From: Actinomycetota bacterium
GTDB lineage: Bacteria; Actinomycetota; Acidimicrobiia; Acidimicrobiales; Ilumatobacteraceae
DNA length: 64,000 nucleotides
Assembly (NCBI GenBank): GCA_016871395.1
Contig: VFYV01000001.1
Location: 62,001 to 126,000 of the forward strand
Reading direction: 5' to 3'
Part shown: piece by piece, positions 1-64,000 of the stretch
How the letters are laid out: each line of letters starts with the position of its first letter
How positions within the stretch are numbered: the stretch's first letter is position 1
The notes under the pieces: generated by a model
Databases searched by the model: none
The model's input: the letters and a program-made list of their open reading frames with translations, nothing else
What the model was told of the DNA's origin: nothing
Translations under genes and position numbers: made by a program

Positions 1-14
1 GACACTGGGTTCGC

Positions 15-1406
15 GTGGACGAGGGTTTGGCGCGAGCGTTCCGACCGGGCGACCGTCTGTTGGTGCTTCAAACCGATGGGACACTGATTCACGTGACGGC
101 GGCGGTGGCCGCGTGCGTGGAGGAGTCCGTCACTCGGGCGCGAGAAGCGTTCGGAGCCATGCGGCACATCGACCAAAGCAAGGTGACCGATTTTTATCGT
201 CTTTTTGCCGAGCGACTTCGCGATGAGTCGGTCTTCGCCCGGATCGCCCGCGCCAACGAGGCCGACGTTTCTGAGGCTCGCAGCAAGGGGCGAGCGGTCG
301 GTCGATTGATGATCGATGAGAAGATGCGCCAGAGCATGATCGAGGGCCTGGAACTCTGGCGGCACACGGACAGTGTCGTCGGCGCGAGCCTCGAGCACGT
401 CGATCACAGTGGATGGTACGTCGACGTCGTTCGGGCACCTTTGGGTGTCGTCGCCTTCGTTTTCGAGGGTCGCCCCAATGTTTTTGCCGATGCCACCGGA
501 GTCCTGCGTGGAGGTAACTCGACCGTCATGCGGATCGGTAGTGATGCCCTCGGAACGGCTCGAGCGATCATGGAGCTCGCCGTTCGGCCCTCCTTGGCCG
601 ACGCGGGACTTCCCTCGGGAGCGGTGGAGTTGATCGACGAAGCCGATCGTTCCGGCGGACACGCCTTGTTCAGTGACTCGCGGGTCTCGTTGGCCGTGGC
701 TCGGGGGAGTGGTCCGGCGGTTGCGCAACTGGGTGCCGTGGCTCGTCAGTCGGGGGTTCCGGTCAGCCTCCACGGGACGGGCGGGGCGTGGATGATCGTG
801 TGTGCTGACGCTCCCGATGGTCGCGTTCGAGATTGCGTGTCCGCATCGCTCGACAAGAAGGTCTGCAACACGGTGAATGTCATCGTTCTGGTCGGCCACG
901 AAGATCGCATCCTGCGGGAGGTTCTGGGGGGAGTCATCGAGGCGGCACGAGGGCGTGACGCACCGGCTACGGTCCACCTTCTCGGCGATTCGGCACGGTC
1001 CAAGATCTCTTTGGTGCCGGGCGAAGTCGACGTGAGGCCAGGCGAAATCGTCGAATCATCGACCGAGTGGGAATGGGATGATTCGCCCGAGGTGTCGATC
1101 GTGATGGTCGACGAGGTCGACGAGGCGATCGATCTCTTCAACGACTACAGCCCGCGTTTCATCGTGAGTGCCCTCACGGGCAGCGAGGCCAAAAGGCGAG
1201 CAATCGTGGATCGCTGTGACGCCCCTTTCGTCGGGGACGGGTTCACGCGCTGGGTCGATGGACAGTACGCTCTGCGTCGCCCGGAACTCGGATTGTCGAA
1301 TTGGCAAGAGGGTCGCTTGTTCGCGCGGGGCGGAATCCTCTCCGGTGACGCGGTGTACAGCGTGCGCTATCACGCGTCGACACCCGACGCGACACAGCGC
1401 CGCTGA
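15..1406 (+). CDS. proA: ProA-like glutamate-5-semialdehyde dehydrogenase (start uncertain)
   Basis: Aldehyde dehydrogenase superfamily protein resembling gamma-glutamyl phosphate reductase, which makes glutamate-5-semialdehyde for proline synthesis. The EGRPNVFADATGVLRGG block (about residues 152-168) and the Cys motif KKVCNTVNV (about 286-294, predicted catalytic Cys) support the family. From GTG 15 the protein has 463 residues against about 415 for ordinary ProA. The recognisable ProA domain starts near residue 40, after a stretch rich in FRPGDRLLVL-like sequence. The frame is also open to the left edge, so the true start may lie outside the window. No proB is visible. A divergent dehydrogenase with another substrate cannot be excluded. 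Confidence 0.75.
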   Translation: MDEGLARAFRPGDRLLVLQTDGTLIHVTAAVAACVEESVTRAREAFGAMRHIDQSKVTDFYRLFAERLRDESVFARIARANEADVSEARSKGRAVGRLMIDEKMRQSMIEGLELWRHTDSVVGASLEHVDHSGWYVDVVRAPLGVVAFVFEGRPNVFADATGVLRGGNSTVMRIGSDALGTARAIMELAVRPSLADAGLPSGAVELIDEADRSGGHALFSDSRVSLAVARGSGPAVAQLGAVARQSGVPVSLHGTGGAWMIVCADAPDGRVRDCVSASLDKKVCNTVNVIVLVGHEDRILREVLGGVIEAARGRDAPATVHLLGDSARSKISLVPGEVDVRPGEIVESSTEWEWDDSPEVSIVMVDEVDEAIDLFNDYSPRFIVSALTGSEAKRRAIVDRCDAPFVGDGFTRWVDGQYALRRPELGLSNWQEGRLFARGGILSGDAVYSVRYHASTPDATQRR

Positions 1407-1414
1407 GGCGCCGT

Positions 1415-2818
1415 TCAGTGACCCAGCACCAAGTCCAACAGGCGTTCGATGGACCGCGCCCGACGTCCGGTTCGTCGCTCCCGAGAGTCGGCCAGAGCGG
1501 CGAGTTTCGCCATGCCGTTCACGGCGAACCATCGGATGGGCTCGGGCTCCCAGCGGCGACCTTGGTGCCCGACCCATGGCAATCGGGTCAGATCCGACAC
1601 CCGCCCGGTGATGAGATCGGCCAAGGTTCGTCCGGCCAGGTTCGAGGTCGTGACTCCGTCGCCGACGTAACCTCCGGCGCTCGCCATTCCGGTGCGGGGG
1701 TCGAACGTGACCGCGCAACGCCAGTCCCGATGCGCCGCGAGGGGTCCGCCCCAATGGTGTGTGACTGCCACCTCGTCGAGAGCGGGGAACATCGCGCGTA
1801 GAGCGGTCGTGAGGTGACGCACCATGCCCTGGTTGGTGTCGAAAGCCGGATCGATGCGCGATCCGAAGTGATACGGAGCCCCGCGTCCCCCAAAAGCAAT
1901 TCGATCATCGGCGGTGCGCTGTCCGTAGACGATCATTTGACGCCCATCGTTGAACGTCGGTCGACTCGGTGAGATGAGGGGGTCCAAGAGCCGTTTTTCG
2001 ATGGGCTCGGTGGCGATCATCAGCGAGTACAGCGGTAGCACACGTCGGCGATGCTCGTGCAGGCGAACGGTGAAGGCCTCGGTGGCGCGCACGCTCACTG
2101 GCGCACTCATCGGACCTCGATCGGTCACGATCCTTCCGGGCTCGATGGAGATGGCCGTCAGTCCCTCCAGAATTCGCACCCCTCGGGTCCGAAGATCGCC
2201 CGCGAGAGCCCGCACCATGGACCCAGGATGGATTGCGGCGCAGTGCGGCGTGAAAACCGAACCGAAGGTGTCGGTCACGTCGATCAAGGCCGCCGTCTGC
2301 CTCTTGTCGAGAACCCGGAGATCGTCTTCGGCGACGCCCAGGGTGCGGGCCTCGATCACCGCCTCGTTGAGGCGATCCCATTGAGGACGGGTTCGGGCCA
2401 CCTGTACGTGACCACCCTTGGCGGTTTCGCGGTCCAAGCCGAGTCGCCGGGCCTGCGCGCACACCTCATCGACCGAGGCGGTCATCGAGCGGTCGAACGA
2501 CAGAGCAACCTCACGTCCGTGTTCCCGGGCCAAGGTGGCCAGTGACATCGGAAGAGCGGCGGAACTCCAACCGCCGTTACGACCGCTCGCACCGAAACCG
2601 ACCCGCTCGCTCTCGATCACGACGATTCGCGCCGCCGGATCGAGTTCGATCAAGTAGTGGGCGGTCCACAATCCGGTGAAGCCACCACCGATGATCACCA
2701 CGTCAGCATCGACATCGTTCGGATCGAACGATGTCGTCGATGGATCGGGCGCGGTTGTCGAAAAGGTCGACGATCCGGTTTCGTCCCAAAGACAGGCTCT
2801 ACGGACCGTGCCGGTCAT
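1415..2818 (-). CDS. FAD-dependent amine/amino-acid oxidoreductase (DAO family)
   Basis: Predicted flavoprotein of 467 residues in the D-amino-acid-oxidase (DAO) family. An N-terminal dinucleotide-binding motif, VVIIGGGFTGLWTA (about residues 40-53), binds FAD, and GFGASGRNGG follows near residue 73, as in gamma-glutamylputrescine oxidase-like and sarcosine oxidase-like enzymes. The expected role is oxidative deamination of an amine or amino acid in the cytoplasm; the substrate cannot be read from sequence. Its ATG overlaps the panC stop (ATGA), so it is probably the third gene of a panB-panC operon. A link to beta-alanine or polyamine supply for pantothenate is attractive but is only inference from position. 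Confidence 0.8.
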   Translation of the reverse strand: MTGTVRRACLWDETGSSTFSTTAPDPSTTSFDPNDVDADVVIIGGGFTGLWTAHYLIELDPAARIVVIESERVGFGASGRNGGWSSAALPMSLATLAREHGREVALSFDRSMTASVDEVCAQARRLGLDRETAKGGHVQVARTRPQWDRLNEAVIEARTLGVAEDDLRVLDKRQTAALIDVTDTFGSVFTPHCAAIHPGSMVRALAGDLRTRGVRILEGLTAISIEPGRIVTDRGPMSAPVSVRATEAFTVRLHEHRRRVLPLYSLMIATEPIEKRLLDPLISPSRPTFNDGRQMIVYGQRTADDRIAFGGRGAPYHFGSRIDPAFDTNQGMVRHLTTALRAMFPALDEVAVTHHWGGPLAAHRDWRCAVTFDPRTGMASAGGYVGDGVTTSNLAGRTLADLITGRVSDLTRLPWVGHQGRRWEPEPIRWFAVNGMAKLAALADSRERRTGRRARSIERLLDLVLGH

Positions 2819-3657
2819 GCCCCGAGAATAGCGTTGTCGATCAAGCGGATCCCATCGATTGTGGCCGCCACGAGAATGATGTCTCCGACGCGAACGATGT
2901 CCTGAGGGACCAAAGTCTCGGGATCCGCGATGGTCACGTAGTCGACGACGAGACCAGCGTCCTCGATCGACGAGATGGCGTCGGACAAGAGCTCACCCGC
3001 CTCGGTTTCGCCTGCCGCGTAACGCGACTCCGCCAACTCGATCGCCTTCGAGATGATGACGGCTCGCGAGCGGGCCTCGGCGCTCAACAGTGCGTTTCGA
3101 CTGGACAGAGCCAGTCCATTTCCCTCACGCACCGTGGGCACGACCACGAGTTCGACATCGAGTTCGAGATCGCGCACCAGTCTCCTGACCACCAAGGTTT
3201 GCTGGTAATCCTTTTGTCCGAAATAGACCCGATCAGGACACACGACGTTCAGCAACTTGGTGACCACCGTGGCGACGCCGTCGTAGTGGCCAGCCCGTGA
3301 GCGCCCTTCGAGCACTTGCCCGATTCGTCCGACATCGACACGACAGTCGAATCCGTTCGGATACATCGTCGACGTGGTGGGTCGGTACACGATGTCGACC
3401 TCGGTCGATTCGCACATCTCGAGGTCGGCCGCCAGCGTCGCTGGGTATCGCATGAGATCCTCGGAATTTTCGAACTGCAAGGGATTGACGAAAATGCTCA
3501 CCACCACGACGTCACACTCCTGGCGCGCGCGCTCGATGAGTGCTCGGTGCCCGAGGTGGAGAGCCCCCATGGTCGGTACGAATCCGATGAGCCGGGCTTC
3601 CCTGCGGGGTCCTCGGAGAGCCGACGACACCTCTGCGGGATTGTGAACCGAGATCAC
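2815..3657 (-). CDS. panC: Pantothenate synthetase
   Basis: Joins pantoate and beta-alanine with ATP to give pantothenate, the coenzyme A precursor. The protein has 280 residues, usual for the family. It shows the nucleotidyl-transferase motif FVPTMGALHLGH (about residues 27-38, HxGH type), the substrate loop IFVNPLQF, KDYQQ (about 149-153) and VREGNGLALSSRN near residue 181. The GTG start lies 2 bases past the panB stop, and the stop overlaps the downstream oxidase start by 4 bases, so translation is probably coupled along the operon. All expected active-site blocks are present. Confidence 0.95.
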   Translation of the reverse strand: MISVHNPAEVSSALRGPRREARLIGFVPTMGALHLGHRALIERARQECDVVVVSIFVNPLQFENSEDLMRYPATLAADLEMCESTEVDIVYRPTTSTMYPNGFDCRVDVGRIGQVLEGRSRAGHYDGVATVVTKLLNVVCPDRVYFGQKDYQQTLVVRRLVRDLELDVELVVVPTVREGNGLALSSRNALLSAEARSRAVIISKAIELAESRYAAGETEAGELLSDAISSIEDAGLVVDYVTIADPETLVPQDIVRVGDIILVAATIDGIRLIDNAILGA

Positions 3658-3659
3658 GC

Positions 3660-4475
3660 TCAGTTGAAGGAGTGCTCGGCGTCCGGCCAGGAACCGGAGC
3701 CGACCTCATCGACGTATTGCCTCACCGCCGAGATGGCGCTGCTTCGAAGGTCGGCGTAGTGCTTGACGAATTTCAACTTGGAATCCGACAGACCCAACAC
3801 GTCGTGCAAGACCAGCACCTGGCCGTTGCAACCGTTGCCCGCCCCGATACCAATGGTGGGGATACCGACTTTCATGGTGATCTCGGTGGCTAAGGCCATC
3901 GGGACACCCTCGATCACGATGGCGCAGGCCCCGGCCTGCTCGACGGCGTGCGCGTCCTCGAGCAGGCGGTTCCTGCTGCCGGCCTCGAAACCGTCCACAC
4001 GCCCCTGGACCTTGTGTCCACCCATGCGGTGAAAGCTCTGCGGGGTCAGTCCGATGTGGCCCATGACCGGGATGTCGACGCGCGTGATGGCCGCGATGGC
4101 ATCGGCCACGTGGACACCACCCTCCAGCTTGACACAACCCGCTCCCGCTTTGGTCAAGGCGATGCTCGACTCCACCGCCTGCTGAATGCTGGCTTGGTAC
4201 GAGCCGAACGGGAGATCGCCGACCACGAGGGCCTTCGTCTGGGCCCGAGCGACATTTCGTGTGTGGTAGATCATTTCGCTCAAGTCGACCGGAATGGTGT
4301 TGGCGTGCCCCTGAACGACCATTCCGACCGAGTCTCCGACCAAGATCACGTCGACACCGGCTTCGTCGACCAGACGCGCGAACACGGCGTCGTAGGCGGT
4401 GATCATCGAAATGCGACGACCGGCTTCGCGCCACCGACCGAGGTCGGGAACCGTGACCCTCTTGCGTTCGTTCAT
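3660..4475 (-). CDS. panB: Ketopantoate hydroxymethyltransferase
   Basis: Transfers a hydroxymethyl group from methylenetetrahydrofolate to 2-oxoisovalerate, giving ketopantoate, the first committed step of pantothenate synthesis. The protein has 271 residues. The TIM-barrel start ISMITAYDAVFARL (about residues 22-35), the metal and substrate motif LVGDSVGMVVQGH (about 45-57), and EGGVHVADAI and GLTPQS further on are typical. It is the first gene of the minus-strand pan operon. A candidate -10 (TAGTTT) lies about 60 bases upstream, so this unit probably has a leader rather than a leaderless start. Confidence 0.95.
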   Translation of the reverse strand: MNERKRVTVPDLGRWREAGRRISMITAYDAVFARLVDEAGVDVILVGDSVGMVVQGHANTIPVDLSEMIYHTRNVARAQTKALVVGDLPFGSYQASIQQAVESSIALTKAGAGCVKLEGGVHVADAIAAITRVDIPVMGHIGLTPQSFHRMGGHKVQGRVDGFEAGSRNRLLEDAHAVEQAGACAIVIEGVPMALATEITMKVGIPTIGIGAGNGCNGQVLVLHDVLGLSDSKLKFVKHYADLRSSAISAVRQYVDEVGSGSWPDAEHSFN

Positions 4476-4534
4476 GGGAAGTCCGGACCTCTCAACGCCA
4501 CGTCGGTGGCTCGACCTTTGCTGCCAGCGACCGA

Positions 4535-4540
4535 AAACTA
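4535..4540 (-). promoter_or_regulatory. Candidate -10 element for panB operon
   Basis: TAGTTT read on the minus strand, about 60 bases before the panB ATG, implying a leader of roughly 50 bases. No convincing -35 element is visible. Confidence 0.3.
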
Positions 4541-4654
4541 GCGACGCATCTCCCTGCCGACACCGTCCGACGTCGCCGGACCTGTGATTTCCGACCGGTT
4601 TTCGGTCCCCGCGGCCCCGGCCGGTCGCCCCGCGGACAGTTCTGGGCCCGTGAC

Positions 4655-4669
4655 TAATCTCTCGGCGTG
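4655..4669 (+). promoter_or_regulatory. Leaderless promoter: TAATCT, 6 bases, GTG
   Basis: TAATCT at 4655-4660 is followed by 6 bases and the GTG at 4667. This places the transcription start at or next to the start codon of the acyltransferase gene and supports that GTG as the true start. Confidence 0.6.
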
Positions 4670-5332
4670 TCTCGACCGGCCATGCGACCCCCTCCTCTCG
4701 ACCGCGGACGTCGCTTCCTGGTGCGGTGGCTCTCCCGGATCGTGCATCCCCTGGCCGACGTGATCATCCAGGCGGGGGCCATCGGCCCCGGGACCGTGCG
4801 GGGCCGCCGTTTCGGTCGTTTCGGCGAGAACAGCGTCATCTGCTTTCCCCCCAACACCATCTACAACGAGCGATACATACACATCGGCTCGGGCACCATG
4901 ATCGGTCCTCAGTGCACCCTCTCGGCGGGCATGATGCCCGGTCAAGTGTGCATCACGGATCCGGTGGTGAGCATCGGGGATCGCTGTCTCATCGGCAAGG
5001 GAAGCGCCATCGTCGGACATTTCTCCATCTCCATCGGTGACGACGTGTGGACCGGCCACAACGTCTACATCACCGATCAGAATCACGGATACGAGGACGT
5101 CTCACGTCCGATCGGAGCCCAGTCGATGCCCGAAAAGCCGGTCACCATCGGCGATGGGTCGTGGATCGGCTACGGCTCGGTCATCCTTCCGGGCGCGACC
5201 ATCGGGGACCATGTCGTCATTGGAGCCAACAGCGTCGTTACGGGTGACGTCCCGTCCTACAGCGTCGCTGTCGGATCGCCCGCCAAGGTCATCCGACGGT
5301 ACGAGGACGGCCACTGGATCGGTAACGACTGA
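4667..5332 (+). CDS. Hexapeptide-repeat (left-handed beta-helix) acyltransferase
   Basis: Predicted O- or N-acetyltransferase of 221 residues built on a left-handed beta-helix, like WbbJ/LacA/DapH-type enzymes that use acetyl-CoA or succinyl-CoA. Imperfect hexapeptide repeats run from about residue 60 to 205 (for example IGDRCLIGKGSAIVG, IGDGSWIGYGSVILPG and IGDHVVIGANSVV). DQNHGYED near residue 134 contains the His expected at the active site. The acceptor is probably a sugar on a surface polysaccharide, but nothing nearby shows which. It stands alone with its own leaderless promoter. Confidence 0.8.
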   Translation: MSRPAMRPPPLDRGRRFLVRWLSRIVHPLADVIIQAGAIGPGTVRGRRFGRFGENSVICFPPNTIYNERYIHIGSGTMIGPQCTLSAGMMPGQVCITDPVVSIGDRCLIGKGSAIVGHFSISIGDDVWTGHNVYITDQNHGYEDVSRPIGAQSMPEKPVTIGDGSWIGYGSVILPGATIGDHVVIGANSVVTGDVPSYSVAVGSPAKVIRRYEDGHWIGND

Positions 5333-5337
5333 TCCGC

Positions 5338-5859
5338 TCAGACCGCCAGATCCATGGGGGCGCGACACGACGTCATCTCGTTGCCGACGGCGAAGTCGTT
5401 GAGCAGATTGCTGACGGGGGAGCCGTTCTCCGCCGACTCGGCGAATGGCCCATTCGAGCCCGATCGGAGTTCGACGGTGTACAAACGCCGATCGTCGATG
5501 AGCTTTCTGAAGAGGGTCTCCCATGTCCCGACGCGCCGCGCGTCCTCGGCGTCGATCGGTCTTTGCGTGAGAATCTCGTCCACCATTCGCTCGACGATTG
5601 CAGTGGCCTCGTCGATGATGTCGGCGCGACGGGCCAGCGCGTCCGAGCCGGCATCTTCGATTCGCGTCAAATCCATCAAGTCGTCGCGTTTCAAGTTCGC
5701 TTCACGACAAATCGCCTCGGCTCGTTCGGACCACGTCCGATCCGTGATGCGGACCACCGATTCCTTGGTGGGTGGGAAGAAAAGGGCCCACACCCAGAAC
5801 ACGGCCAGACCAAGACAGATCAGGCCGAGCACGGCTTTCACCCATCGTCGACCGGGCAT
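5338..5859 (-). CDS. Hypothetical membrane-anchored protein
   Basis: I do not recognise this 173-residue protein. It has one N-terminal transmembrane segment (about residues 8-28, AVLGLICLGLAVFWVWALFF) and then a polar, mostly helical domain with two Cys (ICREA near residue 54, and MTSCRAP close to the C-terminus). That suggests an N-in protein with an exported domain, perhaps with one disulfide. Its ATG overlaps the stop of the DoxX gene (ATGA), so the two are co-transcribed and probably translationally coupled. Confidence 0.7.
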   Translation of the reverse strand: MPGRRWVKAVLGLICLGLAVFWVWALFFPPTKESVVRITDRTWSERAEAICREANLKRDDLMDLTRIEDAGSDALARRADIIDEATAIVERMVDEILTQRPIDAEDARRVGTWETLFRKLIDDRRLYTVELRSGSNGPFAESAENGSPVSNLLNDFAVGNEMTSCRAPMDLAV

Positions 5860-6374
5860 CAGGACGCCGCGGGTCGGTAGGACGAGACGAGTTGAAGCAC
5901 CGCACCGCCGACACCGACGGCGAGCGTGATCACGGCACCGTTCCATCCGGAGGCGACAAGATCGACGGAATTGTCCAACGACCAGTCGCCCGGACCCATG
6001 ATGCCGACCGCTGCGGCCCCGATGGCAATGGTCGCGCAGTACTCCCAGCCTTGGTTGGGGAGGAACACGAAGAAGCCAACCTTGGCGTGGGCGACGACGA
6101 TCGCCACCACCATGATGCCGATCACCCCGGCCGCCGCCAAAGGTGTCACCAGTCCGGCGGCCAGCAGTATTCCGGCTCCGATCTCGGTGGCGGCGGCGAT
6201 GCGAGCCTGCCACGCCGGCCACTTCATGCCGATGCTCCCGAACCAGCCGGCGGTGCCCTTCAGACCGCCGCCACCGAAAACCTTGTTGTAGCCGTGAAAC
6301 GCGAGGAAAAGCCCGAGGCACAGACGAAGGAGCAAAAGTCCGAGGTTGAGTTGATCAGGACCGGAGAAATTCAT
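5859..6374 (-). CDS. DoxX family membrane protein
   Basis: Four-helix integral membrane protein of 171 residues in the DoxX/SURF4-like family. The family start LLLRLCLGLFLAFHGYNKVF (about residues 13-32) is followed by GWFGSIGMKWP and helices near 60-80, 85-105 and 135-160. DoxX proteins are tied to respiratory or thiol/oxidative stress functions in some bacteria; the role here is unknown. It is transcribed away from the histidine phosphatase gene and probably forms a two-gene unit with the downstream anchored protein. Confidence 0.85.
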   Translation of the reverse strand: MNFSGPDQLNLGLLLLRLCLGLFLAFHGYNKVFGGGGLKGTAGWFGSIGMKWPAWQARIAAATEIGAGILLAAGLVTPLAAAGVIGIMVVAIVVAHAKVGFFVFLPNQGWEYCATIAIGAAAVGIMGPGDWSLDNSVDLVASGWNGAVITLAVGVGGAVLQLVSSYRPAAS

Positions 6375-6386
6375 GACCTGACCCTA
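6372..6386 (-). promoter_or_regulatory. Leaderless promoter for doxX: TAGGGT, 6 bases, ATG
   Basis: On the minus strand TAGGGT (6381-6386) is followed by 6 bases and the ATG that starts at 6374. No Shine-Dalgarno sequence is possible in a transcript this short. Confidence 0.6.
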
Positions 6387-6431
6387 CCAAGGGGGTCGCT
6401 TCGGACGACCGTGCGGGAATCCGATGACGAG

Positions 6432-6446
6432 TACGGTCGGTGCATG
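6432..6446 (+). promoter_or_regulatory. Leaderless promoter: TACGGT, 6 bases, ATG of leader peptide
   Basis: TACGGT at 6432-6437 is followed by 6 bases and ATG at 6444, the start of a 7-codon open frame just upstream of the histidine phosphatase gene. Confidence 0.5.
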
Positions 6447-6467
6447 ATGCGGTTGTGGCGGGGTTGA
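6444..6467 (+). CDS. Possible 7-residue leader peptide (MMRLWRG)
   Basis: A minimal frame encoding MMRLWRG begins exactly where a leaderless transcript would start and ends in TGA 4 bases before the ATG of the histidine phosphatase gene. It could feed ribosomes to that gene by termination and reinitiation, or it could be a by-product of the promoter lying slightly upstream. Only its placement supports it; the peptide has no recognisable run of one amino acid. Confidence 0.3.
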   Translation: MMRLWRG

Positions 6468-6471
6468 TCCG

Positions 6472-7158
6472 ATGGAATTGATCTTGGTACGACACGGCGA
6501 ACCGGAATGGGTTCGTGACGGTTTGAACATGGACAATCCACCCCTGACCAAACGGGGTCGGCGTCAGGCGCGGGCCGTTGCGGACGCGTTGTCCGCCGAG
6601 GCGTTCGACGAGATCTGGACGTCCCCGCTCGTGCGCGCGCAGCAAACAGCCATCCCCCTGTTGGCGGATCGGGGAATCAATGACCCCGTATCGGTCACAC
6701 AGGATTGGCTCGAGGAGATTCGCAATCCCGCCTGGCACGGCACACCGAGGGAGGTTGCCGACGGCGCTTACGCCGAGGAACGTTCGCGGGCATCTCATGA
6801 TCGATGGCTCGGGTTGACCGGTGGCGAATCGGTGAGGGGGTTCGTGGAACGGATCCGTGCGGGGGCGGGAACGTTCATGGCCGAACGCGGGGTGGAACCG
6901 CTGTCGCTCTCGCTACCGGTCTGGCGATTCGAGGGGGAGCACCGTCGGATTCTCCTGGTGGCGCACGCCGGGACCAATAGTGTCCTGATCTGTCACCTAC
7001 TCGGATTGCAGCCGACTCCGTGGGAGTGGGAGCGCTTCGTGATCGGGCATGCGTCGATCACGCGGTTGGTCTCCCATGAAATGGGTGACGGCCACACCTT
7101 CGGCCTCACGCGATTGAGTGACATGGAGCATTTGGATCATGACCACCGCACCTACTGA
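6472..7158 (+). CDS. Histidine phosphatase superfamily protein
   Basis: Predicted phosphatase or phosphoglycerate-mutase-like enzyme of 228 residues acting through a phospho-His. The LVRHGEPEW motif sits at residues 4-12 (His 7 nucleophile), LTKRGRRQA and TSPLVRAQQTA follow, and the second catalytic His is in VAHAGTN (about 161-167). The substrate is unknown. It follows a 7-codon leader frame and overlaps the methyltransferase gene downstream by 20 bases, so the two form one unit. Confidence 0.88.
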   Translation: MELILVRHGEPEWVRDGLNMDNPPLTKRGRRQARAVADALSAEAFDEIWTSPLVRAQQTAIPLLADRGINDPVSVTQDWLEEIRNPAWHGTPREVADGAYAEERSRASHDRWLGLTGGESVRGFVERIRAGAGTFMAERGVEPLSLSLPVWRFEGEHRRILLVAHAGTNSVLICHLLGLQPTPWEWERFVIGHASITRLVSHEMGDGHTFGLTRLSDMEHLDHDHRTY

Positions 7159-8245
7159 CAGAGCCGAACCGATCGACCCCGACAAACTGAGGATGTTCAC
7201 GTTTCTCGTCTTCTCCAAACTCGAGGGCGCGGTGACTGCGGGAATGATTCACCTGGGTGATCGACTCGGGCTGTACGCCGAACTGGGCGCGATCGGGGGT
7301 TTCCTCACGAGCGATGAGTTGGCCGCTCGGCTCGGATTGCATCCGAGGTGGGTGCAGGAGTGGATCCACAACCAGGCAGCGGCACGAATCGTCGACGTGC
7401 GCCACGACGCCGACGCCGACCGGTACACCCTCGGCCCCGAAGCGAAGGTGGTTCTCGCCGACGAGAACCACCCGGCGTTCGCGATGGGCATGTTCCACCG
7501 ATTGCCTCAGACGATGAACTCTTTGCACGTGCTGCCCGAGTCCTTCCGCACGGGCTTGGGTCACGACTACGACAGTCACGGACCCGATGGAGCGGTCGGA
7601 ATCGAGCGAAGCTTCGAACCGTGGAGCCGCCATCACCTGCTCGCGACGGTGTTGCCCGCCATCGACGGACTACCCGAACGTCTGGCCGAGGGGGCGCGAG
7701 TGGCCGACATCGGATGCGGGGCGGGAGGAGCCGCGATTCGGATGGCTTCGGCGTTCCCGAAGTCGCAGGTGGTCGGCTACGACATCTCCCGGTTCGCGCT
7801 CGAGAGAGCCGCGGATCGCAAGTCGCGAGACTCGGTGCCCAATGTCGAGTTTCGCGACCCCCGCCGCGACCCGCTGCCGGAGGATGCTTCTTTGGACCTC
7901 GTCACCGCGTTCGACTGCATCCACGACATGACTCACCCGCAAGAGGTGATGGGTTCCATTCGACGAAGTTTGAAAGATGACGGAACGTGGTTGTTGGTGG
8001 ACATCAAAGCGCTCGACACGTTCGAGGAGACGATTCGAAAGAATCCCATGGCGTCGCTGATGTACGGCATCAGCGTGATGTCATGCATGTCGTCGGCCAT
8101 GTCGGTTTCGGGTGGAGCGGGCCTCGGGACCTTGGGTTTACCCGAGAGCAAAGCCCGTCGAATGGCCGCTGAGGCCGGTTTCACACGTTTTCGCCGACTC
8201 GAGATCGAGCATTCGTTGAATGCGTTCTATGAGATCAGGCCCTAA
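7139..8245 (+). CDS. Class I SAM-dependent methyltransferase with N-terminal winged helix
   Basis: Predicted methyltransferase of 368 residues. An N-terminal helix-rich part with a winged-helix-like segment (TSDELAARLGLHPRWVQEWI, about residues 60-79) resembles the dimerisation domain of O-methyltransferases. A Rossmann domain with motif I VADIGCGAGGAA lies near residue 187. The substrate is unknown. I chose ATG 7139, which overlaps the end of the phosphatase gene; a start at 7118 would only add residues of no family resemblance. Confidence 0.82.
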   Translation: MTTAPTDRAEPIDPDKLRMFTFLVFSKLEGAVTAGMIHLGDRLGLYAELGAIGGFLTSDELAARLGLHPRWVQEWIHNQAAARIVDVRHDADADRYTLGPEAKVVLADENHPAFAMGMFHRLPQTMNSLHVLPESFRTGLGHDYDSHGPDGAVGIERSFEPWSRHHLLATVLPAIDGLPERLAEGARVADIGCGAGGAAIRMASAFPKSQVVGYDISRFALERAADRKSRDSVPNVEFRDPRRDPLPEDASLDLVTAFDCIHDMTHPQEVMGSIRRSLKDDGTWLLVDIKALDTFEETIRKNPMASLMYGISVMSCMSSAMSVSGGAGLGTLGLPESKARRMAAEAGFTRFRRLEIEHSLNAFYEIRP

Positions 8246-8271
8246 AGTCCGGACAGTCGAAGGGGGACAAC

Positions 8272-8718
8272 ATGCCAGGTAAGGCGGTGACGTTGACGAC
8301 GGTGAAAGAGTTCGCCTCGACGTTGAGCGTATGGGCCCACCTGGCCACCGTGGGTTCGGACGGCGAGCCGGACGTGGTGCCGGTGCACCCTTGTTGGGAG
8401 GACGACGCGCTGTGGGTGATGGTCGGAATCGACTCGGTGAAGACTCGCAACGTCTCGGTCAACAACCGTGTCGCGATGCATTGGCAGGTCACCGAGAACG
8501 GCGACGGTGTCGAGGTGTGGGGACGCGCGACGGTTCTGGCCGATCTCGAGACGAAGCGCCGGCTGTGGGATGGGGTTTTCGATTACGACCTGAACGCCTT
8601 CGCTCCCGGCGGTCCCGACAACAGTCCTGACACGGCGTTCATGCGGATCGACGTGGACCGGGCGGTGATCCTTCGCATGTACGGCGCGGCCGGTATCGAA
8701 AGGTGGACCCGGTCATGA
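8272..8718 (+). CDS. Pyridoxamine 5'-phosphate oxidase-fold protein, copy 1
   Basis: Split-barrel flavin-binding fold protein of 148 residues. AHLATVGSDGEPDVVPVHP (about residues 22-40) and the pattern around VKTRNVSVNNRVAMHW match the PPOX family, whose actinobacterial members often use F420 or FMN. A strong Shine-Dalgarno (gaaggggga) precedes the ATG, so this transcript has a leader. The next gene is a paralogue with the same ending pattern (RAVILRMYG here, RALILRNYG there), pointing to tandem duplication. The two genes overlap by ATGA. Confidence 0.8.
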   Translation: MPGKAVTLTTVKEFASTLSVWAHLATVGSDGEPDVVPVHPCWEDDALWVMVGIDSVKTRNVSVNNRVAMHWQVTENGDGVEVWGRATVLADLETKRRLWDGVFDYDLNAFAPGGPDNSPDTAFMRIDVDRAVILRMYGAAGIERWTRS

Positions 8719-9146
8719 TCTCCCTGGACGATGTTCGCTCTGACAGTGTCCGTTACGGACCGTTGGCCTACGTCGCCACGGCGAGTCGCAGGGGTGAGCC
8801 CCACGTGGCACCGGTGGCGGTGGCCTGGTTCGGCGATTCGGTGTTGACCTTCGTGCGAACGGACAGCCGAAAGGTGGCCAATCTGCGCAGTAACCCGCGA
8901 GCATCGGTCCACTTCGCCGTCGGTCCGGCCACCAATTGGGACTCGTGCATCGTGTGGGGAAGCGTGTCCATCATCGAAGACGACGCCTCACGAGGGAGCC
9001 TGTGGGACAAGATGGGTTACGACCTTTCCCCGTTCGAACCCGGTGGGCCGACCGCGTCGACCCATGTCTTTCTTCGAATAGAGCCGGATCGGGCATTGAT
9101 CTTGAGAAATTACGGGATGGCCGGCCGCGAGCAGTGGCGCCGATGA
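8715..9146 (+). CDS. Pyridoxamine 5'-phosphate oxidase-fold protein, copy 2
   Basis: Second split-barrel protein, 143 residues from ATG 8715. That start overlaps the previous stop (ATGA); a GTG 12 bases earlier is less likely. LAYVATASRRGEPHVAPVAV (about residues 16-35) and SRKVANLRSNPRASVHF match the cofactor-binding region of the family. It probably forms a heterodimer with copy 1 or works on a related substrate. Its stop overlaps the SDR start (ATGA), so all three genes appear translationally coupled and may serve one pathway. Confidence 0.78.
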   Translation: MISLDDVRSDSVRYGPLAYVATASRRGEPHVAPVAVAWFGDSVLTFVRTDSRKVANLRSNPRASVHFAVGPATNWDSCIVWGSVSIIEDDASRGSLWDKMGYDLSPFEPGGPTASTHVFLRIEPDRALILRNYGMAGREQWRR

Positions 9147-9931
9147 AACGGCTGTCTCGTTTGAGTCGCTCGGTGGCCGGACGTCGTGTGGTGATCACCG
9201 GCGCCGGAAGCGGGATGGGTCGAGCCACAGCGCACCTTTTCGCCGATGAGGGTGCGACGGTGTGCATCCTCGACAGTAGCGAATCTGTTTTCATCACCCG
9301 GGACGAGATCGCCGCGGCGCACGGGGCGGGCGCCGTCGTCGCCGGGGTGGTGGACGTGACGGACACTCCACGTCTGCGTTCGGCCATCGAGAGCTTCGGA
9401 TCGATGACCGGTGTCGTGGATGTCCTGGTCAACAACGCCGGGATTTCACGACCGTCCCCGCTCGGTTTCGATGACGACTCGTTCGACGAAGCCTGGAATC
9501 GAACACTGGCGATCAACTTGAGCGCCTATGCGAGGGCAATTCGTTGGACGCTCCCTTTTCTGCGGGCGTCCGACGCCGGGCGTGTCGTCAACATCGCATC
9601 CACCGAGGCGATCGTGGCCACTGCGGGGATCTCGGCCTACTCGGCCTCCAAAGCCGGTGTCACCGGTCTGACCCGTAGTCTTGCGGTCGAACTGGGTCCG
9701 ACCGGTATCACGGTCAACTGCATCTGTCCCGGGCCGATCAACACCGGCATGACGGCGGGGATCCCCGACGAGTCGAAAGACAAGTACGCGCGTCGGCGGG
9801 TGGCACTGCGTCGTTACGCCGACCCGGAAGAGGTGGCGCACATGACCCTCAATCTGTGTCTTCCCGCGATGTCGTTCGTCACCGGGGCCAGCATCCCCGT
9901 CGACGGCGGCGTCACCGTCAGGCACACCTGA
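9143..9931 (+). CDS. Short-chain dehydrogenase/reductase
   Basis: NAD(P)-dependent oxidoreductase of 262 residues, classical SDR. The cofactor motif is ITGAGSGMGRATA (about residues 17-29), NNAG is near residue 95, and the catalytic Ser-Tyr-Lys set is visible as NIASTEA and YSASKAG. PGPINTGM and the C-terminal FVTGASIPVDGG follow the 3-oxoacyl-ACP reductase (FabG) pattern. The actual substrate is unknown. ATG 9143 overlaps the stop of the second PPOX gene. Confidence 0.88.
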   Translation: MKRLSRLSRSVAGRRVVITGAGSGMGRATAHLFADEGATVCILDSSESVFITRDEIAAAHGAGAVVAGVVDVTDTPRLRSAIESFGSMTGVVDVLVNNAGISRPSPLGFDDDSFDEAWNRTLAINLSAYARAIRWTLPFLRASDAGRVVNIASTEAIVATAGISAYSASKAGVTGLTRSLAVELGPTGITVNCICPGPINTGMTAGIPDESKDKYARRRVALRRYADPEEVAHMTLNLCLPAMSFVTGASIPVDGGVTVRHT

Positions 9932-9943
9932 GAGCGAGTCACC

Positions 9944-11041
9944 TCAGCGAGCCGGGTCGAGGAGGTGCTCGAAGCCGCTGGGGGCATGGGGACCGATCAC
10001 GAGTTGTTCGAGAATCCCGATGCCCTCGACACCATCGCAGGTAGCGCGACAGATGGCTTGAATGTGCAAGTGCCGCGGATCGCAGGGCGTATCGACGGGT
10101 AGCGCCCACCGTTCGCCGCCAACAGCCGACTCGCCTTTCCAGAAACCATGTCCCCATTCGGGGTGGCCGTAGCCCAGTCCGATCATCTGGAACTCGTACA
10201 ACGGTTGGAGGTCGATGTTTCTGGTGGTCGAGCCCTTGCCCGCCAGTTCGATCGAGAACGTCTGCGCCCACCGAGTTCCTGGTCGCCACGCGACCGAGTA
10301 GGAGACCTTCGGGTACTCGACAGCGGGCGTCATGCCGTCGGTCAGGTGGAATCCGGTCTGGTGCCAACGTCCGCCGTCGGCGTATTCGTTCACGTCGAAG
10401 TGAGTGGCGAAGTCGGGGAAATTCAGCGGTGCCCACAACCAGTAGAATTGACGCTCGCCGACGGGTGCACCCGTGTCGCAGGGCGGTCCGACAGGTCGGG
10501 TACCCCACGAACGGTCGCGTGATCCGGGGGTGGTGTCCGTGTGCAGATCGCGCCGAACTCCGTCCACCTCGATCCAGCCACTCCAATGCCCGAACTGCGT
10601 CAGACGCGTGTAATCGAAGACACTTCGTTGACCGGCTTTGACGAGGAAATGCGGCTCCTGAATCGGTGCACTGCGGGCCACGAATTCCAACTCCGCCCGC
10701 AGGCCGTTTTCGGCGGACTCCACTGTCAACCGATGCCTCTTCAACGGCTCCAGGATCTCGAGCCGTATGGGTCCGACCGAGTTCGCGTCGGCTCGATCCA
10801 GGGGGGCGCGAGCGGATGCGTGTACCGAAATCTGTTCCGCCGCGTTCACGACGACGGAGAACGATGCATCGACCACGTGGCGGTTGGGATACAAACCCAT
10901 CGCCACACCGAAGTACAGCGAGGCGTCGGCGGTGTAGCCGTTGAAGAAGTACCGGTCGTAGTGATTTATGTCGTTGGACGCGGTCTCGTTGATCGGTACG
11001 GTTCCCGAGTGGATCGGATAGTCGTCGAAAGAAGACAGCAT
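9944..11041 (-). CDS. Uncharacterised lipocalin-like (AttH/CrtC-type) protein
   Basis: Protein of 365 residues with no transmembrane segment or signal peptide that I can see. Regularly spaced aromatic and Gly residues and blocks such as RYFFNGYTADASLYFGVAMG (about residues 29-48), QFGHWSGWIEVDG and GSRDRSWGTRPVG resemble actinobacterial proteins of the hydroxyneurosporene-synthase/AttH type, a double lipocalin fold. The function is unknown; a hydrophobic ligand is only a guess from the fold. I chose the ATG at 11041 because TACGGT plus 6 bases precedes it; a TTG at 11077 would add 12 residues. Confidence 0.6.
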   Translation of the reverse strand: MLSSFDDYPIHSGTVPINETASNDINHYDRYFFNGYTADASLYFGVAMGLYPNRHVVDASFSVVVNAAEQISVHASARAPLDRADANSVGPIRLEILEPLKRHRLTVESAENGLRAELEFVARSAPIQEPHFLVKAGQRSVFDYTRLTQFGHWSGWIEVDGVRRDLHTDTTPGSRDRSWGTRPVGPPCDTGAPVGERQFYWLWAPLNFPDFATHFDVNEYADGGRWHQTGFHLTDGMTPAVEYPKVSYSVAWRPGTRWAQTFSIELAGKGSTTRNIDLQPLYEFQMIGLGYGHPEWGHGFWKGESAVGGERWALPVDTPCDPRHLHIQAICRATCDGVEGIGILEQLVIGPHAPSGFEHLLDPAR

Positions 11042-11053
11042 GGTGTGACCGTA
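11039..11053 (-). promoter_or_regulatory. Leaderless promoter: TACGGT, 6 bases, ATG
   Basis: On the minus strand TACGGT (11048-11053) and 6 bases precede the ATG at 11041. The promoter faces away from the ctaA promoter 35 bases to its right, so the two share one short regulatory region. Confidence 0.6.
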
Positions 11054-11087
11054 GTCCGCCGAAGTCGGTCGCCCCAAAGGTGTCGCC

Positions 11088-11102
11088 TAGCCTGAGGTCA
11101 TG
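11088..11102 (+). promoter_or_regulatory. Leaderless promoter for ctaA: TAGCCT, 6 bases, ATG
   Basis: TAGCCT at 11088-11093, 6 bases, then the ATG at 11100. Confidence 0.6.
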
Positions 11103-12002
11103 GTTCGGCCTTTGTCCCCGTCTCGCTACGCCTGGATCACGCGCGCGGCTCTGACGTCCTTGGTCATCATCGTCATAACCGGAGCCGCCGTTCGGCTGAC
11201 GGGAAGTGGTCTCGGTTGCTCGGACTGGCCCCGCTGCAGCGAGGAGCGACTCATCGACGTGTCCTCGTTCCACGGGGCGGTCGAACAACTCAACCGTTTG
11301 TTCACCGGGATCGTCGCGGTCCTGGTGGTGTCGGCGGTTCTAGCCGCACGATTCCTCCGCGATCGACGTCGCGACCTCGAACGGTTGGCCGGGCTTCTCG
11401 TCGTCGGCGTGATCGGTCAGGTCCTGCTCGGTGGCATCGTCGTTCTGACCGATCTCAACCCGGTGGCCAATCAGGGACACTTCTTGCTGTCGATGTTCTT
11501 GGTCGGAGCCGGCTTGATTCTCGTGAAGCGGGCCGGGGGTGACGTCGTTCGTCTCGCCCTCCCGACCAGTGAAACCCGTTTGGTGCGTCTCGTCGCCGTT
11601 CTGGCGTCGTTCGCGATCGTCACGGGAACCGTGGTCACCGGCGCGGGACCACATGCGGGCGACGAGAAGGCCCCGCGGTTGGACGTTGCCATCACGGCTG
11701 CGGCGCGTTTGCACGGCATCAGTGTGATCGCCACCCTGCTGGCCATCGTGTTGCTGCTGATCAGGATTCGCCGCCGATCCTTCGGGCCGTTGCACACCGC
11801 GATCGAGGTCGTTCTGGTACTGGGCGTGTTGCAGGCCACCGTGGGCTATGTCCAGTACTTCAACGACATACCCGCTGCCTTGGTGGCGATTCACATCGCG
11901 CTCGCCACCGCTTTTTTCATGGCAGTGATCAACCTTTGGTATTCGGTCGGCCCGCTCCCACGTCAGGCGGACGTTGCCAGGCGGGTGATCGTCTCGCGGT
12001 AG
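11100..12002 (+). CDS. ctaA: Heme A synthase (COX15/CtaA family)
   Basis: Integral membrane enzyme of 300 residues that converts heme O to heme A for aa3-type cytochrome oxidase. About eight membrane helices are visible. The family signature GAAVRLTGSGLGCSDWPRC (about residues 28-46) is intact and FHGAVEQLNRL supplies the first His/Glu set; further candidate heme-ligand His lie in NQGHFLL, ARLHG and IHIALA. The 3' end overlaps the convergent nitronate monooxygenase gene by 40 bases. No other cytochrome oxidase gene is in the window. Confidence 0.9.
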   Translation: MVRPLSPSRYAWITRAALTSLVIIVITGAAVRLTGSGLGCSDWPRCSEERLIDVSSFHGAVEQLNRLFTGIVAVLVVSAVLAARFLRDRRRDLERLAGLLVVGVIGQVLLGGIVVLTDLNPVANQGHFLLSMFLVGAGLILVKRAGGDVVRLALPTSETRLVRLVAVLASFAIVTGTVVTGAGPHAGDEKAPRLDVAITAAARLHGISVIATLLAIVLLLIRIRRRSFGPLHTAIEVVLVLGVLQATVGYVQYFNDIPAALVAIHIALATAFFMAVINLWYSVGPLPRQADVARRVIVSR

Positions 12003-12904
12003 ACGCGGACGGTTTCCTCGATGATGTCGGCCACGGGACGGACGGCATCGATACGGCCCATGACCTGTCCGGTCAAGGCAATCGACGCCTCCATGTCACC
12101 ACCGAAGTACAACTCCTGCACCCGGCTCATTTCCGACAATGACACACTCTCCAACCTTTCGAGTTGGCTCGTGCGCTCGGTCCGTAACGCGCGCAGACCG
12201 GGACGGGAGAGGCGATTCAGGAAAACGGTGTCGGTTTCCGCGCCAGCAACGATCCGGTTCTTCCAGTTGGCGTGCACCGGAGACTCGGCGGCCGAGACCA
12301 TGCGCGTGCCCATTTGAACTCCCTCGGCTCCGAGAGCGAAGGCGGCGGCCATGGTGACACCGTCACAGATTCCCCCGGCGGCGATGACCGGTACGTCGAC
12401 TTTCGAACACACCAGAGGTAACAACACCATGGTCGAGACGTCGCGGGGATTTTTGAATCCACCGCCCTCACCACCTTCCACGACCAATCCGTCGACACCG
12501 GCATCCACGGCTTTGAGGGCCGCCGACAACGTCGGCACGACGTGAAAGACCGTCAAGCCCGCGGCCTTGAGGGTGGCCGTGTACTGACGCGGATCTCCGG
12601 CCGACGTCGTGACGAAACGAATTCCCTGGTCGACTACGAAATCGACGATGGATGGGTCGCGCACGAACATCTGCGCCACGTTCACCCCGAACGGCTTGTC
12701 GGTGAGTTCGCGCATGCGAACGATTTCCCGGCGCACCGCATCCAATTCTCCGGAGGAGGTTTCGATGATGCCAAGTGCCCCGGCTCGACTCACCGCTGAA
12801 GCGAGTTGCGAGCGAGCGATCCAGCCCATGGGCGCCTGCACGATGGGGTAGTCGACACCGAGGAGTTCCGTCACTCGGTTTCGAATGGGTCGCGGGACGG
12901 TCAT
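11963..12904 (-). CDS. Nitronate monooxygenase / 2-nitropropane dioxygenase family
   Basis: FMN-dependent TIM-barrel protein of 313 residues. It shows the start motif YPIVQAPMGWIA (about residues 19-30), GVNVAQMF (about 73-80), VEGGEGGGF near 140, VIAAGGICDG and GAEGVQMGTRM (phosphate and FMN binding). The family oxidises alkyl nitronates; many actinobacterial members act instead as enoyl reductases or have unknown substrates. The start is fixed by TACGGT plus 6 bases before the ATG. Its last 40 bases overlap the end of ctaA on the other strand. Confidence 0.88.
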   Translation of the reverse strand: MTVPRPIRNRVTELLGVDYPIVQAPMGWIARSQLASAVSRAGALGIIETSSGELDAVRREIVRMRELTDKPFGVNVAQMFVRDPSIVDFVVDQGIRFVTTSAGDPRQYTATLKAAGLTVFHVVPTLSAALKAVDAGVDGLVVEGGEGGGFKNPRDVSTMVLLPLVCSKVDVPVIAAGGICDGVTMAAAFALGAEGVQMGTRMVSAAESPVHANWKNRIVAGAETDTVFLNRLSRPGLRALRTERTSQLERLESVSLSEMSRVQELYFGGDMEASIALTGQVMGRIDAVRPVADIIEETVRVYRETITRLATSA

Positions 12905-12916
12905 AGTTCGACCGTA
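12902..12916 (-). promoter_or_regulatory. Leaderless promoter: TACGGT, 6 bases, ATG
   Basis: On the minus strand TACGGT (12911-12916) and 6 bases lead to the ATG at 12904 of the nitronate monooxygenase gene. Confidence 0.6.
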
Positions 12917-13128
12917 GATCGTGTCGCCGGCGGGCCCGTCATCGGTGACACCGCGACGATGAGGGCCACCCGGTACGACAAGTCACGGCGCGTCCGTCCT
13001 CCTGGGATCGTGGGCGGCCTTCCTCGTCAGTCGACGCGCGGCGGGGTGCGGCCAATCTCGGGTCGGCACGGTCGGTGAGGCCCATGGAGGTGCGGCCCGA
13101 GAGGCGCGATGGCCGTGACGGGTTTCCG

Positions 13129-13151
13129 AGTGACCTCGTAACAGGGTCACT
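13129..13151. promoter_or_regulatory. Inverted repeat upstream of livH (possible operator)
   Basis: AGTGACC, a 9-base spacer, then GGTCACT: a perfect 7-base inverted repeat about 77 bases before the candidate livH -10. The size and symmetry suit a dimeric regulator binding upstream of the liv operon, but no regulator gene is adjacent. Confidence 0.3.
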
Positions 13152-13227
13152 GCTGCCCGCACCGCCACGATCGACCGGCAGGGAGCTCGTGGATTCTCGG
13201 AACTGTCGTCGCTCGTTGGTCAACGAC

Positions 13228-13233
13228 TAGATT
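13228..13233 (+). promoter_or_regulatory. Candidate -10 element for liv operon
   Basis: TAGATT lies 51 bases before the livH GTG, giving a leader of about 45 bases with a ggggga Shine-Dalgarno-like run. The -35 region is weak. Confidence 0.35.
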
Positions 13234-13284
13234 CGGCTCCGTGCCGGGGCGGTATCCCGGTGAGCGAGGCGGGGGAGCAGACTG

Positions 13285-14649
13285 GTGCCATCGGAGAGAC
13301 GCAGAGCCCGCCGAGTGTTGTCTCTGGTGTTCTTGTCGGCGTTCGGTCTGGTCTTCGCGTTCATGTCCAGTCCCGCTCACGGGGCGGACTTCGCCCTTCG
13401 GATCCAGGTGAAAGAGCAGTTCCGAGACGCCAACGGCAAAGCCGACAATCAGCCGGTGGCCGGGGTATCGATCTCGGTCACCGATGCCACCGGAGTCGAG
13501 ATCGGGGCCGCAGAAACCGACGAGACCGGCGTGGTCGTCATTCCCGTCCCCGAAAAAGCCGACTACACCATCACGCTGGACGAGTCGACCCTACCCGAGG
13601 GCGCAGCTCTCGATCCGGGGTCTCCCGCGGTCCAAACGGTCACCGAAGACAGCTTCGTCACCGACACCAGGATCGTCGTTTTCTTCACCGGTCAGTCCCA
13701 GAGCGAGTCGCAAACCTTCTTCGAACGGTTGTCACAACGAATCCTCGACGGGGTACGCCTCGGACTCGTCTTGGCGATGTGTGCAGTCGGATTGTCACTG
13801 ATTTTCGGTACGACCGGCCTTACGAACTTCGCTCATGGCGAGGTGGTCACCTTCGGAGGCTTGGTCGTCTTCGTGTTCAACATGGCGGGACTCAGTTTCC
13901 TCGGGTTTCTGAGCTTCCTACCGGGAGTCTCCGAGCAAGGTACGTTTCATATTCTATGGGCCGCACCCATCGGCGTGGCCTTCGGCGGACTTTTCGGTTG
14001 GGCGCTTAACGCCGCGATTTTCTCGAGATTGCGTCGTCGAGGCGTCGGCCTCGTTACTCAAATGGTGTTGACGGTCGGTCTCTCGATCCTGTTGCGAAAC
14101 TTCTTCCTGTCGCGTTTCGGTGGTCGCACGCGCCCGTATCGAGAGTTCACGCTGCAGCGCTCATGGGAAATCGGACCGGCCAGTATCACCCCGCGTGATG
14201 CAGTGGTGTCACTCCTCTCCCTCGTGATTCTGGTGTCGGTGGCCGTCGTGTTGCGCTACACGCGGTTGGGAAAGGCCACCCGCGCAGTGTCCGACAACCC
14301 CGATCTGGCTTCGGCCACCGGTATCGACTCTGAGCGCGTGATCAGGCTGGTATGGATCATCGGCGGTGCGCTCGCCGCGATCGGAGGGGTCTTCCGAGGA
14401 TTGGACGAGCAGGTCAGTTTCGACATGGGAGGTCGCTTGCTCTTCTTGATGTTCGCGGGTATCACGCTCGGCGGACTGGGCTCGGCTTTCGGTGCTCTCA
14501 CGGGTGGATTCGTGGTGGGCATCATGGTGGAGGTTGCTAGTTTGGCGGTGCCGACCGAATTGAAGGCCACCCCGGCGCTGTTGGTCTTGATCCTCGTTCT
14601 TCTCTTCCGACCGCAAGGAATCCTCGGCAAGGCGCAAAGGGTGGGCTAG
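13285..14649 (+). CDS. livH: LivH-type ABC permease with extra exported N-terminal beta domain
   Basis: Permease subunit of a branched-chain-amino-acid-type ABC importer, 454 residues against about 300 for LivH. Residues 1-33 look like a signal peptide (RRR, hydrophobic core, SSPAHG-AD). Residues about 35-135 form an all-beta segment with GVSISVTDATG and AAETDETGVVVIPVP, resembling carboxypeptidase-regulatory or SpaA-like folds. From about 150 the normal permease begins (ILDGVRLGLVLAMCAVGLSL, then TNFAHGE) and ends with LFRPQGILG. The added domain should sit outside the membrane, perhaps contacting the binding protein. It abuts livM directly (stop then ATG). Confidence 0.85.
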   Translation: MPSERRRARRVLSLVFLSAFGLVFAFMSSPAHGADFALRIQVKEQFRDANGKADNQPVAGVSISVTDATGVEIGAAETDETGVVVIPVPEKADYTITLDESTLPEGAALDPGSPAVQTVTEDSFVTDTRIVVFFTGQSQSESQTFFERLSQRILDGVRLGLVLAMCAVGLSLIFGTTGLTNFAHGEVVTFGGLVVFVFNMAGLSFLGFLSFLPGVSEQGTFHILWAAPIGVAFGGLFGWALNAAIFSRLRRRGVGLVTQMVLTVGLSILLRNFFLSRFGGRTRPYREFTLQRSWEIGPASITPRDAVVSLLSLVILVSVAVVLRYTRLGKATRAVSDNPDLASATGIDSERVIRLVWIIGGALAAIGGVFRGLDEQVSFDMGGRLLFLMFAGITLGGLGSAFGALTGGFVVGIMVEVASLAVPTELKATPALLVLILVLLFRPQGILGKAQRVG

Positions 14650-15660
14650 ATGGATTGGACACTCATCATCGAGAACAGCCTGAAGGGACTGGTCGGAATC
14701 AACGCGGTGTATTTCGCCGTGGCCGCCATCGGTATGAACGTTCAGTACGGCTACACCGGGCTTTTGAATTTCGGTCAGGCCGGTTTCATGGCCTGCGGGG
14801 CGTACGGATTGGGGATGACGGCGCACTACTTCCACATTCCGATGTGGTGGGGCATACCACTGGGGGTTTTGTTCTCCGTTCTTCTCGGTCTCCTGATGGG
14901 AATTCCCACTCTTCGGTTACGGGCCGACTATCTCGCGATCGTCACCATCGCCGCGGCCGAGATCATCCGCTTGGTCGTCCGCTCCGTGAGATTCAAGGCG
15001 TATTTCGGCGGTAGTGATGGGATCAACAATTTCTCGGAGACTTTTCGAAAGGTCGGGACCGATCTCGGAATCCGACAGTCTGCCGAATACGGCTTTTGGC
15101 CCTTCAGGTTCACCGGACGGGAACTCTGGACCCTCACGATCGGCTGGTGTGTCGTGGCCCTGTTCGGCTTCATCGTGTACCAACTCATGAAGAGCCCCTG
15201 GGGTCGCGTGTTGAAAGCCATCCGCGAGGACGAGGATGCCGTACGCAGCCTCGGAAAGAACGTGTATTCCTACAAGATGCAGTCCCTGATCCTTGGCGGC
15301 GTGATCGGCACTTTCTCTGGGATGATCTTCGCCCTCGACCGTGGCAGTGTTCAGCCCGACAATTACAGCCGTGACGTGACGTTCTACATCTTGACCGCCC
15401 TCGTTCTTGGTGGTGTGGCCAAGGTGTCGGGTTCGATCATCGGCCCCATGCTGTTCTGGGGACTCTTCACCTTCGTCGACAACTTCATGCGACAAATCGC
15501 CGAGAATCCGATCAGGATCGGAAACTTCATGATTTTGCAATCCACTCAGATCGGGCAGTTGAACTACATGTTGATCGGCCTCGCCCTGATCCTGCTGATG
15601 GTCTTCCGACCCCAGGGTTTGGTGGGCAATCGCAAGGAGATGGCCTTCGATGGGCGCTGA
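14650..15660 (+). CDS. livM: LivM-type ABC permease
   Basis: Second permease subunit, 336 residues, with about nine membrane helices. GYTGLLNFGQAGFMACGAYG (about residues 35-54) and LRLRADYLAIVTIAAAEII (about 90-108) are family signatures, and RVLKAIREDEDAVRSLGKNV is the cytoplasmic coupling loop that contacts the ATPases. It ends with FRPQGLVG like other LivM proteins. Its start immediately follows the livH stop, and livG starts inside its last 11 bases. Confidence 0.92.
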   Translation: MDWTLIIENSLKGLVGINAVYFAVAAIGMNVQYGYTGLLNFGQAGFMACGAYGLGMTAHYFHIPMWWGIPLGVLFSVLLGLLMGIPTLRLRADYLAIVTIAAAEIIRLVVRSVRFKAYFGGSDGINNFSETFRKVGTDLGIRQSAEYGFWPFRFTGRELWTLTIGWCVVALFGFIVYQLMKSPWGRVLKAIREDEDAVRSLGKNVYSYKMQSLILGGVIGTFSGMIFALDRGSVQPDNYSRDVTFYILTALVLGGVAKVSGSIIGPMLFWGLFTFVDNFMRQIAENPIRIGNFMILQSTQIGQLNYMLIGLALILLMVFRPQGLVGNRKEMAFDGR

Positions 15661-16525
15661 GCGTGTCTGCAGCGAGAGCGCCAAACGAGCGCGGGCCGCT
15701 CTCGAGACGTGTGATCGCGTGCCGGGGTCGACGAAGCCGGATCCGATCCTCGTTGCCGAAGCCGTGCGACGAGAATTCGGCGGACTCGTGGCGGTGGACG
15801 TGGCACATCTCGAAGTTCAGCGAGGCTCGATCACGGCGCTGATCGGTCCCAACGGAGCCGGCAAGACGACCCTTTTCAACCTCGTAACCTCGTTCGACAC
15901 TCCGAACACCGGAACCTGGGTCTTCGATGGGCGTTCGATGGAAAAGGTGCCATCCCACCGCACGGCCGCAATGGGAATGGTGCGAACCTTTCAGTTGACC
16001 AAGAGCCTCACCAAGTTGTCGGTCATCGAAAACATGCGCCTCGGCGCGACCGGACAAGTGGGTGAGAAGTGGTGGAACGGTTTGTTCGGCGCGCGCTGGC
16101 GCTCACAGGAGGCCGACATCACCGAACGAGCCGAGGCGCTTCTCGCGCGCTTCAATCTGTCCCACATGCGTGATGAGTACGCGGGTGCGCTTTCGGGCGG
16201 ACAACGCAAACTACTGGAGATGGCCCGCGCACTCATGATCGAACCGACGTTGGTCATGCTGGATGAGCCCATGGCCGGCGTGAATCCGGCCCTCAAGCAA
16301 AACCTGAATGACCACATTCGCGATCTCCGCGACCAGGGTATGACCGTGTTGTTCGTCGAGCACGACATGGACATGGTCCACGACATCAGCGACTGGGTGA
16401 TCGTGATGGCCGAAGGGCGAATCATCGCCGAGGGCACGCCTGACGACATCTCGCGCAATCCGGCCGTGATCGACGCCTACCTCGGGGCCCATCAGGGGCG
16501 ATCCTTGCTGGAGGAGGAAGCATGA
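15650..16525 (+). CDS. livG: LivG-type ABC ATPase
   Basis: ATP-binding subunit, 291 residues. Walker A is GPNGAGKTT (about residues 65-73), the Q-loop lies in VRTFQLTK, the signature is ALSGGQRK (about 181-188), Walker B is LVMLDEP and the switch His is in VEHDMDM. A polar N-terminal extension of about 35 residues precedes the usual LivG start; a later start is possible, but the ATG at 15650 overlaps the livM end and is plausible. It overlaps livF by 4 bases (ATGA). Confidence 0.92.
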   Translation: MGAERVCSESAKRARAALETCDRVPGSTKPDPILVAEAVRREFGGLVAVDVAHLEVQRGSITALIGPNGAGKTTLFNLVTSFDTPNTGTWVFDGRSMEKVPSHRTAAMGMVRTFQLTKSLTKLSVIENMRLGATGQVGEKWWNGLFGARWRSQEADITERAEALLARFNLSHMRDEYAGALSGGQRKLLEMARALMIEPTLVMLDEPMAGVNPALKQNLNDHIRDLRDQGMTVLFVEHDMDMVHDISDWVIVMAEGRIIAEGTPDDISRNPAVIDAYLGAHQGRSLLEEEA

Positions 16526-17256
16526 GCGATGTCGTTCTCGATGCTCGCGAACTCGTCGCTGGCTACGTCCCCGAGGTGAACATCCTGAACGGGTGCGACC
16601 TCGAGGTTCGAGTGGGGGAGTTCGTGGGCATCATCGGCCCGAACGGTGCCGGAAAATCCACCCTCTTGAAGGCCGTTCTCGGCCTGTGCAAAATCCGATC
16701 GGGTTCGGTCAGTCTCAACGGAGAGGACATCACCGGACGTCGAGCCCACGACTTGGTGCCGCAGGGTGTCGGATACGTGCCGCAATCCAAGAACGTCTTC
16801 CCCAGCCTCACGGTTCGCGAGAACCTGGAGATGGGCTGCTTCTTGAAGCCGTCGCTGTTCAAGGACCGTTTCGAATTCGTGTCGTCGATATTCCCGAAGC
16901 TCGCCGACCGAGTCGGTCAGCGTGCGTCGGCACTTTCGGGGGGCGAGCGCCAAATGGTGGCGATGGGCCGAGCACTCATGCTCGAACCCAAGATCTTGCT
17001 GCTCGACGAACCTTCGGCCGGATTGTCGCCGGTTCTTCAAGACGAGGTCTTCCTGCAGTGTCGAGCGATCAACAAGAGCGGGGTCGCGATTCTCATGGTC
17101 GAGCAGAATGCTCGACGGTGCCTGCAGGTGGTGAATCGCGGGTACGTGCTGGATCAGGGTCGCAATGCTTACACCGGAACCGGACGCGAACTACTCGGCG
17201 ATCCCAACGTGATCGAGTTGTACCTCGGAACGCTGGTCAAGGCGACCGGCGGCTGA
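16522..17256 (+). CDS. livF: LivF-type ABC ATPase
   Basis: Second ATP-binding subunit, 244 residues. Walker A GPNGAGKST lies near residues 38-46, the signature ALSGGERQ near 134-141, Walker B ILLLDEP, and VEQNARRCL carries the Gln-Asn version of the H-loop region typical of LivF. It is the last gene of the liv operon and is followed by a strong hairpin shared with the convergent binding-protein gene. Confidence 0.93.
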   Translation: MSDVVLDARELVAGYVPEVNILNGCDLEVRVGEFVGIIGPNGAGKSTLLKAVLGLCKIRSGSVSLNGEDITGRRAHDLVPQGVGYVPQSKNVFPSLTVRENLEMGCFLKPSLFKDRFEFVSSIFPKLADRVGQRASALSGGERQMVAMGRALMLEPKILLLDEPSAGLSPVLQDEVFLQCRAINKSGVAILMVEQNARRCLQVVNRGYVLDQGRNAYTGTGRELLGDPNVIELYLGTLVKATGG

Positions 17257-17312
17257 GACGCCGCAGGTCGTCTCTGAGGGTCGGGTCGGGGCTCGTCGCG
17301 GACCAAGGGAAA

Positions 17313-17334
17313 GGCCCCCGGTTTCCCGGGGGCC
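17313..17334. terminator. Bidirectional hairpin between livF and the binding-protein gene
   Basis: GGCCCCCGG, a 4-base loop, then CCGGGGGCC: a perfect 9-base GC stem between two convergent genes. There is no clear U-tract on either side, so it may stop transcription by stem strength or by protecting 3' ends of both mRNAs. Confidence 0.6.
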
Positions 17335-17359
17335 CTTCCAGTTCCGAAGAACTACGGGA

Positions 17360-18733
17360 TCACTTGCCGGCGTCGAAATTCTCGCCGAGCGCGTTACCGA
17401 TGAAGCCGTCCACACCGTAGACGGCCTTGTTCTTGGGCCCGATCCCGTTCTCGACCATGGTCCGCAAGATGCGGCTGGCCTCGTCGAACGAGATCATGAT
17501 GATGGCGTCCGGATCGGCGGCGACGATCTCTGCGATTTCGGCGTCGAACGATGTCGCCGCCGGGTCGTAGATCTTCTTGCCGAGCACCTCGACGCCCGAG
17601 GCGCCGAGAACCTCTTCGGCGACATCGGCCAGGCTCGTTCCGTAGGCGTCGTCGAGAGCGATGATGTACGCCGAGGCGTTTCCATCTTCGGCGACGATAC
17701 CTGCGAGCACCGCACCCTGGAGGCTGTCCGGGGGAGCGTTACGGAAATAGAGACCGTTGTCGGCGTAGTCGGACAACTTCAACGAGGTGTTGGCCGGGCT
17801 GAACTGGATGATGCCAGCCTGGGTGATCTTGTCGATGACGGTGAGCGACACCGACGAAGAGGCCGCGCCGATGATGGCGTCTACCTCTTCGCTGATGAGG
17901 CGGTCGACGGTCACGCTGGCCGTGTCGGTACTGGTGTCACCCGAGTCTCCCGGTGAGTACTCGACCGGGTTGCCCAGCGCGCCGCCACCATCATTGATGA
18001 TGCTGACGGCGTACTCCACTCCGGCGATCATTGGTGCGCCAAGGAAGGCGAGCGAGCCGGTCTCGGGGAGGAGTCCACCAAGCTTCAAGACACCGTCACC
18101 CTCACGCTCCACACCAGCGCTGTCGAGCGGCAAAACGGCCGACTCGGGCGCAGCGGCGGGGATGTAGGTGGTCAGATCATCGTCGATACGGTTATCCGCG
18201 CCGAAATTCAAAACGCCGTAGGAGGCCTCGAGGGGCTCACCATTGCCGTTCAGGGTGTTCGGACCCGAGATACCTTCGTAGTCGACGTCCGTGCCGGCCC
18301 TGATGAGTTCGACGCAGGTCGTCCAATCGGAGCACTTTTCTCCGTCCTTGGACACAGCGACAATCTTGTCGGCCAGAGCCGAACCGTCGGTCCCGGCCGC
18401 CTCGGCGGCGAGAGCGATCAGCATCACGGAGTCGTACGACTCCGCGGCGTAACTCCAGTCATCGAGCGCTTCGTTGCCCTCGGAGACCCAAAAGTCGCTG
18501 ACGGCCTGCTTCCACTCGTCGGCGAGTTCGACGAGAGGAGTGGTGCCCTTGAGGCCCTCGAGTTCGCCACCGGAGGCCGGAGCCTCGGTTGACGGAGCCT
18601 CAGTGCTGGGAGCCTCAGTGGATGGTGCTTCAGTCGCCGGCGTCTCCTCGTCGTCGCCACCGCAGGCCACAGCGCCCACGAGTGCCAAACCGACGAGCAG
18701 AGCGCCAAAGCGGCGTGCGCTGGTCTTCTGCAT
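17360..18733 (-). CDS. livK: LivK-type substrate-binding lipoprotein, circularly permuted
   Basis: Periplasmic-binding-fold (type I) lipoprotein of 457 residues, presumably delivering substrate to the adjacent livHMGF transporter. Residues 1-24 are a lipoprotein signal (Cys 24 in AVACGG), and 33-53 are a TEAPS repeat linker. The fold segments are in swapped order. Residues about 57-190 (LEGLKGTTPL, YAAESYDSVMLIALAAEAAG, YEGISGP, YGVLNFGADNRIDD) match the usual C-terminal part. Residues about 215-457 (VLKLGGLLPETGSLAFLG through VDGFIGNALGENFDAGK) match the usual N-terminal part. The ends would join as FDAGK-LEGLKGT. The start at 18733 has a strong Shine-Dalgarno (GGGGGAG). Confidence 0.88.
   Translation of the reverse strand: MQKTSARRFGALLVGLALVGAVACGGDDEETPATEAPSTEAPSTEAPSTEAPASGGELEGLKGTTPLVELADEWKQAVSDFWVSEGNEALDDWSYAAESYDSVMLIALAAEAAGTDGSALADKIVAVSKDGEKCSDWTTCVELIRAGTDVDYEGISGPNTLNGNGEPLEASYGVLNFGADNRIDDDLTTYIPAAAPESAVLPLDSAGVEREGDGVLKLGGLLPETGSLAFLGAPMIAGVEYAVSIINDGGGALGNPVEYSPGDSGDTSTDTASVTVDRLISEEVDAIIGAASSSVSLTVIDKITQAGIIQFSPANTSLKLSDYADNGLYFRNAPPDSLQGAVLAGIVAEDGNASAYIIALDDAYGTSLADVAEEVLGASGVEVLGKKIYDPAATSFDAEIAEIVAADPDAIIMISFDEASRILRTMVENGIGPKNKAVYGVDGFIGNALGENFDAGK
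18579..18638 (-). repeat. Four 15-base tandem units encoding TEAPS-type linker
   Basis: Four imperfect 15-base units (consensus on the plus strand ggagcctcagtgnnn) inside the binding-protein gene encode the Thr-Glu-Ala-Pro-Ser linker between the lipid anchor and the folded domain. Such units can change in number by slippage without breaking the frame. Confidence 0.75.
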
Positions 18734-18737
18734 TGTT

Positions 18738-18770
18738 TCTCCCCCTATGGAGATACGGGGCGTGAGCCCC
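18738..18770 (-). promoter_or_regulatory. Two small hairpins in the leader of the binding-protein gene
   Basis: Read on the minus strand, GGGGC-TCAC-GCCCC is followed by TCTCC-ATAGGG-GGAGA. The second would pair part of the Shine-Dalgarno sequence (GGGGGAGA) a few bases before the ATG. This could set a low basal translation rate or be a regulated switch; both stems are only 5 bases. Confidence 0.3.
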
Positions 18771-18787
18771 ATCTGATTGGAGCCATC

Positions 18788-18793
18788 ATGTTA
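18788..18793 (-). promoter_or_regulatory. Candidate -10 for the binding-protein gene
   Basis: TAACAT on the minus strand, 54 bases before the ATG at 18733, giving a leader of nearly 50 bases with a Shine-Dalgarno sequence. Confidence 0.3.
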
Positions 18794-18846
18794 CCGCTCA
18801 CGCGACCCGGTGAAACCTCGGTGCTGGGGGTATTTGCCCAAAGCAG

Positions 18847-18861
18847 TACGGTTTCCACATG
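18847..18861 (+). promoter_or_regulatory. Leaderless promoter: TACGGT, 6 bases, ATG
   Basis: TACGGT at 18847-18852, 6 bases, then the ATG at 18859 of the enoyl-CoA hydratase gene. Confidence 0.6.
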
Positions 18862-19656
18862 AGCGAAGTCCTGTACGGGGTGGCCGATCACGTTGCCACC
18901 ATCACCCTGAACGCCCCCGAGCGGATGAACACAATTTCTGGCGCCATGCTGGAAGAACTCTCCGAGCACCTACTCCGTGCGGACCGGGCGCGCGATGTGC
19001 GCTGCATCGTGCTCACCGGTGCCGGACGAGCTTTTTGCGCCGGTCTCGATCTGGCGGCCCAGATGGGCCAGAAGGAATCGCTCGGGGTTCTCGACGCTGG
19101 TGGAGACCTCGGAGGCGAACTCGACATACGCACGGCACCCCCCGTGGTTCTGCACAACCTCGACACGCCGACGATCGCTTGCATCAATGGCGGGGCGGCT
19201 GGGTACGGTCTCGATCTCGCTTTTGGTTGCGACATCCGACTGGCATCGTCGGCCGCCAAACTGGCACCGGGGTTCGCCAAACGGGGAATCCTCCCCGAAA
19301 GCGGGGGAACCTGGTTGTTGCCGCGCATCGTCGGGTACGCCAAAGCGGCCGAGATCTGCTTCACCGGTCGCACCCTGACCGCCTCGGAGTCCCTCGATCT
19401 CGGTTTGGTCAACCATGTCATCGATCCGGACCAACTCGTCGAACGAACCTACGCCATGGCCGCCGAGATCGCCGCGAACGCTCCTCTTGCGGTTCGCGCC
19501 ATCAAGAGGATGATGCGCGCCGCGGAGACCGAGACCTTCGAGCAGAACATCCACCACGTGTTCTTGCAGTTGTTGCCGTTGTTCCGTACCAAGGACTTCA
19601 AAGAGGGCGTGGCATCCTTCATGGAGAAGCGTCCCGCCAACTTCACTGGTCGCTGA
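18859..19656 (+). CDS. Enoyl-CoA hydratase/isomerase family protein
   Basis: Crotonase-fold protein of 265 residues acting on acyl-CoA thioesters. The oxyanion-hole blocks are AFCAGLDLAAQMG (about residues 58-70) and INGGAAGYGLDLAFGCDIR (about 112-130). GILPESGGTWLLPRIVG (about 146-162) carries a Glu where hydratases have a catalytic acid. The usual C-terminal trimer segment follows. It could be a beta-oxidation hydratase or another crotonase; no other fatty-acid degradation gene is adjacent. It has its own leaderless promoter. Confidence 0.88.
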   Translation: MSEVLYGVADHVATITLNAPERMNTISGAMLEELSEHLLRADRARDVRCIVLTGAGRAFCAGLDLAAQMGQKESLGVLDAGGDLGGELDIRTAPPVVLHNLDTPTIACINGGAAGYGLDLAFGCDIRLASSAAKLAPGFAKRGILPESGGTWLLPRIVGYAKAAEICFTGRTLTASESLDLGLVNHVIDPDQLVERTYAMAAEIAANAPLAVRAIKRMMRAAETETFEQNIHHVFLQLLPLFRTKDFKEGVASFMEKRPANFTGR

Positions 19657-19667
19657 TTGCCCCATCG

Positions 19668-20369
19668 ATGGATCCGGTGAATGAAGACCCCCCGCTCGAC
19701 CTACTCGCGGGTTTGGCGAGCACTCGCACCATTCGCCGCTACACGCCCGAACGCATTCCGTCAGAGGATTTGAACACGATCTTGTGGCATGCCACGCGGG
19801 CGCCGAGTGGTTCGAACCGCCAACCTGTTCGGTTCTTGACCCTCGTCGAGGGGCCCCGAGCAACGCGAGCCAAGGCGCTTCTCGGCGACTCGTTCCGGCT
19901 TGGTTGGAGGTCCAAGGAGCGTCAGGACGGATACGACAGCGGATCGGGTCTCGATCCGGACTCTCCCAAAGCTCGTCAGGCTCGGGCCATGCAGGACTAC
20001 GTCGACAACTTCGAGTCCATCCCGGTCGTGGTGTTGGTTTGCCTCGTTCGGTACCGCGATCCGAATCCTTACGAGGGGGCTTCGGTGTATCCCGCGTGTC
20101 AGAACCTCCTGTTGGCGGCGCGAGCTCTGGGTTACGGAGGGGCTCTCACCATGTGGCATCAAGCCGTCGAACCCGAGCTTCGTCGCCTGCTCGAAATCCC
20201 CGACGAGGTTGCGCTGTCGGCTTGCATCACTCTTGGCAAACCACGTGGTTCGCATGGTCCGGTTCGACGGAAGCCTCTCGATGACGTCGTCTTCGAGGAC
20301 GGGTGGGGCACGAGGGCCTCGTGGGCCCGGGACCCCGACGGCACGCGTCATTCGGGAGGTCCGCGATGA
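19668..20369 (+). CDS. Nitroreductase family protein
   Basis: FMN-dependent oxidoreductase-like protein of 233 residues. TRTIRRYTPERIPSEDLNTI (about residues 19-38) and RAPSGSNRQPVRFL (about 43-56) are the family N-terminal FMN-binding signature, and ALGYGGALTMW and ITLGKPRG lie near the C-terminus. The substrate is unknown. I chose ATG 19668, 9 bases after the hydratase stop. Its stop overlaps the J-domain gene start (ATGA), so three genes appear to share one transcript from 18859. Confidence 0.85.
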   Translation: MDPVNEDPPLDLLAGLASTRTIRRYTPERIPSEDLNTILWHATRAPSGSNRQPVRFLTLVEGPRATRAKALLGDSFRLGWRSKERQDGYDSGSGLDPDSPKARQARAMQDYVDNFESIPVVVLVCLVRYRDPNPYEGASVYPACQNLLLAARALGYGGALTMWHQAVEPELRRLLEIPDEVALSACITLGKPRGSHGPVRRKPLDDVVFEDGWGTRASWARDPDGTRHSGGPR

Positions 20370-20899
20370 CGACGTCGGACAGTCACCTCCTGCTCGGTCT
20401 CTCGCCGCCGGCGACTCGGATTCAGATCATGGAGGCTCGTCGACGTTTGTCCCTTCTTCATCATCCCGATCGTGGAGGAGATGCCGCGCTCATGGCCCGG
20501 ATCAATCAGGCCGCCGATGACCTGCTGACGAGTCTCGCGCAGGACGGTGCCGCGACGGCTGCCCCGACGGTTCCGAACTCGGGACGGGTCCCCCGCACGG
20601 TCGTGGTCGATCACCCGTCTTTCGTCATCGACGTGTTGCCGGTGGAGGCCCACGAGGCTTTGTCGTTGGCCGTGCTGTCGATCGGGGAGATCATGGAAGA
20701 TGAGCCTCCCTACGTTGTCGAGTTCGTGCTCACGGACGTCGATGGATCAGGTGATCGCGTCTGGTGTCGCGCGGAGATCGTGCCCGATGCTGGCTCCAGC
20801 ACGGTGTCGTTGACCTCGGATCTTTCACACCCTGACCAGATCGAGCGCATTCGCGATTTGATCGTGCGTGAAATCAACTCTCTCGACGCGCGGAGTTAA
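20366..20899 (+). CDS. J-domain protein
   Basis: Protein of 177 residues with an N-terminal J domain: LLGLSPPATRIQIMEARRRL, then LHHPDRGGD with the HPD triad at residues 33-35, then MARINQAADDL. J domains stimulate DnaK ATPase activity. The rest (about 60-177) has no zinc finger or G/F region and looks like a separate alpha/beta domain that may choose the client. The 3' end shares the bases TTAA with the convergent Sua5 gene. Confidence 0.8.
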   Translation: MTTSDSHLLLGLSPPATRIQIMEARRRLSLLHHPDRGGDAALMARINQAADDLLTSLAQDGAATAAPTVPNSGRVPRTVVVDHPSFVIDVLPVEAHEALSLAVLSIGEIMEDEPPYVVEFVLTDVDGSGDRVWCRAEIVPDAGSSTVSLTSDLSHPDQIERIRDLIVREINSLDARS

Positions 20900-21795
20900 C
20901 GACCCGCGGCGGCCTTCGACAGACGATCGCGAATCGCCAGTCCGATACCTCGAGGCTCGGGGAGTTCGATCAGGAGGCTGTCGATGCCGTCGTCGTCGGC
21001 TCGTCGCAATTCGGCGTACATTTCGCGGGCGAACGTGCTCGGATTCACCCTCGCGTCCAAGGTTCGGGTGGATCCTGACATCGGCTCGGTGGGTCGAGCG
21101 CCCGACTCGACGAGGACCAATCGGCACTTCGGTGCGTAGTGGCTGCTCAACATTCCCGGTGCTCGACTCGGTCCCGATGATGCAGCAACCGATCGGATGA
21201 CCGTTTCGATGTCCTCGACCGTGACGGCTCCCGGTCTCAGAATCTGAGGGGGATCGACCGTGCAATCGACGATGGTCGACTCCACACCGATGCGACACGG
21301 ACCACCGTCGAGAACGTAATCGACCCCGTTTCCGAGGTCGGCACGAACGTGTTGGGCGGTGGTCGGGCTGACCAGGCCGAATTTGTTGGCCGAGGGCGCC
21401 GCCAGTCCGTCACCGACCACACGGAGCAACTGCAAAGTCAGGGCATGATCCGGTACCCGAAGGGCCACGCTCGAGAGCCCTCCGGTCACGAAATCAGGAA
21501 CGAAATCGGCTCGTTCGACGATCAAGGTCAACGGCCCGGGCCAGAACCGTTGGGCCAGAGCGTCGGTCTCCGGCGACCAATGCTGCGCCCATTCTCCCGC
21601 TCCATCGGCGTCGGCAAAGTGAACGATGAGGGGATGGGACGCGGGGCGGCCTTTGAGGTCGTAGACCCGTCGGACCGCGATGGCATCGCGGGCCGTCGCA
21701 GCCAGTCCGTACACCGTCTCGGTGGGAATCGCCACGACACCTCCGCCGAGCAAGAGACGCGCCGCGCGGTCGACATCGACACCCGATGTGCTCAC
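20896..21795 (-). CDS. Threonylcarbamoyl-AMP synthase (Sua5 type)
   Basis: Makes threonylcarbamoyl-AMP for the t6A37 modification of tRNAs that read ANN codons. The YrdC domain covers about residues 1-190 (VVAIPTETVYGLAA near 20-33, DLKGRPASHPLIVH, PGPLTLI, APSANKFG). The protein has 299 residues because it also has the C-terminal Sua5 domain after the linker APGMLSSHYAPKCRLVLV. The GTG start overlaps the stop of the upstream alpha/beta hydrolase gene, and the stop overlaps that of the J-domain gene on the other strand. Confidence 0.92.
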   Translation of the reverse strand: MSTSGVDVDRAARLLLGGGVVAIPTETVYGLAATARDAIAVRRVYDLKGRPASHPLIVHFADADGAGEWAQHWSPETDALAQRFWPGPLTLIVERADFVPDFVTGGLSSVALRVPDHALTLQLLRVVGDGLAAPSANKFGLVSPTTAQHVRADLGNGVDYVLDGGPCRIGVESTIVDCTVDPPQILRPGAVTVEDIETVIRSVAASSGPSRAPGMLSSHYAPKCRLVLVESGARPTEPMSGSTRTLDARVNPSTFAREMYAELRRADDDGIDSLLIELPEPRGIGLAIRDRLSKAAAGR

Positions 21796-22478
21796 GAGGG
21801 GAGTGCTCCGAGGAATTCCAAGGCCGCGTCGAAGAAGCCGAAGTCACCGGTGGTGGCGAAATGATCGACACCACGCAAGGTCACGAGTCGAGAGTCGGCG
21901 ATTCTCGAACTGAGGGGTTCACCCGGCCCGGCGAAATCACGGTCACCGATCACCACGAGTGTGGGGCAGGAGATTCGGGCGAGTTCGTCGTCGCCGAACG
22001 GTGATCGCTCGCGTTTCATGATGGCCGTCAAGGCCACCTTGTCGTTGCCCGGTTGATCGGCGTACTGAACGAACAAACGGGACAGATTGTCCTCGTCCGA
22101 GGGTGCACCTTCGAGCGCCGCGACGAGCCGTTGGTGGGATTCGGGGTCGTTGGGCTCGACGGCGTTACGACCGATGCCAGCGAGGACGAGTCGGGACAAA
22201 CGTCCCGGATGATCGATCGACAATCTCAAAAGGGTCAGTGCACCCAACGAGAAGCCGACCGCGTCGACCGGATCGTCAGGAAGTCGCTCCAGGATCCGCG
22301 TGGTCAGGTCGGCGTACGCCGCCGGTTGGTGGGGTTTCGGAGCGGTTCCATGTCCGAGCAAATCGATCCCGATGACGGTGCGCCCGGCATCTTGCAGGAG
22401 ATCGACGAACCCCGATGAGCGCCACGTGGTCTCGAAGGAACCACCCCATCCATGTACCAAAACGACGGGATGTCCCAC
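21792..22478 (-). CDS. Alpha/beta hydrolase
   Basis: Alpha/beta-hydrolase-fold protein of about 228 residues. The oxyanion block is VVLVHGWGGS near the N-terminus, the nucleophile elbow is GFSLGA (Ser), and the catalytic Asp and His are in VIGDRDFAG and GVDHFATTGD. The substrate is unknown. I prefer GTG 22478 because TATCTT plus 7 bases precedes it, matching other leaderless starts; a TTG 9 bases upstream with a GGGG run is the alternative. It lies upstream of the Sua5 gene with a 4-base overlap. Confidence 0.82.
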   Translation of the reverse strand: MGHPVVLVHGWGGSFETTWRSSGFVDLLQDAGRTVIGIDLLGHGTAPKPHQPAAYADLTTRILERLPDDPVDAVGFSLGALTLLRLSIDHPGRLSRLVLAGIGRNAVEPNDPESHQRLVAALEGAPSDEDNLSRLFVQYADQPGNDKVALTAIMKRERSPFGDDELARISCPTLVVIGDRDFAGPGEPLSSRIADSRLVTLRGVDHFATTGDFGFFDAALEFLGALPS

Positions 22479-22491
22479 GGCGTCCAAGATA
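22476..22491 (-). promoter_or_regulatory. Leaderless promoter: TATCTT, 7 bases, GTG
   Basis: On the minus strand TATCTT (22486-22491) and 7 bases precede GTG 22478. It lies back to back with the guaB1 -10 element 6 bases away. Confidence 0.5.
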
Positions 22492-22496
22492 GCCCC

Positions 22497-22502
22497 TAGC
22501 CT
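22497..22502 (+). promoter_or_regulatory. Candidate -10 for guaB1
   Basis: TAGCCT, 54 bases before the guaB1 ATG, implying a leader of about 48 bases. It is adjacent to the divergent promoter of the alpha/beta hydrolase gene. Confidence 0.4.
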
Positions 22503-22556
22503 GAAGCGGTCGTCCCGCCCGTTTCGGGTCCGTCCAGTGGAGAAGTCGGACACAAC

Positions 22557-23996
22557 ATGAGATTCCTGAACGAGACCCCGCCCGCTCACGATCTGACCTA
22601 TAGCGACGTCTTCATGGTTCCGAGCCTGTCGAATGTCGGCTCTCGACTCGACGTGGACCTTTCCACGACCGATGGTGTCGGTACGACCATCCCCGTCGTC
22701 GTCTCCAACATGACCGCTGTGGCGGGACGACGGATGGCCGAAACCGTCGGTCGTCGTGGGGGTCTGGTCGTTCTTCCGCAGGACATCCCCCTCGACGTCG
22801 TCGCCAACGTGGTCGGTTTCGTCAAGCGATGCCACCCGATCTACGAGACGCCGATCACCTTGGCTCCGACCGACACCGTCGGTGAGGCTCTCGGCTTGAT
22901 TCACAAGCGGGCTCACGGTGTCGTCATCATCGTGGACGCTGAACGACGGCCTCGGGGCATCTTCACCGAGGCCGATGCCGCGGGATACGACCGGTTCACT
23001 CAACTTCACAACGTGATGTCAACCGAACTCCTGTCGGTCGCCGATGGCACGTCGATGGAATCGGTGTTCCATCAACTCTCGGGACAGCGACTCACTGCCG
23101 CACCCGTGATCGACGCCGACGGGCGTCTTCTGGGCTGCGTGACCCGCAAGGGGGCCCTGCGGTCCACCCTGTACCGACCGTCGTTCAACGCCAAGGGCGA
23201 ATTTCTCACGGCCGTGGCGATCGGGGTGAATGGTGACCCGGCGTGCAAGGCCCGAGACCTGGCCGCCCTCGGAGTCGACGTGCTGGTGGTTGACACCGCC
23301 CATGGGCATCAAACCCGCATGATCCACGCCGTCGCGGCCGTTCGTCGGGCCGCGCCCAACGCGGTGGTGGTGGCGGGGAACGTGGTGACCGCCGCCGGCA
23401 CCCGTGACCTCATCTCGGCGGGAGCCGACATCGTGAAGGTCGGGGTGGGCCCGGGCGCGATGTGCACCACCCGCATGATGACCGGTGTCGGTCGGCCGCA
23501 GTTCTCCGCGGTCCTCGAATGTTCCGCGGAAGCCCGCGCCGCCGGGAAATCCGTGTGGGCCGACGGTGGTGTGCGTTATCCACGCGACGTGGCGTTGGCA
23601 TTGGCGGCGGGCGCCGGGAGTGTCATGTTCGGCTCGTGGCTCGCGGGTACGTACGAATCGGCGGCCGACACCCTCCGGGATCCGGACGGTCGGCTCTACA
23701 AGGAGAACTTTGGCATGGCGTCGAATCGGGCGGTTCGGAACCGCACGCGCTCCGAGGCCATGTTCGATCGTGCTCGCAAGGAGCTCTTCGAGGAGGGCAT
23801 CTCGACTTCGCGGATGTATCTGGATCCCGAGCGACCCGGCGTCGAGGACATCATCGACCAGATCGTGGCCGGAGTTCGGAGTTCGTTCACCTATGCGGGC
23901 GCGGCGACGATGAGTGAGTTCCGTGAGCGGGCGGTGGTCGGTGTCCAAGGTTCGACGGGCTACGACGAAGGACGCCCCCTCGGTACCAGTTGGTGA
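22557..23996 (+). CDS. guaB1: GuaB1-type IMP dehydrogenase/GMP reductase family protein
   Basis: Purine nucleotide oxidoreductase of 479 residues with a TIM barrel split by two CBS domains (about residues 95-210; NVMSTELLSV and RLTAAPVIDADGRLLG). The active-site loop is GVGPGAMCTTRMMTGVGRPQ (Cys about residue 302), with WADGGVRYPRD after it. Actinobacterial GuaB1 proteins form a branch apart from the main IMP dehydrogenase GuaB2, and mycobacterial GuaB1 has been described as a GMP reductase; that activity is inferred here. It is followed after 1 base by cmk. Confidence 0.85.
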   Translation: MRFLNETPPAHDLTYSDVFMVPSLSNVGSRLDVDLSTTDGVGTTIPVVVSNMTAVAGRRMAETVGRRGGLVVLPQDIPLDVVANVVGFVKRCHPIYETPITLAPTDTVGEALGLIHKRAHGVVIIVDAERRPRGIFTEADAAGYDRFTQLHNVMSTELLSVADGTSMESVFHQLSGQRLTAAPVIDADGRLLGCVTRKGALRSTLYRPSFNAKGEFLTAVAIGVNGDPACKARDLAALGVDVLVVDTAHGHQTRMIHAVAAVRRAAPNAVVVAGNVVTAAGTRDLISAGADIVKVGVGPGAMCTTRMMTGVGRPQFSAVLECSAEARAAGKSVWADGGVRYPRDVALALAAGAGSVMFGSWLAGTYESAADTLRDPDGRLYKENFGMASNRAVRNRTRSEAMFDRARKELFEEGISTSRMYLDPERPGVEDIIDQIVAGVRSSFTYAGAATMSEFRERAVVGVQGSTGYDEGRPLGTSW

Positions 23997-23997
23997 C

Positions 23998-24663
23998 ATG
24001 AGTTCCACACCCCTCATCGTCGCTATCGACGGTCCCGCCGGTGCGGGAAAGTCGACCGTGTCGCGCTCTCTGGCCTCACGATTGGGGTTGGAATACCTGG
24101 ATACCGGGGCCATGTACCGTGCGGTGACCCATGCTGCGATCTCTCGGGGTGTCGCGCTCGAGGACACCGAGGCGGTGGCGGCCCTGGCGGGGACGATTCG
24201 CCTTCGAGTGGCCCACGGGCGGACCTCGGTCGACGGTGTCGACATCTCGGAGTCGATTCGCGGAGATGCGGTCACGGCGGCGGTCAGCACGGTGGCGGCG
24301 AACTCCGCCGTGCGACAGGTCATGCGCGACCTACAACGAGCATGGGGGCTCGCGCGAGCCGGAGGGGTCATCGAGGGACGCGACATCGGCTCCGTCGTTT
24401 TTCCCGATGCCTTGTTGAAGGTGTACCTGACCGCGTCACCGCGGGTTCGGGCCGAGCGTCGGGTCGCCGAGGTCGGAGGAGATGTCGACGAAATGGAGAA
24501 GGCCATCATTCAGAGGGATCTCAAGGACAGTTCTCGCTCCGACAGTCCGTTGTCCGCTTCGTCCGATTCGATCGTGGTCGACACCGCGGGACGATCCGTC
24601 GAAGCTGTCGTGGAGGAGATCGTCACGATGATCGCGCAGCGTCGGACGGCGATTGGATCGTGA
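23998..24663 (+). CDS. cmk: Cytidylate kinase
   Basis: Phosphorylates CMP and dCMP with ATP. The protein has 221 residues, usual length. The P-loop IDGPAGAGKSTVSRSLA sits at about residues 10-26, LGLEYLDTGAMYRAVTHAA at 29-47, and VIEGRDIGSVVFPDA at 121-135. The ATG at 23998 lies 1 base after the guaB1 stop, and the last 4 bases overlap the start of the acyltransferase gene (GTGA), giving a guaB1-cmk-plsC unit. Confidence 0.93.
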   Translation: MSSTPLIVAIDGPAGAGKSTVSRSLASRLGLEYLDTGAMYRAVTHAAISRGVALEDTEAVAALAGTIRLRVAHGRTSVDGVDISESIRGDAVTAAVSTVAANSAVRQVMRDLQRAWGLARAGGVIEGRDIGSVVFPDALLKVYLTASPRVRAERRVAEVGGDVDEMEKAIIQRDLKDSSRSDSPLSASSDSIVVDTAGRSVEAVVEEIVTMIAQRRTAIGS

Positions 24664-25337
24664 GCGAGGTCGAGTCGTATCTGGCGGGAAACGGTCGGGG
24701 AAGTCGGCTCTTCTACTCGTTCATTCGTTCTTTGGTCACGCTCATTCTGCGTACGTATTGTCGAATGCGAATCCACGGTCGACGGAACATCCCCACCACT
24801 GGTGCTTATGTGCTGGCGCCGGTGCACCGTAGTTACATCGACACTCCGATCGCGTCGGCCTGCACCCGTCGCCGTTTGCGATTCATGGGTAAGGACTCGC
24901 TGTGGAGAAACGGCACCGTCGGATGGATCCTGTCGGCTCTGGGTGCGTTTCCGGTGACTCGCGGCTCGGCCGACCGACAAGCCGTCACGCGGGGAATCCA
25001 GGTTCTCCGAGCGGGTGAGCCGTTGGTGTTGTTTCCGGAGGGGGAGCGCAAGAGCGGCCCGCTCGTCGAGCCTCTCATGGATGGCGCGGCGTACATCGCC
25101 TGCAAGGCCGGTGTGCCGATCGTCCCGGTGGGTATCGGAGGCAGTGATCGGGCGATGGGCAAGGGGGCCAAGTTCCTCTACCCCCACAAGGTCGTGGTGG
25201 TCATCGGGCAGCCGATAGCGGCTCCCGCGTCGGTCGACGGGCGCATGCCCCGAGCAGCGGTGAAGGAGATATCGACCCTTCTGCACCAGCGTCTTCAAGA
25301 ACTTCTCGACGAGTCGCGCCGATTGGCGAGAGGCTGA
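24660..25337 (+). CDS. Lysophospholipid acyltransferase family protein (PlsC-like)
   Basis: Predicted 1-acylglycerol-3-phosphate acyltransferase-like enzyme of 225 residues. The HX4D motif is HRSYID (about residues 51-56), FPVTRGSADRQA follows, and the substrate-binding block is FPEGERKSG (about 122-130). One hydrophobic N-terminal helix anchors it to the inner membrane face. The GTG start overlaps the cmk stop. Pairing of cmk with plsC-like genes is common and may reflect CDP-lipid supply. A second PlsC-like gene lies at 55935. Confidence 0.85.
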   Translation: MSEVESYLAGNGRGSRLFYSFIRSLVTLILRTYCRMRIHGRRNIPTTGAYVLAPVHRSYIDTPIASACTRRRLRFMGKDSLWRNGTVGWILSALGAFPVTRGSADRQAVTRGIQVLRAGEPLVLFPEGERKSGPLVEPLMDGAAYIACKAGVPIVPVGIGGSDRAMGKGAKFLYPHKVVVVIGQPIAAPASVDGRMPRAAVKEISTLLHQRLQELLDESRRLARG

Positions 25338-25358
25338 AGCCGAATCTCCGACGGGGGG

Positions 25359-26597
25359 TCACAGACGACCGAGAGCCGTCAACGCCCGCACCAAAAAATC
25401 GGGATCGAGTGCACCGCACAGCTCTCGCGCCGAATGCATCGACAGTTGAGCGACACCGACGTCGACGGTCGGTATTCCGAGCCTGGTCGAGGTGATCGGA
25501 CCGATGGTCGATCCGCAGGGCATGGTGTTCTTGCTGACGAACCATTGGTACGGGACCTCGGCCATCGTGCAGGCCCGTTCGAACAGTGCGGCCGTCTCGG
25601 CCGTGGTTGCGTAGCGCTGATTGGCATTCGACTTGATGACCGGCCCTCCGTTGGCGATCGGGCGATGCCCGGGCTCGTGTCGTTCGGGGTAGTTCGGGTG
25701 AACGCTGTGTGCATTGTCGGCCGAGACGCAGAGCGATCTCGCGCAACGGTCTCGCAAAGAGCCGTCCGTGGCGCCGTGCAGGGCGTGCAAGAGTCGATCG
25801 AGTTGGGGGCCGGCGGCGCCATGAGTCGACTCGCTGCCGACCTCTTCATGGTCGAAGAGCGCGATGACGAAGGTGTTCTCCGCGGTGCCAGAATCAGCGA
25901 CGTCGCAAATGGCCCGAACCGCGGCCCAGCAGGAGACCTGATTGTCGAGACGTCCCGACGCGAGCAGGGTTCCGTTGGCCAACAGTCGCGCCGGTGTCGT
26001 GTCGTACATGACCAGGTCGTGCGTGGAGACCGAGGTCGGACTGACCCCCGCTTTGTCGGCCAGGAATCGCAAGAACTCCCCGGGTGACGGTGCTCCGAGG
26101 CCCCAGACGGGGGCGAGATGTATCTGACGATCCAAGATGAGACCCCGCTCGTTCACCTCACGGTCGAGGTGCACGGCCAATTGGGGAATTCGAGCCACCG
26201 GATCCGCCGTGTCGACGAGCACCGAGCGCCCATCGTTCAGGACCAGTCGACCCGCGACCGCCAAATCGCGATCGAGCCACGAATTATTGAGAATTCCGCC
26301 GTATACCTCGACGGCGATCTGCTTCCAGCCGTGCGAACCGGTATCGGGGTGGGGCTTGATCCGTAGCGTCGGGCTGTCGGTGTGGGCTCCGACGATGCGG
26401 AATGGACCACCCGAGCCGCACCAGGCCAGGAGAAGCCCGGCCGACCGCACGAACCCTCGGAACGGGAGATGTGTCCCCCAAGAGTCGAAGCCCACCTCTT
26501 CGAAGCCCACCGCGGACAGGCGATTCGCCGAGAACGCGGTGGTGTGCGCGGGGGAGACGCAGTGATCGAGATGGGTGATCAGGTCGTCGACGGCCAT
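25359..26597 (-). CDS. M18 family aminopeptidase
   Basis: Zinc-dependent aminopeptidase of 412 residues, M18 (aspartyl aminopeptidase) family. Metal and catalytic blocks are visible: GAHTDSPTL (about residues 70-78), SGRLDNQVS, FDHEEVGSES (about 257-266), SADNAHSVHPNYPERH, and MPCGSTIGPITSTRLG near 358. It removes N-terminal acidic residues in characterised members; cytoplasmic. All metal ligands of the family appear present. The promoter is a near match to the leaderless type (TAGAAC, 7 bases, ATG). Confidence 0.92.
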   Translation of the reverse strand: MAVDDLITHLDHCVSPAHTTAFSANRLSAVGFEEVGFDSWGTHLPFRGFVRSAGLLLAWCGSGGPFRIVGAHTDSPTLRIKPHPDTGSHGWKQIAVEVYGGILNNSWLDRDLAVAGRLVLNDGRSVLVDTADPVARIPQLAVHLDREVNERGLILDRQIHLAPVWGLGAPSPGEFLRFLADKAGVSPTSVSTHDLVMYDTTPARLLANGTLLASGRLDNQVSCWAAVRAICDVADSGTAENTFVIALFDHEEVGSESTHGAAGPQLDRLLHALHGATDGSLRDRCARSLCVSADNAHSVHPNYPERHEPGHRPIANGGPVIKSNANQRYATTAETAALFERACTMAEVPYQWFVSKNTMPCGSTIGPITSTRLGIPTVDVGVAQLSMHSARELCGALDPDFLVRALTALGRL

Positions 26598-26616
26598 GTC
26601 GATCGTTCTACCGGAT

Positions 26617-27243
26617 TCAACGCTGGAACAGACCGATCGGAAGACCGGAGCCCCGCAAATGCGAGGTTTCGTTGAGAGTCACGATGCTCCGCTCACCGCT
26701 GCGGGCGGCGGCGAAACGGTGAAGGCTCGTGTAATTCGGATAAAAGAACGATTGTTGTGCAGTCAGCGGCAGTCCGAGGACATGGGCGGCATAGGCGTTG
26801 ATGACACCCCCGTGGCACACGACGACCACTTTTTGCGACGGGTGCTGCTCGATCAACCTCTCCACCGAGGCCACGACCCGAGACCCGAAATCCTCTTCAT
26901 CTTCAGGCACCAAAGGCCACCGACCATTCAACATTTCCTGCCAACGAGGGTCGTTGGTCGCCTTCAACTCCTCGATGGGCACGTACTCGTTGCTGTGACG
27001 GTCGAACTCGGCAACCCCGTCGACTTCGACCGCGGTGAGTCCCGTCACCAGGGTCAGGGCGTCGGCGGTTTGTTTGGCCCGACGTAGTGGGCTGGTGTAC
27101 AGCGCATCGATTCCCTCCTCTCCCAGATAGAGGGCCATGAGCCGGGCCTGGCTGACTCCGGAGGACGACAACTCGGGATCGGCGGCTCCGGATTCGACCT
27201 CGCGCCGAACCGGAATGGCGTGACGCACGAGGATCATCTCCAT
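26617..27243 (-). CDS. Histidine phosphatase family protein, second
   Basis: Phosphatase of the phospho-His superfamily, 208 residues. MILVRHAIPVRR (His near residue 8), LSSSGVSQARLMA, TSPLRRAKQTADAL and the second catalytic His in VCHGGVINAYAAHVLG (about 141-156) are clear. The substrate is unknown. Its start overlaps the promoter region of the divergent hydrolase gene, with only 20 bases between the two start codons. Confidence 0.88.
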   Translation of the reverse strand: MEMILVRHAIPVRREVESGAADPELSSSGVSQARLMALYLGEEGIDALYTSPLRRAKQTADALTLVTGLTAVEVDGVAEFDRHSNEYVPIEELKATNDPRWQEMLNGRWPLVPEDEEDFGSRVVASVERLIEQHPSQKVVVVCHGGVINAYAAHVLGLPLTAQQSFFYPNYTSLHRFAAARSGERSIVTLNETSHLRGSGLPIGLFQR

Positions 27244-27266
27244 GACCGACTAGATAATCAGGTGTG
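27241..27266. promoter_or_regulatory. Overlapping divergent promoters
   Basis: The bases TAGATAAT at 27251-27258 serve both directions: TATCTA plus 7 bases before the minus-strand ATG (27243), and GATAAT plus 5 bases before the plus-strand GTG (27264). The two -10 elements share bases, so the promoters should exclude one another. Confidence 0.45.
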
Positions 27267-28076
27267 ACCACCGAGCCCACAGTCCGACGAGACTCCGGTT
27301 TGCACGTCTCCCGTCACGAGGGTGGTCCTCATCGGTTCGTTCTGGTGCACGGCTCGATGGACCGCGAGGGTGGCTTCGCCCGACTCGTGAAGCATCTTCG
27401 ACCACACGGCGAGGTCGTCACCTATGATCGTCAGGGTTACGCGCGGTCACTTCGGGCCCCCGGAGATCGAAGCCTTGCGGCGCACATGGAGGATCTCCGA
27501 ATCGTCATCGGAGCCGTCCCGAGCGTGGTCGTGGGCCACAGTCTGGGCGGGTCGATCGCTCTCGGTCTTGCGGCGACACGACCCGAGTTGTTCCGCGGAC
27601 TCGTCGTCTACGAGTCCCCGATGAGTTGGGAGCCATGGTGGTCCACAGGCGGTGGTGGTTCGCTGGCGGCCGGGGCCGCGACTCCCGAGGACGCGGCCGA
27701 GGCCTTCATGCGACACATGGTCGGTCGGGAGCGATGGGATCGTTTGCCCCGTCGCACCAAAGATTCGCGGCGAGCCGAGGGTGTCGCATTACGAGCGGAG
27801 TCGATCTCTTTGCGGCTCGGACCGCCGTGGAAGCGGGCGCACCTCGACTGTCCGGTGATGTCGGGTTGTGGCGCCGAATCCCGCAACGATTTTCTTCGAT
27901 CGGCCCGCATCGTCTCGGAGTTGTCCGACGACGGACGTCTGGTGGTGATGCCCGGAGCCCATCACAATGCTCATTCGTCGAGCCCCGAGCGCTTCTTCGA
28001 GCGATTGGTTCTTCCCCTGATCCGACGCCTCGAAACGGGTTCATGGGAGGTGCCCGCCGCGCGTGAGTCCGATTAG
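27264..28076 (+). CDS. Alpha/beta hydrolase, second
   Basis: Alpha/beta-hydrolase of 270 residues. The HGSMDREGGFARL block (about residues 29-41) follows the first strand, DRQGYARS lies near 55, the nucleophile elbow is GHSLGGS (Ser near residue 94), and PGAHHNAHSS supplies the catalytic His. It resembles esterase or peroxidase-type hydrolases, but the substrate is unknown. The start is GTG. Its stop overlaps the convergent small membrane protein gene by 4 bases. Confidence 0.82.
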   Translation: MTTEPTVRRDSGLHVSRHEGGPHRFVLVHGSMDREGGFARLVKHLRPHGEVVTYDRQGYARSLRAPGDRSLAAHMEDLRIVIGAVPSVVVGHSLGGSIALGLAATRPELFRGLVVYESPMSWEPWWSTGGGGSLAAGAATPEDAAEAFMRHMVGRERWDRLPRRTKDSRRAEGVALRAESISLRLGPPWKRAHLDCPVMSGCGAESRNDFLRSARIVSELSDDGRLVVMPGAHHNAHSSSPERFFERLVLPLIRRLETGSWEVPAARESD

Positions 28077-28351
28077 GGGGACAGGGAGACGTCCTGGCCG
28101 AAAAAGGTGCAGGTGATCTCGGTGTCGACGACAGCGTCACCAGAGCGCGCGTCGTCGTAACACTCGGAGATTTCCTGCCGCTGAGAGTAGACGGCGACCG
28201 CCAACACCACGGCGATCACCATGATGACGGTTCGAACCATCGCCTTGGCCACGAATTTCATCAGGAGTAGACCGATGACGATCGGAGCGACGACTCCCGC
28301 CAGGGAAATGTTCTTCAACTGGTCGACGGACAGGGCGAACAACGCACGCAC
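28073..28351 (-). CDS. Small hypothetical membrane protein
   Basis: Not recognised. It has 92 residues, with hydrophobic segments at about 17-33 (AGVVAPIVIGLLLMKFV) and 38-55 (MVRTVIMVIAVVLAVAVY) and a polar C-terminal tail with two Cys (SECYDD and ITCTFF) that could form a disulfide outside the membrane. The GTG start is supported by TAGCCT plus 7 bases upstream. Confidence 0.65.
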   Translation of the reverse strand: MRALFALSVDQLKNISLAGVVAPIVIGLLLMKFVAKAMVRTVIMVIAVVLAVAVYSQRQEISECYDDARSGDAVVDTEITCTFFGQDVSLSP

Positions 28352-28364
28352 AAGGTGCAGGCTA
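28349..28364 (-). promoter_or_regulatory. Leaderless promoter: TAGCCT, 7 bases, GTG
   Basis: On the minus strand TAGCCT (28359-28364) and 7 bases precede the GTG at 28351. Confidence 0.55.
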
Positions 28365-28405
28365 CGGAAAAACGGGGCGTGTCAGCGGACAATTCCCGTG
28401 CGCCG

Positions 28406-28421
28406 TAAGATTTTCTCCATG
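28406..28421 (+). promoter_or_regulatory. Leaderless promoter: TAAGAT, 7 bases, ATG
   Basis: TAAGAT at 28406-28411, 7 bases, then the ATG at 28419 of the DUF3151 gene. Confidence 0.6.
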
Positions 28422-28859
28422 TCGCAGAACCCCATCAACCTTTCCCCCCAAGGACCCCCCTCGGTCACGTTGCCCGAGGTCGACGCGGCCGTGCGTGCCG
28501 AGTTGATGAGGGCAATGGAGGCCGACGGGTCGCAGAGGCGACGACTGGTCGCCGATGTCGTGGCTCGGCACCCCCGTTGGATCGACGCATGGGTGGCCTT
28601 GGGTGATGAGGGTCGCGATGACATCGAACGGTATGCGTGTTACCGAGTCGCGTATCACCGGGGGCTCGACCTCCTGCGTCAGAACGGTTGGCGTGGTTCG
28701 GGGTACGTGCGCTGGAGCCATGAACCCAATCGCGGCTTTCTACGGGCCCTGAGTCGCCTCGGCTCGATGGCCGATGCGATCGGAGAACTCGACGAGGCCG
28801 AGCGTTGCCGGCTCTTCGTTCTCCAACTCGAGCCGGGTGGTGTTCCGGTCGAGGTTTGA
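28419..28859 (+). CDS. DUF3151 family protein
   Basis: Actinobacterial protein of 146 residues. The block ERYACYRVAYHRGLDLLRQN (about residues 72-91), then GWRGSGYVRWSHEPNRGFLRAL, matches the DUF3151 family as I know it. It is soluble, mostly helical and of unknown function. Family members are conserved single-copy genes in actinobacteria, which fits the housekeeping surroundings. The leaderless promoter fixes the start at 28419. Confidence 0.8.
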   Translation: MSQNPINLSPQGPPSVTLPEVDAAVRAELMRAMEADGSQRRRLVADVVARHPRWIDAWVALGDEGRDDIERYACYRVAYHRGLDLLRQNGWRGSGYVRWSHEPNRGFLRALSRLGSMADAIGELDEAERCRLFVLQLEPGGVPVEV

Positions 28860-28863
28860 CCCG

Positions 28864-29418
28864 ATGACGTCCACGTCGGCGGTGATCCTCGTCGGAGGAG
28901 CCTCTTCGCGAATGGGGCGGGACAAAGCCCTGATGGAGATCGACGAACAGCCGGCAGCGACACGGATGGCGCGTTTACTCGGCGATTCGGGTTTCCTGAG
29001 CGTCAGGTTGGTCGGAGGTTCTGGGGATCGCTTCCACGGTGTTCCCTGTGAGCACGTACCGGATCTCGTGGTGGGCCGCGGTCCGCTCGAAGGGATCAGG
29101 ACGACTTTGAAGACGGCCGAGGAGGAGTGGACCCTGGTCCTCGCGGTCGATCTGATCGCCGTCGATCGCGTCGCGATCGCGCGCATGCGTGAGGCGTTGG
29201 CGGACCATCCCTTCGACGACGTGATCCTCGCGACGTGTTCCGAGGGCCCACAGCCGTTGTTCGCATGGTGGCGACGTTCCTCGATCCAGACGATCGATCG
29301 AGAGCTGATGTTGGAGAGACGCTCCCTTCGCAACATGACGAGTTTGCTCCGGGTGGCCAGTGTCGAATTCCCATCCGAGGTGCTGCGCAACGTCAACCGC
29401 CCCGAGGACCTCGGTTAG
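28864..29418 (+). CDS. mobA: Molybdenum cofactor guanylyltransferase-like protein
   Basis: Nucleotidyltransferase of 184 residues resembling MobA, which adds GMP to molybdopterin. AVILVGGASSRMGRDKALM (about residues 6-24) is the nucleotide-binding signature, VVGRGPLEGI lies near 62, LAVDLIAVD stands in the place of the usual metal-binding LACDMP-type block, and RNVNRPEDL is the family C-terminal motif. No other molybdenum cofactor gene is in the window. The TAG stop forms part of the -10 element of the next gene. Confidence 0.82.
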   Translation: MTSTSAVILVGGASSRMGRDKALMEIDEQPAATRMARLLGDSGFLSVRLVGGSGDRFHGVPCEHVPDLVVGRGPLEGIRTTLKTAEEEWTLVLAVDLIAVDRVAIARMREALADHPFDDVILATCSEGPQPLFAWWRRSSIQTIDRELMLERRSLRNMTSLLRVASVEFPSEVLRNVNRPEDLG

Positions 29419-29430
29419 CCTGACGGAGTG
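29416..29430 (+). promoter_or_regulatory. Leaderless promoter overlapping the mobA stop codon
   Basis: TAGCCT at 29416-29421, whose first three bases are the mobA stop, then 6 bases and the GTG at 29428. Confidence 0.55.
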
Positions 29431-29766
29431 ACTGATGCGGCTTTCGGGGAGATCGATGTCGACGAGTTGGAGGTCCGACTCTCGGCCGGGGTGTTCTTGG
29501 TCGACGTTCGTGAGTCGGATGAGTACGCGGCCGGTCATGTGCGTGGGGCCATCTCGGTTCCGCTCTCCGAACTCGCCCAGCGGGTCGACGAATGCCGCGA
29601 TCCACGGGGTGGCAGCACGTTGCTGATCTGCCAAGTCGGTGGTCGGAGCGCCAGAGCGTGTGGCCACCTTGCCGGCCTGGGGCTCGACGTGGCAAATGTG
29701 GCCGGGGGAACGTCGGCCTGGATCATGAGTGGTCGTGACGTCATCGAGGGATCGTCACCACGGTGA
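29428..29766 (+). CDS. Single-domain rhodanese-like protein
   Basis: Rhodanese (sulfurtransferase) domain of 112 residues. FLVDVRESDEYAAGHVRGAI (about residues 23-42) is the conserved first block, and the active loop CQVGGRSA (about 68-75) has the catalytic Cys with a six-residue sulfurtransferase-type loop. It lies between mobA and an RNase D gene and overlaps the latter by 4 bases (GTGA). A role in sulfur transfer for cofactor or tRNA thiolation is possible but not shown. Confidence 0.88.
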   Translation: MTDAAFGEIDVDELEVRLSAGVFLVDVRESDEYAAGHVRGAISVPLSELAQRVDECRDPRGGSTLLICQVGGRSARACGHLAGLGLDVANVAGGTSAWIMSGRDVIEGSSPR

Positions 29767-30929
29767 CTTTCCTCCTCGTCGACTCCGGAGAAAAGTTGAA
29801 CGATCTGCTCGACGTTCTCGTCTCCGAGCCCCGAATCGCCCTCGACACCGAGTTTCATCGCGAGCGTACGTATTTCCCGCGACTGGCCCTGGTTCAGGTG
29901 GCGTGGTCCGGTGGTGTCGCCATCATCGATCCTTTGGCCGTCGACATCGCGCCGATAACGAAAGTTTTTGGTGATGGAAGCCTGATCGTTCTCCACGCGG
30001 CACAACAGGACTTGGACGTTCTGACCCACGCCGTCGAAATGATTCCACGTCGCATTTTCGACACCCAGATCGCCGCCGGATTCCTGGGATTTTCGACTCC
30101 GTCGCTGGCGTCGCTCGTCAATGCCGAATTGAGGGTCGCCCTTCCGAAGGGGGATCGGTTGACGGACTGGTTGCGACGCCCCCTCACCGCGGGCCAACTG
30201 TCGTACGCGGCGTCCGATGTCGAACACCTCCTCGAGTTACACGATCGGTTTCGACATGAACTCGAAGTTCGTGGCCGTCTCTCGTGGGCTGAGGAAGCCT
30301 GCGAGGATTTACGAACCCGCCCTGCGGGTCCGGCGGATCCCGCCGATGCCTGGTTGAGACAGAAGGACCTGCGCGGGCTGAAGCCACGGACTCGGGGAAT
30401 CTTGGCGTCCCTGGCCGAGTGGCGCGAGAGACGGGCCATGGCCAGCGACATTCCGCCCCGACTGGTTCTGCCCGATTTGGCGCTGCACGGTGTCGCGCAG
30501 CGCGACCCCTCGTCGATTGCCGAACTCGCTCAGGCGCGCGGGGTCGATGAACGGCACACTCGAGGGCCGATCGGGTCCGAAATCCTCGAAGCGGTCGCAC
30601 GAGGCCGAGAGCGTCGTGCCGATCTCCCGACCTTCGAAGGTGAGGACTTGGATCGGAGCCTTCGACCGGCGATCACGTTGGTATCGGCCTGGATCAGTGA
30701 GGTTGCGCGGACCCACGATGTGGACACCGCCTTGTTGGCCACGCGACACGACATCGTCGCCCTCCTGCGACGCGACGTGGGTGCTCGTTTGTCGGGAGGC
30801 TGGCGTCGGGACCTGGTCGGAGCACAGATCGAGGACCTGTTGGCGGGCCGTTCGGGTCTGTCGTTCGACGGCCGAGGGGGATTGAGGCTCACGTCGGTGT
30901 CCCCCGAGGGGTTCTCCGCCGAGACCTGA
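29763..30929 (+). CDS. rnd: Ribonuclease D-like 3'-5' exonuclease with HRDC domain
   Basis: DEDD-type exonuclease of 388 residues. ALDTEFHRERTYFPRLALVQ (about residues 26-45) is Exo I with the Asp and Glu ligands, AAQQDLDVL is Exo II, and LSYAASDVEHLL (about 142-153) is Exo III with the DEDDy Tyr. An HRDC-like helical segment (about 200-280) follows, and the C-terminal half is long. The role is tRNA or other RNA 3' trimming. The GTG start overlaps the rhodanese stop. Confidence 0.88.
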   Translation: MTFLLVDSGEKLNDLLDVLVSEPRIALDTEFHRERTYFPRLALVQVAWSGGVAIIDPLAVDIAPITKVFGDGSLIVLHAAQQDLDVLTHAVEMIPRRIFDTQIAAGFLGFSTPSLASLVNAELRVALPKGDRLTDWLRRPLTAGQLSYAASDVEHLLELHDRFRHELEVRGRLSWAEEACEDLRTRPAGPADPADAWLRQKDLRGLKPRTRGILASLAEWRERRAMASDIPPRLVLPDLALHGVAQRDPSSIAELAQARGVDERHTRGPIGSEILEAVARGRERRADLPTFEGEDLDRSLRPAITLVSAWISEVARTHDVDTALLATRHDIVALLRRDVGARLSGGWRRDLVGAQIEDLLAGRSGLSFDGRGGLRLTSVSPEGFSAET

Positions 30930-31018
30930 ATCACACCGATCGGTCCACTGGGGCCGGTCGAATCGCACGAAACGGGTTTTTGTGGCGCAGATACCCCGTT
31001 GGCGACCGCTCGGCGAAC

Positions 31019-31024
31019 TACACT
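31019..31024 (+). promoter_or_regulatory. Candidate -10 upstream of the small acidic protein and typA
   Basis: TACACT, 92 bases before GTG 31116. The 186-base gap (30930-31115) also holds an AT-rich 7-base hairpin at 30966-30984 (CACGAAA, 5-base loop, TTTTGTG, one G-T pair); nothing else is evident. Confidence 0.3.
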
Positions 31025-31115
31025 TCGGGGCGCGAATGGTGGACGTCGTTCACCGTCGGGGCGTCACCCTGTTCGCACATCCACCCCAGTCCCCACACCA
31101 GTTCGGAGCCCTGCC

Positions 31116-31349
31116 GTGAAAAAGGGTCGTCATCGTCGTTTCGAAGAAGCGCGCAAACTGAAGCAAGCCGGTCCCAGCGCTTTCGACCTCGGACTCGGAG
31201 GGTCCGATCGGGGTCCGAAATCGCAAGACGACGAGTACGCGGCGTTGGCCGAGAAGTACGGCGTGGTGTTCGACGACGAGGATGAGGACGAGGATCCAGC
31301 TGACGAGGCCAGCGATACCGTCGAAAGTGACGATGCCGACGAGAAGTGA
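31116..31349 (+). CDS. Small basic-acidic hypothetical protein
   Basis: Not recognised. It has 77 residues: a basic start (VKKGRHRRFEEARKLKQ), a short middle (SAFDLGLGG), and a very acidic C-terminal half from residue 49 (FDDEDEDEDP onward, to DDADEK). It looks intrinsically disordered. Its TGA overlaps a possible upstream GTG of typA, so it is likely co-transcribed with that translation factor; a nucleic-acid or ribosome contact by the basic end is only a guess. Confidence 0.55.
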   Translation: MKKGRHRRFEEARKLKQAGPSAFDLGLGGSDRGPKSQDDEYAALAEKYGVVFDDEDEDEDPADEASDTVESDDADEK

Positions 31350-31369
31350 TTTCTCGTTTCAAGACTGGT

Positions 31370-33202
31370 ATGACGAACCCACTCCGAAATGTGGCCTTGG
31401 TCGCTCACGTCGACCACGGTAAGACCACCCTCGTCGATGCCCTGCTTCGAGCCACGGGTACGTTTGCCGCGCACCAACAGGTTGTGGATCGGGTCATGGA
31501 CTCCAACGATCAGGAGCGTGAGCGTGGCATCACGATCTTGGCCAAGGCGGCCTCCATCACGTGGAAAGACACCAAGATCAACTTGGTCGACACCCCCGGC
31601 CATGCCGACTTCGGGGGCGAGGTCGAGCGGGCCCTCACAATGGTCGACGGAATCCTTCTTCTGGTCGATGCAGCCGAGGGCCCGCTTCCTCAAACCCGTT
31701 ACGTGTTGCAGAAGGCTTTGGCCCGGGATCTTCCAGCCGTCGTCGTGATCAACAAGGTCGACCGAGGCGACGCCCGAGCCCAAGAAGTGCTCGACGAGGT
31801 GTACCAACTCTTCATCGATCTCGAGGCGGCTGACCATCACATCGAGTTCGAGGTGGTCTCAGCGGTGGCCCGCGAGGGTCGAGCCATGGTCGGGCTCGGA
31901 ATGCCGCCGGCCGACGCTGATTTGTCGCCCCTGCTCGACGCCATTCTTCGGTGTATTCCAGCCCCCGACGGAGACCCGAATGCTCCCTTGCAGGCTTTGG
32001 TGACGAACCTCGACGCCTCGGAATACTTGGGTCGTTTGGCCGTGGGTCGGATTTATCAGGGTGCACTGCGCAAGGGCGAAATGGTCGCGCTGTTGGAGGA
32101 GGAGTTTGTCGAGGGTCAGCCCCCGCTGAAAAGGCGTTTGGCGCAGTTGATGGCGTATTCCGGGGTGGGGCGCGTGGAGCAGGACGTGTTGTTCGCCGGC
32201 GATCTGTTCGTGGTGGCCGGGTTCCCCGAGGTGGAAATCGGTGACACCATCGCATCCATCGACAGTCCGATTCCCTTGCCTCGCCTGACGGTCGATGAGC
32301 CCGTGCTGCGGATGACCTTCGGCGTGAACACTTCGCCCTTCGCCGGTCGCGATGGGAAGTATCTCACCAGCCGACACTTGCTCGACCGTCTGCACAAAGA
32401 GGTGCTTGGCAACGTCTCCATAAAGTTGCACCCCACGGACTCGGCCGAGGTCATGGAGGTCGCCGGTCGCGGAGAGTTGCAATTGGCCGTCCTCATCGAA
32501 TCGATGCGGCGCGAGGGATTCGAACTCCAGGTCAGCCGCCCCGAGGTGATCACGAAGGAGGCCAACGGCAAGAAGTTCGAGCCCCTCGAGCGGGGTGTGT
32601 GCGATGTGCCCGACGAGCACGTCGGAGCGGTCACCCAAGCTCTGGCCCCCCGCAAGGGACGGGTGGTCGATCTGCGGCCGGGAGATCCCGGACGCTCGGT
32701 GGTCACCTTCGAATGTCCGAGTCGCGGACTGATCGGCTTCCGTTCACTGTTGTTGACCGTGACCCGCGGGACCGCGATGCTCCACCAACACCACGCGGGC
32801 TGGATGCCTTGGTGCGGTGATCTGCCTCACCGCACCGGTGGAGCCATGATTTCGGATCGCGAGGGCATGGTCACGGCCTACGCCCTGGACAATCTGCAGT
32901 TGCGCGGAACCCTTTTCGTCGATCCCGGCGACAAGACGTACGAGGGCATGGTGATCGGTGAGAGTTCCCGTGGTGATGAGATGGTCGTCAACGCCGTTCG
33001 CGCCAAGGAAAAGAACAACATCCGCACCCACAGCCATGACGACGGCGTGAAACTCGCCGCTCCGATCATCCACACCCTCGAGACGGCCATCGAATGGATC
33101 GCCGAGGATGAGTTGGTGGAGATCACCCCGAAGAGCATCCGCATTCGCAAGCGACACCTCGGACTCGAGGATCGACGTCGGGCTTACAAGAAAACCGGCT
33201 GA
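31370..33202 (+). CDS. typA: Ribosome-associated GTPase TypA/BipA
   Basis: Translational GTPase of 610 residues from ATG 31370 ([10 protein letters not shown], the usual family start; a GTG at 31346 would add 8 residues). G motifs: [10 protein letters not shown] (G1), DTPGHADFG (G3) and NKVDRGDAR (G4). EF-G-like domains III and V and the TypA-specific C-terminal domain follow ([10 protein letters not shown] and [16 protein letters not shown]). It binds the ribosome and supports assembly or translation under stress in characterised bacteria. Confidence 0.95.
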
Positions 33203-33203
33203 G

Positions 33204-34019
33204 TCAACTTTTCTTTCGCTTCACCAGGACCGGGTGGGGTAACGGCTCGGAGACGGGGCGCTCGAGAACCTCGACCATCAAGTCGTAGACCGTACGACCG
33301 ACAGTTTCGATCATCTCGTCCTTGAGGTACTTGTACACCGGCTCACGGCCGACGAACGCGTCGGGGGTGTCGGTGCACCACCAATGAAGGTCGTCGCCGT
33401 TGTTCCCCCAGTCCCGTCGCTTCCATTCGCGGACGAAGGTCGTCACCCATCCGCTGGTGTCGGAGTGGTGCTCGAGTCGTATCGGTAACTGCCAGCAGAC
33501 GTTGGGCTTCCAGTCCAATGGACGCTCCCCGGATTCCATGGCGGCGATGTGAAAGGCACAACCCGCTCCACCCTCGAAACCCGGGCGATTCAGGAAAATG
33601 CAGGCCCCGTCGACACGGCGGGTCTTCGTGTCTCCGTCCTTGTGCTTTTTCAAGAAGCCCTTCTTCTTCGCTCTGGACTTCATCTGCCATTGCTCATCAG
33701 TCAGTCGAACGACGTGCTTCACCACGTTGGCGACGTCGGCCTCATCCACAAGGTGGGCACCATGGGAGCAACAGCCCTGGTTCAACTCGGGAGTCGGGCG
33801 CTCGTAGACCCCCTGACAACCCTCACCGAAAATGCATCTCCACGAACTACGCATGAACGTCGCATCGATCATCCACGTGCGTTGCTCGTCGGGATCCTCG
33901 AAGGCGATCATCTCGTGCAGGTCTTCGTGACGTCCTGACAGGCCGGCGATCCGAACTGGCTTGCGAGGCGCGGTGGAGATGCGGGCGGCATCGTGAGAGG
34001 GAAGCAGCGACTCGGTCAC
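33204..34019 (-). CDS. Cys-rich conserved hypothetical protein
   Basis: A soluble protein of 271 residues whose family I cannot name with certainty. It has eight Cys (about 62, 68, 83, 84, 140, 154, 175, 215) within GEGCQG, GCCSHGAHL, GACIFLN, GCAFH, NVCWQLP and WWCTDTP. The spacing suggests a metal or iron-sulfur site, somewhat like DUF3109/YkgJ-type proteins. It is separated from typA by 1 base on the opposite strand and divergent from alaS. The GTG start is supported by TAACCT plus 6 bases. Confidence 0.65.
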   Translation of the reverse strand: MTESLLPSHDAARISTAPRKPVRIAGLSGRHEDLHEMIAFEDPDEQRTWMIDATFMRSSWRCIFGEGCQGVYERPTPELNQGCCSHGAHLVDEADVANVVKHVVRLTDEQWQMKSRAKKKGFLKKHKDGDTKTRRVDGACIFLNRPGFEGGAGCAFHIAAMESGERPLDWKPNVCWQLPIRLEHHSDTSGWVTTFVREWKRRDWGNNGDDLHWWCTDTPDAFVGREPVYKYLKDEMIETVGRTVYDLMVEVLERPVSEPLPHPVLVKRKKS

Positions 34020-34031
34020 GCCGACAGGTTA
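34017..34031 (-). promoter_or_regulatory. Leaderless promoter: TAACCT, 6 bases, GTG
   Basis: On the minus strand TAACCT (34026-34031) and 6 bases precede the GTG at 34019 of the Cys-rich protein gene. Confidence 0.55.
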
Positions 34032-34077
34032 GGGCAACTCCGGCGAATAGCACACGTGAGCAGGAAAAACATCGGGC

Positions 34078-34083
34078 TAAGAT
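34078..34083 (+). promoter_or_regulatory. Candidate -10 for the alaS cluster
   Basis: TAAGAT, 9 bases before the alaS ATG, implying a leader of 0 to 3 bases. This is close to the leaderless pattern of neighbouring genes, with slightly wider spacing. Confidence 0.5.
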
Positions 34084-34092
34084 TCGGTTGTC

Positions 34093-36729
34093 ATGACGTC
34101 GTCGTCCTCGCCCTCTCCTCGTCTCTCGGCGCCGTCGACGGCGAACGAACTTCGTCGGGCGTTCACCGACTTTTTCACCGAGCGTCAGCACACCGCAGTG
34201 GAGTCGGCCAGCCTCATTCCTCACGATCCCACCGTTCTGTTCACGGTCGCGGGAATGGTTCCCTTCAAGACGTATTTCGTCGGAGACGAAGTGGCGCCCT
34301 TCTCTCGGGCGGCGACCGTGCAAAAGTGCGCGCGAGCCGGCGGAAAACACAACGATCTCGATGATGTCGGGCGAACGAAGCGCCATTTGGTCTTCTTCGA
34401 GATGCTCGGCAACTTTTCGTTCGGCGATTACTTCAAGGAATCGGCCATCCCGTGGAGTTGGGAACTGGTCACGGAGCGGTTGGGCTTCGACGGGGACCGT
34501 ATCTGGGTCACCGTCCACACCAGTGATGACGAGGCCGAGAGCATCTGGCACGAACAAGTCGGCGTGCCCATGGATCGCATCCAACGCCTCGGCGACGCCG
34601 ACAACTTCTGGCAAATGGGCGACACCGGTCCCTGCGGGCCCTGCTCGGAGTTGCACATCGATCGCGGTTCGGCTTTCGGTCCGCCCGGTGGTCCGTTGAA
34701 CGACCCCCATGGGGACCGCTTCATGGAGTTTTGGAACCTGGTGTTCATGCAGTACAACCAGGCTCCCGACGGCTCCCGCACCCTGTTGCCGAAGCCGTCC
34801 ATCGACACGGGGGCCGGCCTGGAGCGAATTCTGACCCTCATCCAGAAGAAGGACTCGGTCTGGGAGACCGACGCTCTGTTTCCGATCGTCGAGGCGGCCC
34901 AGTCCGTGACCGGCGCCCGCTATCTCGTCGGCGACTACGAGGACCGCGCCAGTTTCAGCCTGCGCGTGCTCGCCGAACACGCACGATCGAGCACGATGCT
35001 GGTCGGCGACGGTGTGTTCCCGTCGAACGAGGGACGGGGATACGTGCTTCGGCGCATCATCCGACGCGCGGTGCGACACGCTTTCATGTTGGGCACCGAA
35101 TCGTCGGTCATGCCCACGTTGGTCGACACCGCCGTTTCGGTCATGGGACAGGCCTATCCGGACGTGGTTCGGCAAAGGGATTTCATCCTCGGTGTCCTGA
35201 GCAAGGAGGAGGAGCGTTTCCGTCAGACTCTCAAGACCGGACTCGGGATCCTTTCTGATGAGATCGACGTGGCCGTTCGGGAATCCCGAGGCATCTCTGG
35301 TTCGACGGCCTTCCTTCTTCACGACACGTACGGGTTCCCTCTCGAGGTCACCGAGGAGATCGTCGCCGAGCGCAACATCTCCGTCGATGTGCCGGGCTTC
35401 GAGTTGGAAATGGGTCGGCAACGCGATCGGGCCAAGGCCGCACGCAAAGGTGCCTCCCATGGCCCGGAACGCATGGACCAGTACCGCGAAATCCTCGATG
35501 CGTCCGGTCTGACCACGTTTGTCGGGTACACCGAGGCTGCGTCACGGTCCACGGTTGTCGCCATCCTCGAAGCGGGGGACGGAACCCTCGAGGTGTTCCT
35601 GGATCGGACTCCGTTCTACGCGGAGAGTGGCGGACAGGTCGGCGACACCGGTGCCCTCATCGGCCCTGACGGAGTCCTCTCGGTGCTCGACACCACGCTC
35701 GCCCTTCCGGGCTTGCATCGTCACCTGTGCCGTCCGTCGGGTGGCGTCGTCGAGGTCGGCCAGGCGGTCGAAGCAGAGATCGACGTCGCGCGTCGCACAG
35801 CCATCCGGCGTCACCACACTGCGACGCACGTGTTGCACTGGGCCCTGCGTGAGGTCCTCGGTGATCATGTCAAGCAGGCCGGTTCGCTCGTGAACGACGA
35901 TCGCCTCCGGTTCGATTTCAGCCACTATGCGGCGGTCACCGTCGATGAGTTGTGTCGCATCGAGGAAATCGCGAACGACGTGACCCTTCGCAACACCGAG
36001 GTGCGATCCGAGGAAACGGACAAGGAGACCGCTCTGCAGCGCGGCGCGATCGCTTTCTTCGGTGACAAGTACGGGGATCGGGTCCGTGTTCTCGAGGCCG
36101 GACCGTCCATCGAATTGTGCGGGGGAACGCACGTGTCGGCCACCGGGGACATCGGACTCATCAAGATCACCTCGGAATCCTCGATCGGCGCGAACCTTCG
36201 CCGTATCGAGGCCGTGGCCGGATTGCGCACTCTCGAGTTGGCGCGATCGATGGAAGGATCCCTGTCCGAGGCGGCACGCCTCGTGGGTTCGTCCGTCGAG
36301 GAGATCGTCGGGGGTGTGTCGAAGAAACTCGACGAGATTCGGGCCCTCAACGACGAGAACAAGGTCCTCCGCGGACGCGTGGCGACGGGTCGGGCGTCGG
36401 AGTTGTCGAGCCTGGCCGTCGACGGGGTCGTGATCGCCCGGGTCGACGATCTCTCGCCGAGCGATCTCCGCGATCTGGCCGTGGCCATCCGGCAACAAGC
36501 GGGCATCGAGGCCGTCGTGCTCGGGGGCGTTTCCCCGACCGGTGGCGTGTCCCTGGTCGGCGCGGTCGTGGCCTCTTTCCGCGTGCCGGCCGCCCAGCTC
36601 ATTCGGGAGGCGGCCAAGGCCGTGGGCGGAGGAGGCGGGGGAAAGGGAGATGTCGTCACCGCCGGTGGGAAGAATCCCGCCGGGCTCGACGAGGCCCTGC
36701 GTCTGGCTCGGGAGGCAGCCGGGGTCTGA
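34093..36729 (+). CDS. alaS: Alanyl-tRNA synthetase
   Basis: Class II synthetase of 878 residues charging tRNA-Ala. The catalytic domain starts ELRRAFTDFF and includes TVAGMVPFKTYF, QKCARAGGKHNDLDDVG and ETDALFPI. The editing domain carries the zinc site HHTATHVLH (about residues 575-583) and CGGTHVSATGDIG (about 675-687). The C-terminal C-Ala domain ends with GGGGGGKGDVVTAGG. It is the first gene of a long cluster (ruvX, mltG, aroECKBQ, pepQ, efp, nusB) also seen in mycobacteria. Confidence 0.96.
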   Translation: MTSSSSPSPRLSAPSTANELRRAFTDFFTERQHTAVESASLIPHDPTVLFTVAGMVPFKTYFVGDEVAPFSRAATVQKCARAGGKHNDLDDVGRTKRHLVFFEMLGNFSFGDYFKESAIPWSWELVTERLGFDGDRIWVTVHTSDDEAESIWHEQVGVPMDRIQRLGDADNFWQMGDTGPCGPCSELHIDRGSAFGPPGGPLNDPHGDRFMEFWNLVFMQYNQAPDGSRTLLPKPSIDTGAGLERILTLIQKKDSVWETDALFPIVEAAQSVTGARYLVGDYEDRASFSLRVLAEHARSSTMLVGDGVFPSNEGRGYVLRRIIRRAVRHAFMLGTESSVMPTLVDTAVSVMGQAYPDVVRQRDFILGVLSKEEERFRQTLKTGLGILSDEIDVAVRESRGISGSTAFLLHDTYGFPLEVTEEIVAERNISVDVPGFELEMGRQRDRAKAARKGASHGPERMDQYREILDASGLTTFVGYTEAASRSTVVAILEAGDGTLEVFLDRTPFYAESGGQVGDTGALIGPDGVLSVLDTTLALPGLHRHLCRPSGGVVEVGQAVEAEIDVARRTAIRRHHTATHVLHWALREVLGDHVKQAGSLVNDDRLRFDFSHYAAVTVDELCRIEEIANDVTLRNTEVRSEETDKETALQRGAIAFFGDKYGDRVRVLEAGPSIELCGGTHVSATGDIGLIKITSESSIGANLRRIEAVAGLRTLELARSMEGSLSEAARLVGSSVEEIVGGVSKKLDEIRALNDENKVLRGRVATGRASELSSLAVDGVVIARVDDLSPSDLRDLAVAIRQQAGIEAVVLGGVSPTGGVSLVGAVVASFRVPAAQLIREAAKAVGGGGGGKGDVVTAGGKNPAGLDEALRLAREAAGV

Positions 36730-37148
36730 TGCGGGCACTCGGCATCGACCTCGGAACCAAGAGGATCGGATTGGCCACGAGCGACCCCAGTGGAACGATC
36801 GCGACGCCACTGTCGACACTCGAACGTTCGCGTTCCGTCCGCTCGGATCACGCCGCCCTCGCGCGGATCGTCTCGGACGAGGAAATCGGGATCGTGGTTG
36901 TCGGTCTTCCCCTTCGAATGAACGGCGAACTCGGCGTCGCCGCCGAGGCCGCCCAGCGAGAGGCGGGGCTTCTCGGTACCTTTCTCGATGTGCCGGTGAT
37001 TCTCTTCGACGAGCGGATGACGACGGTGGCCGCCGATCGTGTCCTGAAGGAGGCCAGCATCAGTGCGAGTCGTCGTCGACGCTACGTCGATCGGGTTGCG
37101 GCGGCAGTGATGTTGCAGTCATGGCTCGACCGGGGCTGTCCCCGATGA
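36729..37148 (+). CDS. ruvX: YqgF/RuvX family nuclease
   Basis: RNase H-fold protein of 139 residues. MRALGIDLGTKRIGLA (residues 1-16) holds the first catalytic Asp, VVVGLPLRMNGELG (about 56-69) the second block, FDERMTTVAADRVL (about 96-109) the third, and YVDRVAAAVMLQ the last Asp. The family processes the 5' end of 16S rRNA in E. coli and was first named as a Holliday junction resolvase. The start shares one base with the alaS stop. Confidence 0.92.
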   Translation: MRALGIDLGTKRIGLATSDPSGTIATPLSTLERSRSVRSDHAALARIVSDEEIGIVVVGLPLRMNGELGVAAEAAQREAGLLGTFLDVPVILFDERMTTVAADRVLKEASISASRRRRYVDRVAAAVMLQSWLDRGCPR

Positions 37149-38284
37149 CGGACCTCGATCATGATCGTTTGACTCCGGAGGTTCGGATCGCATCTCCGAA
37201 CTGGAGGCGTTGGCGGCGCGTCATCGTCTCGGTGGGACTCGGCATCGGCATGATCGGCCTGTTGTGGTTCGGTATCGATCAGTTGACGTACCTGCGCAAG
37301 GTGAATCCTCCCGGCAACCCGTTGGCCGCCGACGTCTTTCGAGTCGTCGAAGGATCCGACGTCGGCTCCCTGGCCCTCGATCTCGAAACCGCGGGATTCA
37401 TCGTCGACTCCTCGGTGTTCGAGCGCTACGTCGGTGAAAAAGGTGGACTCGAGATCACCCCCGGGTACTACACCATGCGACCCCGAGATCACCTCGGCAA
37501 TTTGTTACGCGTTCTTCGAACCCCACCCAACGAGACCTACTTCAAGATGACGTTTCCCGAGGGTTTCACCGTCGATCAAATCGCCGAGCGGGTCGCCGGT
37601 GAGATGCGCTCAGTCGACGTTGAGGACTTCGTCACCGACGCCGGTCTGAAGGGGACCGCGTCGGTCGTCAGATCGAAGTATCAACCGGACACGATCTCGA
37701 GTTTGGAGGGTTTGCTGTTTCCCGACACCTATTTGATTTCCGGTGATTCCACGAGCGCTCAGATTCTGCGCGACATGATCTCACTCATGGAGCGGGTCGG
37801 TCGTCAAGAGGGTCTCGACGACGGCGATCTGGGACGAAGCCCTTACGACGTTCTGATCATCGCCTCCATGATCGAGCGGGAGGCCAAGCTCGACGATGAT
37901 CGGGACTTGATCGCTCGGGTCATCTACAACCGCCTCGAGGCCGGAATGCCCCTCGAGATCGATGCCACGCTGTATTACCGACAGGATCCGGCTCTTCCCT
38001 TTGCCGATCTCAAGGCCATCGACAGCCCCTACAACACCTACCTCTACCTCGGCCTTCCGCCGACACCGATCGCCAACCCGGGACGAAAGTCGATCGCGGC
38101 AGCCCTCGATCCGGCGCCGAATCCGTCGGCCGGTGATCCGCTCTGTGCACAAATCACCGAGGTCGACCGATGTCGCTATCTCTACTATGTGTTGGCCGAC
38201 GAGGACGGGCGACACGTTTTCGCGGCGACGTTGGACCAGCACCTTGCCAACGTTCAAGCGGCCATAGCAGCGGGAGTCCTCTGA
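37145..38284 (+). CDS. mltG: Endolytic murein transglycosylase
   Basis: Membrane-bound lytic transglycosylase of 379 residues that cleaves nascent glycan strands. A cytoplasmic tail of about 28 residues precedes one membrane helix (VIVSVGLGIGMIGLLWFGID, about 28-47). A LysM-like part with VFRVVEGSDVGSLALDLE follows, and the catalytic domain has the Glu in IIASMIEREAKLDDDRD, then VIYNRLEAGMPLEIDATLYY and LPPTPIANPG. The start overlaps the ruvX stop by 4 bases. Confidence 0.93.
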   Translation: MTDLDHDRLTPEVRIASPNWRRWRRVIVSVGLGIGMIGLLWFGIDQLTYLRKVNPPGNPLAADVFRVVEGSDVGSLALDLETAGFIVDSSVFERYVGEKGGLEITPGYYTMRPRDHLGNLLRVLRTPPNETYFKMTFPEGFTVDQIAERVAGEMRSVDVEDFVTDAGLKGTASVVRSKYQPDTISSLEGLLFPDTYLISGDSTSAQILRDMISLMERVGRQEGLDDGDLGRSPYDVLIIASMIEREAKLDDDRDLIARVIYNRLEAGMPLEIDATLYYRQDPALPFADLKAIDSPYNTYLYLGLPPTPIANPGRKSIAAALDPAPNPSAGDPLCAQITEVDRCRYLYYVLADEDGRHVFAATLDQHLANVQAAIAAGVL

Positions 38285-39132
38285 TGACGGAACGACGGGA
38301 GCCCATCACCGGTCGTACGCGTTTGGCCGTGGTCATCGGCGATCCCGTGGAGCAAAGTCTGTCCCCGGTCATTCACAATGCGGCGTTCTCCAGTTCCGGC
38401 GTCGACTGGACCTACGCGGCGTTGCGGGTCTCGTCCGAGACGCTCGGAGCGTTCATCGGGTTGTTGCGTGGTTCGTCGATTTCCGGTGTGAGCGTCACGA
38501 TGCCCCACAAAGATGCCGTCGCCGGACTCGTGGACCGACTCGACGATTCGGCCGCGGCATTGTCGAGCGTCAACACCATCGTGAAGAAGGATGACGGACA
38601 GTTGGTCGGATACAGCACCGACGGGGACGGTCTCTGTGATGCCCTCCGCGAAGCCGAGGTTTCGGTGGAGGGGAGTCGGGTGTTGGTTCTCGGCGCTGGT
38701 GGTGCCGCGCGCTCGATCGTCGACGCGATGGCGCGAAACGGCTCGGACGCGATCCTCGTTCACAATCGAACCGTTGCCAAGGCACAGCGCTTGGTGCCCT
38801 TGGCGCAAGGTCGGGGAACGGTGGTCTCCGGCGATGATTTGGCGGCGGCGATACGGGACAGTGAGATCGTGGTCAACGCCACGAGTGTCGGAATGGGACA
38901 GCCGGAGAGTCCGCTGCCCGACGGGGTACTCGGCCCGAAACACGTCGTGGTCGACATCGTCTACCACCCGTTGCGCACCGTTCTCCTGCAACAAGCCGAG
39001 CGCTCCGGCTGTCGAACGATCGATGGTTCGCGAATGCTGATCCATCAGGCCGCGCGTCAACAGGTTCTCTGGACAGGGCGTCGTCCCGACGTCACGTCGA
39101 TGACGCGAGCCGCTCGACGGGCTCTGGCCTGA
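38284..39132 (+). CDS. aroE: Shikimate dehydrogenase
   Basis: NADPH-dependent reduction of 3-dehydroshikimate to shikimate. The protein has 282 residues. The substrate block is GDPVEQSLSPVIHNAAF (about residues 19-35), the catalytic Lys is in SVTMPHKDA, the cofactor loop is VLVLGAGGAARSI (about 131-143), NATSVGMG is near 199, and the C-terminal block GSRMLIHQAARQ is complete. It shares one base with the mltG stop. First of the aro genes here. Confidence 0.94.
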   Translation: MTERREPITGRTRLAVVIGDPVEQSLSPVIHNAAFSSSGVDWTYAALRVSSETLGAFIGLLRGSSISGVSVTMPHKDAVAGLVDRLDDSAAALSSVNTIVKKDDGQLVGYSTDGDGLCDALREAEVSVEGSRVLVLGAGGAARSIVDAMARNGSDAILVHNRTVAKAQRLVPLAQGRGTVVSGDDLAAAIRDSEIVVNATSVGMGQPESPLPDGVLGPKHVVVDIVYHPLRTVLLQQAERSGCRTIDGSRMLIHQAARQQVLWTGRRPDVTSMTRAARRALA

Positions 39133-39140
39133 CGAAACGG

Positions 39141-39156
39141 TATCCTTCAGGCGATG
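39141..39156 (+). promoter_or_regulatory. Leaderless promoter for aroC: TATCCT, 7 bases, ATG
   Basis: TATCCT at 39141-39146 lies in the 21-base gap after aroE, with 7 bases before the aroC ATG. It would allow aroC-aroK-aroB to be expressed apart from the upstream genes. Confidence 0.5.
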
Positions 39157-40308
39157 TTGCGCTTTCTGACCGCCGGCGAGTCCCACGGGCGAGCCCTGAT
39201 GGTGATCGTGGAGGGGCTGCCGGCCGGTCTCGCGGTCACCGTCGAGGACATTCAGTCCGAACTCTCGCGTCGCCGACTCGGCTACGGACGTGGCCCCCGG
39301 CAGCGCTTCGAGCAGGACGAGGTCACCTTGGTCGGGGGAGTCCGACATGGTCGGACCCTCGGATCACCCGTCGCCATCGAGATCCAGAACACCGAGTGGT
39401 TCCGCTCCGACAAGTGGCACGAGGAAATGGATCCGGCGCCCGGTGCCACCAAGGCCCCCCTCACGCGGGTTCGCCCGGGACACGCCGATCTGGCCGGTAT
39501 GCAGAAGTACGGCTTCGACGACGCCCGAGATGTTCTGGAGCGGGCCAGCGCCCGGGAGACCGCTGCCCGTGTAGCTGCCGGCACCTTGGCGAAGTTGTTG
39601 CTCGGGCACATCGGTGTCCAGGTCATGTCGCACGTCATCCAGATGGGCGCGGTTCGTTCGAACGCGATGCGGCCCACTTTTGCCGACCTGGCCGCAGTGG
39701 ACGAGTCTCCGGTGCGTTGTTTCGACTCCGATGCGGCCGCCCGCATGATCTCCGAAGTTGAACTGGCCGCGAAAGAAGGGGACAGCCTCGGCGGCATCAT
39801 CGAGGTCATCGGGTTCGGAGTACCCGTGGGCCTCGGAAGCCACGTTCACTGGGATCGGAAGTTGGACGCTCTGCTGGCACAGGCGGTCATGAGCATTCAG
39901 GCCGTGAAGGGAGTCGAAATCGGCGACGGCTTCGAGGTGGCTGGTCGTCGCGGCAGTGCGGCTCATGATGCCGTTCATTGGGACGATCAGACGGCTGGAT
40001 ACGTCCGCGAGACCGCCTTGGCCGGGGGCACCGAGGGCGGCATCAGCAACGGCGGTTTGCTGGTGGTCCGCGCGGCGATGAAGCCACTGGCGACCTTGAA
40101 CAAGCCGTCTTTGCCGACCGTCGACGTGGTGACCAAGGACTCCACCGTGTCGTTCAAGGAGCGCACCGACGTGACCGCCGTGCCGGCCATGGGAGTAGTG
40201 GCCGAGACGATGGTGTCGCTGGTGTTGGCCGCCGAGGCCCAACGAAAGTTCGGCGGCGACTCGCTGACCGAGTTCTGTCGCAACGCGGCGAACGCCACGG
40301 CGCGATGA
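39154..40308 (+). CDS. aroC: Chorismate synthase
   Basis: Converts EPSP to chorismate with reduced FMN. The protein has 384 residues. The start block [20 protein letters not shown] (residues 4-23), [53 protein letters not shown] and the C-terminal [18 protein letters not shown] are all family signatures. The last 4 bases overlap aroK (ATGA). Note that aroA (EPSP synthase) is not in this cluster. Confidence 0.96.
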
Positions 40309-40844
40309 TTTCGGCCGTGCGCCACGTGGCTCTCGTGGGCCTCATGGGTAGCGGCAAATCGACCGTGGGGCGCCGTTTGGCGCGCTCGCTCGGGCGTGAG
40401 TTCGTCGACACCGATACCCGCGTCGAGGTCATGTCTGCGCGGTCCATCCGTGACATCTTCACCGAGGATGGCGAGGAGGGTTTCCGCGACCGGGAGTCGC
40501 AGGTGTTGGTGGAGGCCCTCGACGCCGTGACGTCGTCGGTCATCGCCACGGGAGGTGGTGTCGTGTTGCGCGACGCCAACCGACGTTCGCTCGTGAACCA
40601 TTCGGTTATCTGGTTACGAGCCCGTCCCGAGACACTCGTCGATCGGGTCGCGAGTTCCACCCGCGGCGGGGCCGAGCACCGTCCCCTCATCGGCACGGAT
40701 CCGCTCGCTAATTTGTCGCTCATGGCCAACGAACGACGGACGATGTACGAAGAGGTCAGCGACGTCATCATCGATGTGGACGCCCTCGCCATCGACCAGA
40801 TCGTCCGCTCGTGCGTCGAGGCCGTGAAGGAGCTCGAGCGGTGA
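40305..40844 (+). CDS. aroK: Shikimate kinase
   Basis: ATP-dependent phosphorylation of shikimate. The protein has 179 residues. The P-loop is [14 protein letters not shown] (about residues 13-26), the substrate site is FVDTDTRVE (about 33-41), FRDRESQVL lies near 60, and the nucleotide and substrate block [11 protein letters not shown] near 79. The lid region contains HRPLIG. It overlaps aroC upstream and aroB downstream by 4 bases each. Confidence 0.95.
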
Positions 40845-41857
40845 GCCGTCACGAGGTGATCGTCGATCTCGCGGAGCGGTCCTATCCGATAATCGTGGGG
40901 CCTGGAGTCAGTCGCGAAGTCGTCGGGTTCCTTCCGTCGGCAGCGAAACGTGCCGTCATCGTGACACAGGACGGTCTTCCGACCATCGACCTCGCGGGTG
41001 TGCCGAGCACCACCGTGTACATCGGTCGGGGCGAGGAACACAAGACGCTGGCGACCGTCGAAGAATTGTGCCGTGCGTTCGCCGGGTTCGGGCTCACTCG
41101 AAACGATGTCATCGTCGCGGTGGGCGGGGGAATGGTCACCGATGTGGCGGGTTTCGCGGCCTCCATGTGGCACCGGGGAACGGCGGTCGTTCACGTGGCG
41201 ACGTCCCTCGTGGCGATGGTCGACGCGGCGATCGGGGGCAAGACGGGGGTCAACATCTTCGAAGGCAAGAACTTGCTGGGAGCCTTTTGGCAGCCCGACG
41301 CCGTGTTGTGCGATCTCGACCACCTCGCCTCCCTACCCGCCGCCGAGACCCGGTGTGGGTGGGGTGAGGTCGCCAAGTACCACTTCATCTCGGGACAGGA
41401 CATGTTGGCGATGGATCTCGACGAACGGGTGGCCACGTGTGTTCGAATCAAGGCCGAGATCGTCTCGGCGGACGAACGCGACGCCGGTGCCCGGGCGCTG
41501 TTGAACTACGGGCACACCTTGGGTCACGCCATCGAGACCGTCACTCGTCACTCCGTGGCTCATGGAGAGGCGGTGGCGATGGGTTTGGTGTTCGCCGCTC
41601 GTTTGGCCCATCGTCTCGGACGAATCGACTGGAACCGTGTGCAGCGCCACCACGAGGTGGTCGGTCAGGAGTACGGGTTGGCCGTCAAGCCGTCGGGACC
41701 CTTGGACGTGAACGCATTGATGGTCGCCATGGCGCGCGACAAAAAGGCGACCGCGGGCCTCACCTTCGTCCTCGACTCTCCGCGCGGCCTCGAGGTGGTT
41801 GCCGGCATCGATCCGGACATCGTGTCGTCCGTACTCGTCGAGTACCTCGCTCCCTGA
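40841..41857 (+). CDS. aroB: 3-dehydroquinate synthase
   Basis: Converts DAHP to 3-dehydroquinate with NAD and a divalent metal. The protein has 338 residues from GTG 40841. GRGEEHKTLATVEEL, AVGGGMVTDVAGFAASMWHRG (NAD site), AAIGGKTGVN, the metal ligand Glu in GWGEVAKY, and LLNYGHTLGHAIE plus SVAHGEAVAMG (metal His residues) are all present. The start overlaps aroK (GTGA). Confidence 0.95.
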   Translation: MSRHEVIVDLAERSYPIIVGPGVSREVVGFLPSAAKRAVIVTQDGLPTIDLAGVPSTTVYIGRGEEHKTLATVEELCRAFAGFGLTRNDVIVAVGGGMVTDVAGFAASMWHRGTAVVHVATSLVAMVDAAIGGKTGVNIFEGKNLLGAFWQPDAVLCDLDHLASLPAAETRCGWGEVAKYHFISGQDMLAMDLDERVATCVRIKAEIVSADERDAGARALLNYGHTLGHAIETVTRHSVAHGEAVAMGLVFAARLAHRLGRIDWNRVQRHHEVVGQEYGLAVKPSGPLDVNALMVAMARDKKATAGLTFVLDSPRGLEVVAGIDPDIVSSVLVEYLAP

Positions 41858-41891
41858 GTCAAAAGACGATCGTCCGCGAGTCCGGCAGGGG

Positions 41892-41906
41892 TAGTGTCCG
41901 AACGTG
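41892..41906 (+). promoter_or_regulatory. Leaderless promoter for aroQ: TAGTGT, 6 bases, GTG
   Basis: TAGTGT at 41892-41897 in the 46-base gap after aroB, 6 bases, then the GTG at 41904. Confidence 0.5.
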
Positions 41907-42344
41907 TCCCGCATCCTGCTTCTTCACGGTCCGAATCTCGACCTGCTCGGTCAGCGGGAACCCGAGGTCTACGGCCCGAGCACCCTCGACGACTACGTGA
42001 AGGTGGTCCGAAAAGTGGCTGAGGATCGCGGCTGGTCCGTCGACGACCTCCAGTCGAATCATGAGGGCGATTTGATCGACGCCATTCACGGCGCGCGCGG
42101 TCGCCACGATGTCATCATCATCAACGCCGGTGCCTTGACCCATTACTCCTGGAGTATCCACGACGCGTTGGGCGCGTTCGAGGGCCGGATCATCGAGGTC
42201 CACATCTCCAACCCTCATGCCCGCGAAGCTTTTCGTCATACCAGTGTCATCACGCCCAAAGCGACGAACACGATCGTCGGACTGGGGCTACGGGGTTACG
42301 AGATCGCGGCCCAAGTGGCGACGAGTCGGTCGTCGCGACCATGA
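41904..42344 (+). CDS. aroQ: Type II 3-dehydroquinate dehydratase
   Basis: Dehydrates 3-dehydroquinate to 3-dehydroshikimate. The protein has 146 residues, a flavodoxin-like fold that forms dodecamers in known members. ILLLHGPNLDLLGQREPEVYG (about residues 4-24) holds the catalytic Tyr 23 (EVYG) and the flexible loop Arg, QSNHEGDLID is near 50, IINAGALTHYS near 73, and VHISNPHAREAFRHTS (about 98-113) holds the catalytic His. The end overlaps pepQ by 4 bases. Confidence 0.95.
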   Translation: MSRILLLHGPNLDLLGQREPEVYGPSTLDDYVKVVRKVAEDRGWSVDDLQSNHEGDLIDAIHGARGRHDVIIINAGALTHYSWSIHDALGAFEGRIIEVHISNPHAREAFRHTSVITPKATNTIVGLGLRGYEIAAQVATSRSSRP

Positions 42345-43417
42345 CGATCGCGCGCGACCGTTGCGGGCTGGCGTTCACGTTGGCCGGCTCCGATCATGAC
42401 GTCTTGTTGCTGTCCGCCCTCGAGGATGTCCGATGGTGCACCGGTTTCACCGGATCGAACGGCTGGCTCGTGATATCGCGTGAATCCACCGCCTTGCTCA
42501 CCGACGGTCGCTACACGGAGCAAGCGCGAGCCGAGGTTCCGGTCTCTATCGACGTCGTCGAGTGTCGATCCGCCGGGGCCATGGTCGAGGCTCTCGGTCG
42601 TGTCGCATCGTCGGGAACGATCGCCGTTCAGGAGGGAGACCTGACGGTGTCCGCCTGGCGAGGAATTGCCAAGACGGTCGGGCGCCGACTCGCGCCCGCT
42701 TCGGGAGAACTGGCAGATCTACGACGTGCGAAAACCGACAGTGAGATCTCGATCATCCGGCGCGCGGCTCGGATCGCTGACGATGCCTTGGCGTCCTGCG
42801 TCGAGTTGCTTCGTCCGGGATCGAGTGAACGCCTGGTGCGCGACGCTCTCGAATCCCGCATGCGCGAGCTCGGTGCCGATGGACCTTCGTACGACACCAT
42901 CGTCGCGGGTGGGCCGATCAATTCGGCGCGTCCCCACCATCGACCGACCGAGCGGACCTTCCAAGCGGCTGATTCGATCGTGGTCGATGTCGGCGCGTTG
43001 GTGGACGGATACCACTCGGACATGACGCGCACCTTCTTCGTGGGAGAACCGGCCCCCGAGATGCTCGTCTGGTACGACACGCTTCTCGAGGCGCAGTCGA
43101 CGGCGATCGATCTGGTCGAGCCTGGTCGGGCGGTCCGTGAGATCGACGCGGCCTGTCGAGAGGTTCTCACTCGGGCCGGACTCGCCGAGTACTTCACCCA
43201 CGGTCTCGGCCATGGTGTCGGGCTGTTGATCCACGAGAATCCTTACATCAACCAATCCGCGACTGCGGTTTTGCGACCCGGCGATGTCGTCACGATCGAG
43301 CCCGGGCTCTATCGTGGGGGTTTGGGAGGGATGCGGATCGAGGACCTGATCCTCGTCACAGAGTCGTCCCACGAGAATCTCACCAGTTCCCCGAAGGATC
43401 CCAGATGCCCGCGATAA
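42341..43417 (+). CDS. pepQ: Xaa-Pro aminopeptidase family (M24) peptidase
   Basis: Creatinase/prolidase-fold peptidase of 358 residues with an N-terminal domain (about 1-125) and a C-terminal pita-bread domain. Metal ligands are visible: two Asp in [18 protein letters not shown] (about 210-227), His in [13 protein letters not shown], Glu in VTIEPGLY and Glu in MRIEDLILV. It removes residues next to proline. The position next to efp is conserved in many bacteria and fits the Pro theme, as EF-P relieves stalling at polyproline. It overlaps efp by 13 bases. Confidence 0.9.
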
Positions 43418-43968
43418 CCACCAACGATCTGAAGAATGGAATCACCCTCGAATTGGACAATGGCTTGTTCCAGGTGGTCGAGTTCCAACACGTGAAGCCG
43501 GGCAAAGGCGGGGCGTTCGTCCGAACGAAATTGCGCAATCTTCGCACCGGGAACGTCTTCGACAAGACCTTCAACGCCGGGATCCGCGTCGAGCAGGCGA
43601 TCCTCGACAAGAAGGACATGCAGTTCCTGTATCGCGACGGCGACGATTACGTTTTCATGGACACCACCAGTTACGAGCAGATGTCGGTGGCTCCGGTCGC
43701 CCTCGGTGACGCTGCCAACTATCTCGTCGAATCGATGGTGGCCATCATCGCCATTCACAATGCCGAGATCGTGTCCGTCGAAATTCCCGCCTCGGTCGAG
43801 CTGACCATCGCCAACACCGAACCCGGTATCCAGGGTGATCGCGTGTCCGGAGCGCGAAAGCCCGCCGAACTGGAGACCGGCAAGGTGATCCAGGTGCCAC
43901 TGTTCGTCAACATCGGGGACCGGGTGAAGGTGGACACCCGCTCTGGCGATTACATCACTCGAGTCTGA
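43405..43968 (+). CDS. efp: Elongation factor P
   Basis: Three-domain tRNA-mimic protein of 187 residues that helps ribosomes past polyproline stretches. The modification-loop tip is [17 protein letters not shown] (about residues 30-46), with a Lys at the tip as in most bacteria. [19 protein letters not shown] and [20 protein letters not shown] complete the family signature. No EpmA, EarP or YmfI modification gene is in the window. The start lies inside the end of pepQ. Confidence 0.95.
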
Positions 43969-43969
43969 C

Positions 43970-44377
43970 GTGGCGCGCCGTTCCGGGATCGAGGATCCGC
44001 GGTCTGTGGCCCGGGAGTCGGCGCTCACGTTGCTCTACGAAGCCGAGTCGAAGGGCATAACGCCCGCTGCTGTCGTCGCGGCCCAGGTGATACCGGTCGA
44101 GGAAGTGGTGCGAGTCCTCGTGCTGGGCGTGATGGAGTATCAGCCTCGAATCGACGCGTCGATCACCGATCATTCGACCGGCTGGACGATCGAGCGGATG
44201 CCCGTGTTGGATCGGAACATATTGCGGTTGGCGACCTTCGAATTGATGCACCGTCAGGAGGTCCCCACGGCGGTGATCCTCGATGAAGCGGTGGAGTTGG
44301 CCAAACGTTTCAGCACCGACGATTCCGGTCGCTTCGTGAACGGAGTCCTGTCGGCCATCGCCGCCGACACCCGTTGA
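43970..44377 (+). CDS. nusB: Transcription antitermination factor NusB
   Basis: All-helical protein of 135 residues that binds boxA RNA with NusE in rRNA antitermination. RESALTLLYEAESKG (about residues 16-30), MPVLDRNILRLATFELMH (about 77-94) and VILDEAVELAKRFSTDDSGRFVNGVL (about 101-126) match the family. The GTG start is 1 base after the efp stop. It is the last gene of the alaS cluster; a weak 5-base hairpin (TGACG, GGAAAA, CGTCA at 44375-44390) starts at its stop codon. Confidence 0.93.
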   Translation: MARRSGIEDPRSVARESALTLLYEAESKGITPAAVVAAQVIPVEEVVRVLVLGVMEYQPRIDASITDHSTGWTIERMPVLDRNILRLATFELMHRQEVPTAVILDEAVELAKRFSTDDSGRFVNGVLSAIAADTR

Positions 44378-44392
44378 CGGGAAAACGTCACC

Positions 44393-44839
44393 TCAGTGCA
44401 AGGACTCGGGCCAGGGACCCTTTCCTCGGGCGGCATCGGCGACCTTGGCCAACGTGAATCCCTCGAGGTGTTGGCGCATGTGATCGCCGGTTTGTTTCCA
44501 GATCGCCAACAACACGCATTGGCCCTCGTGGTCGCATGATCCATCTTGATGCGGCTCCCCGAAGTCACCCAACGTGATCGGGCCGTCGACGGCGGAAATG
44601 ATCTCGTTGAGCCGAATTTCACTCGGCGACCGGGCCAGCGTGTAGCCACCCCCCACCCCACGTTTGGAACGAACGAGCCCCGCCCCCTTGAGGGCCAAGA
44701 GAATCTGCTCCAGGTAGGGCTGAGGCAGGCCGGTGCGCTCGGCGATGTCGCGAACCGACGTCGGGCCGGGGTCGTCGGCATGCAGCGTGAGGGACAAGAG
44801 CGCACGGCAGGCATAGTCACCTCGGGTGGACACTCGCAC
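44393..44839 (-). CDS. Rrf2 family transcriptional regulator
   Basis: Winged-helix regulator of 148 residues. VSTRGDYACRALLSLTLHA (about residues 3-21) and the recognition region LPQPYLEQILLALKGAGLV, then SKRGVGGGYTLA, are the Rrf2/IscR signature. In cluster-binding members three Cys follow; here two are present (SCDHEGQC, near residues 100-106), with no third at the usual distance, so cluster binding would need another ligand. The start is GTG 44839 with TACGAT plus 6 bases upstream. It is convergent with nusB. Confidence 0.88.
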   Translation of the reverse strand: MRVSTRGDYACRALLSLTLHADDPGPTSVRDIAERTGLPQPYLEQILLALKGAGLVRSKRGVGGGYTLARSPSEIRLNEIISAVDGPITLGDFGEPHQDGSCDHEGQCVLLAIWKQTGDHMRQHLEGFTLAKVADAARGKGPWPESLH

Positions 44840-44851
44840 ACGTCCATCGTA
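44837..44851 (-). promoter_or_regulatory. Leaderless promoter for the Rrf2 gene: TACGAT, 6 bases, GTG
   Basis: On the minus strand TACGAT (44846-44851) and 6 bases precede the GTG at 44839. This decides between several possible starts in favour of the usual family length. Confidence 0.6.
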
Positions 44852-44909
44852 GGAGGTCGATGAGTGGCTGAAGTGCACCAATGGCTCTGCGATCGGCGAG
44901 GATGTAACC

Positions 44910-46031
44910 GTGACACCGCAGCCGACTCTGCCGGACTATTCGGGCGCGAACCTCTCGGGGATCGTTCCAGGTTGCCTTCTGGCCGGCCCGGGACGACGTC
45001 CGACGTGGTTTCCCGAATCTCTCCAATTCGCGCAGACGATGGTCTTGGTTCTCGTCGACGGACTCGGGTGGAACCAACTGGTCGCCCGGCCTCACCGCGC
45101 ACCGTTCTTGAATTCGCTGGGCGGCGGACCGATCACCACGGTGGGACCCTCGACCACCGCCAGTGCCCTCACCAGTTTGGCCACCGGGGCGACGCCGATC
45201 GAACACGGGATCGTTGGCTACCGGATGGACATGGGTGATGGAGTCATGAACAGTCTTCGATGGACCGTGGGGGACCGCGACATGCGCAAGGTGTTCGAAC
45301 CGGTCACGGTGCAACCGATTCCACCTTTCGCGGGGATCTCGGTACCGGTCGTCAGTCGCGCGGATCTGCAGGAGACTCCGTTCACTTTCGCCCATCTTCG
45401 AGGCTCGCGACCCCACGGATGGCGCTGCGCCAGTTCCATCGTGACCCAGTGTGCTCGTCTCGTGCGCGACGAGGGCCAGACCTTCGTCTACGCGTACTAC
45501 GACGGGCTCGACAAGATCGCCCACGAATGCGGCTTGGGAGAGCACTACGACGATGAACTCTCCTTCGTCGACTGGCTCGTTCGATCGTTGTTCGAGGCTC
45601 TTCCGACCGGCACCTGCTTGGTGGTCACCGCCGACCATGGGCAAGTGAACGTGGGCGACAACGTCATCGAACTGCCGTCTCGATTGTTGGAGCACGTCCA
45701 CCACCAGTCGGGTGAGGGACGGTTCCGCTGGTTGCACGCCAGACATGGTCACGAGGCCGAGCTCGAGCGAATCTGCCGCGACCTCTATTCCGACGTCGCC
45801 TGGGTGGCCAGCAAGGAGCAGGTCGTCGACGAGGCCTGGCTCGGCCCCGCTCCTGGAGGAAGGGGGCAAGATGCCGCCATTCGTCGTCTCGGGAGCGTGG
45901 CCTTGGCGCCCCATACCCCGACGACCTTCCACGATCCTTTGGACTCGGGTCCCTTTGGGCTGATCGGGCGCCATGGCTCGTTGACTCCCGACGAGATGCT
46001 GGTGCCGCTGCTGGCCGTCACTCGTCCATAA
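44910..46031 (+). CDS. Alkaline phosphatase superfamily phosphodiesterase/nucleotide pyrophosphatase
   Basis: Predicted phosphodiesterase of 373 residues in the nucleotide pyrophosphatase branch. LVLVDGLGWN (about residues 46-55) gives the first metal Asp, TVGPSTTASALTSLATG the Thr nucleophile, GIVGYRMD follows, YYDGLDKIAHECG (about 195-207) gives Asp and His ligands, and VVTADHGQV (about 240-248) Asp and His. LHARHGHE carries a further His. No signal peptide is visible, so it is probably cytoplasmic. The substrate is unknown. Confidence 0.85.
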   Translation: MTPQPTLPDYSGANLSGIVPGCLLAGPGRRPTWFPESLQFAQTMVLVLVDGLGWNQLVARPHRAPFLNSLGGGPITTVGPSTTASALTSLATGATPIEHGIVGYRMDMGDGVMNSLRWTVGDRDMRKVFEPVTVQPIPPFAGISVPVVSRADLQETPFTFAHLRGSRPHGWRCASSIVTQCARLVRDEGQTFVYAYYDGLDKIAHECGLGEHYDDELSFVDWLVRSLFEALPTGTCLVVTADHGQVNVGDNVIELPSRLLEHVHHQSGEGRFRWLHARHGHEAELERICRDLYSDVAWVASKEQVVDEAWLGPAPGGRGQDAAIRRLGSVALAPHTPTTFHDPLDSGPFGLIGRHGSLTPDEMLVPLLAVTRP

Positions 46032-46040
46032 TGTGTCATG
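46027..46040 (+). promoter_or_regulatory. Near-leaderless promoter for bpa: CATAAT, 5 bases, ATG
   Basis: CATAAT at 46027-46032 includes the TAA stop of the upstream gene and lies 5 bases before the bpa ATG. Confidence 0.4.
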
Positions 46041-46529
46041 AGCGATCTCCCCATTCACACCCCCGATGAGGTTTTGATCTCCACCTCGGAGTCCGACTCC
46101 AGCGATGTACCCCCGAACGGGAGCATCACCGAGCCGGGCAAGGTGATGCGAATCGGGTCGATGATCAAGCAACTTCTCGAGGAAGCCCGCACGGTGGCCC
46201 TCGACGAACCGAGTCGCGAGCGGCTGGCCGAGATTTACGAACGATCGATCACCGAATTGGCCGAGGCGCTGTCTCCCGATCTGCAACAGGAACTGCGACT
46301 GCTCGCGCTCCCGTTCTCCGGAGAGGCCCCGTCGGAAGCGGAATTGCGGATCGCTCACGCCCAACTGGTGGGCTGGTTGGAGGGTCTGTTCCATGGCATA
46401 CAGGCGACCCTTTTCGCCCAACAGATCGCCGCTCGACAGCAGTTCGACCAAATGCGTCGTCTGGGGCAACCGGATCCCGGTCAGACCGGGCCCTCATCGG
46501 GCGACGAGCGCCCCGGGACCTACCTCTAG
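46038..46529 (+). CDS. bpa: Bacterial proteasome activator Bpa (PafE), DUF2587
   Basis: ATP-independent ring activator of the actinobacterial 20S proteasome, 163 residues. GKVMRIGSMIKQLLEEART (about residues 34-52), ALSPDLQQEL and RIAHAQLVGWLEGLFHGIQA (about 103-122), then LFAQQIAARQQF, match mycobacterial Bpa closely in my memory of it. The four-helix core is preceded by a disordered start. The C-terminus is GTYL, where mycobacterial Bpa ends in GQYL, the motif that docks onto the proteasome. Its presence implies a proteasome elsewhere in this genome. Confidence 0.9.
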   Translation: MSDLPIHTPDEVLISTSESDSSDVPPNGSITEPGKVMRIGSMIKQLLEEARTVALDEPSRERLAEIYERSITELAEALSPDLQQELRLLALPFSGEAPSEAELRIAHAQLVGWLEGLFHGIQATLFAQQIAARQQFDQMRRLGQPDPGQTGPSSGDERPGTYL

Positions 46530-46544
46530 GCGGCTGATACTCTC

Positions 46545-46579
46545 GAATCACAATCGTGTGATTCGGACCGTCGGTCCGA
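46545..46579. promoter_or_regulatory. Two tandem inverted repeats between bpa and dnaE
   Basis: GAATCAC, 6 bases, GTGATTC (46545-46564) is followed directly by TCGGACC, 3 bases, GGTCCGA (46563-46579); the two share two bases. They could be a terminator for bpa, a dnaE leader structure or regulator sites. There is no U-tract. Confidence 0.4.
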
Positions 46580-46636
46580 TCAGACGCACGGCATCGCGGG
46601 TGTTCCCCCGTCCATTCATCGACAAGGAGGTATGAC

Positions 46637-49600
46637 ATGGCCGATTCGTTCGCGCATCTCCACGTTCATACCGAGTATTCGATGCTCGATGGTGCGTCCA
46701 AGCTCGACGAGTTGGTGTCCAAGGCGGTCGAGGATGGCCAGCCCGCCCTCGGAATCACCGACCACGGGAACATGTACGGCATTCTCGAATTCTTCAAGGA
46801 GTGCCGCTCGCAGGGAATCAAACCCATCATCGGGACCGAGGCCTACATGGCCTACGAAACCCGTTTCGAGCGTCCGACAAGACGTGGGTTTATCGACGAC
46901 TCCGGCGGCGACACCGAGGCGGGTCGAAAGCTGTACTACCACCTCACGCTGTTAGCCGAAAACAACGTCGGGTACAAGAACCTGATCAAGCTCTCCAGCC
47001 TGGCTTTCCTGGAGGGCTATTACTACCAGCCCCGCATGGACTGGGAACTCTTGGAACGACACCACGAGGGGCTCATCGCCACCACCGGGTGCCTCGGTGG
47101 TCACGTGCTGCAGTCCCTGTTGCGCGACGACTATGCAGACGCCTTGGCCAAGGCGGCACGGCTGCAGGAGATTTTTGGCAAGGACAATCTGTTCGTCGAG
47201 TTGCAAGACCACGGTATCACCTCGCAAAAACGCACGAACCCCATGCTGCGACGCCTCGCTCATGATCTGGGTGCTCCTCTCCTGGCTACCAATGACTCGC
47301 ACTACACGCATCGCCATGACGCCGATAGTCACGACGCTCTCCTCTGCGTGCAGACCAACTCGCTCAAGAATGACCCGAAGCGGTTTCGCTTCGAAGGTTG
47401 CGAGCACTATCTCAAGACCGCCCAAGAGATGCGTCACATCTTCAGCGAGATACCCGAGGCCTGCGACAACACCTTGTGGATCGCCGAACGCGCCGATGTG
47501 AGTATCGAGTTTGGTAAACCGCAGCTCCCGAGTTTTCCGGTGCCCGAGGGTTTCACCGATGACGCCGCCTATCTCGATCATCTCACCCGCGAGGGAGCGC
47601 GGCGTCGATGGGGTGACAAGCTCGATCCCCGCGTTGTGGAAAGGTTGGCCTACGAGTCCAAGGTCATCGCCGACATGGGATTCGCCTCGTACTTCTTGAT
47701 CGTGTGGGATCTGATCCGTTTCGCTCGTAGCCGCGACATTCGAGTAGGGCCGGGTCGCGGTTCAGCCGCTGGTTGTGCGGTCGCCTATTGCCTCGGAATC
47801 ACGGAAATCGATCCGATTCGTTACGATCTGTTGTTCGAGCGCTTTCTCAATCCGAGTCGAATCTCCATGCCCGACATCGACATGGACTTCGACTCGCGTT
47901 ACCGGGACGACATGATCCGCTACGCGACCGAGACCTACGGCCGCGAACACGTGGCTCAGGTCATTACTTTCAGCACCATCAAGGCCCGTAACGCCGTGCG
48001 CGATGCCGCGCGGGTGTTGGGGCACCCCTATTCCGTGGGAGACCGGCTGGCCAAGGCGATGCCCCCGATGGTGATGGGGCGCGACACGCCTCTGCGATTT
48101 TGTCTGGAGAAACAACCCGCATACGAGAGTGGCTACCAGGCGGCCCAGGAGTTGCGGGACCTCTACGACAGTGACGCGGATTTACGACAGGTCATCGATG
48201 TCGCTAAGGGCCTGGAGGGGTTGCGTCGGTCCACCGGTATCCACGCCGCCGCCGTGGTCATCTCCAAGGAAGAACTCACCGAGTACCTCCCGGTGCAGCG
48301 CAAACCCGAGGCCGGAAGGCCCATCGAGGAGGCACCGGTCACGACCCAGTACGAAATGCACGGCGTCGAAGATCTCGGCCTACTGAAGATGGACTTCCTG
48401 GGGCTCCGAAATCTCGATGTCATCACCGACACGATGGCCCTCGTTCGTAGGAGCGACCCCGACTTCGACGTCGACCGGATCCCTCTCGACGACAAGACGA
48501 CCTTCGAAACACTGGCCCGGGGCGACACGATCGGGGTGTTTCAACTCGAGTCGCCACCCATGCAACAGTTGCTGCGGGCCGTGAACCCGACGTCTTTCGA
48601 TGATATCGCGGCCGTCATCGCCTTGTATCGCCCGGGACCGATGGGCGTGAACATGCACTATGACTTCGCTGATCGGAAGAACGGTCGCAAACCAGTCGAG
48701 TATTTCCACCCCGACGCTCGGGAACTTCTCGGCGACACCTACGGCCTGATGATCTACCAGGAAAAGGTGATGCGAGTGGCGCAGCGCTTTGCCGGTTATT
48801 CGTTGGCCGAGGCCGACAACTTGCGTAAGGCGTGCAGCAAAAAAGTGCGCGAACTCATGAGAAAGGAGCGCTCCAAGTTCGAGCAGGGCTGCGAGGACCA
48901 GGGGTACGGGCGAGTTCTGGGAAAGGAACTGTTCGACATCATCGAAAACTTCGCCGATTATGCCTTTCCCAAGAGTCACGCGTTCGGCTATGGATACATC
49001 TGCTATCAAACGGCGTACCTGAAGGCGAACCATCCCGTTCAGTACTTCGCCGCCTTGCTGACGAGCGTGAAGGCGAATCTCGAAAAGGCGGCGGGTTATC
49101 TCGTCGACGCTCGGGCTCGCGCCATCTCCGTCAAACAGCCCGACATAAACGTTTCCGACGTCGACTTCATCTCCGACACGGAGAATCGTTTGATCTACTT
49201 CGGATTGAGCGCGATCAAGGGTGTCGGGTCCTCGGTCTGCGAGAAAATCGTGGCTCATCGCAAGACTCACGGCTCCTTTTCGTCTTTCCACGACTTCTGC
49301 ATGTCCGTACCGACCGAGTGCCTCAACAAGAAGGGCATCGAATCGTTCATCAAGGCTGGTGCCTTCGATTCGCTGGGGCACACGCGGCAGGGTCTGATGT
49401 TGGTCTTCGAGCAAATCATCGACGACACCATCAGCCGTCGTGCCGAGGCGGATCAAGGGGTCATGAGTCTGTTCGATTCCATCGAGTCGGAACCGGCTCA
49501 GGTTCGATTCGACCTCGACATTCCCATTCCGACCACCGAGTTCGACCAGTCCCTGAAACTCAAGTTCGAGAAGGAACTACTCGGCCTGTACATCAGTGAT

Positions 49601-50158
49601 CACCCTCTGGACGGTCATGAACGGACCTTGCGTCGCCATGCAACCACCGTGACGTCCCTGCTCGCGGAGTCGGAGACGGGGACCGTGGCCACCATCGCGG
49701 GAATCATCACGAAGGTCGAGCGCAAAGTCACCAGAAAGGGTGACCCGATCGCGGTCCTGCAAGTCGACGACCTCCACGGTGGAATCGAGGTCACCGTGTT
49801 CAGCCGCTCTCTTCAACAGCACGGAGACAAGATCGCCGAAGAGTCGATCGTGGCGATCAAGGTTCGGGTGAATCGACAAGCCGGGGACGATCGTACGACC
49901 GTCGCAGCCCTGGAGGTGACCCCCTTGGTGTTGCCAACGCATGCCCCGGAACTGAGATTGAACCTGCCGGCGGTGGCGCTCGATCCAAAGACCGCGTCAC
50001 GTCTCAAGGAGATTTTGTCGGCGTATCCGGGCGACGCCCAAGTTTTCATCCACCTCGGCGGGTCCCGAGTGCTCCGGTTGGGCTCCGAGTTCGCTGTCGA
50101 TGTGGACCGAGTGATTCCCCCGTTGAGGGTGGCCTTCGGGATGGGCGTGATTCGCTGA
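46637..50158 (+). CDS. dnaE: DNA polymerase III alpha subunit (DnaE)
   Basis: Replicative polymerase of 1173 residues. The N-terminal PHP domain starts FAHLHVHTEYSMLDGASKL (about residues 4-22). The palm domain has the two catalytic Asp in PDIDMDFDSRYRDD (about 413-426) and further blocks GRGSAAGCAV, QLESPPMQQLLR and KSHAFGYGYICYQTAYLKANH. A helix-hairpin-helix region and an OB domain (TVATIAGIITKVERK, about 1015-1029) follow. The length fits DnaE1. A strong AAGGAGG Shine-Dalgarno lies 6 bases before the ATG, so the mRNA has a leader of probably 70 bases or more. Confidence 0.96.
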   Translation: MADSFAHLHVHTEYSMLDGASKLDELVSKAVEDGQPALGITDHGNMYGILEFFKECRSQGIKPIIGTEAYMAYETRFERPTRRGFIDDSGGDTEAGRKLYYHLTLLAENNVGYKNLIKLSSLAFLEGYYYQPRMDWELLERHHEGLIATTGCLGGHVLQSLLRDDYADALAKAARLQEIFGKDNLFVELQDHGITSQKRTNPMLRRLAHDLGAPLLATNDSHYTHRHDADSHDALLCVQTNSLKNDPKRFRFEGCEHYLKTAQEMRHIFSEIPEACDNTLWIAERADVSIEFGKPQLPSFPVPEGFTDDAAYLDHLTREGARRRWGDKLDPRVVERLAYESKVIADMGFASYFLIVWDLIRFARSRDIRVGPGRGSAAGCAVAYCLGITEIDPIRYDLLFERFLNPSRISMPDIDMDFDSRYRDDMIRYATETYGREHVAQVITFSTIKARNAVRDAARVLGHPYSVGDRLAKAMPPMVMGRDTPLRFCLEKQPAYESGYQAAQELRDLYDSDADLRQVIDVAKGLEGLRRSTGIHAAAVVISKEELTEYLPVQRKPEAGRPIEEAPVTTQYEMHGVEDLGLLKMDFLGLRNLDVITDTMALVRRSDPDFDVDRIPLDDKTTFETLARGDTIGVFQLESPPMQQLLRAVNPTSFDDIAAVIALYRPGPMGVNMHYDFADRKNGRKPVEYFHPDARELLGDTYGLMIYQEKVMRVAQRFAGYSLAEADNLRKACSKKVRELMRKERSKFEQGCEDQGYGRVLGKELFDIIENFADYAFPKSHAFGYGYICYQTAYLKANHPVQYFAALLTSVKANLEKAAGYLVDARARAISVKQPDINVSDVDFISDTENRLIYFGLSAIKGVGSSVCEKIVAHRKTHGSFSSFHDFCMSVPTECLNKKGIESFIKAGAFDSLGHTRQGLMLVFEQIIDDTISRRAEADQGVMSLFDSIESEPAQVRFDLDIPIPTTEFDQSLKLKFEKELLGLYISDHPLDGHERTLRRHATTVTSLLAESETGTVATIAGIITKVERKVTRKGDPIAVLQVDDLHGGIEVTVFSRSLQQHGDKIAEESIVAIKVRVNRQAGDDRTTVAALEVTPLVLPTHAPELRLNLPAVALDPKTASRLKEILSAYPGDAQVFIHLGGSRVLRLGSEFAVDVDRVIPPLRVAFGMGVIR

Positions 50159-50195
50159 CACGTCGTTTCGTTTCTCGAGTGGACCAAGTGGCAGA

Positions 50196-50900
50196 ATGAG
50201 GTGGTCGGAGGATCGTCCTTCGATGTTGGGAGCACAGGTTCGAATGTCGGTGGCGGTCGAGACGCGGGATTGTGCGGCCCTCTCCGAGGCCGAAATCGAG
50301 GACATGGTCGCCATGGGCGGCGCCTTCGACCTCGGTCGTCTGCAAAAGGCCAAGGAGGAGTGGGTTCTGTGCACCACGGCCACCGAATCCGGCAAACTCC
50401 ACGGGTTCACATTTTCGACGCTCGAACGGATCGGGGGCACGCCGTGCGTCCTGATCGGACTTCTGAGCGTGAAACGGTCGGGAAAACGCGATGTGGTTCT
50501 GAAAGGGCTGATGGCCGAGGCGTTCCACCGGGCCCTGATGGCTTTCCCCGACGAAGACGTCGTGGTCGGAAGTCGTTTCGTCTCCGCCGGAGGTTTGGAT
50601 GCCTTCAAGCAATTGAGCCAGCCAATCCCGAGACCGGGACATCGAGCGGTCGGCGAGGAGCGCGCCTGGGGGCGTCGACTCGCTCGTCGCTTCGGGGTCG
50701 ATGCTCACTACGACGAGAAGACCTTCATCGTCGGCAAGAAGGGACAATCCGGCTTCCTCGATCACGAATCATCCAAGCCGGAGAAGATCGCTCCGGATAT
50801 CGCGGGCATGTTCCGCGAGGTCAAGTCCGAGGTCGGGGGTTCATTGATCGTGCATGGCTGGACCATGGCCGAGGATCTGGCCAAACTCGGGCGCCGCTGA
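50196..50900 (+). CDS. Conserved hypothetical protein
   Basis: Not recognised with confidence. It is a soluble alpha/beta protein of 234 residues with alternating strands and helices; ERIGGTPCVLIGLLSVKRS (about residues 89-107), then DVVLKGLMAEAFHRALMAFP, recalls a GNAT acetyltransferase-like core, and a C-terminal helical tail follows. Three in-frame Met codons (50196, 50223, 50244) are possible starts and none has a clear promoter or Shine-Dalgarno signal. It lies 4 bases before a nitroreductase gene, probably in the same transcript. Confidence 0.55.
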   Translation: MRWSEDRPSMLGAQVRMSVAVETRDCAALSEAEIEDMVAMGGAFDLGRLQKAKEEWVLCTTATESGKLHGFTFSTLERIGGTPCVLIGLLSVKRSGKRDVVLKGLMAEAFHRALMAFPDEDVVVGSRFVSAGGLDAFKQLSQPIPRPGHRAVGEERAWGRRLARRFGVDAHYDEKTFIVGKKGQSGFLDHESSKPEKIAPDIAGMFREVKSEVGGSLIVHGWTMAEDLAKLGRR

Positions 50901-50904
50901 GGCC

Positions 50905-51504
50905 GTGTCCGACGACCTGACGTCCATCATCCGGCGTCGCCGCATGACTCGATCGTTCGCTGGTGGACCCTCGACTGAGGAACTCGTCGACCTCTGTGAC
51001 GTCGCGCGTCGCGCGCCCTCGGCGGGATTTGCTCAGGGTTCCCATTTCCTCGTCCTCGACGGTGCCGACAAGGACCGGTTCTTCGAGACATCGGGAGCCG
51101 GTGAATGGTTCGCACAACGGGCCCCGGGGGTCCGAGACTGCAGCCAGGTCGTTCTGGTGCTTGCCGATCCCGACGCGTACACCTCGCGGTATGCCGAGGC
51201 CGACAAGGTCGAACTCGGGTTGGTCCAACGCGAGTCGTGGTCCTGCCCCTTTTGGCTGACGGATGCGGCCATGGCCGCTCAGAACCTACTTCTGCTCCTC
51301 GAGGAGCGCCGGTGGGGGGCTTTGTTGTTCGGGCTGTACGGACCCCGCCAGACAAGCCTGGACCCCTTCGGGATTCCCCCGACGATCGAGTGTGTCGGCG
51401 TCATCGCCGTCGGGAGCCGGAGCCCCGATGACCAACCCACCGGATCGGCGACCCGCCGTGCGCGTCGACCGGCCGCCGAGGTGATCCATCGGGGGTCGTG
51501 GTGA
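50905..51504 (+). CDS. Nitroreductase family protein, second
   Basis: FMN-dependent oxidoreductase-like protein of 199 residues from GTG 50905. IIRRRRMTRSFAGGPSTEEL (about residues 7-26) and RRAPSAGFAQGSHFLVLDG (about 33-51) match the family N-terminus, and LTDAAMAAQNLLLLLEERRWGALLFGLYG (about 113-141) is the central FMN and dimer helix. The C-terminal tail is basic. The substrate is unknown. It is about 30 percent similar by eye to the one at 19668 in the N-terminal motifs only. Confidence 0.82.
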   Translation: MSDDLTSIIRRRRMTRSFAGGPSTEELVDLCDVARRAPSAGFAQGSHFLVLDGADKDRFFETSGAGEWFAQRAPGVRDCSQVVLVLADPDAYTSRYAEADKVELGLVQRESWSCPFWLTDAAMAAQNLLLLLEERRWGALLFGLYGPRQTSLDPFGIPPTIECVGVIAVGSRSPDDQPTGSATRRARRPAAEVIHRGSW

Positions 51505-51573
51505 ACAGGTGGGTTACCGTCGAGATCGTCATGGAGTCTAAGGTTCGAGGGTCAGCGCGCCTCGGGAGTGAAC

Positions 51574-51969
51574 ATGCCGACTCAGATCCCTCACGTCAGT
51601 TACCTCGAACTGGGTGATCGTCCTCACCTCGTGGCCCACGAGTGCGTCGCATGCGGGGCGAGGTTTTTCGACCGTCGTAACGCCTGCGCCAACTGTTTCG
51701 GCACGGAATTCCGCAAGGCGATGGTGGCCACCGAGGGAGTGTTGAGGGCCTTCACGATCGTGGCCTTCGCCGCCCCGGGCGTGCCGGTGCCCTTCGTAGC
51801 CGGGATCGTCGATTGTGCGGGCACGAGCGTGCGCGCCAACGTCATCAACGTCGACCCCACCCCCGAAAAGGTTGCCCTCGGCATGAAGGTTCGCTTGACC
51901 ACGTACAGCCTCGGCGTCGACGACGAGGGTGTCGAGGCCGTCGGATTCGGCTTCGAACCCGCCCCCTGA
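51574..51969 (+). CDS. Zn-ribbon and OB-fold (DUF35) acyl-CoA-associated protein
   Basis: Protein of 131 residues with a rubredoxin-like zinc ribbon, CVACGARFFDRRNACANC (C-x2-C, 11 residues, C-x2-C; about 26-43), followed by an OB fold with RAFTIVAFAAPGVPVPF. DUF35 proteins pair with thiolase-like enzymes and may hand acyl-CoA to them, as in archaeal HMG-CoA and actinobacterial sterol or ketone pathways. The thiolase gene follows after 51 bases. I prefer ATG 51574, with CGGGAG 5 bases before it, over GTG 51568. Confidence 0.85.
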   Translation: MPTQIPHVSYLELGDRPHLVAHECVACGARFFDRRNACANCFGTEFRKAMVATEGVLRAFTIVAFAAPGVPVPFVAGIVDCAGTSVRANVINVDPTPEKVALGMKVRLTTYSLGVDDEGVEAVGFGFEPAP

Positions 51970-51985
51970 CCAGCACCCACTCTCG

Positions 51986-51991
51986 TAATCT
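51986..51991 (+). promoter_or_regulatory. Candidate -10 for the thiolase gene
   Basis: TAATCT, 29 bases before the thiolase ATG; an AAAGGA Shine-Dalgarno lies between them, so this is a leadered transcript. Confidence 0.4.
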
Positions 51992-52020
51992 CGACAAAGA
52001 CAACGACCAAAGGAACCAAC

Positions 52021-53226
52021 ATGGCCAGTGACGACATCTGGATTCTCGGAATCGCGATGACGAAGTTCGGTAAGCATTCCGACAAAGACATCGTCGACCT
52101 CGGCGCCGAGGCGGTCATGGCTGCCCTCACCGACGCCGGCATCAGCATGCGCGAGATCGGAGTCCTGGCTGCGGGGAACCTCATGGGTGGTGGAGGATTC
52201 GGACAGATGCTCCAGAAGCAGGTGGGGCAGACGGGTATTCCGGTGTACAACGTCACGAACGCGTGCGCCACCGGCGCCACTGCCCTACGTACCGCGATCA
52301 TGGCGGTCAGGGCCGGCGAGGTGAAGTTCGGACTGGCCGTTGGAGCCGAGAAACTCGCGGGGGCAGGATTGCTCGGCGGTGGTGGTAGCGCCAAGAAGGA
52401 CGGTAACAAGTGGGAGCCCAAGGGTCGTTTCGGGAGCGTCGCTCCGACGGACGGCCGTATCGGCACCGACACCATGCCGGGCACCTTCGCTCAAGTCGGC
52501 ATGGAGTACGGCCACAAGTACGGTGGCGTGTCCTTCGAACTGTTTGCCCGCATTTCAGAGAAGAACCACGCCCATTCCGTCCTCAATCCGATGGCCGCTT
52601 ACCAGAAGCGCTTCACTTTGGACGAGATCATGAACGACATGATGATTTCCTACCCGAACACGCGTCCGATGTGCTCGGCCAACTGCGACGGCGCCGCGGC
52701 CGCCGTGGTCTGTTCGGGGGAGACTCTGAAGTCGTTGTCTCCCGAGCAGCAGCGACGTGCCATCAAGGTCACGGCATCGGTGCTCACGACCGACCCGTAC
52801 CAGGAAGCCTGTCAAGTTCTGCCCGATGTCAACACCCTCACCCGCAACGCCGCCAAGATTGCCTACGAGCAGGCGGGTGTCGCACCATCGGATCTCGATC
52901 TCGTCGAGTTGCACGACTGCTTCGCCACGGCCGAATTGGTGCACTACGACAACTTGATGCTGTGCCCCGAGGGCAGTGCGGCGGACTTCTTCGACAGCGG
53001 TGCAACCTGGCGCACCGGGTCGACACCGGTGAACGTGTCGGGAGGCCTGCAATCCAAGGGACACCCCATTGCGGCGACGGGTATCGCCAACGTCTGGGAG
53101 ATCTGTCATCATCTTCGCAACGAAGCCGGAAGCCGTCAGATCGTGGGTGCCAAGGTCGGTTTGGCTCACGTCATCGGCCTCGGATCGGCCTGTGGTGTTC
53201 ACATCCTGGAACGCAGCGGACGCTGA
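52021..53226 (+). CDS. Thiolase / lipid-transfer-type thiolase-fold protein
   Basis: Thiolase superfamily protein of 401 residues. NVTNACATGATALRTAIMAV (about residues 78-97) holds the reactive Cys, and VELHDCFATAELVHYDNL and GGLQSKGHPIAATGIANVWE (about 340-359) hold the second Cys/His region. The GLQSKGHP block and the DUF35 partner point to the SCP-x/lipid-transfer thiolase branch rather than the biosynthetic AtoB type. The reaction, cleavage or condensation of an acyl-CoA, is not fixed by sequence. It is convergent with fabI, with 1 base between stops. Confidence 0.88.
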   Translation: MASDDIWILGIAMTKFGKHSDKDIVDLGAEAVMAALTDAGISMREIGVLAAGNLMGGGGFGQMLQKQVGQTGIPVYNVTNACATGATALRTAIMAVRAGEVKFGLAVGAEKLAGAGLLGGGGSAKKDGNKWEPKGRFGSVAPTDGRIGTDTMPGTFAQVGMEYGHKYGGVSFELFARISEKNHAHSVLNPMAAYQKRFTLDEIMNDMMISYPNTRPMCSANCDGAAAAVVCSGETLKSLSPEQQRRAIKVTASVLTTDPYQEACQVLPDVNTLTRNAAKIAYEQAGVAPSDLDLVELHDCFATAELVHYDNLMLCPEGSAADFFDSGATWRTGSTPVNVSGGLQSKGHPIAATGIANVWEICHHLRNEAGSRQIVGAKVGLAHVIGLGSACGVHILERSGR

Positions 53227-53227
53227 T

Positions 53228-53995
53228 TCAGGCCCCGGTGGCGTGATAACCCCCGTCCACATGGATCATCGAGCCGGTGGTTGCCGGAAACCAGTCGGAG
53301 AGTAGGGCCACCACGGCGCGGGCCACTGGTTCGCCGTTGGTGACGTCCCAGCCGAGCGGTGCCCGTTGGTCCCAGACGTCTTCGAAGGTCTTGAAACCCG
53401 GGATGGACTTGGCAGCCATCGTCTTGACCGGACCCGCCGCCACCAAGTTCGATCGAATACCGCGCGGACCCATCTCTTTGGCCAAGTAGCGGTTGATGCT
53501 CTCGAGAGCTGATTTGGCCACGCCCATCCAATTGTAGGCGGGCCAGGCCACGGTGTTGTCGAAGTCGAGTCCCACGAAGGCTCCACCGCGACCCATCAAC
53601 GGAGCGAAAACGTCCGCCAAGTGCTTGTAGGAATAGGCACTCACCTGCATGGCCACGGCGACGTCGGACCATTGCGCCGCCATGAAATCGTCGCCGAGGC
53701 AGATCTCGGGGGCGAAACCGATGGAATGAACGACGCCGTCGACCGAGCCCCAACGCGAGGCCACCGCCTCTCGCACCGTCGCCGCGTGTTCAGGAACCGT
53801 CACGTCCAACTCCAAGACGTCGACCGCCGAGGGCAGTTTTCGGGCGGTTCTCTGGGTCAAGCTGAGTGCTCGACCGGCTCCCGTCAAGATGACGGCGGCT
53901 CCCTCGTCGAGGGCCAAACGAGCGATCCCGAACGCGAGCGAGGCATCGGTCAGTACGCCGGTGACGACGATCTTTTTCCCCGCAAGCAGACCCAT
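53228..53995 (-). CDS. fabI: Enoyl-ACP reductase (FabI/InhA type)
   Basis: NADH-dependent last step of each fatty-acid elongation cycle. The protein has 255 residues. The cofactor block is KIVVTGVLTDASLAFGIARL (about 8-27), HSIGFAPE lies near 91, the catalytic Tyr and Lys are in YNWMGVAKSALESINRYLA (about 158-176, Y-x6-K as in InhA), and AAGPVKTMAAKSIPGF follows. The close match to the InhA motif suggests triclosan or isoniazid-type inhibitor sites, untested. A GGGAGGA Shine-Dalgarno precedes the ATG. Confidence 0.93.
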   Translation of the reverse strand: MGLLAGKKIVVTGVLTDASLAFGIARLALDEGAAVILTGAGRALSLTQRTARKLPSAVDVLELDVTVPEHAATVREAVASRWGSVDGVVHSIGFAPEICLGDDFMAAQWSDVAVAMQVSAYSYKHLADVFAPLMGRGGAFVGLDFDNTVAWPAYNWMGVAKSALESINRYLAKEMGPRGIRSNLVAAGPVKTMAAKSIPGFKTFEDVWDQRAPLGWDVTNGEPVARAVVALLSDWFPATTGSMIHVDGGYHATGA

Positions 53996-54078
53996 GTCGT
54001 TCCTCCCGGCATCAACTTAGACGACGCCAAGGAACTGCGACCCCCACGCCGGCGATTCGCGTGTGTAAGGCTGGGCTG

Positions 54079-54753
54079 ATGCGGATCGGGATACTGGGGG
54101 GCACGGGACCGGCCGGGTCGGCTCTCGGCTCCCGACTGGCCTCGGTCGGGTACGACGTCGTCATCGGCTCGCGCTCGGCCGAGCGCGCCGCCGCGGTGTG
54201 CAGCGAATTGGTCGCGAGGTATCCGGAGATCGTGACTCGACTATCGGGTGGGGACAACGCGGCAGCCGCGGAGGGCGACGTGGTCGTCGTCGCGACCCCG
54301 TGGGATTCTGCCGCCACGACAGTTCGAGAGAATTCCGAAGCGTTGCAGGGGAAGGTCCTCGTCAGTATGGCCAATGCCCTGGTCCGGGTGACCGGGGAGT
54401 TCCAGCCACTTCTCCCGCCGCGAGGCAGCGTGGCCGCTCACATCCAGGCGGCGGCGCCTCGGAGCAGGGTGGTGGCCGCCTTGCATCACCTTCCGGCCAA
54501 AGAGCTGGGCCATCTCGGAGCGCCGATCGATTCTGATGTTCTCATCTGTTCGGATGATCGGGAGTCGGTGCGAATCGTCAGTGAGATCGTGGAACGAATT
54601 CCGGGTTGTCGTCCTCTCGACGCCGGGCAGTTGTCCAACGCCACGGCGATCGAGGCGTTCACCGCGGTTCTGTTGCAATTGAACGTTCGTTACAAGACGC
54701 GGGTCGCCCTCAAGTTGAGCGGATTTCACTCTCCGAGGACGCACGCCGAGTGA
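54079..54753 (+). CDS. npdG: NADPH-dependent F420 reductase
   Basis: Moves hydride between NADP and coenzyme F420. The protein has 224 residues. The NADP-binding start is MRIGILGGTGPAGSALGSRL, then VVIGSRSAERA (Ser and Arg bind the 2'-phosphate), VVVATPWDSA is near 77, and PLDAGQLSNATAIEAFTAVL near the C-terminus. I chose ATG 54079, where the family motif starts; TAAGGC plus 7 bases lies just upstream. It implies that this organism makes F420. It overlaps or abuts mshC. Confidence 0.88.
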   Translation: MRIGILGGTGPAGSALGSRLASVGYDVVIGSRSAERAAAVCSELVARYPEIVTRLSGGDNAAAAEGDVVVVATPWDSAATTVRENSEALQGKVLVSMANALVRVTGEFQPLLPPRGSVAAHIQAAAPRSRVVAALHHLPAKELGHLGAPIDSDVLICSDDRESVRIVSEIVERIPGCRPLDAGQLSNATAIEAFTAVLLQLNVRYKTRVALKLSGFHSPRTHAE

Positions 54754-54755
54754 GT

Positions 54756-55871
54756 ATGCGCCTCTACGACACCTCACGCCGTGAGGTGGTTCCGTTCGAA
54801 CCGGATCATCGAGTGAAGATGTACACCTGTGGAATCACGCCCTACGACGCCACCCACATCGGCCATGCCGCGACGTTCTTGACGTACGACGTATTACAAC
54901 GTCGACTCATCGACATGGGTCACGAGATTCGTTGCGTTCGCAATGTGACCGACGTCGACGATCCGTTGTTCGCCAAGGCGCGCGAGCTCGGCGTGCACTA
55001 CCTCGATTTGGCCGCCGGCGAAGAGGCGCGTTTCGAGCGGGACATGAAGGCACTCAACGCTCTTCCCGTTCATTCGACGCCCCGCGCATCATCGGCGATT
55101 CCCGATATCCGTGGCTTCATCGGTATGGTCCTCGAGAGGGGATACGCCTACGTCTCGTCGGGCTCAGTTTTTTTCGACGTCAGCAAGTTCCCCACCTTCG
55201 GGTCGGTCAGTCATTACTCCCGAGAGCAGATGATCTCCTTCGCTCGTGAGCGCGGTGGTGACGTCGACAACACCAAGAAGAGGGATCCGCTCGACTTCGT
55301 CCTGTGGCATCCCTCGGCCGACGACGAACCCTCCTGGGAAGCGATGTGGGGACCGGGCCGTCCGGGTTGGCACATCGAATGCAGTGCGCTCGCGTTGCGT
55401 GAGTTGGGCGAGACGATCGATCTCCACGGTGGTGGGAGCGACCTCATCTTCCCTCATCACGAATGCGAACGTGCGCAGAGTGAAGCCGCTACCGGGCGGC
55501 CCTTCGTCAAGCATTGGATGCACGTGGCCATGGTCCTCATGGACGGCGCAAAAATGTCCAAGAGCCTCGGAAATCTGGTCTTCGTCGACGCACTTCGTCG
55601 TGAGTGGGATCCGCGGGCTATTCGGTTGGCGATTCTGGAGAACTCGTATCGGCACGAGTGGGAGTGGACCCCGAGTGCCATGCCGCGAGCCACCGGGAGG
55701 CTCGAGCAATGGGGTCGGGGTCACACCTCGGATCCGACCGTTCTCGAGCGGGTCCGCGAACGCCTGGACGATGATCTGGACACCCCGGGTGCGCTGGCCA
55801 TCATCGACGAGGCCAGTCGGCTCGGGGTCGACGTCGGCGCCCCCGCCGGACTTCTCGGAGTTCCTCTCTGA
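54756..55871 (+). CDS. mshC: Cysteine ligase of the mycothiol pathway (MshC-like)
   Basis: CysRS-like ligase of 371 residues. MYTCGITPYDATHIGHAATF (about residues 23-42) is the MshC form of the Cys/HIGH motif; true CysRS has a different CGPTVY pattern. WHIECSALALRELG, FPHHECERAQSE (zinc ligands) and KMSKSLGN (about 266-273) are intact. MshC joins Cys to glucosaminyl-inositol. The tRNA anticodon domain of CysRS is absent. An in-frame GTG at 54750 overlapping the npdG stop is an alternative start. Confidence 0.85.
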   Translation: MRLYDTSRREVVPFEPDHRVKMYTCGITPYDATHIGHAATFLTYDVLQRRLIDMGHEIRCVRNVTDVDDPLFAKARELGVHYLDLAAGEEARFERDMKALNALPVHSTPRASSAIPDIRGFIGMVLERGYAYVSSGSVFFDVSKFPTFGSVSHYSREQMISFARERGGDVDNTKKRDPLDFVLWHPSADDEPSWEAMWGPGRPGWHIECSALALRELGETIDLHGGGSDLIFPHHECERAQSEAATGRPFVKHWMHVAMVLMDGAKMSKSLGNLVFVDALRREWDPRAIRLAILENSYRHEWEWTPSAMPRATGRLEQWGRGHTSDPTVLERVRERLDDDLDTPGALAIIDEASRLGVDVGAPAGLLGVPL

Positions 55872-55934
55872 AAACTCGTCCGCCATCACCTTTTTTCCGA
55901 GACTCATCTACTATCCGCCCATCGGAGCGAGAAG

Positions 55935-56723
55935 GTGCAGTCGATGAAGGCGCAAGGTGCCGGAAAAACCCAAGAGCGCTTTCGTCGAGTTTTGTCTCCG
56001 ATCGCCCGTCGGCTCTGGAACATCGAAGTCTCCGGACTCGAGCGTCTTCCGTCAGATGGACCGGCGATTCTTTGTCCGAACCACATCTCCTTCTTGGACT
56101 CCGCCTTTCTCATGCTGGTGGCCTCACGCAACATCTCCTTCATCGGAAAATCGGAGTACATGGATTCGTGGAAGACGAAGTTCCTGTTTCCGATCATGGG
56201 GATGATTCCCATCGATCGTTCCGGCGGCGACAAGAGCCAGGGAGCGCTCGACGTTGCCCGACGGGTTCTCGATCGGGGCGAGTTGTTCGGGATTTTCCCC
56301 GAGGGAACGCGAAGTCGTGACGGCAGCCTGTACAAGGGTCGCACCGGCGCCGCGCGTCTCGCGACGAGCATCGGTTGCCCGATTTTCCCGGTCGGTATCG
56401 TGGGAACGGACAGGATTCAGCCGCCCGGTGCGAGGGCGCCCCGACTTTCGGGGCGTTGCTCGATCACGATTGGGCGGCCCATCGAGCCCGAGCGTTATTC
56501 GTCGGAGGGGGAACCCCATCGGGTCTGGCGCTCCATGATGGACGAAATCATGTTCGAGATTCGGGAGTTGACCGGTCAGACGTACCGGAACGTGTACGCC
56601 GGATCGACGTCGGAATCCGAAGAGGTCACGATCGGGGCCGTGGCCCACGTCCAGGACCCCACGCATCCGTTGTTGCGGCCGGCGGAGCTGATATCCGAGG
56701 GTCAGGGTTCGAGCCACCAATAA
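55935..56723 (+). CDS. Lysophospholipid acyltransferase family protein, second PlsC-like
   Basis: Acyltransferase of 262 residues. The HX4D motif is NHISFLDSA (His about residue 49), PIDRSGGDKSQGALDVA follows, and the substrate block is FPEGTRSRDGSLYKGRTGAA (about 118-137). GEPHRVWRSMMDEIMFEI and an acidic C-terminal tail of about 45 residues are extra. The start is GTG 55935, preceded by GAGAAGG at close range; ATG 55944 is an alternative. TACTAT at 55910-55915 is a candidate -10. The TAA stop is part of the thrS promoter. Confidence 0.85.
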   Translation: MQSMKAQGAGKTQERFRRVLSPIARRLWNIEVSGLERLPSDGPAILCPNHISFLDSAFLMLVASRNISFIGKSEYMDSWKTKFLFPIMGMIPIDRSGGDKSQGALDVARRVLDRGELFGIFPEGTRSRDGSLYKGRTGAARLATSIGCPIFPVGIVGTDRIQPPGARAPRLSGRCSITIGRPIEPERYSSEGEPHRVWRSMMDEIMFEIRELTGQTYRNVYAGSTSESEEVTIGAVAHVQDPTHPLLRPAELISEGQGSSHQ

Positions 56724-56735
56724 ACTCGGACCATG
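56721..56735 (+). promoter_or_regulatory. Leaderless promoter for thrS overlapping the upstream stop
   Basis: TAAACT at 56721-56726 begins with the TAA stop of the acyltransferase gene; 6 bases later is the thrS ATG. No T-box or other leader is possible with this start. Confidence 0.55.
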
Positions 56736-58706
56736 CCCGAGTTGAAGGTCCGTCTTCCCGATGACTCCGAGCGGGTCGTGGCCGAGGGATCGACGGTGCT
56801 CGATCTAGCTGCGGTGATCAGTCGAAACTTGGCCCGGGCTGCGGTGGCGGCGGTGATCGACGGCGTCGAGACCGACCTGACCACCACCATCACCGACGGG
56901 GCTCGAGTTCGAATCGTCACCGCGGATAGCGACGAGGGACGCCACGTTCTGCGACATTCCACCGCTCACGTGATGGCACAGGCGGTGACTCGGTTGTTCC
57001 CGGGGGCAAAGTACACGATCGGTCCGGCCATCGACAGTGGCTTCTACTACGACTTCGACCTCGGTGGCCGCGCATTCACCGAGGACGACCTGGCGAGCGT
57101 CGAAGCCGAGATGCGCTCGATCATCAGAGCCGACCAGCCTTTCACCCGGTCAGTGATCCCGGTCGCCGACGCCTTGTCCTTGTTCGAATCACAGCCCTAC
57201 AAGTGCGAGATCATTCGTCGTGTTCGTGACGGAGGTGCCGACGGTTCGGACAGCAGCGAAGCCGGGGCTGATGTCGACACCGTGAGCCTCTACCGAAACA
57301 CCCCGGAATTCGTGGATCTGTGCCTCGGACCTCACGTGCCCACGACGGGACGGCTCGGGCATTTCAAACTCCTGAAGGTTTCGTCCGCCTATTGGAGGGG
57401 GAACGAAAGGGGTCCGGTTCTTCAACGCATCTACGGCACGGCGTGGGAGTCCAAGACCGCCCTGGAGGAACACCTCCATCGTCTCGAGGAGGCAGAAAAG
57501 CGCGATCACCGTCGTTTGGCCGTGGAATTGGACTTGCTCTCCTTTCCGAGTGAACTCGGGGGAGGTCTCGCTGTCTGGCATCCCAAAGGCGCAACGGTTC
57601 GAAAGTTGATGGAGGACTACAGCCGAGCACGTCACCAAGACGGCGGGTATCAATTTGTTTTCACTCCCCACTTGTCGAACGCGTCCCTGTTTCGTACCTC
57701 TGGGCACCTCGATTTTTACGCTGACGGTATGTACCCGGCCATGGAAATGGACAACGGCACCTATTACCCGAAGCCGATGAATTGCCCGATGCACTGTCTC
57801 ATTTTCCGGGGCCGACAACGCAGTTATCGGGAACTGCCGCTTCGATTGTTCGAACTCGGCACCGTCTATCGCTACGAACGAGCCGGGACCCTGCACGGTT
57901 TGATGCGCATACGTGGTTTCACCCAGGACGACAGCCACATCTTCTGTACCCGCGAACAACTGCAAGAAGAGATCATTTCGTTGTTGGATTTCATCGTCAG
58001 CGTCCTTCGGGCCTTCGGCTTTCAGGACTTTTCGTTTCACCTGTCCACCAAGGATCCCCATAAGTTCGTCGGTTCCGAGGAGATCTGGGACGAGGCCACC
58101 GAGGCGCTCCGGGCGGCGCTGACGACCCACGGACTCGAGTATTCGTTGAAGGAGGGCGATGCGGCTTTTTACGGACCCAAGATCGACATCCACGTGCGCG
58201 ACGCCATCGGTCGTATTTGGCAACTCTCGACGATCCAATGCGACTTCAATCTCCCCGAACGCTTCGATCTCGAATACGTCTCGAGTGACGGATCCCGCCG
58301 CCGCCCCATCATGTTGCATCGTGCTTTGTTCGGGTCTGTCGAGCGTTTCTTCGGGGTCCTGGTGGAACACTACGCCGGAGCCTTCCCGACCTGGCTCTCG
58401 CCCCTGCAAGTTCGTATTCTTCCAGTGGCCGAAACGCACGAGAACTACGCCCAGAGTGTGCGCGATCGTCTCGCATCGCGCGGAATTCGCGTGGACGTCG
58501 TGGAAGCGACCGATCCACTGGGCAAGAGAATACGAACGGCGAAATTGGAGAAGATCCCGTATTTGTTGGTCGTGGGCGATGATGACGTGACGGCGGGAAC
58601 CGTCGGTGTCAACGCCCGTAGTACCGATGTCGAGCGTGGGGTCACGGTCGAGGAGTTCGTCGACCGCCTGACGCGTGAGATCCACCCGAATTCCATCGTC
58701 TCATGA
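56733..58706 (+). CDS. thrS: Threonyl-tRNA synthetase
   Basis: Class II synthetase of 657 residues. The TGS domain (about 1-62) is followed by the editing domain with HVLRHSTAHVMAQAV (about 71-85) and FVDLCLGPHVPTTGRL. The catalytic core has KPMNCPMHCLIF (zinc Cys), RYERAGTLHGLMRIRGFTQD and ALFGSVERFFGVLVEHYAG (motif 3). The anticodon-binding domain starts PLQVRILPVAETHENYA. It begins a thrS, HIT, pgsA, patA block arranged as in mycobacteria. It overlaps the HIT gene by 4 bases. Confidence 0.96.
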   Translation: MPELKVRLPDDSERVVAEGSTVLDLAAVISRNLARAAVAAVIDGVETDLTTTITDGARVRIVTADSDEGRHVLRHSTAHVMAQAVTRLFPGAKYTIGPAIDSGFYYDFDLGGRAFTEDDLASVEAEMRSIIRADQPFTRSVIPVADALSLFESQPYKCEIIRRVRDGGADGSDSSEAGADVDTVSLYRNTPEFVDLCLGPHVPTTGRLGHFKLLKVSSAYWRGNERGPVLQRIYGTAWESKTALEEHLHRLEEAEKRDHRRLAVELDLLSFPSELGGGLAVWHPKGATVRKLMEDYSRARHQDGGYQFVFTPHLSNASLFRTSGHLDFYADGMYPAMEMDNGTYYPKPMNCPMHCLIFRGRQRSYRELPLRLFELGTVYRYERAGTLHGLMRIRGFTQDDSHIFCTREQLQEEIISLLDFIVSVLRAFGFQDFSFHLSTKDPHKFVGSEEIWDEATEALRAALTTHGLEYSLKEGDAAFYGPKIDIHVRDAIGRIWQLSTIQCDFNLPERFDLEYVSSDGSRRRPIMLHRALFGSVERFFGVLVEHYAGAFPTWLSPLQVRILPVAETHENYAQSVRDRLASRGIRVDVVEATDPLGKRIRTAKLEKIPYLLVVGDDDVTAGTVGVNARSTDVERGVTVEEFVDRLTREIHPNSIVS

Positions 58707-59254
58707 TCGAGAACCTGTGGGCCGGATGGCGCGATCCTTATCTGTCGTCACTACCCGAGCGTGCCAGGCGTGACGACAAGGATGGGTCGCAGTCGAAAGA
58801 AGACCCCAGCGTCTTCACCTCGATCCTTCGGTCCGGTCGTCCCGACGAGGAGACCTACATTCTTCGTCGGTCCGATCACGTGTTCGTGATCCTCAACGCT
58901 TTTCCGTACGCGGTCGGCCACTCCATGGTGCTTCCGTATCGGCAGGTGGCGGATCTCGATCAGTTGTCTGCGGACGAGTCCCACGATCTCTGGCGTATGG
59001 TCACCACCTTGTGTCGAGCGGTTCGTCGCGAATACCGGCCGCAAGGGATCAATATCGGAGTCAACCTCGGGTCGGCCTCGGGCGGGAGCGTCCATGAGCA
59101 TCTCCACGTTCACGTCGTTCCTCGTTGGGCGGGGGACACGAACTTTCTGGCTGTTACGGCCAACACCAAGACGATTCCCGAGCCCCTGGATGTGACGGCT
59201 GCCCGCCTGAGGGCGGCGCTGTGCGACATCGAGTCGGACTCCGAGTCCACGTAA
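58703..59254 (+). CDS. HIT family hydrolase/phosphorylase
   Basis: Histidine triad protein of 183 residues. HVFVILNAFPYAVGHSMVLP (about residues 53-72) is the N-terminal HIT block; GINIGVNLGSASGGSVHEHLHVHVVPRW (about 113-140) holds the triad, with HEHLHVHVV in place of the usual HxHxHxx spacing. The homologue next to thrS in mycobacteria is a diadenosine tetraphosphate phosphorylase; the same activity is inferred here. The ATG overlaps the thrS stop. Its TAA forms the -10 of the next gene. Confidence 0.9.
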   Translation: MIENLWAGWRDPYLSSLPERARRDDKDGSQSKEDPSVFTSILRSGRPDEETYILRRSDHVFVILNAFPYAVGHSMVLPYRQVADLDQLSADESHDLWRMVTTLCRAVRREYRPQGINIGVNLGSASGGSVHEHLHVHVVPRWAGDTNFLAVTANTKTIPEPLDVTAARLRAALCDIESDSEST

Positions 59255-59266
59255 CCTCACCGCATG
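59252..59266 (+). promoter_or_regulatory. Leaderless promoter overlapping the HIT gene stop
   Basis: TAACCT at 59252-59257 starts with the TAA stop; 6 bases later is the ATG at 59264. Confidence 0.5.
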
Positions 59267-59785
59267 GAGCAAAACCCCCCGGTCGAACCGCCGCCGCCCT
59301 CGGGCGAAATTCGCGACTCGTTACCCGAGGATCTGAACGCCGTGGAGAACCGCGCCGCGTATCGGTTCCCCGACAACAGTCGCCGGCGTATTCCGGGGGT
59401 CACGTATCTGCTGCTCGGCACCGTCGTCCTGGTCATGAGGTTCGTCGCGTCGGATTCGTCCACCTATAACGGCGGGCTCGTCGTCGGGGCGGTCGTCCTC
59501 ATGTTTTTCGGGCTCTTCTCGCTGTCGTCTGGCTGGCGCATGAGCATCGACGAGCAGGGTGCTTTGGCCGCGGCGGGATCGGCCGTTGGCTTTGCCGTCG
59601 GACACGCATCGGCCCAGCAGGTCTGGCGGGGGATTCGCAGTCGTCCGACGTGGAGGGTTCTGTGCTATTCCGACGAAGACCCTCCGTTGCGTCGCGGTCT
59701 GGTGCTCGTCGATGCGGTGGACGGCTCGGTGAAGGAACACTTCGTCGAGGAAAATTTGGAGAAGTGGGACGACGCGACGACCTGA
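59264..59785 (+). CDS. Hypothetical membrane protein
   Basis: Not recognised. It has 173 residues: a Pro-rich polar start (NPPVEPPPPSGE), two adjacent membrane helices (about 46-64, GVTYLLLGTVVLVMRFVAS, and 70-88, GGLVVGAVVLMFFGLFSLS), then a soluble alpha/beta domain with VWRGIRSRPTWRVLCYSDED and GLVLVDAVDGSVKEHFVEEN. The C-terminal part should lie in the cytoplasm if both helices span. Its place between HIT and pgsA is not part of the mycobacterial order I know. Confidence 0.65.
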   Translation: MEQNPPVEPPPPSGEIRDSLPEDLNAVENRAAYRFPDNSRRRIPGVTYLLLGTVVLVMRFVASDSSTYNGGLVVGAVVLMFFGLFSLSSGWRMSIDEQGALAAAGSAVGFAVGHASAQQVWRGIRSRPTWRVLCYSDEDPPLRRGLVLVDAVDGSVKEHFVEENLEKWDDATT

Positions 59786-59879
59786 AGCCGCTCCGACCAG
59801 GTCCCGTCCTCGAGTCGGTATCGTGCCTGCGTGACGTGTTTTGTCGGCGTGTTCGCCCACCGGTGCGGTTCATTCTTCT

Positions 59880-59894
59880 TAGACTGACGATATG
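59880..59894 (+). promoter_or_regulatory. Leaderless promoter for pgsA-like gene: TAGACT, 6 bases, ATG
   Basis: TAGACT at 59880-59885, 6 bases, then the ATG at 59892. Confidence 0.6.
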
Positions 59895-60575
59895 TTCGAC
59901 GGCCACCTTCGCACTTCGGTAGACAAAGCGGTCAAACCCCTGGGTGACAGCCTGCGTCGCACGAGAATCACCCCCGACCACTTGACGATCGCCGGGATGA
60001 TCATCGCCGTCGCCGCTGCGGTGGCCATTGGTGCCGGCCTCCTGCCGCTCGGGCTCCTCCTGGTGATACTGGCGGCTCTTCCGGACCTACTCGATGGTGC
60101 TCTAGCCAAGGCATCCAATACCTCCAGCCAACGGGGGGCCTTCTTCGATTCGGTGGTCGATCGAGTCACCGACGCCTTGTTGTTGGGCGGGGTGGCGTGG
60201 TTTTTCACCACCGAGCACTCACCCAAGACAGCTTTGTTACCGGTAGCTGTTTCGGCCGTGAGTTCGGTGATCTCTTATGAGCGAGCCAAGGCCGAATCGC
60301 TCGGATTGACGGCCAAGGGCGGTCTCATGGAGCGGGCCGAACGGATCATCTTGTTGTGCCTCGGTCTTCTTTTTCCCGTTCTCTTGTTGCCGATCATGTG
60401 GATCATGTTGGTCCTCACCACGGTGACCGCCGTGCAACGTTTCGTGAAGGTTTGGCGTCAGGCGGCGGTTGCGCCGGTTACCGCCGCGCGGATAGAGCAA
60501 CGCCGGTCTCGCCGTCAGAGTCGTCGTTCGGCGCGCCTCGGGCGGCGTGCCCGGGCATCGTCGCGTTCGCGTTGA
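59892..60575 (+). CDS. pgsA: CDP-alcohol phosphatidyltransferase (PI-phosphate synthase-like)
   Basis: Membrane enzyme of 227 residues with about six helices. The CDP-alcohol motif is DLLDGALAKASNTSSQRGAFFDSVVDRVTD (about residues 65-94); I see all the Asp ligands and the Gly, but the usual Ala-Arg is Ala-Lys. By position next to the HIT and patA-like genes it is probably the phosphatidylinositol phosphate synthase that feeds PIM synthesis; the substrate is inference. The C-terminal tail is strongly basic (RRSRRQSRRSARLGRRARA) and probably binds the membrane surface. Confidence 0.85.
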   Translation: MFDGHLRTSVDKAVKPLGDSLRRTRITPDHLTIAGMIIAVAAAVAIGAGLLPLGLLLVILAALPDLLDGALAKASNTSSQRGAFFDSVVDRVTDALLLGGVAWFFTTEHSPKTALLPVAVSAVSSVISYERAKAESLGLTAKGGLMERAERIILLCLGLLFPVLLLPIMWIMLVLTTVTAVQRFVKVWRQAAVAPVTAARIEQRRSRRQSRRSARLGRRARASSRSR

Positions 60576-60579
60576 CGAC

Positions 60580-61536
60580 GTGGCCCGGAGCCCACGACAG
60601 GAGATCTCCGATTCGTTGACGGTCGGGGCCTACAAACTGGGTTCCCTCTTGTCCAAGGGCGTGCCCACCGTTTTGTCGGCGCTCGTAGGTTCGGCACTCG
60701 GTGTTCCGGCGTCGGTGGCGTTGCGCGAGAAGCGTCTCATGGTCGAGCGACACATGAGACGTGTGGTGCCGTCGGCTTCGGATTGGCAGATTCGCCGCCT
60801 CACGCAAAAGGTCTTCGACAGTTACGCGCGCTACTACGTCGAAAGTTTCCGTCTACCCGTCCTCGACGCACAACAGGTGGCGAAATCGTTTTCGGTCGAG
60901 GGATATGACGAGCACCTGGTGCCGGCTCTCGAACGCGGTAATGGTGCGATACTCGCCTTGCCCCACCTCGGGGGTTGGGAGTGGGCCGGTCGTTGGGCGG
61001 CAGATCTCGGAAACAAGATGACCGTAGTCGTCGAGCCGTTGCAACCACCCGAGCTCTTCGATTGGTTCGTGGAACTTCGCGAAAAGTTCGGGATGAGGGT
61101 GATTCCCGTCGGTCCCGAGGCCGGATCGGCGGCGTTGGCGGCGCTTCGCGCCAACGAGGTCCTGTGTTTGCTTTGTGACCGGGACATCAGTGGCGGGGGA
61201 GTCGTCACTCGATTCTTCGGCGAGTCGACTCTGCTTCCCGCGGGCCCGGCGACCCTGGCCCTTCGAACCGGGGCGGCACTTCTACCGACCGCGGTGTACT
61301 TCACTGACCGTAGCGACGGTCACCTCGGCGTCATACGACCACCAATTCCGTGCCTACGCACCGGACGGCTTCGCGCTGACGTCGAACGAATCACCGGTCT
61401 GGTGGCGCGGGAGTTGGAGTTCCTCATCGAGCGTGCTCCCGAGCAATGGCATCTGCTTCAGCCGAACTGGCCGTCGGACCCCGGTTACCCCTTCGTTGTC
61501 GGCTCTGGTGGTTCAGATCCGGCGAGCACGGTTTAG
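60580..61536 (+). CDS. PIM/lipid A-type acyltransferase (PatA-like)
   Basis: Acyltransferase of 318 residues in the LpxL/HtrB family. The H-x4-E motif is LPHLGGWEWAGRW (His about residue 127), CDRDISGGGVVTRFFGES is near 201, and PTAVYFTDR and QWHLLQPNWP follow. In mycobacteria the gene after pgsA encodes the acyltransferase that adds palmitate to phosphatidylinositol mannosides; the same role is inferred. GTG 60580 lies 4 bases after the pgsA stop; GTG 60547 inside pgsA is an alternative. The TAG stop is part of the next promoter. Confidence 0.85.
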   Translation: MARSPRQEISDSLTVGAYKLGSLLSKGVPTVLSALVGSALGVPASVALREKRLMVERHMRRVVPSASDWQIRRLTQKVFDSYARYYVESFRLPVLDAQQVAKSFSVEGYDEHLVPALERGNGAILALPHLGGWEWAGRWAADLGNKMTVVVEPLQPPELFDWFVELREKFGMRVIPVGPEAGSAALAALRANEVLCLLCDRDISGGGVVTRFFGESTLLPAGPATLALRTGAALLPTAVYFTDRSDGHLGVIRPPIPCLRTGRLRADVERITGLVARELEFLIERAPEQWHLLQPNWPSDPGYPFVVGSGGSDPASTV

Positions 61537-61548
61537 ACTGATCTAGTG
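61534..61548 (+). promoter_or_regulatory. Leaderless promoter overlapping the patA-like stop
   Basis: TAGACT at 61534-61539 starts with the TAG stop; 6 bases later is the GTG at 61546 of the lipoprotein gene. Confidence 0.55.
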
Positions 61549-62208
61549 CGCGCTCACGTACCACTGTCCCTGATCTTCACCACACTGGTCTCGGTCTCGT
61601 GTGGTTCGGATTCGTCGTTCTCCATCGTTCTGCGCGACGCTGACGACATTCAGGTGTTGACTCCCGAAGAGGTGACCGCTCTGCGGGCCAAGGCGTCCGT
61701 CACCATCTCGGACGGCACAACCCCAGCCGATGAAGTCGCCTCACCCTCCGAGGGTACCGACGACACGATTCCCCTGAATCAAGACGACCGGCCGGCTGAA
61801 TTGAAACTTTTCGATGCTTTCTCGAAGTTCCGCGGTTGTGTCGAGGATTCGGGCGAGACGATTCGGGGAAACCTTCAGGACCCGAACAACCCGGCCTATC
61901 AGGACCCGAAATACCTCGAGCTGATTCAAAAATGCGCCGCCCGTAGCGACATCGTCAACGTCTTGAGCGAGGTCGCGGCGACCCGAGCGTCATTGACGCC
62001 CGAGCAGATCGAGGACAGGAACGTCGCCTTCAAACTCCTCAGTGAATGTCTGAAGAAGAGGGGGTGGAAGATCGAGTCCGCGACCGACGAACAGGGGCTG
62101 ATCAGTCCGACCCGCTTCGAGTCGGCCGACGGAGATCTCGACGAGCGGGACATCAATCAGTGTCTCACGGAGACCGGCATCAACGAAGCCATCGAGAACA
62201 GTCAGTAG
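61546..62208 (+). CDS. Hypothetical lipoprotein
   Basis: Exported lipoprotein of 220 residues: a short signal with lipobox ending at Cys 19 (LVSVSCGSD), an acidic, Ser/Thr/Pro-rich linker (about 55-80), then a helical domain with four Cys (about 98, 130, 168, 206) placed to form two disulfides. I do not recognise a family. It lies 16 bases before the membrane-fusion protein gene, so it may be an accessory of that transporter, for example a periplasmic cap or linker protein. Confidence 0.75.
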   Translation: MRAHVPLSLIFTTLVSVSCGSDSSFSIVLRDADDIQVLTPEEVTALRAKASVTISDGTTPADEVASPSEGTDDTIPLNQDDRPAELKLFDAFSKFRGCVEDSGETIRGNLQDPNNPAYQDPKYLELIQKCAARSDIVNVLSEVAATRASLTPEQIEDRNVAFKLLSECLKKRGWKIESATDEQGLISPTRFESADGDLDERDINQCLTETGINEAIENSQ

Positions 62209-62224
62209 AAGAAGAGAGCGACTC

Positions 62225-64000
62225 ATGAAGAAGCCGGTGAAGATCCTGGGAGGCTTGGTCACCGTAGCCCTCTTACTCTTGATCGCAGTGTTCGTGTTCG
62301 GCTCCGGAGCGAACGATTCAGGCGACGAATTGCTGATCACGCCCCGCCTCGTGGAGCGTCGAGATCTCCAAGACGTCCTCACGGTCTCTGGTGAGGTCCG
62401 TCGTGATGAGACGCGCAAGATCAACTCCGCTGTGGACGGGAAGGTGAGTTTCATCAACGTCGACGACGGTGAAACCATCGAGGTCGGAGACGCAATCCTC
62501 GCGCTGGACGGTCGGGCCTCGGTGGCCGTGGACGGGGATTTTTCCTTCTATCGGCGACTCTCCGTTGGCAGCGTCGGCCCCGACGTGCGTCAACTCGAGG
62601 AAGTTCTCGTGGCCGCCGGTCACGACATCGACCAACCGGACGAACTGTTCACCGAGGAGACTCGACGAGCATTGGCCGAGTGGCAACAGGCGCGAGGTTA
62701 TGGAGGCGCGACCCCCGAGGGTAATGAGACCCTGACCGTTGGTCTGCTGTCCAACCCGTCGGCGTACGCCGTGGGGCGCGCCAACACGGTGGCTTTCGTC
62801 GTGACGCCCGCGGTGCCCAACACGTCGGGATCCGGTCTCCACCCCCGAGCCCCCCTGCCGGTGATCGGAATCACGGTAGACAAAGCCGAGGTGAACGAGG
62901 GGGAGACGGTCACCTTCACCGTCGCTGCGTCGGCGCCCTCGACCTCCAATTTGGTCATCGCCATCGCGACAGGCGGCGAGGCTACCGAAGGTGACGATCC
63001 CATGGATGGTGACGACTACAGCGAAATTCTCGGCACCGTCACATTGCCGGCCGGTCAGACATCCGTGACTTTCGGCGCGGAGATCTTCGTCGACAACGTC
63101 ATCGAAGATGCAGAGGATCTCACCGTGACCTTGACCGAGCAATTCGGTACCAATCCGGATTACGACGTTGGTCCGACGAACCAGGCACGGACCGTGATCA
63201 GAGCCAACGGTGCCGACCTCGATCCGCGTCTGACGGTGACGGCCAGCAACCAATCACTCGACGAGGGGGGTACCGTCACCTTCACCGTGCGCACGACGGT
63301 GGAATCGAATCGGGATCTCGATTTCGAGGTTCTGCTGTCTGGTACGGCGACCGCTGACGCCGACTACGTGCTACCGGACGATGACGAGTACTCCATTCCG
63401 GCTGGTGCCCGAAGCACGGAGATACAGATTCAGGCTCGGCGCGACGACGCGGTGGAACCCGACGAGACCCTCGTTTTCACCCTGTTGGCCGACGTCCCGG
63501 CGGGGAGCAGCCAACCGGCGTATTCTTTGGGCGGTTCCTTCCGATCGACCGTGACCATCGAGAGCGCCGATGTACCGGAGATGACCTTGATCGGCGGAGG
63601 CACGGTCGCCGAGGGGCGGACGGGTTCCTTCCGTATCGTCGCCGACTCGCCCGTCACCGAGAACACGTCGGTGAACTATCAAATCAGTGGAACAGCGACG
63701 AATGGAACCGACTTCGATGTTCTGGCCGGAACCGTCATCATGAGGGCGGGCACCGCCAGTGTCACCGTTTCGGTCAATTTCATCAACGACGACGTGGTCT
63801 TCGAGCCGTCCGACATGATCGTGGCCGATTGGCCGGCACGGGTTGGATCAGTGGAAGTCGATGAAGGTGAGTTCGTGCTTCAGGGCGCGCTGATGCTGAA
63901 TCTCACCGAGCCACAGTTCACCATCACGATGAAGGTGAGCCCGTCGGATCGCGCGGAGTTGTCGGTAGGCCAGGCAGTATTGGTCGATTTGACCGTCGGG
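62225..64000 (+). CDS. Membrane-fusion (HlyD/MacA-like) protein with PG-binding and Calx-beta domains, partial
   Basis: Runs off the right end; 592 residues are visible. A membrane anchor (about 7-26) precedes the first half of a lipoyl/barrel-sandwich region (about 40-105, LTVSGEVRRDETRKI, VDDGETIEVGDAILALDG). A peptidoglycan-binding domain follows (about 113-158, VGSVGPDVRQLEEVL, TRRALAEWQQ), then three Calx-beta-like repeats (about 215-305, 335-425, 452-525, each with an EG motif and an acidic DNVIEDAED-type turn). The lipoyl half then returns (VGSVEVDEGEFVLQGALMLNL, about 540-560) with the beta barrel. This is an adaptor for an ABC exporter; the partner genes lie outside. Confidence 0.8.
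   Translation, partial: MKKPVKILGGLVTVALLLLIAVFVFGSGANDSGDELLITPRLVERRDLQDVLTVSGEVRRDETRKINSAVDGKVSFINVDDGETIEVGDAILALDGRASVAVDGDFSFYRRLSVGSVGPDVRQLEEVLVAAGHDIDQPDELFTEETRRALAEWQQARGYGGATPEGNETLTVGLLSNPSAYAVGRANTVAFVVTPAVPNTSGSGLHPRAPLPVIGITVDKAEVNEGETVTFTVAASAPSTSNLVIAIATGGEATEGDDPMDGDDYSEILGTVTLPAGQTSVTFGAEIFVDNVIEDAEDLTVTLTEQFGTNPDYDVGPTNQARTVIRANGADLDPRLTVTASNQSLDEGGTVTFTVRTTVESNRDLDFEVLLSGTATADADYVLPDDDEYSIPAGARSTEIQIQARRDDAVEPDETLVFTLLADVPAGSSQPAYSLGGSFRSTVTIESADVPEMTLIGGGTVAEGRTGSFRIVADSPVTENTSVNYQISGTATNGTDFDVLAGTVIMRAGTASVTVSVNFINDDVVFEPSDMIVADWPARVGSVEVDEGEFVLQGALMLNLTEPQFTITMKVSPSDRAELSVGQAVLVDLTVG

Follow-up and report, generated by a model that had tools for sequence, protein, structure and literature searches.

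The locus that we analysed raises the question of whether a LivK-type binding protein can be encoded with its halves in reverse, the segment that ends ordinary LivK proteins standing ahead of the segment that begins them, and, if so, how such an order arises and what it means for a lipid-anchored protein. In the window, by which we mean the whole 64,000-nucleotide stretch, the gene in question occupies positions 17360-18733 of the minus strand and encodes 457 amino acids; its reading frame is intact with a good start, as first described, opening with an ATG that has a purine-rich stretch upstream. The encoded protein begins with a signal peptide (aa 1-23; 18665-18733), followed by Cys24 in a context that fits the lipobox consensus, and by a low-complexity tether of T, E, A, P and S (aa 25-56; 18566-18661) that is largely disordered in the predicted model. 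Residues 57-194 (18152-18565) correspond to the C-terminal segment of ordinary LivK by their matches to PDB 4gnr, to a normal-order orthologue and to ANF_receptor. Residues 195-212 (18098-18151) form a new internal junction from the old C-terminus to the old N-terminus, recognized by comparing junctions and modelled as a block with a pLDDT of about 91-94, and residues 213-457 (17363-18097) correspond to the N-terminal segment of ordinary LivK, which stops at the break, according to Pfam, 4gnr, the orthologue and the structure match. The order of segments given in the original prediction therefore stands, while the start of the second segment moves from 215 to about residue 213. Six other proteins of the window's own genome (G000, loci L002-L007) carry a similar signal peptide and T/E/A/P/S tether, at 38-53% over about 40-55 residues of low complexity, and these are a possible source of a new start.

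That the segment order is really reversed follows from split database matches, from the gain in score on reordering and from the identities to an orthologue of normal order. The Pfam profile Peripla_BP_6 matches the protein in two stretches, the better of which runs from aa 216 to aa 446 and covers positions 2-230 of the 343 in the profile, and the LivJ of Streptococcus (PDB 4gnr) likewise aligns its chain positions 7-236 with residues 215-449 and its positions 252-319 with residues 62-134, the latter match being weak alone (7.5 bits). Searched alone against Pfam, aa 57-208 do not match Peripla_BP_6; they do match ANF_receptor at positions 273-350 of 353 (E 2e-7). When the halves are swapped back in silico, the two stretches become one, and the scores rise from 134.5 to 143.5 bits for Peripla_BP_6 and from 71.2 to 84 bits for 4gnr. 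The strongest evidence is the normal-order orthologue L028, to which the N segment is 61% and the C segment 51% identical, in reverse order and far beyond chance. The protein thus shares homology over both halves with the HAAT/LivK type I family and has partner livHMGF genes alongside, and because it lacks the ordinary segment order we class it as a permuted variant and not as a plain member.

The predicted structure is consistent with this reading. An AlphaFold2 model built on an alignment of 54 permuted sequences is confident (pLDDT 87.7, pTM 0.84) apart from a disordered start (aa 1-49, pLDDT below 50), and superposition places its residues 214-457 on residues 1-241 of 3ip5/3ipc (Z 21.9, 2.3 Å over 239 residues), that is, on the N-terminal part of normal LivK-like structures. 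Residues 57-194 are also modelled confidently, but lie beyond the reach of sequential aligners; that they complete the two lobes is suggested by homology together with model confidence. Pfam, 4gnr, L028 and the superposition all agree on a circular permutation of a LivK-type protein, which is what the original prediction had proposed.

The window genome is a draft in 43 contigs, and a misjoining of two partial livK genes was an obvious concern, but we reject such an artefact as next to impossible, since the gene is under purifying selection and the same order recurs in independent genomes, whole in 21 of 61 (its own and 60 relatives), in named Geodermatophilaceae isolates, in the one-contig genome G259 and in the 7-contig genome G019. 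Selection is evident from dN/dS, which lies between 0.05 and 0.11 for seven pairs of Acidimicrobiia and between 0.11 and 0.38 for six further pairs. Those 21 genomes hold the permuted protein in one open frame; three others (G007, G011, G012) have pieces only, which by their coordinates lie at or near contig ends. A scan of contigs from named genomes confirmed 517 relatives, and the best 80 of the 517 are all permuted, a count that is no frequency because these 80 were chosen by their match to the permuted query and some of the contigs are those of genomes already in our set. Three of the 80 loci are cut by contig ends (L064, L073, L081). The 80 include Acidimicrobiia, both Ilumatobacteraceae and others, as well as isolates of Geodermatophilus, Blastococcus, Modestobacter, Klenkia and Goekera. 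Even sampling of the phylum found the permuted protein in 8 of 396 genomes (any match at 1e-30 in 58); the order of G155 has it in 2 of 36 genomes, and the class of G259 in 9 of 296 (any match at 1e-45 in 77). A plasmid search for other phyla, in which 3 of 213 records were examined, returned normal order in Nonomuraea and Rhizobium, and in Arthrobacter normal order split over two frames.

Some individual loci have peculiarities of their own. In an Acidimicrobiales MAG (L087:1031-4000), an ORF of 990 aa encodes, besides a permuted LivK domain, an HSP70-type ATPase (PF00012, E 1e-37), a stretch rich in proline and a likely membrane segment, and a second permuted livK, cut by the contig, lies just upstream. 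The permuted livK of another locus (L088:9725-11182, from one MAG) has a middle that resembles a double frameshift region. In G006 (L242, contig G006:C136), a second piece, consisting of the N segment only and 70% identical, is present in addition to a full permuted gene, and its 4739-base contig ends there.

Having found the permuted order in many genomes, we can ask how often it arose, and here the position of the break is informative. The permuted proteins can be sorted into group A (Acidimicrobiia, including the window), F (G155, G405), G (Geodermatophilaceae, L099, G259, G615), H1 (G605, G683, G499, G514, G527, G484) and H2 (G579). In A and F the chain stops a few residues past a block like DGN.GNALGE, whereas in G, H1 and H2 the chain stops short of this block, which lies at the mature N-terminus instead. 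A model of the Geodermatophilus obscurus protein (pLDDT 78.8), which we used solely for the position of the break, aligns with residues 1-220 of 3ipc and has two more residues at its C-terminus; its first strand is absent because the first block is missing in most alignment rows. There are therefore two break points, at 3ipc residue 241 and at about 220-222, some 20 residues apart, and presumably, going by the domain limits of LivJ, both fall in lobe 2.

For the sequence trees, we left out 24 loci (same-contig copies, partial ORFs and one frameshifted row) and the partial ORF of L087, and thinned the permuted rows at 80% identity, which gave 54 rows in all. The first tree, rooted on 16 normal-order paralogues, was made without L087_N2 and L036_N; a second omitted nine rows that were long or distant and retained 4 of the 16 outgroup rows; and for a third, of 73 rows, four rows of the second set were removed, four were restored and 13 names of new normal rows were omitted. 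Rooted on normal-order paralogues, the 73-row tree splits the permuted proteins into five groups, between which orthologues of normal order are placed, and this takes at least five changes of order. Support is 100/98 for joining G to the normal proteins in family f57, 100/99 for joining H2 to a normal protein from its own family (f84), 94/91 for G alone and 92/94 for A; the separation of G from its normal sister had middling support in the two earlier trees (75/77 and 87/65). The original prediction had a single protein in view, and searching the family for the same order and mapping it on trees, as that prediction suggested, thus revealed a permutation that is widespread and recurrent.

How many of these changes are independent depends on topology tests, for which the groups were named after viewing the first tree. 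Forcing all 34 permuted rows into one clade is rejected on livK (dlnL 168, p 1.6e-56), as is joining G, H1 and H2 (a cost of 162 log-likelihood units, p 7e-36) or H1 and H2 (37 units, p 0.033), while A+F (p 0.354) and A+F+G (p 0.104) as single clades are not rejected. A 50-row set rejects A+G (p 0.008) and does not reject A+F+G (0.084), F+G (0.062) or A+F (0.155). Because A+F and A+F+G survive, two origins are all that the livK data require by themselves. A concatenated LivHMGF tree (53 loci, 1112 columns; LG+G4, not a mixture model) shows six changes of order and again separates the groups, with p values of 1e-15 for all together, 6e-60 for A+F+G, 5e-6 for A+G, 3e-7 for the main part of A plus G, 2e-6 for G+H1+H2, 0.010 for H1+H2, 0.019 for A+F and 0.058 for the main part of A plus F. 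Group A is itself not one clade in this tree (p 0.022), which means that livK and its neighbours differ in part of their history and weakens every test that takes in all of A. In the main, the neighbours nonetheless agree with the livK groups.

It could be argued that a single ancient permutation underlies all of this, and that later transfer, gene conversion or reversion to normal order produced the present pattern. Such a history would draw on the fact that A+F+G is not rejected on livK, on the nearly identical break of A and F, and on the indications that livK and its neighbours sometimes travel separately, but it has to contend with the rejection of an all-permuted clade, with two break points, with group junctions that are unlike each other and with the nesting of permuted groups among normal rows in the tree rooted on the 16 paralogues, and we think it very unlikely. 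Two separate origins of the permutation we regard as firm, three as likely and five as possible. A reasonably probable reading is a natural hot spot for circular permutation: at one conserved locus, one orthologous LivK would have been re-cut at least three times in Actinomycetota, perhaps as many as five, and never outside a stretch of about 20 residues, because a shift of the tether off lobe 1 and onto lobe 2 would be useful, or harmless only there, to a binding protein anchored beside its importer.

By what route might the order have changed? We compared 19 junctions, and in each the old C-terminus runs into a piece resembling a mature N-terminus, with differences between groups: in most rows of G the end of the junction, PLxIG or similar without the usual DG, looks like the N-terminal sequence of L131 and L212, which are the normal sisters, while most rows of the other groups keep DG or NG (L195 is without). 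Judged from sequence, these junctions look like the trace expected from a head-to-tail fusion with a tandem copy. The most likely origin would be a local tandem duplication of livK followed by in-frame fusion and trimming, repeated within Actinomycetota, with the chain opened each time inside a single stretch some 20 residues long. The tandem duplication and trimming put forward in the original prediction thus fits the 19 junctions, but an intermediate, duplicated or half trimmed, did not appear: a motif search for the break block at both ends found it in 0 of 118 permuted ORFs, a set in which same-contig copies are counted twice and three ORFs are cut, so that we continue to treat this route as an inference. 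The other textbook route to permutation (PMC3320104) is fission and fusion, in which separately encoded halves would have been joined in reverse order. Although this is a known alternative, the resemblance of the junctions to head-to-tail fusions of whole copies speaks against it, as do trees of the two halves, which give similar groups (61 of 73 rows, 12 having been lost to the motif split); no split halves were noticed in passing, and we consider this route unlikely.

The setting of the gene bears on what its product does. On the plus strand of the window lie livH (13285-14649; BPD_transp_2 at residues 153-439), a permease gene with an N-terminal exported domain, the permease gene livM (14650-15660) and the ATPase genes livG (15650-16525, whose true start may be further in) and livF (16522-17256), the last tail-to-tail with livK. 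A GC-rich palindrome between the two tails (17306-17340) can be seen by eye; a simple terminator scan called no terminator between livF and livK, the palindrome included. The tail-to-tail arrangement of livK with livF (livHMGF) is found at 65 of 72 loci, some of which are the same contig under two numbers, and is as usual at permuted (43/48) as at normal (22/24) ones; the available stretch of six loci (L085, L165, L167, L171, L175, L225) holds no livF at 50% identity or more. Group F is laid out differently, with livK on the head side of livHMGF in G155 (L166) and livH head-to-head with livK in the available part of G405 (L165), a local rearrangement next to the permuted gene that mildly favors F being separate from A. 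It had been suggested that the permutation and the exported domain of LivH may be linked. The domain (13285-13734), which has weak, below-cutoff matches to bMG3, CarboxypepD_reg and SpaA, is common at this locus type and is not confined to permuted loci, and we neither claim nor dismiss a link: of the loci having LivH, BLAST with the window's domain finds it in 40 of 43 that are permuted and in 14 of 21 with normal order, a difference that is no test, given a query taken from a permuted locus and rows that share ancestry. The higher share at permuted loci may be due to just these two factors, and some of the misses (L168, L174, L180) still have 144-236 residues ahead of the membrane part.

The order, conservation, purifying selection and locus are observed, and together with the predicted fold they make it very probable that the gene encodes a functional, lipid-anchored, circularly permuted protein that binds substrate for the LivHMGF-type ABC importer next to it, for which the ligand, the docking and the effect of the tether can be proposed. 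Residues 213-457 would form most of both lobes; residues 57-194, made first, would supply the part that comes last in ordinary LivK; and the short junction at 195-212 would join the old termini, possibly adding an extra hinge crossing, by analogy with the Treponema protein discussed below. The new termini would lie in a loop that we tentatively assign to lobe 2 from the domain limits of LivJ, such that the lipid tether would hold lobe 2 and not lobe 1. Sequence order and model thus both support the earlier claim that the anchor tethers the fold at a new point. The protein would most likely close on an amino-acid-like ligand and dock on LivHM in the usual way. We do not claim that the moved tether is an adaptation, as a neutral reading, for which we see an even chance, is about as likely. 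The tether is about 30 mostly disordered residues long, and such length and flexibility could make the site of the anchor unimportant, in keeping with the shared layout of permuted and normal loci. That breaks within one short stretch became fixed repeatedly could point to selection, but a permissive loop would do likewise.

Compared with known systems, the permuted protein is close to HAAT/LivJ-LivK (Peripla_BP_6, type I/cluster B), which it resembles in the homology of both halves, in being a lipoprotein beside livHMGF and, where aligned, in its predicted fold, and from which it differs in its reversed segments, its fused old termini and a tether at a new point. Duplication has also been modelled for natural permutations in DNA methyltransferases and saposin/swaposin (PMC3320104); these folds are unrelated to ours, and for the methyltransferases intermediates with partial duplication are on record, compared with none in our 118 permuted ORFs. 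Natural permutations of binding proteins seem to be rare in print. Our search, mostly of literature outside subscription, brought no permuted LivK-type protein to our notice, and the closest precedent, the one permuted binding protein that we noticed, is MglB-2 of Treponema pallidum (Tp0684, PDB 5JX2), a lipid-anchored type I binding protein described as "Type Ic/Cluster Bc" (PMC4990184). It still binds its ligand, its break lies in the N lobe with the strand order of the C lobe unchanged, its moved part is 13% identical, a fourth hinge crossing is described, and its authors consider the permutation a possible adaptation to membrane anchoring (PMC4990184). Both are circularly permuted type I binding proteins, ours by sequence and prediction. 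TpMglB-2 belongs to a sugar family, its type being marked by glucose as ligand and by a Ca site, and ours to LivK, whose two parts are both plainly homologous to those of normal-order proteins. The moved part comprises the first three N-lobe strands in TpMglB-2 (about the first 100 residues) and about the first 240 residues here, which sets our protein apart from that type, and the break, by the domain limits of LivJ, is presumably in lobe 2 and not in the N lobe. Profile searches report such proteins as split matches. Permuted LivKs mark the places at which a scaffold of the LivK type can accept new termini, information of interest to designers of biosensors, and several seemingly separate permutations, opened at two break points and accompanied by close sisters of normal order at loci of the same type, offer natural replicates for the question of membrane anchoring. 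Permuted binding proteins as such were already known from TpMglB-2, for which the portion of PMC4990184 available makes no mention of recurrence; what is new here is that recurrence, with several seemingly separate permutations of one LivK family.
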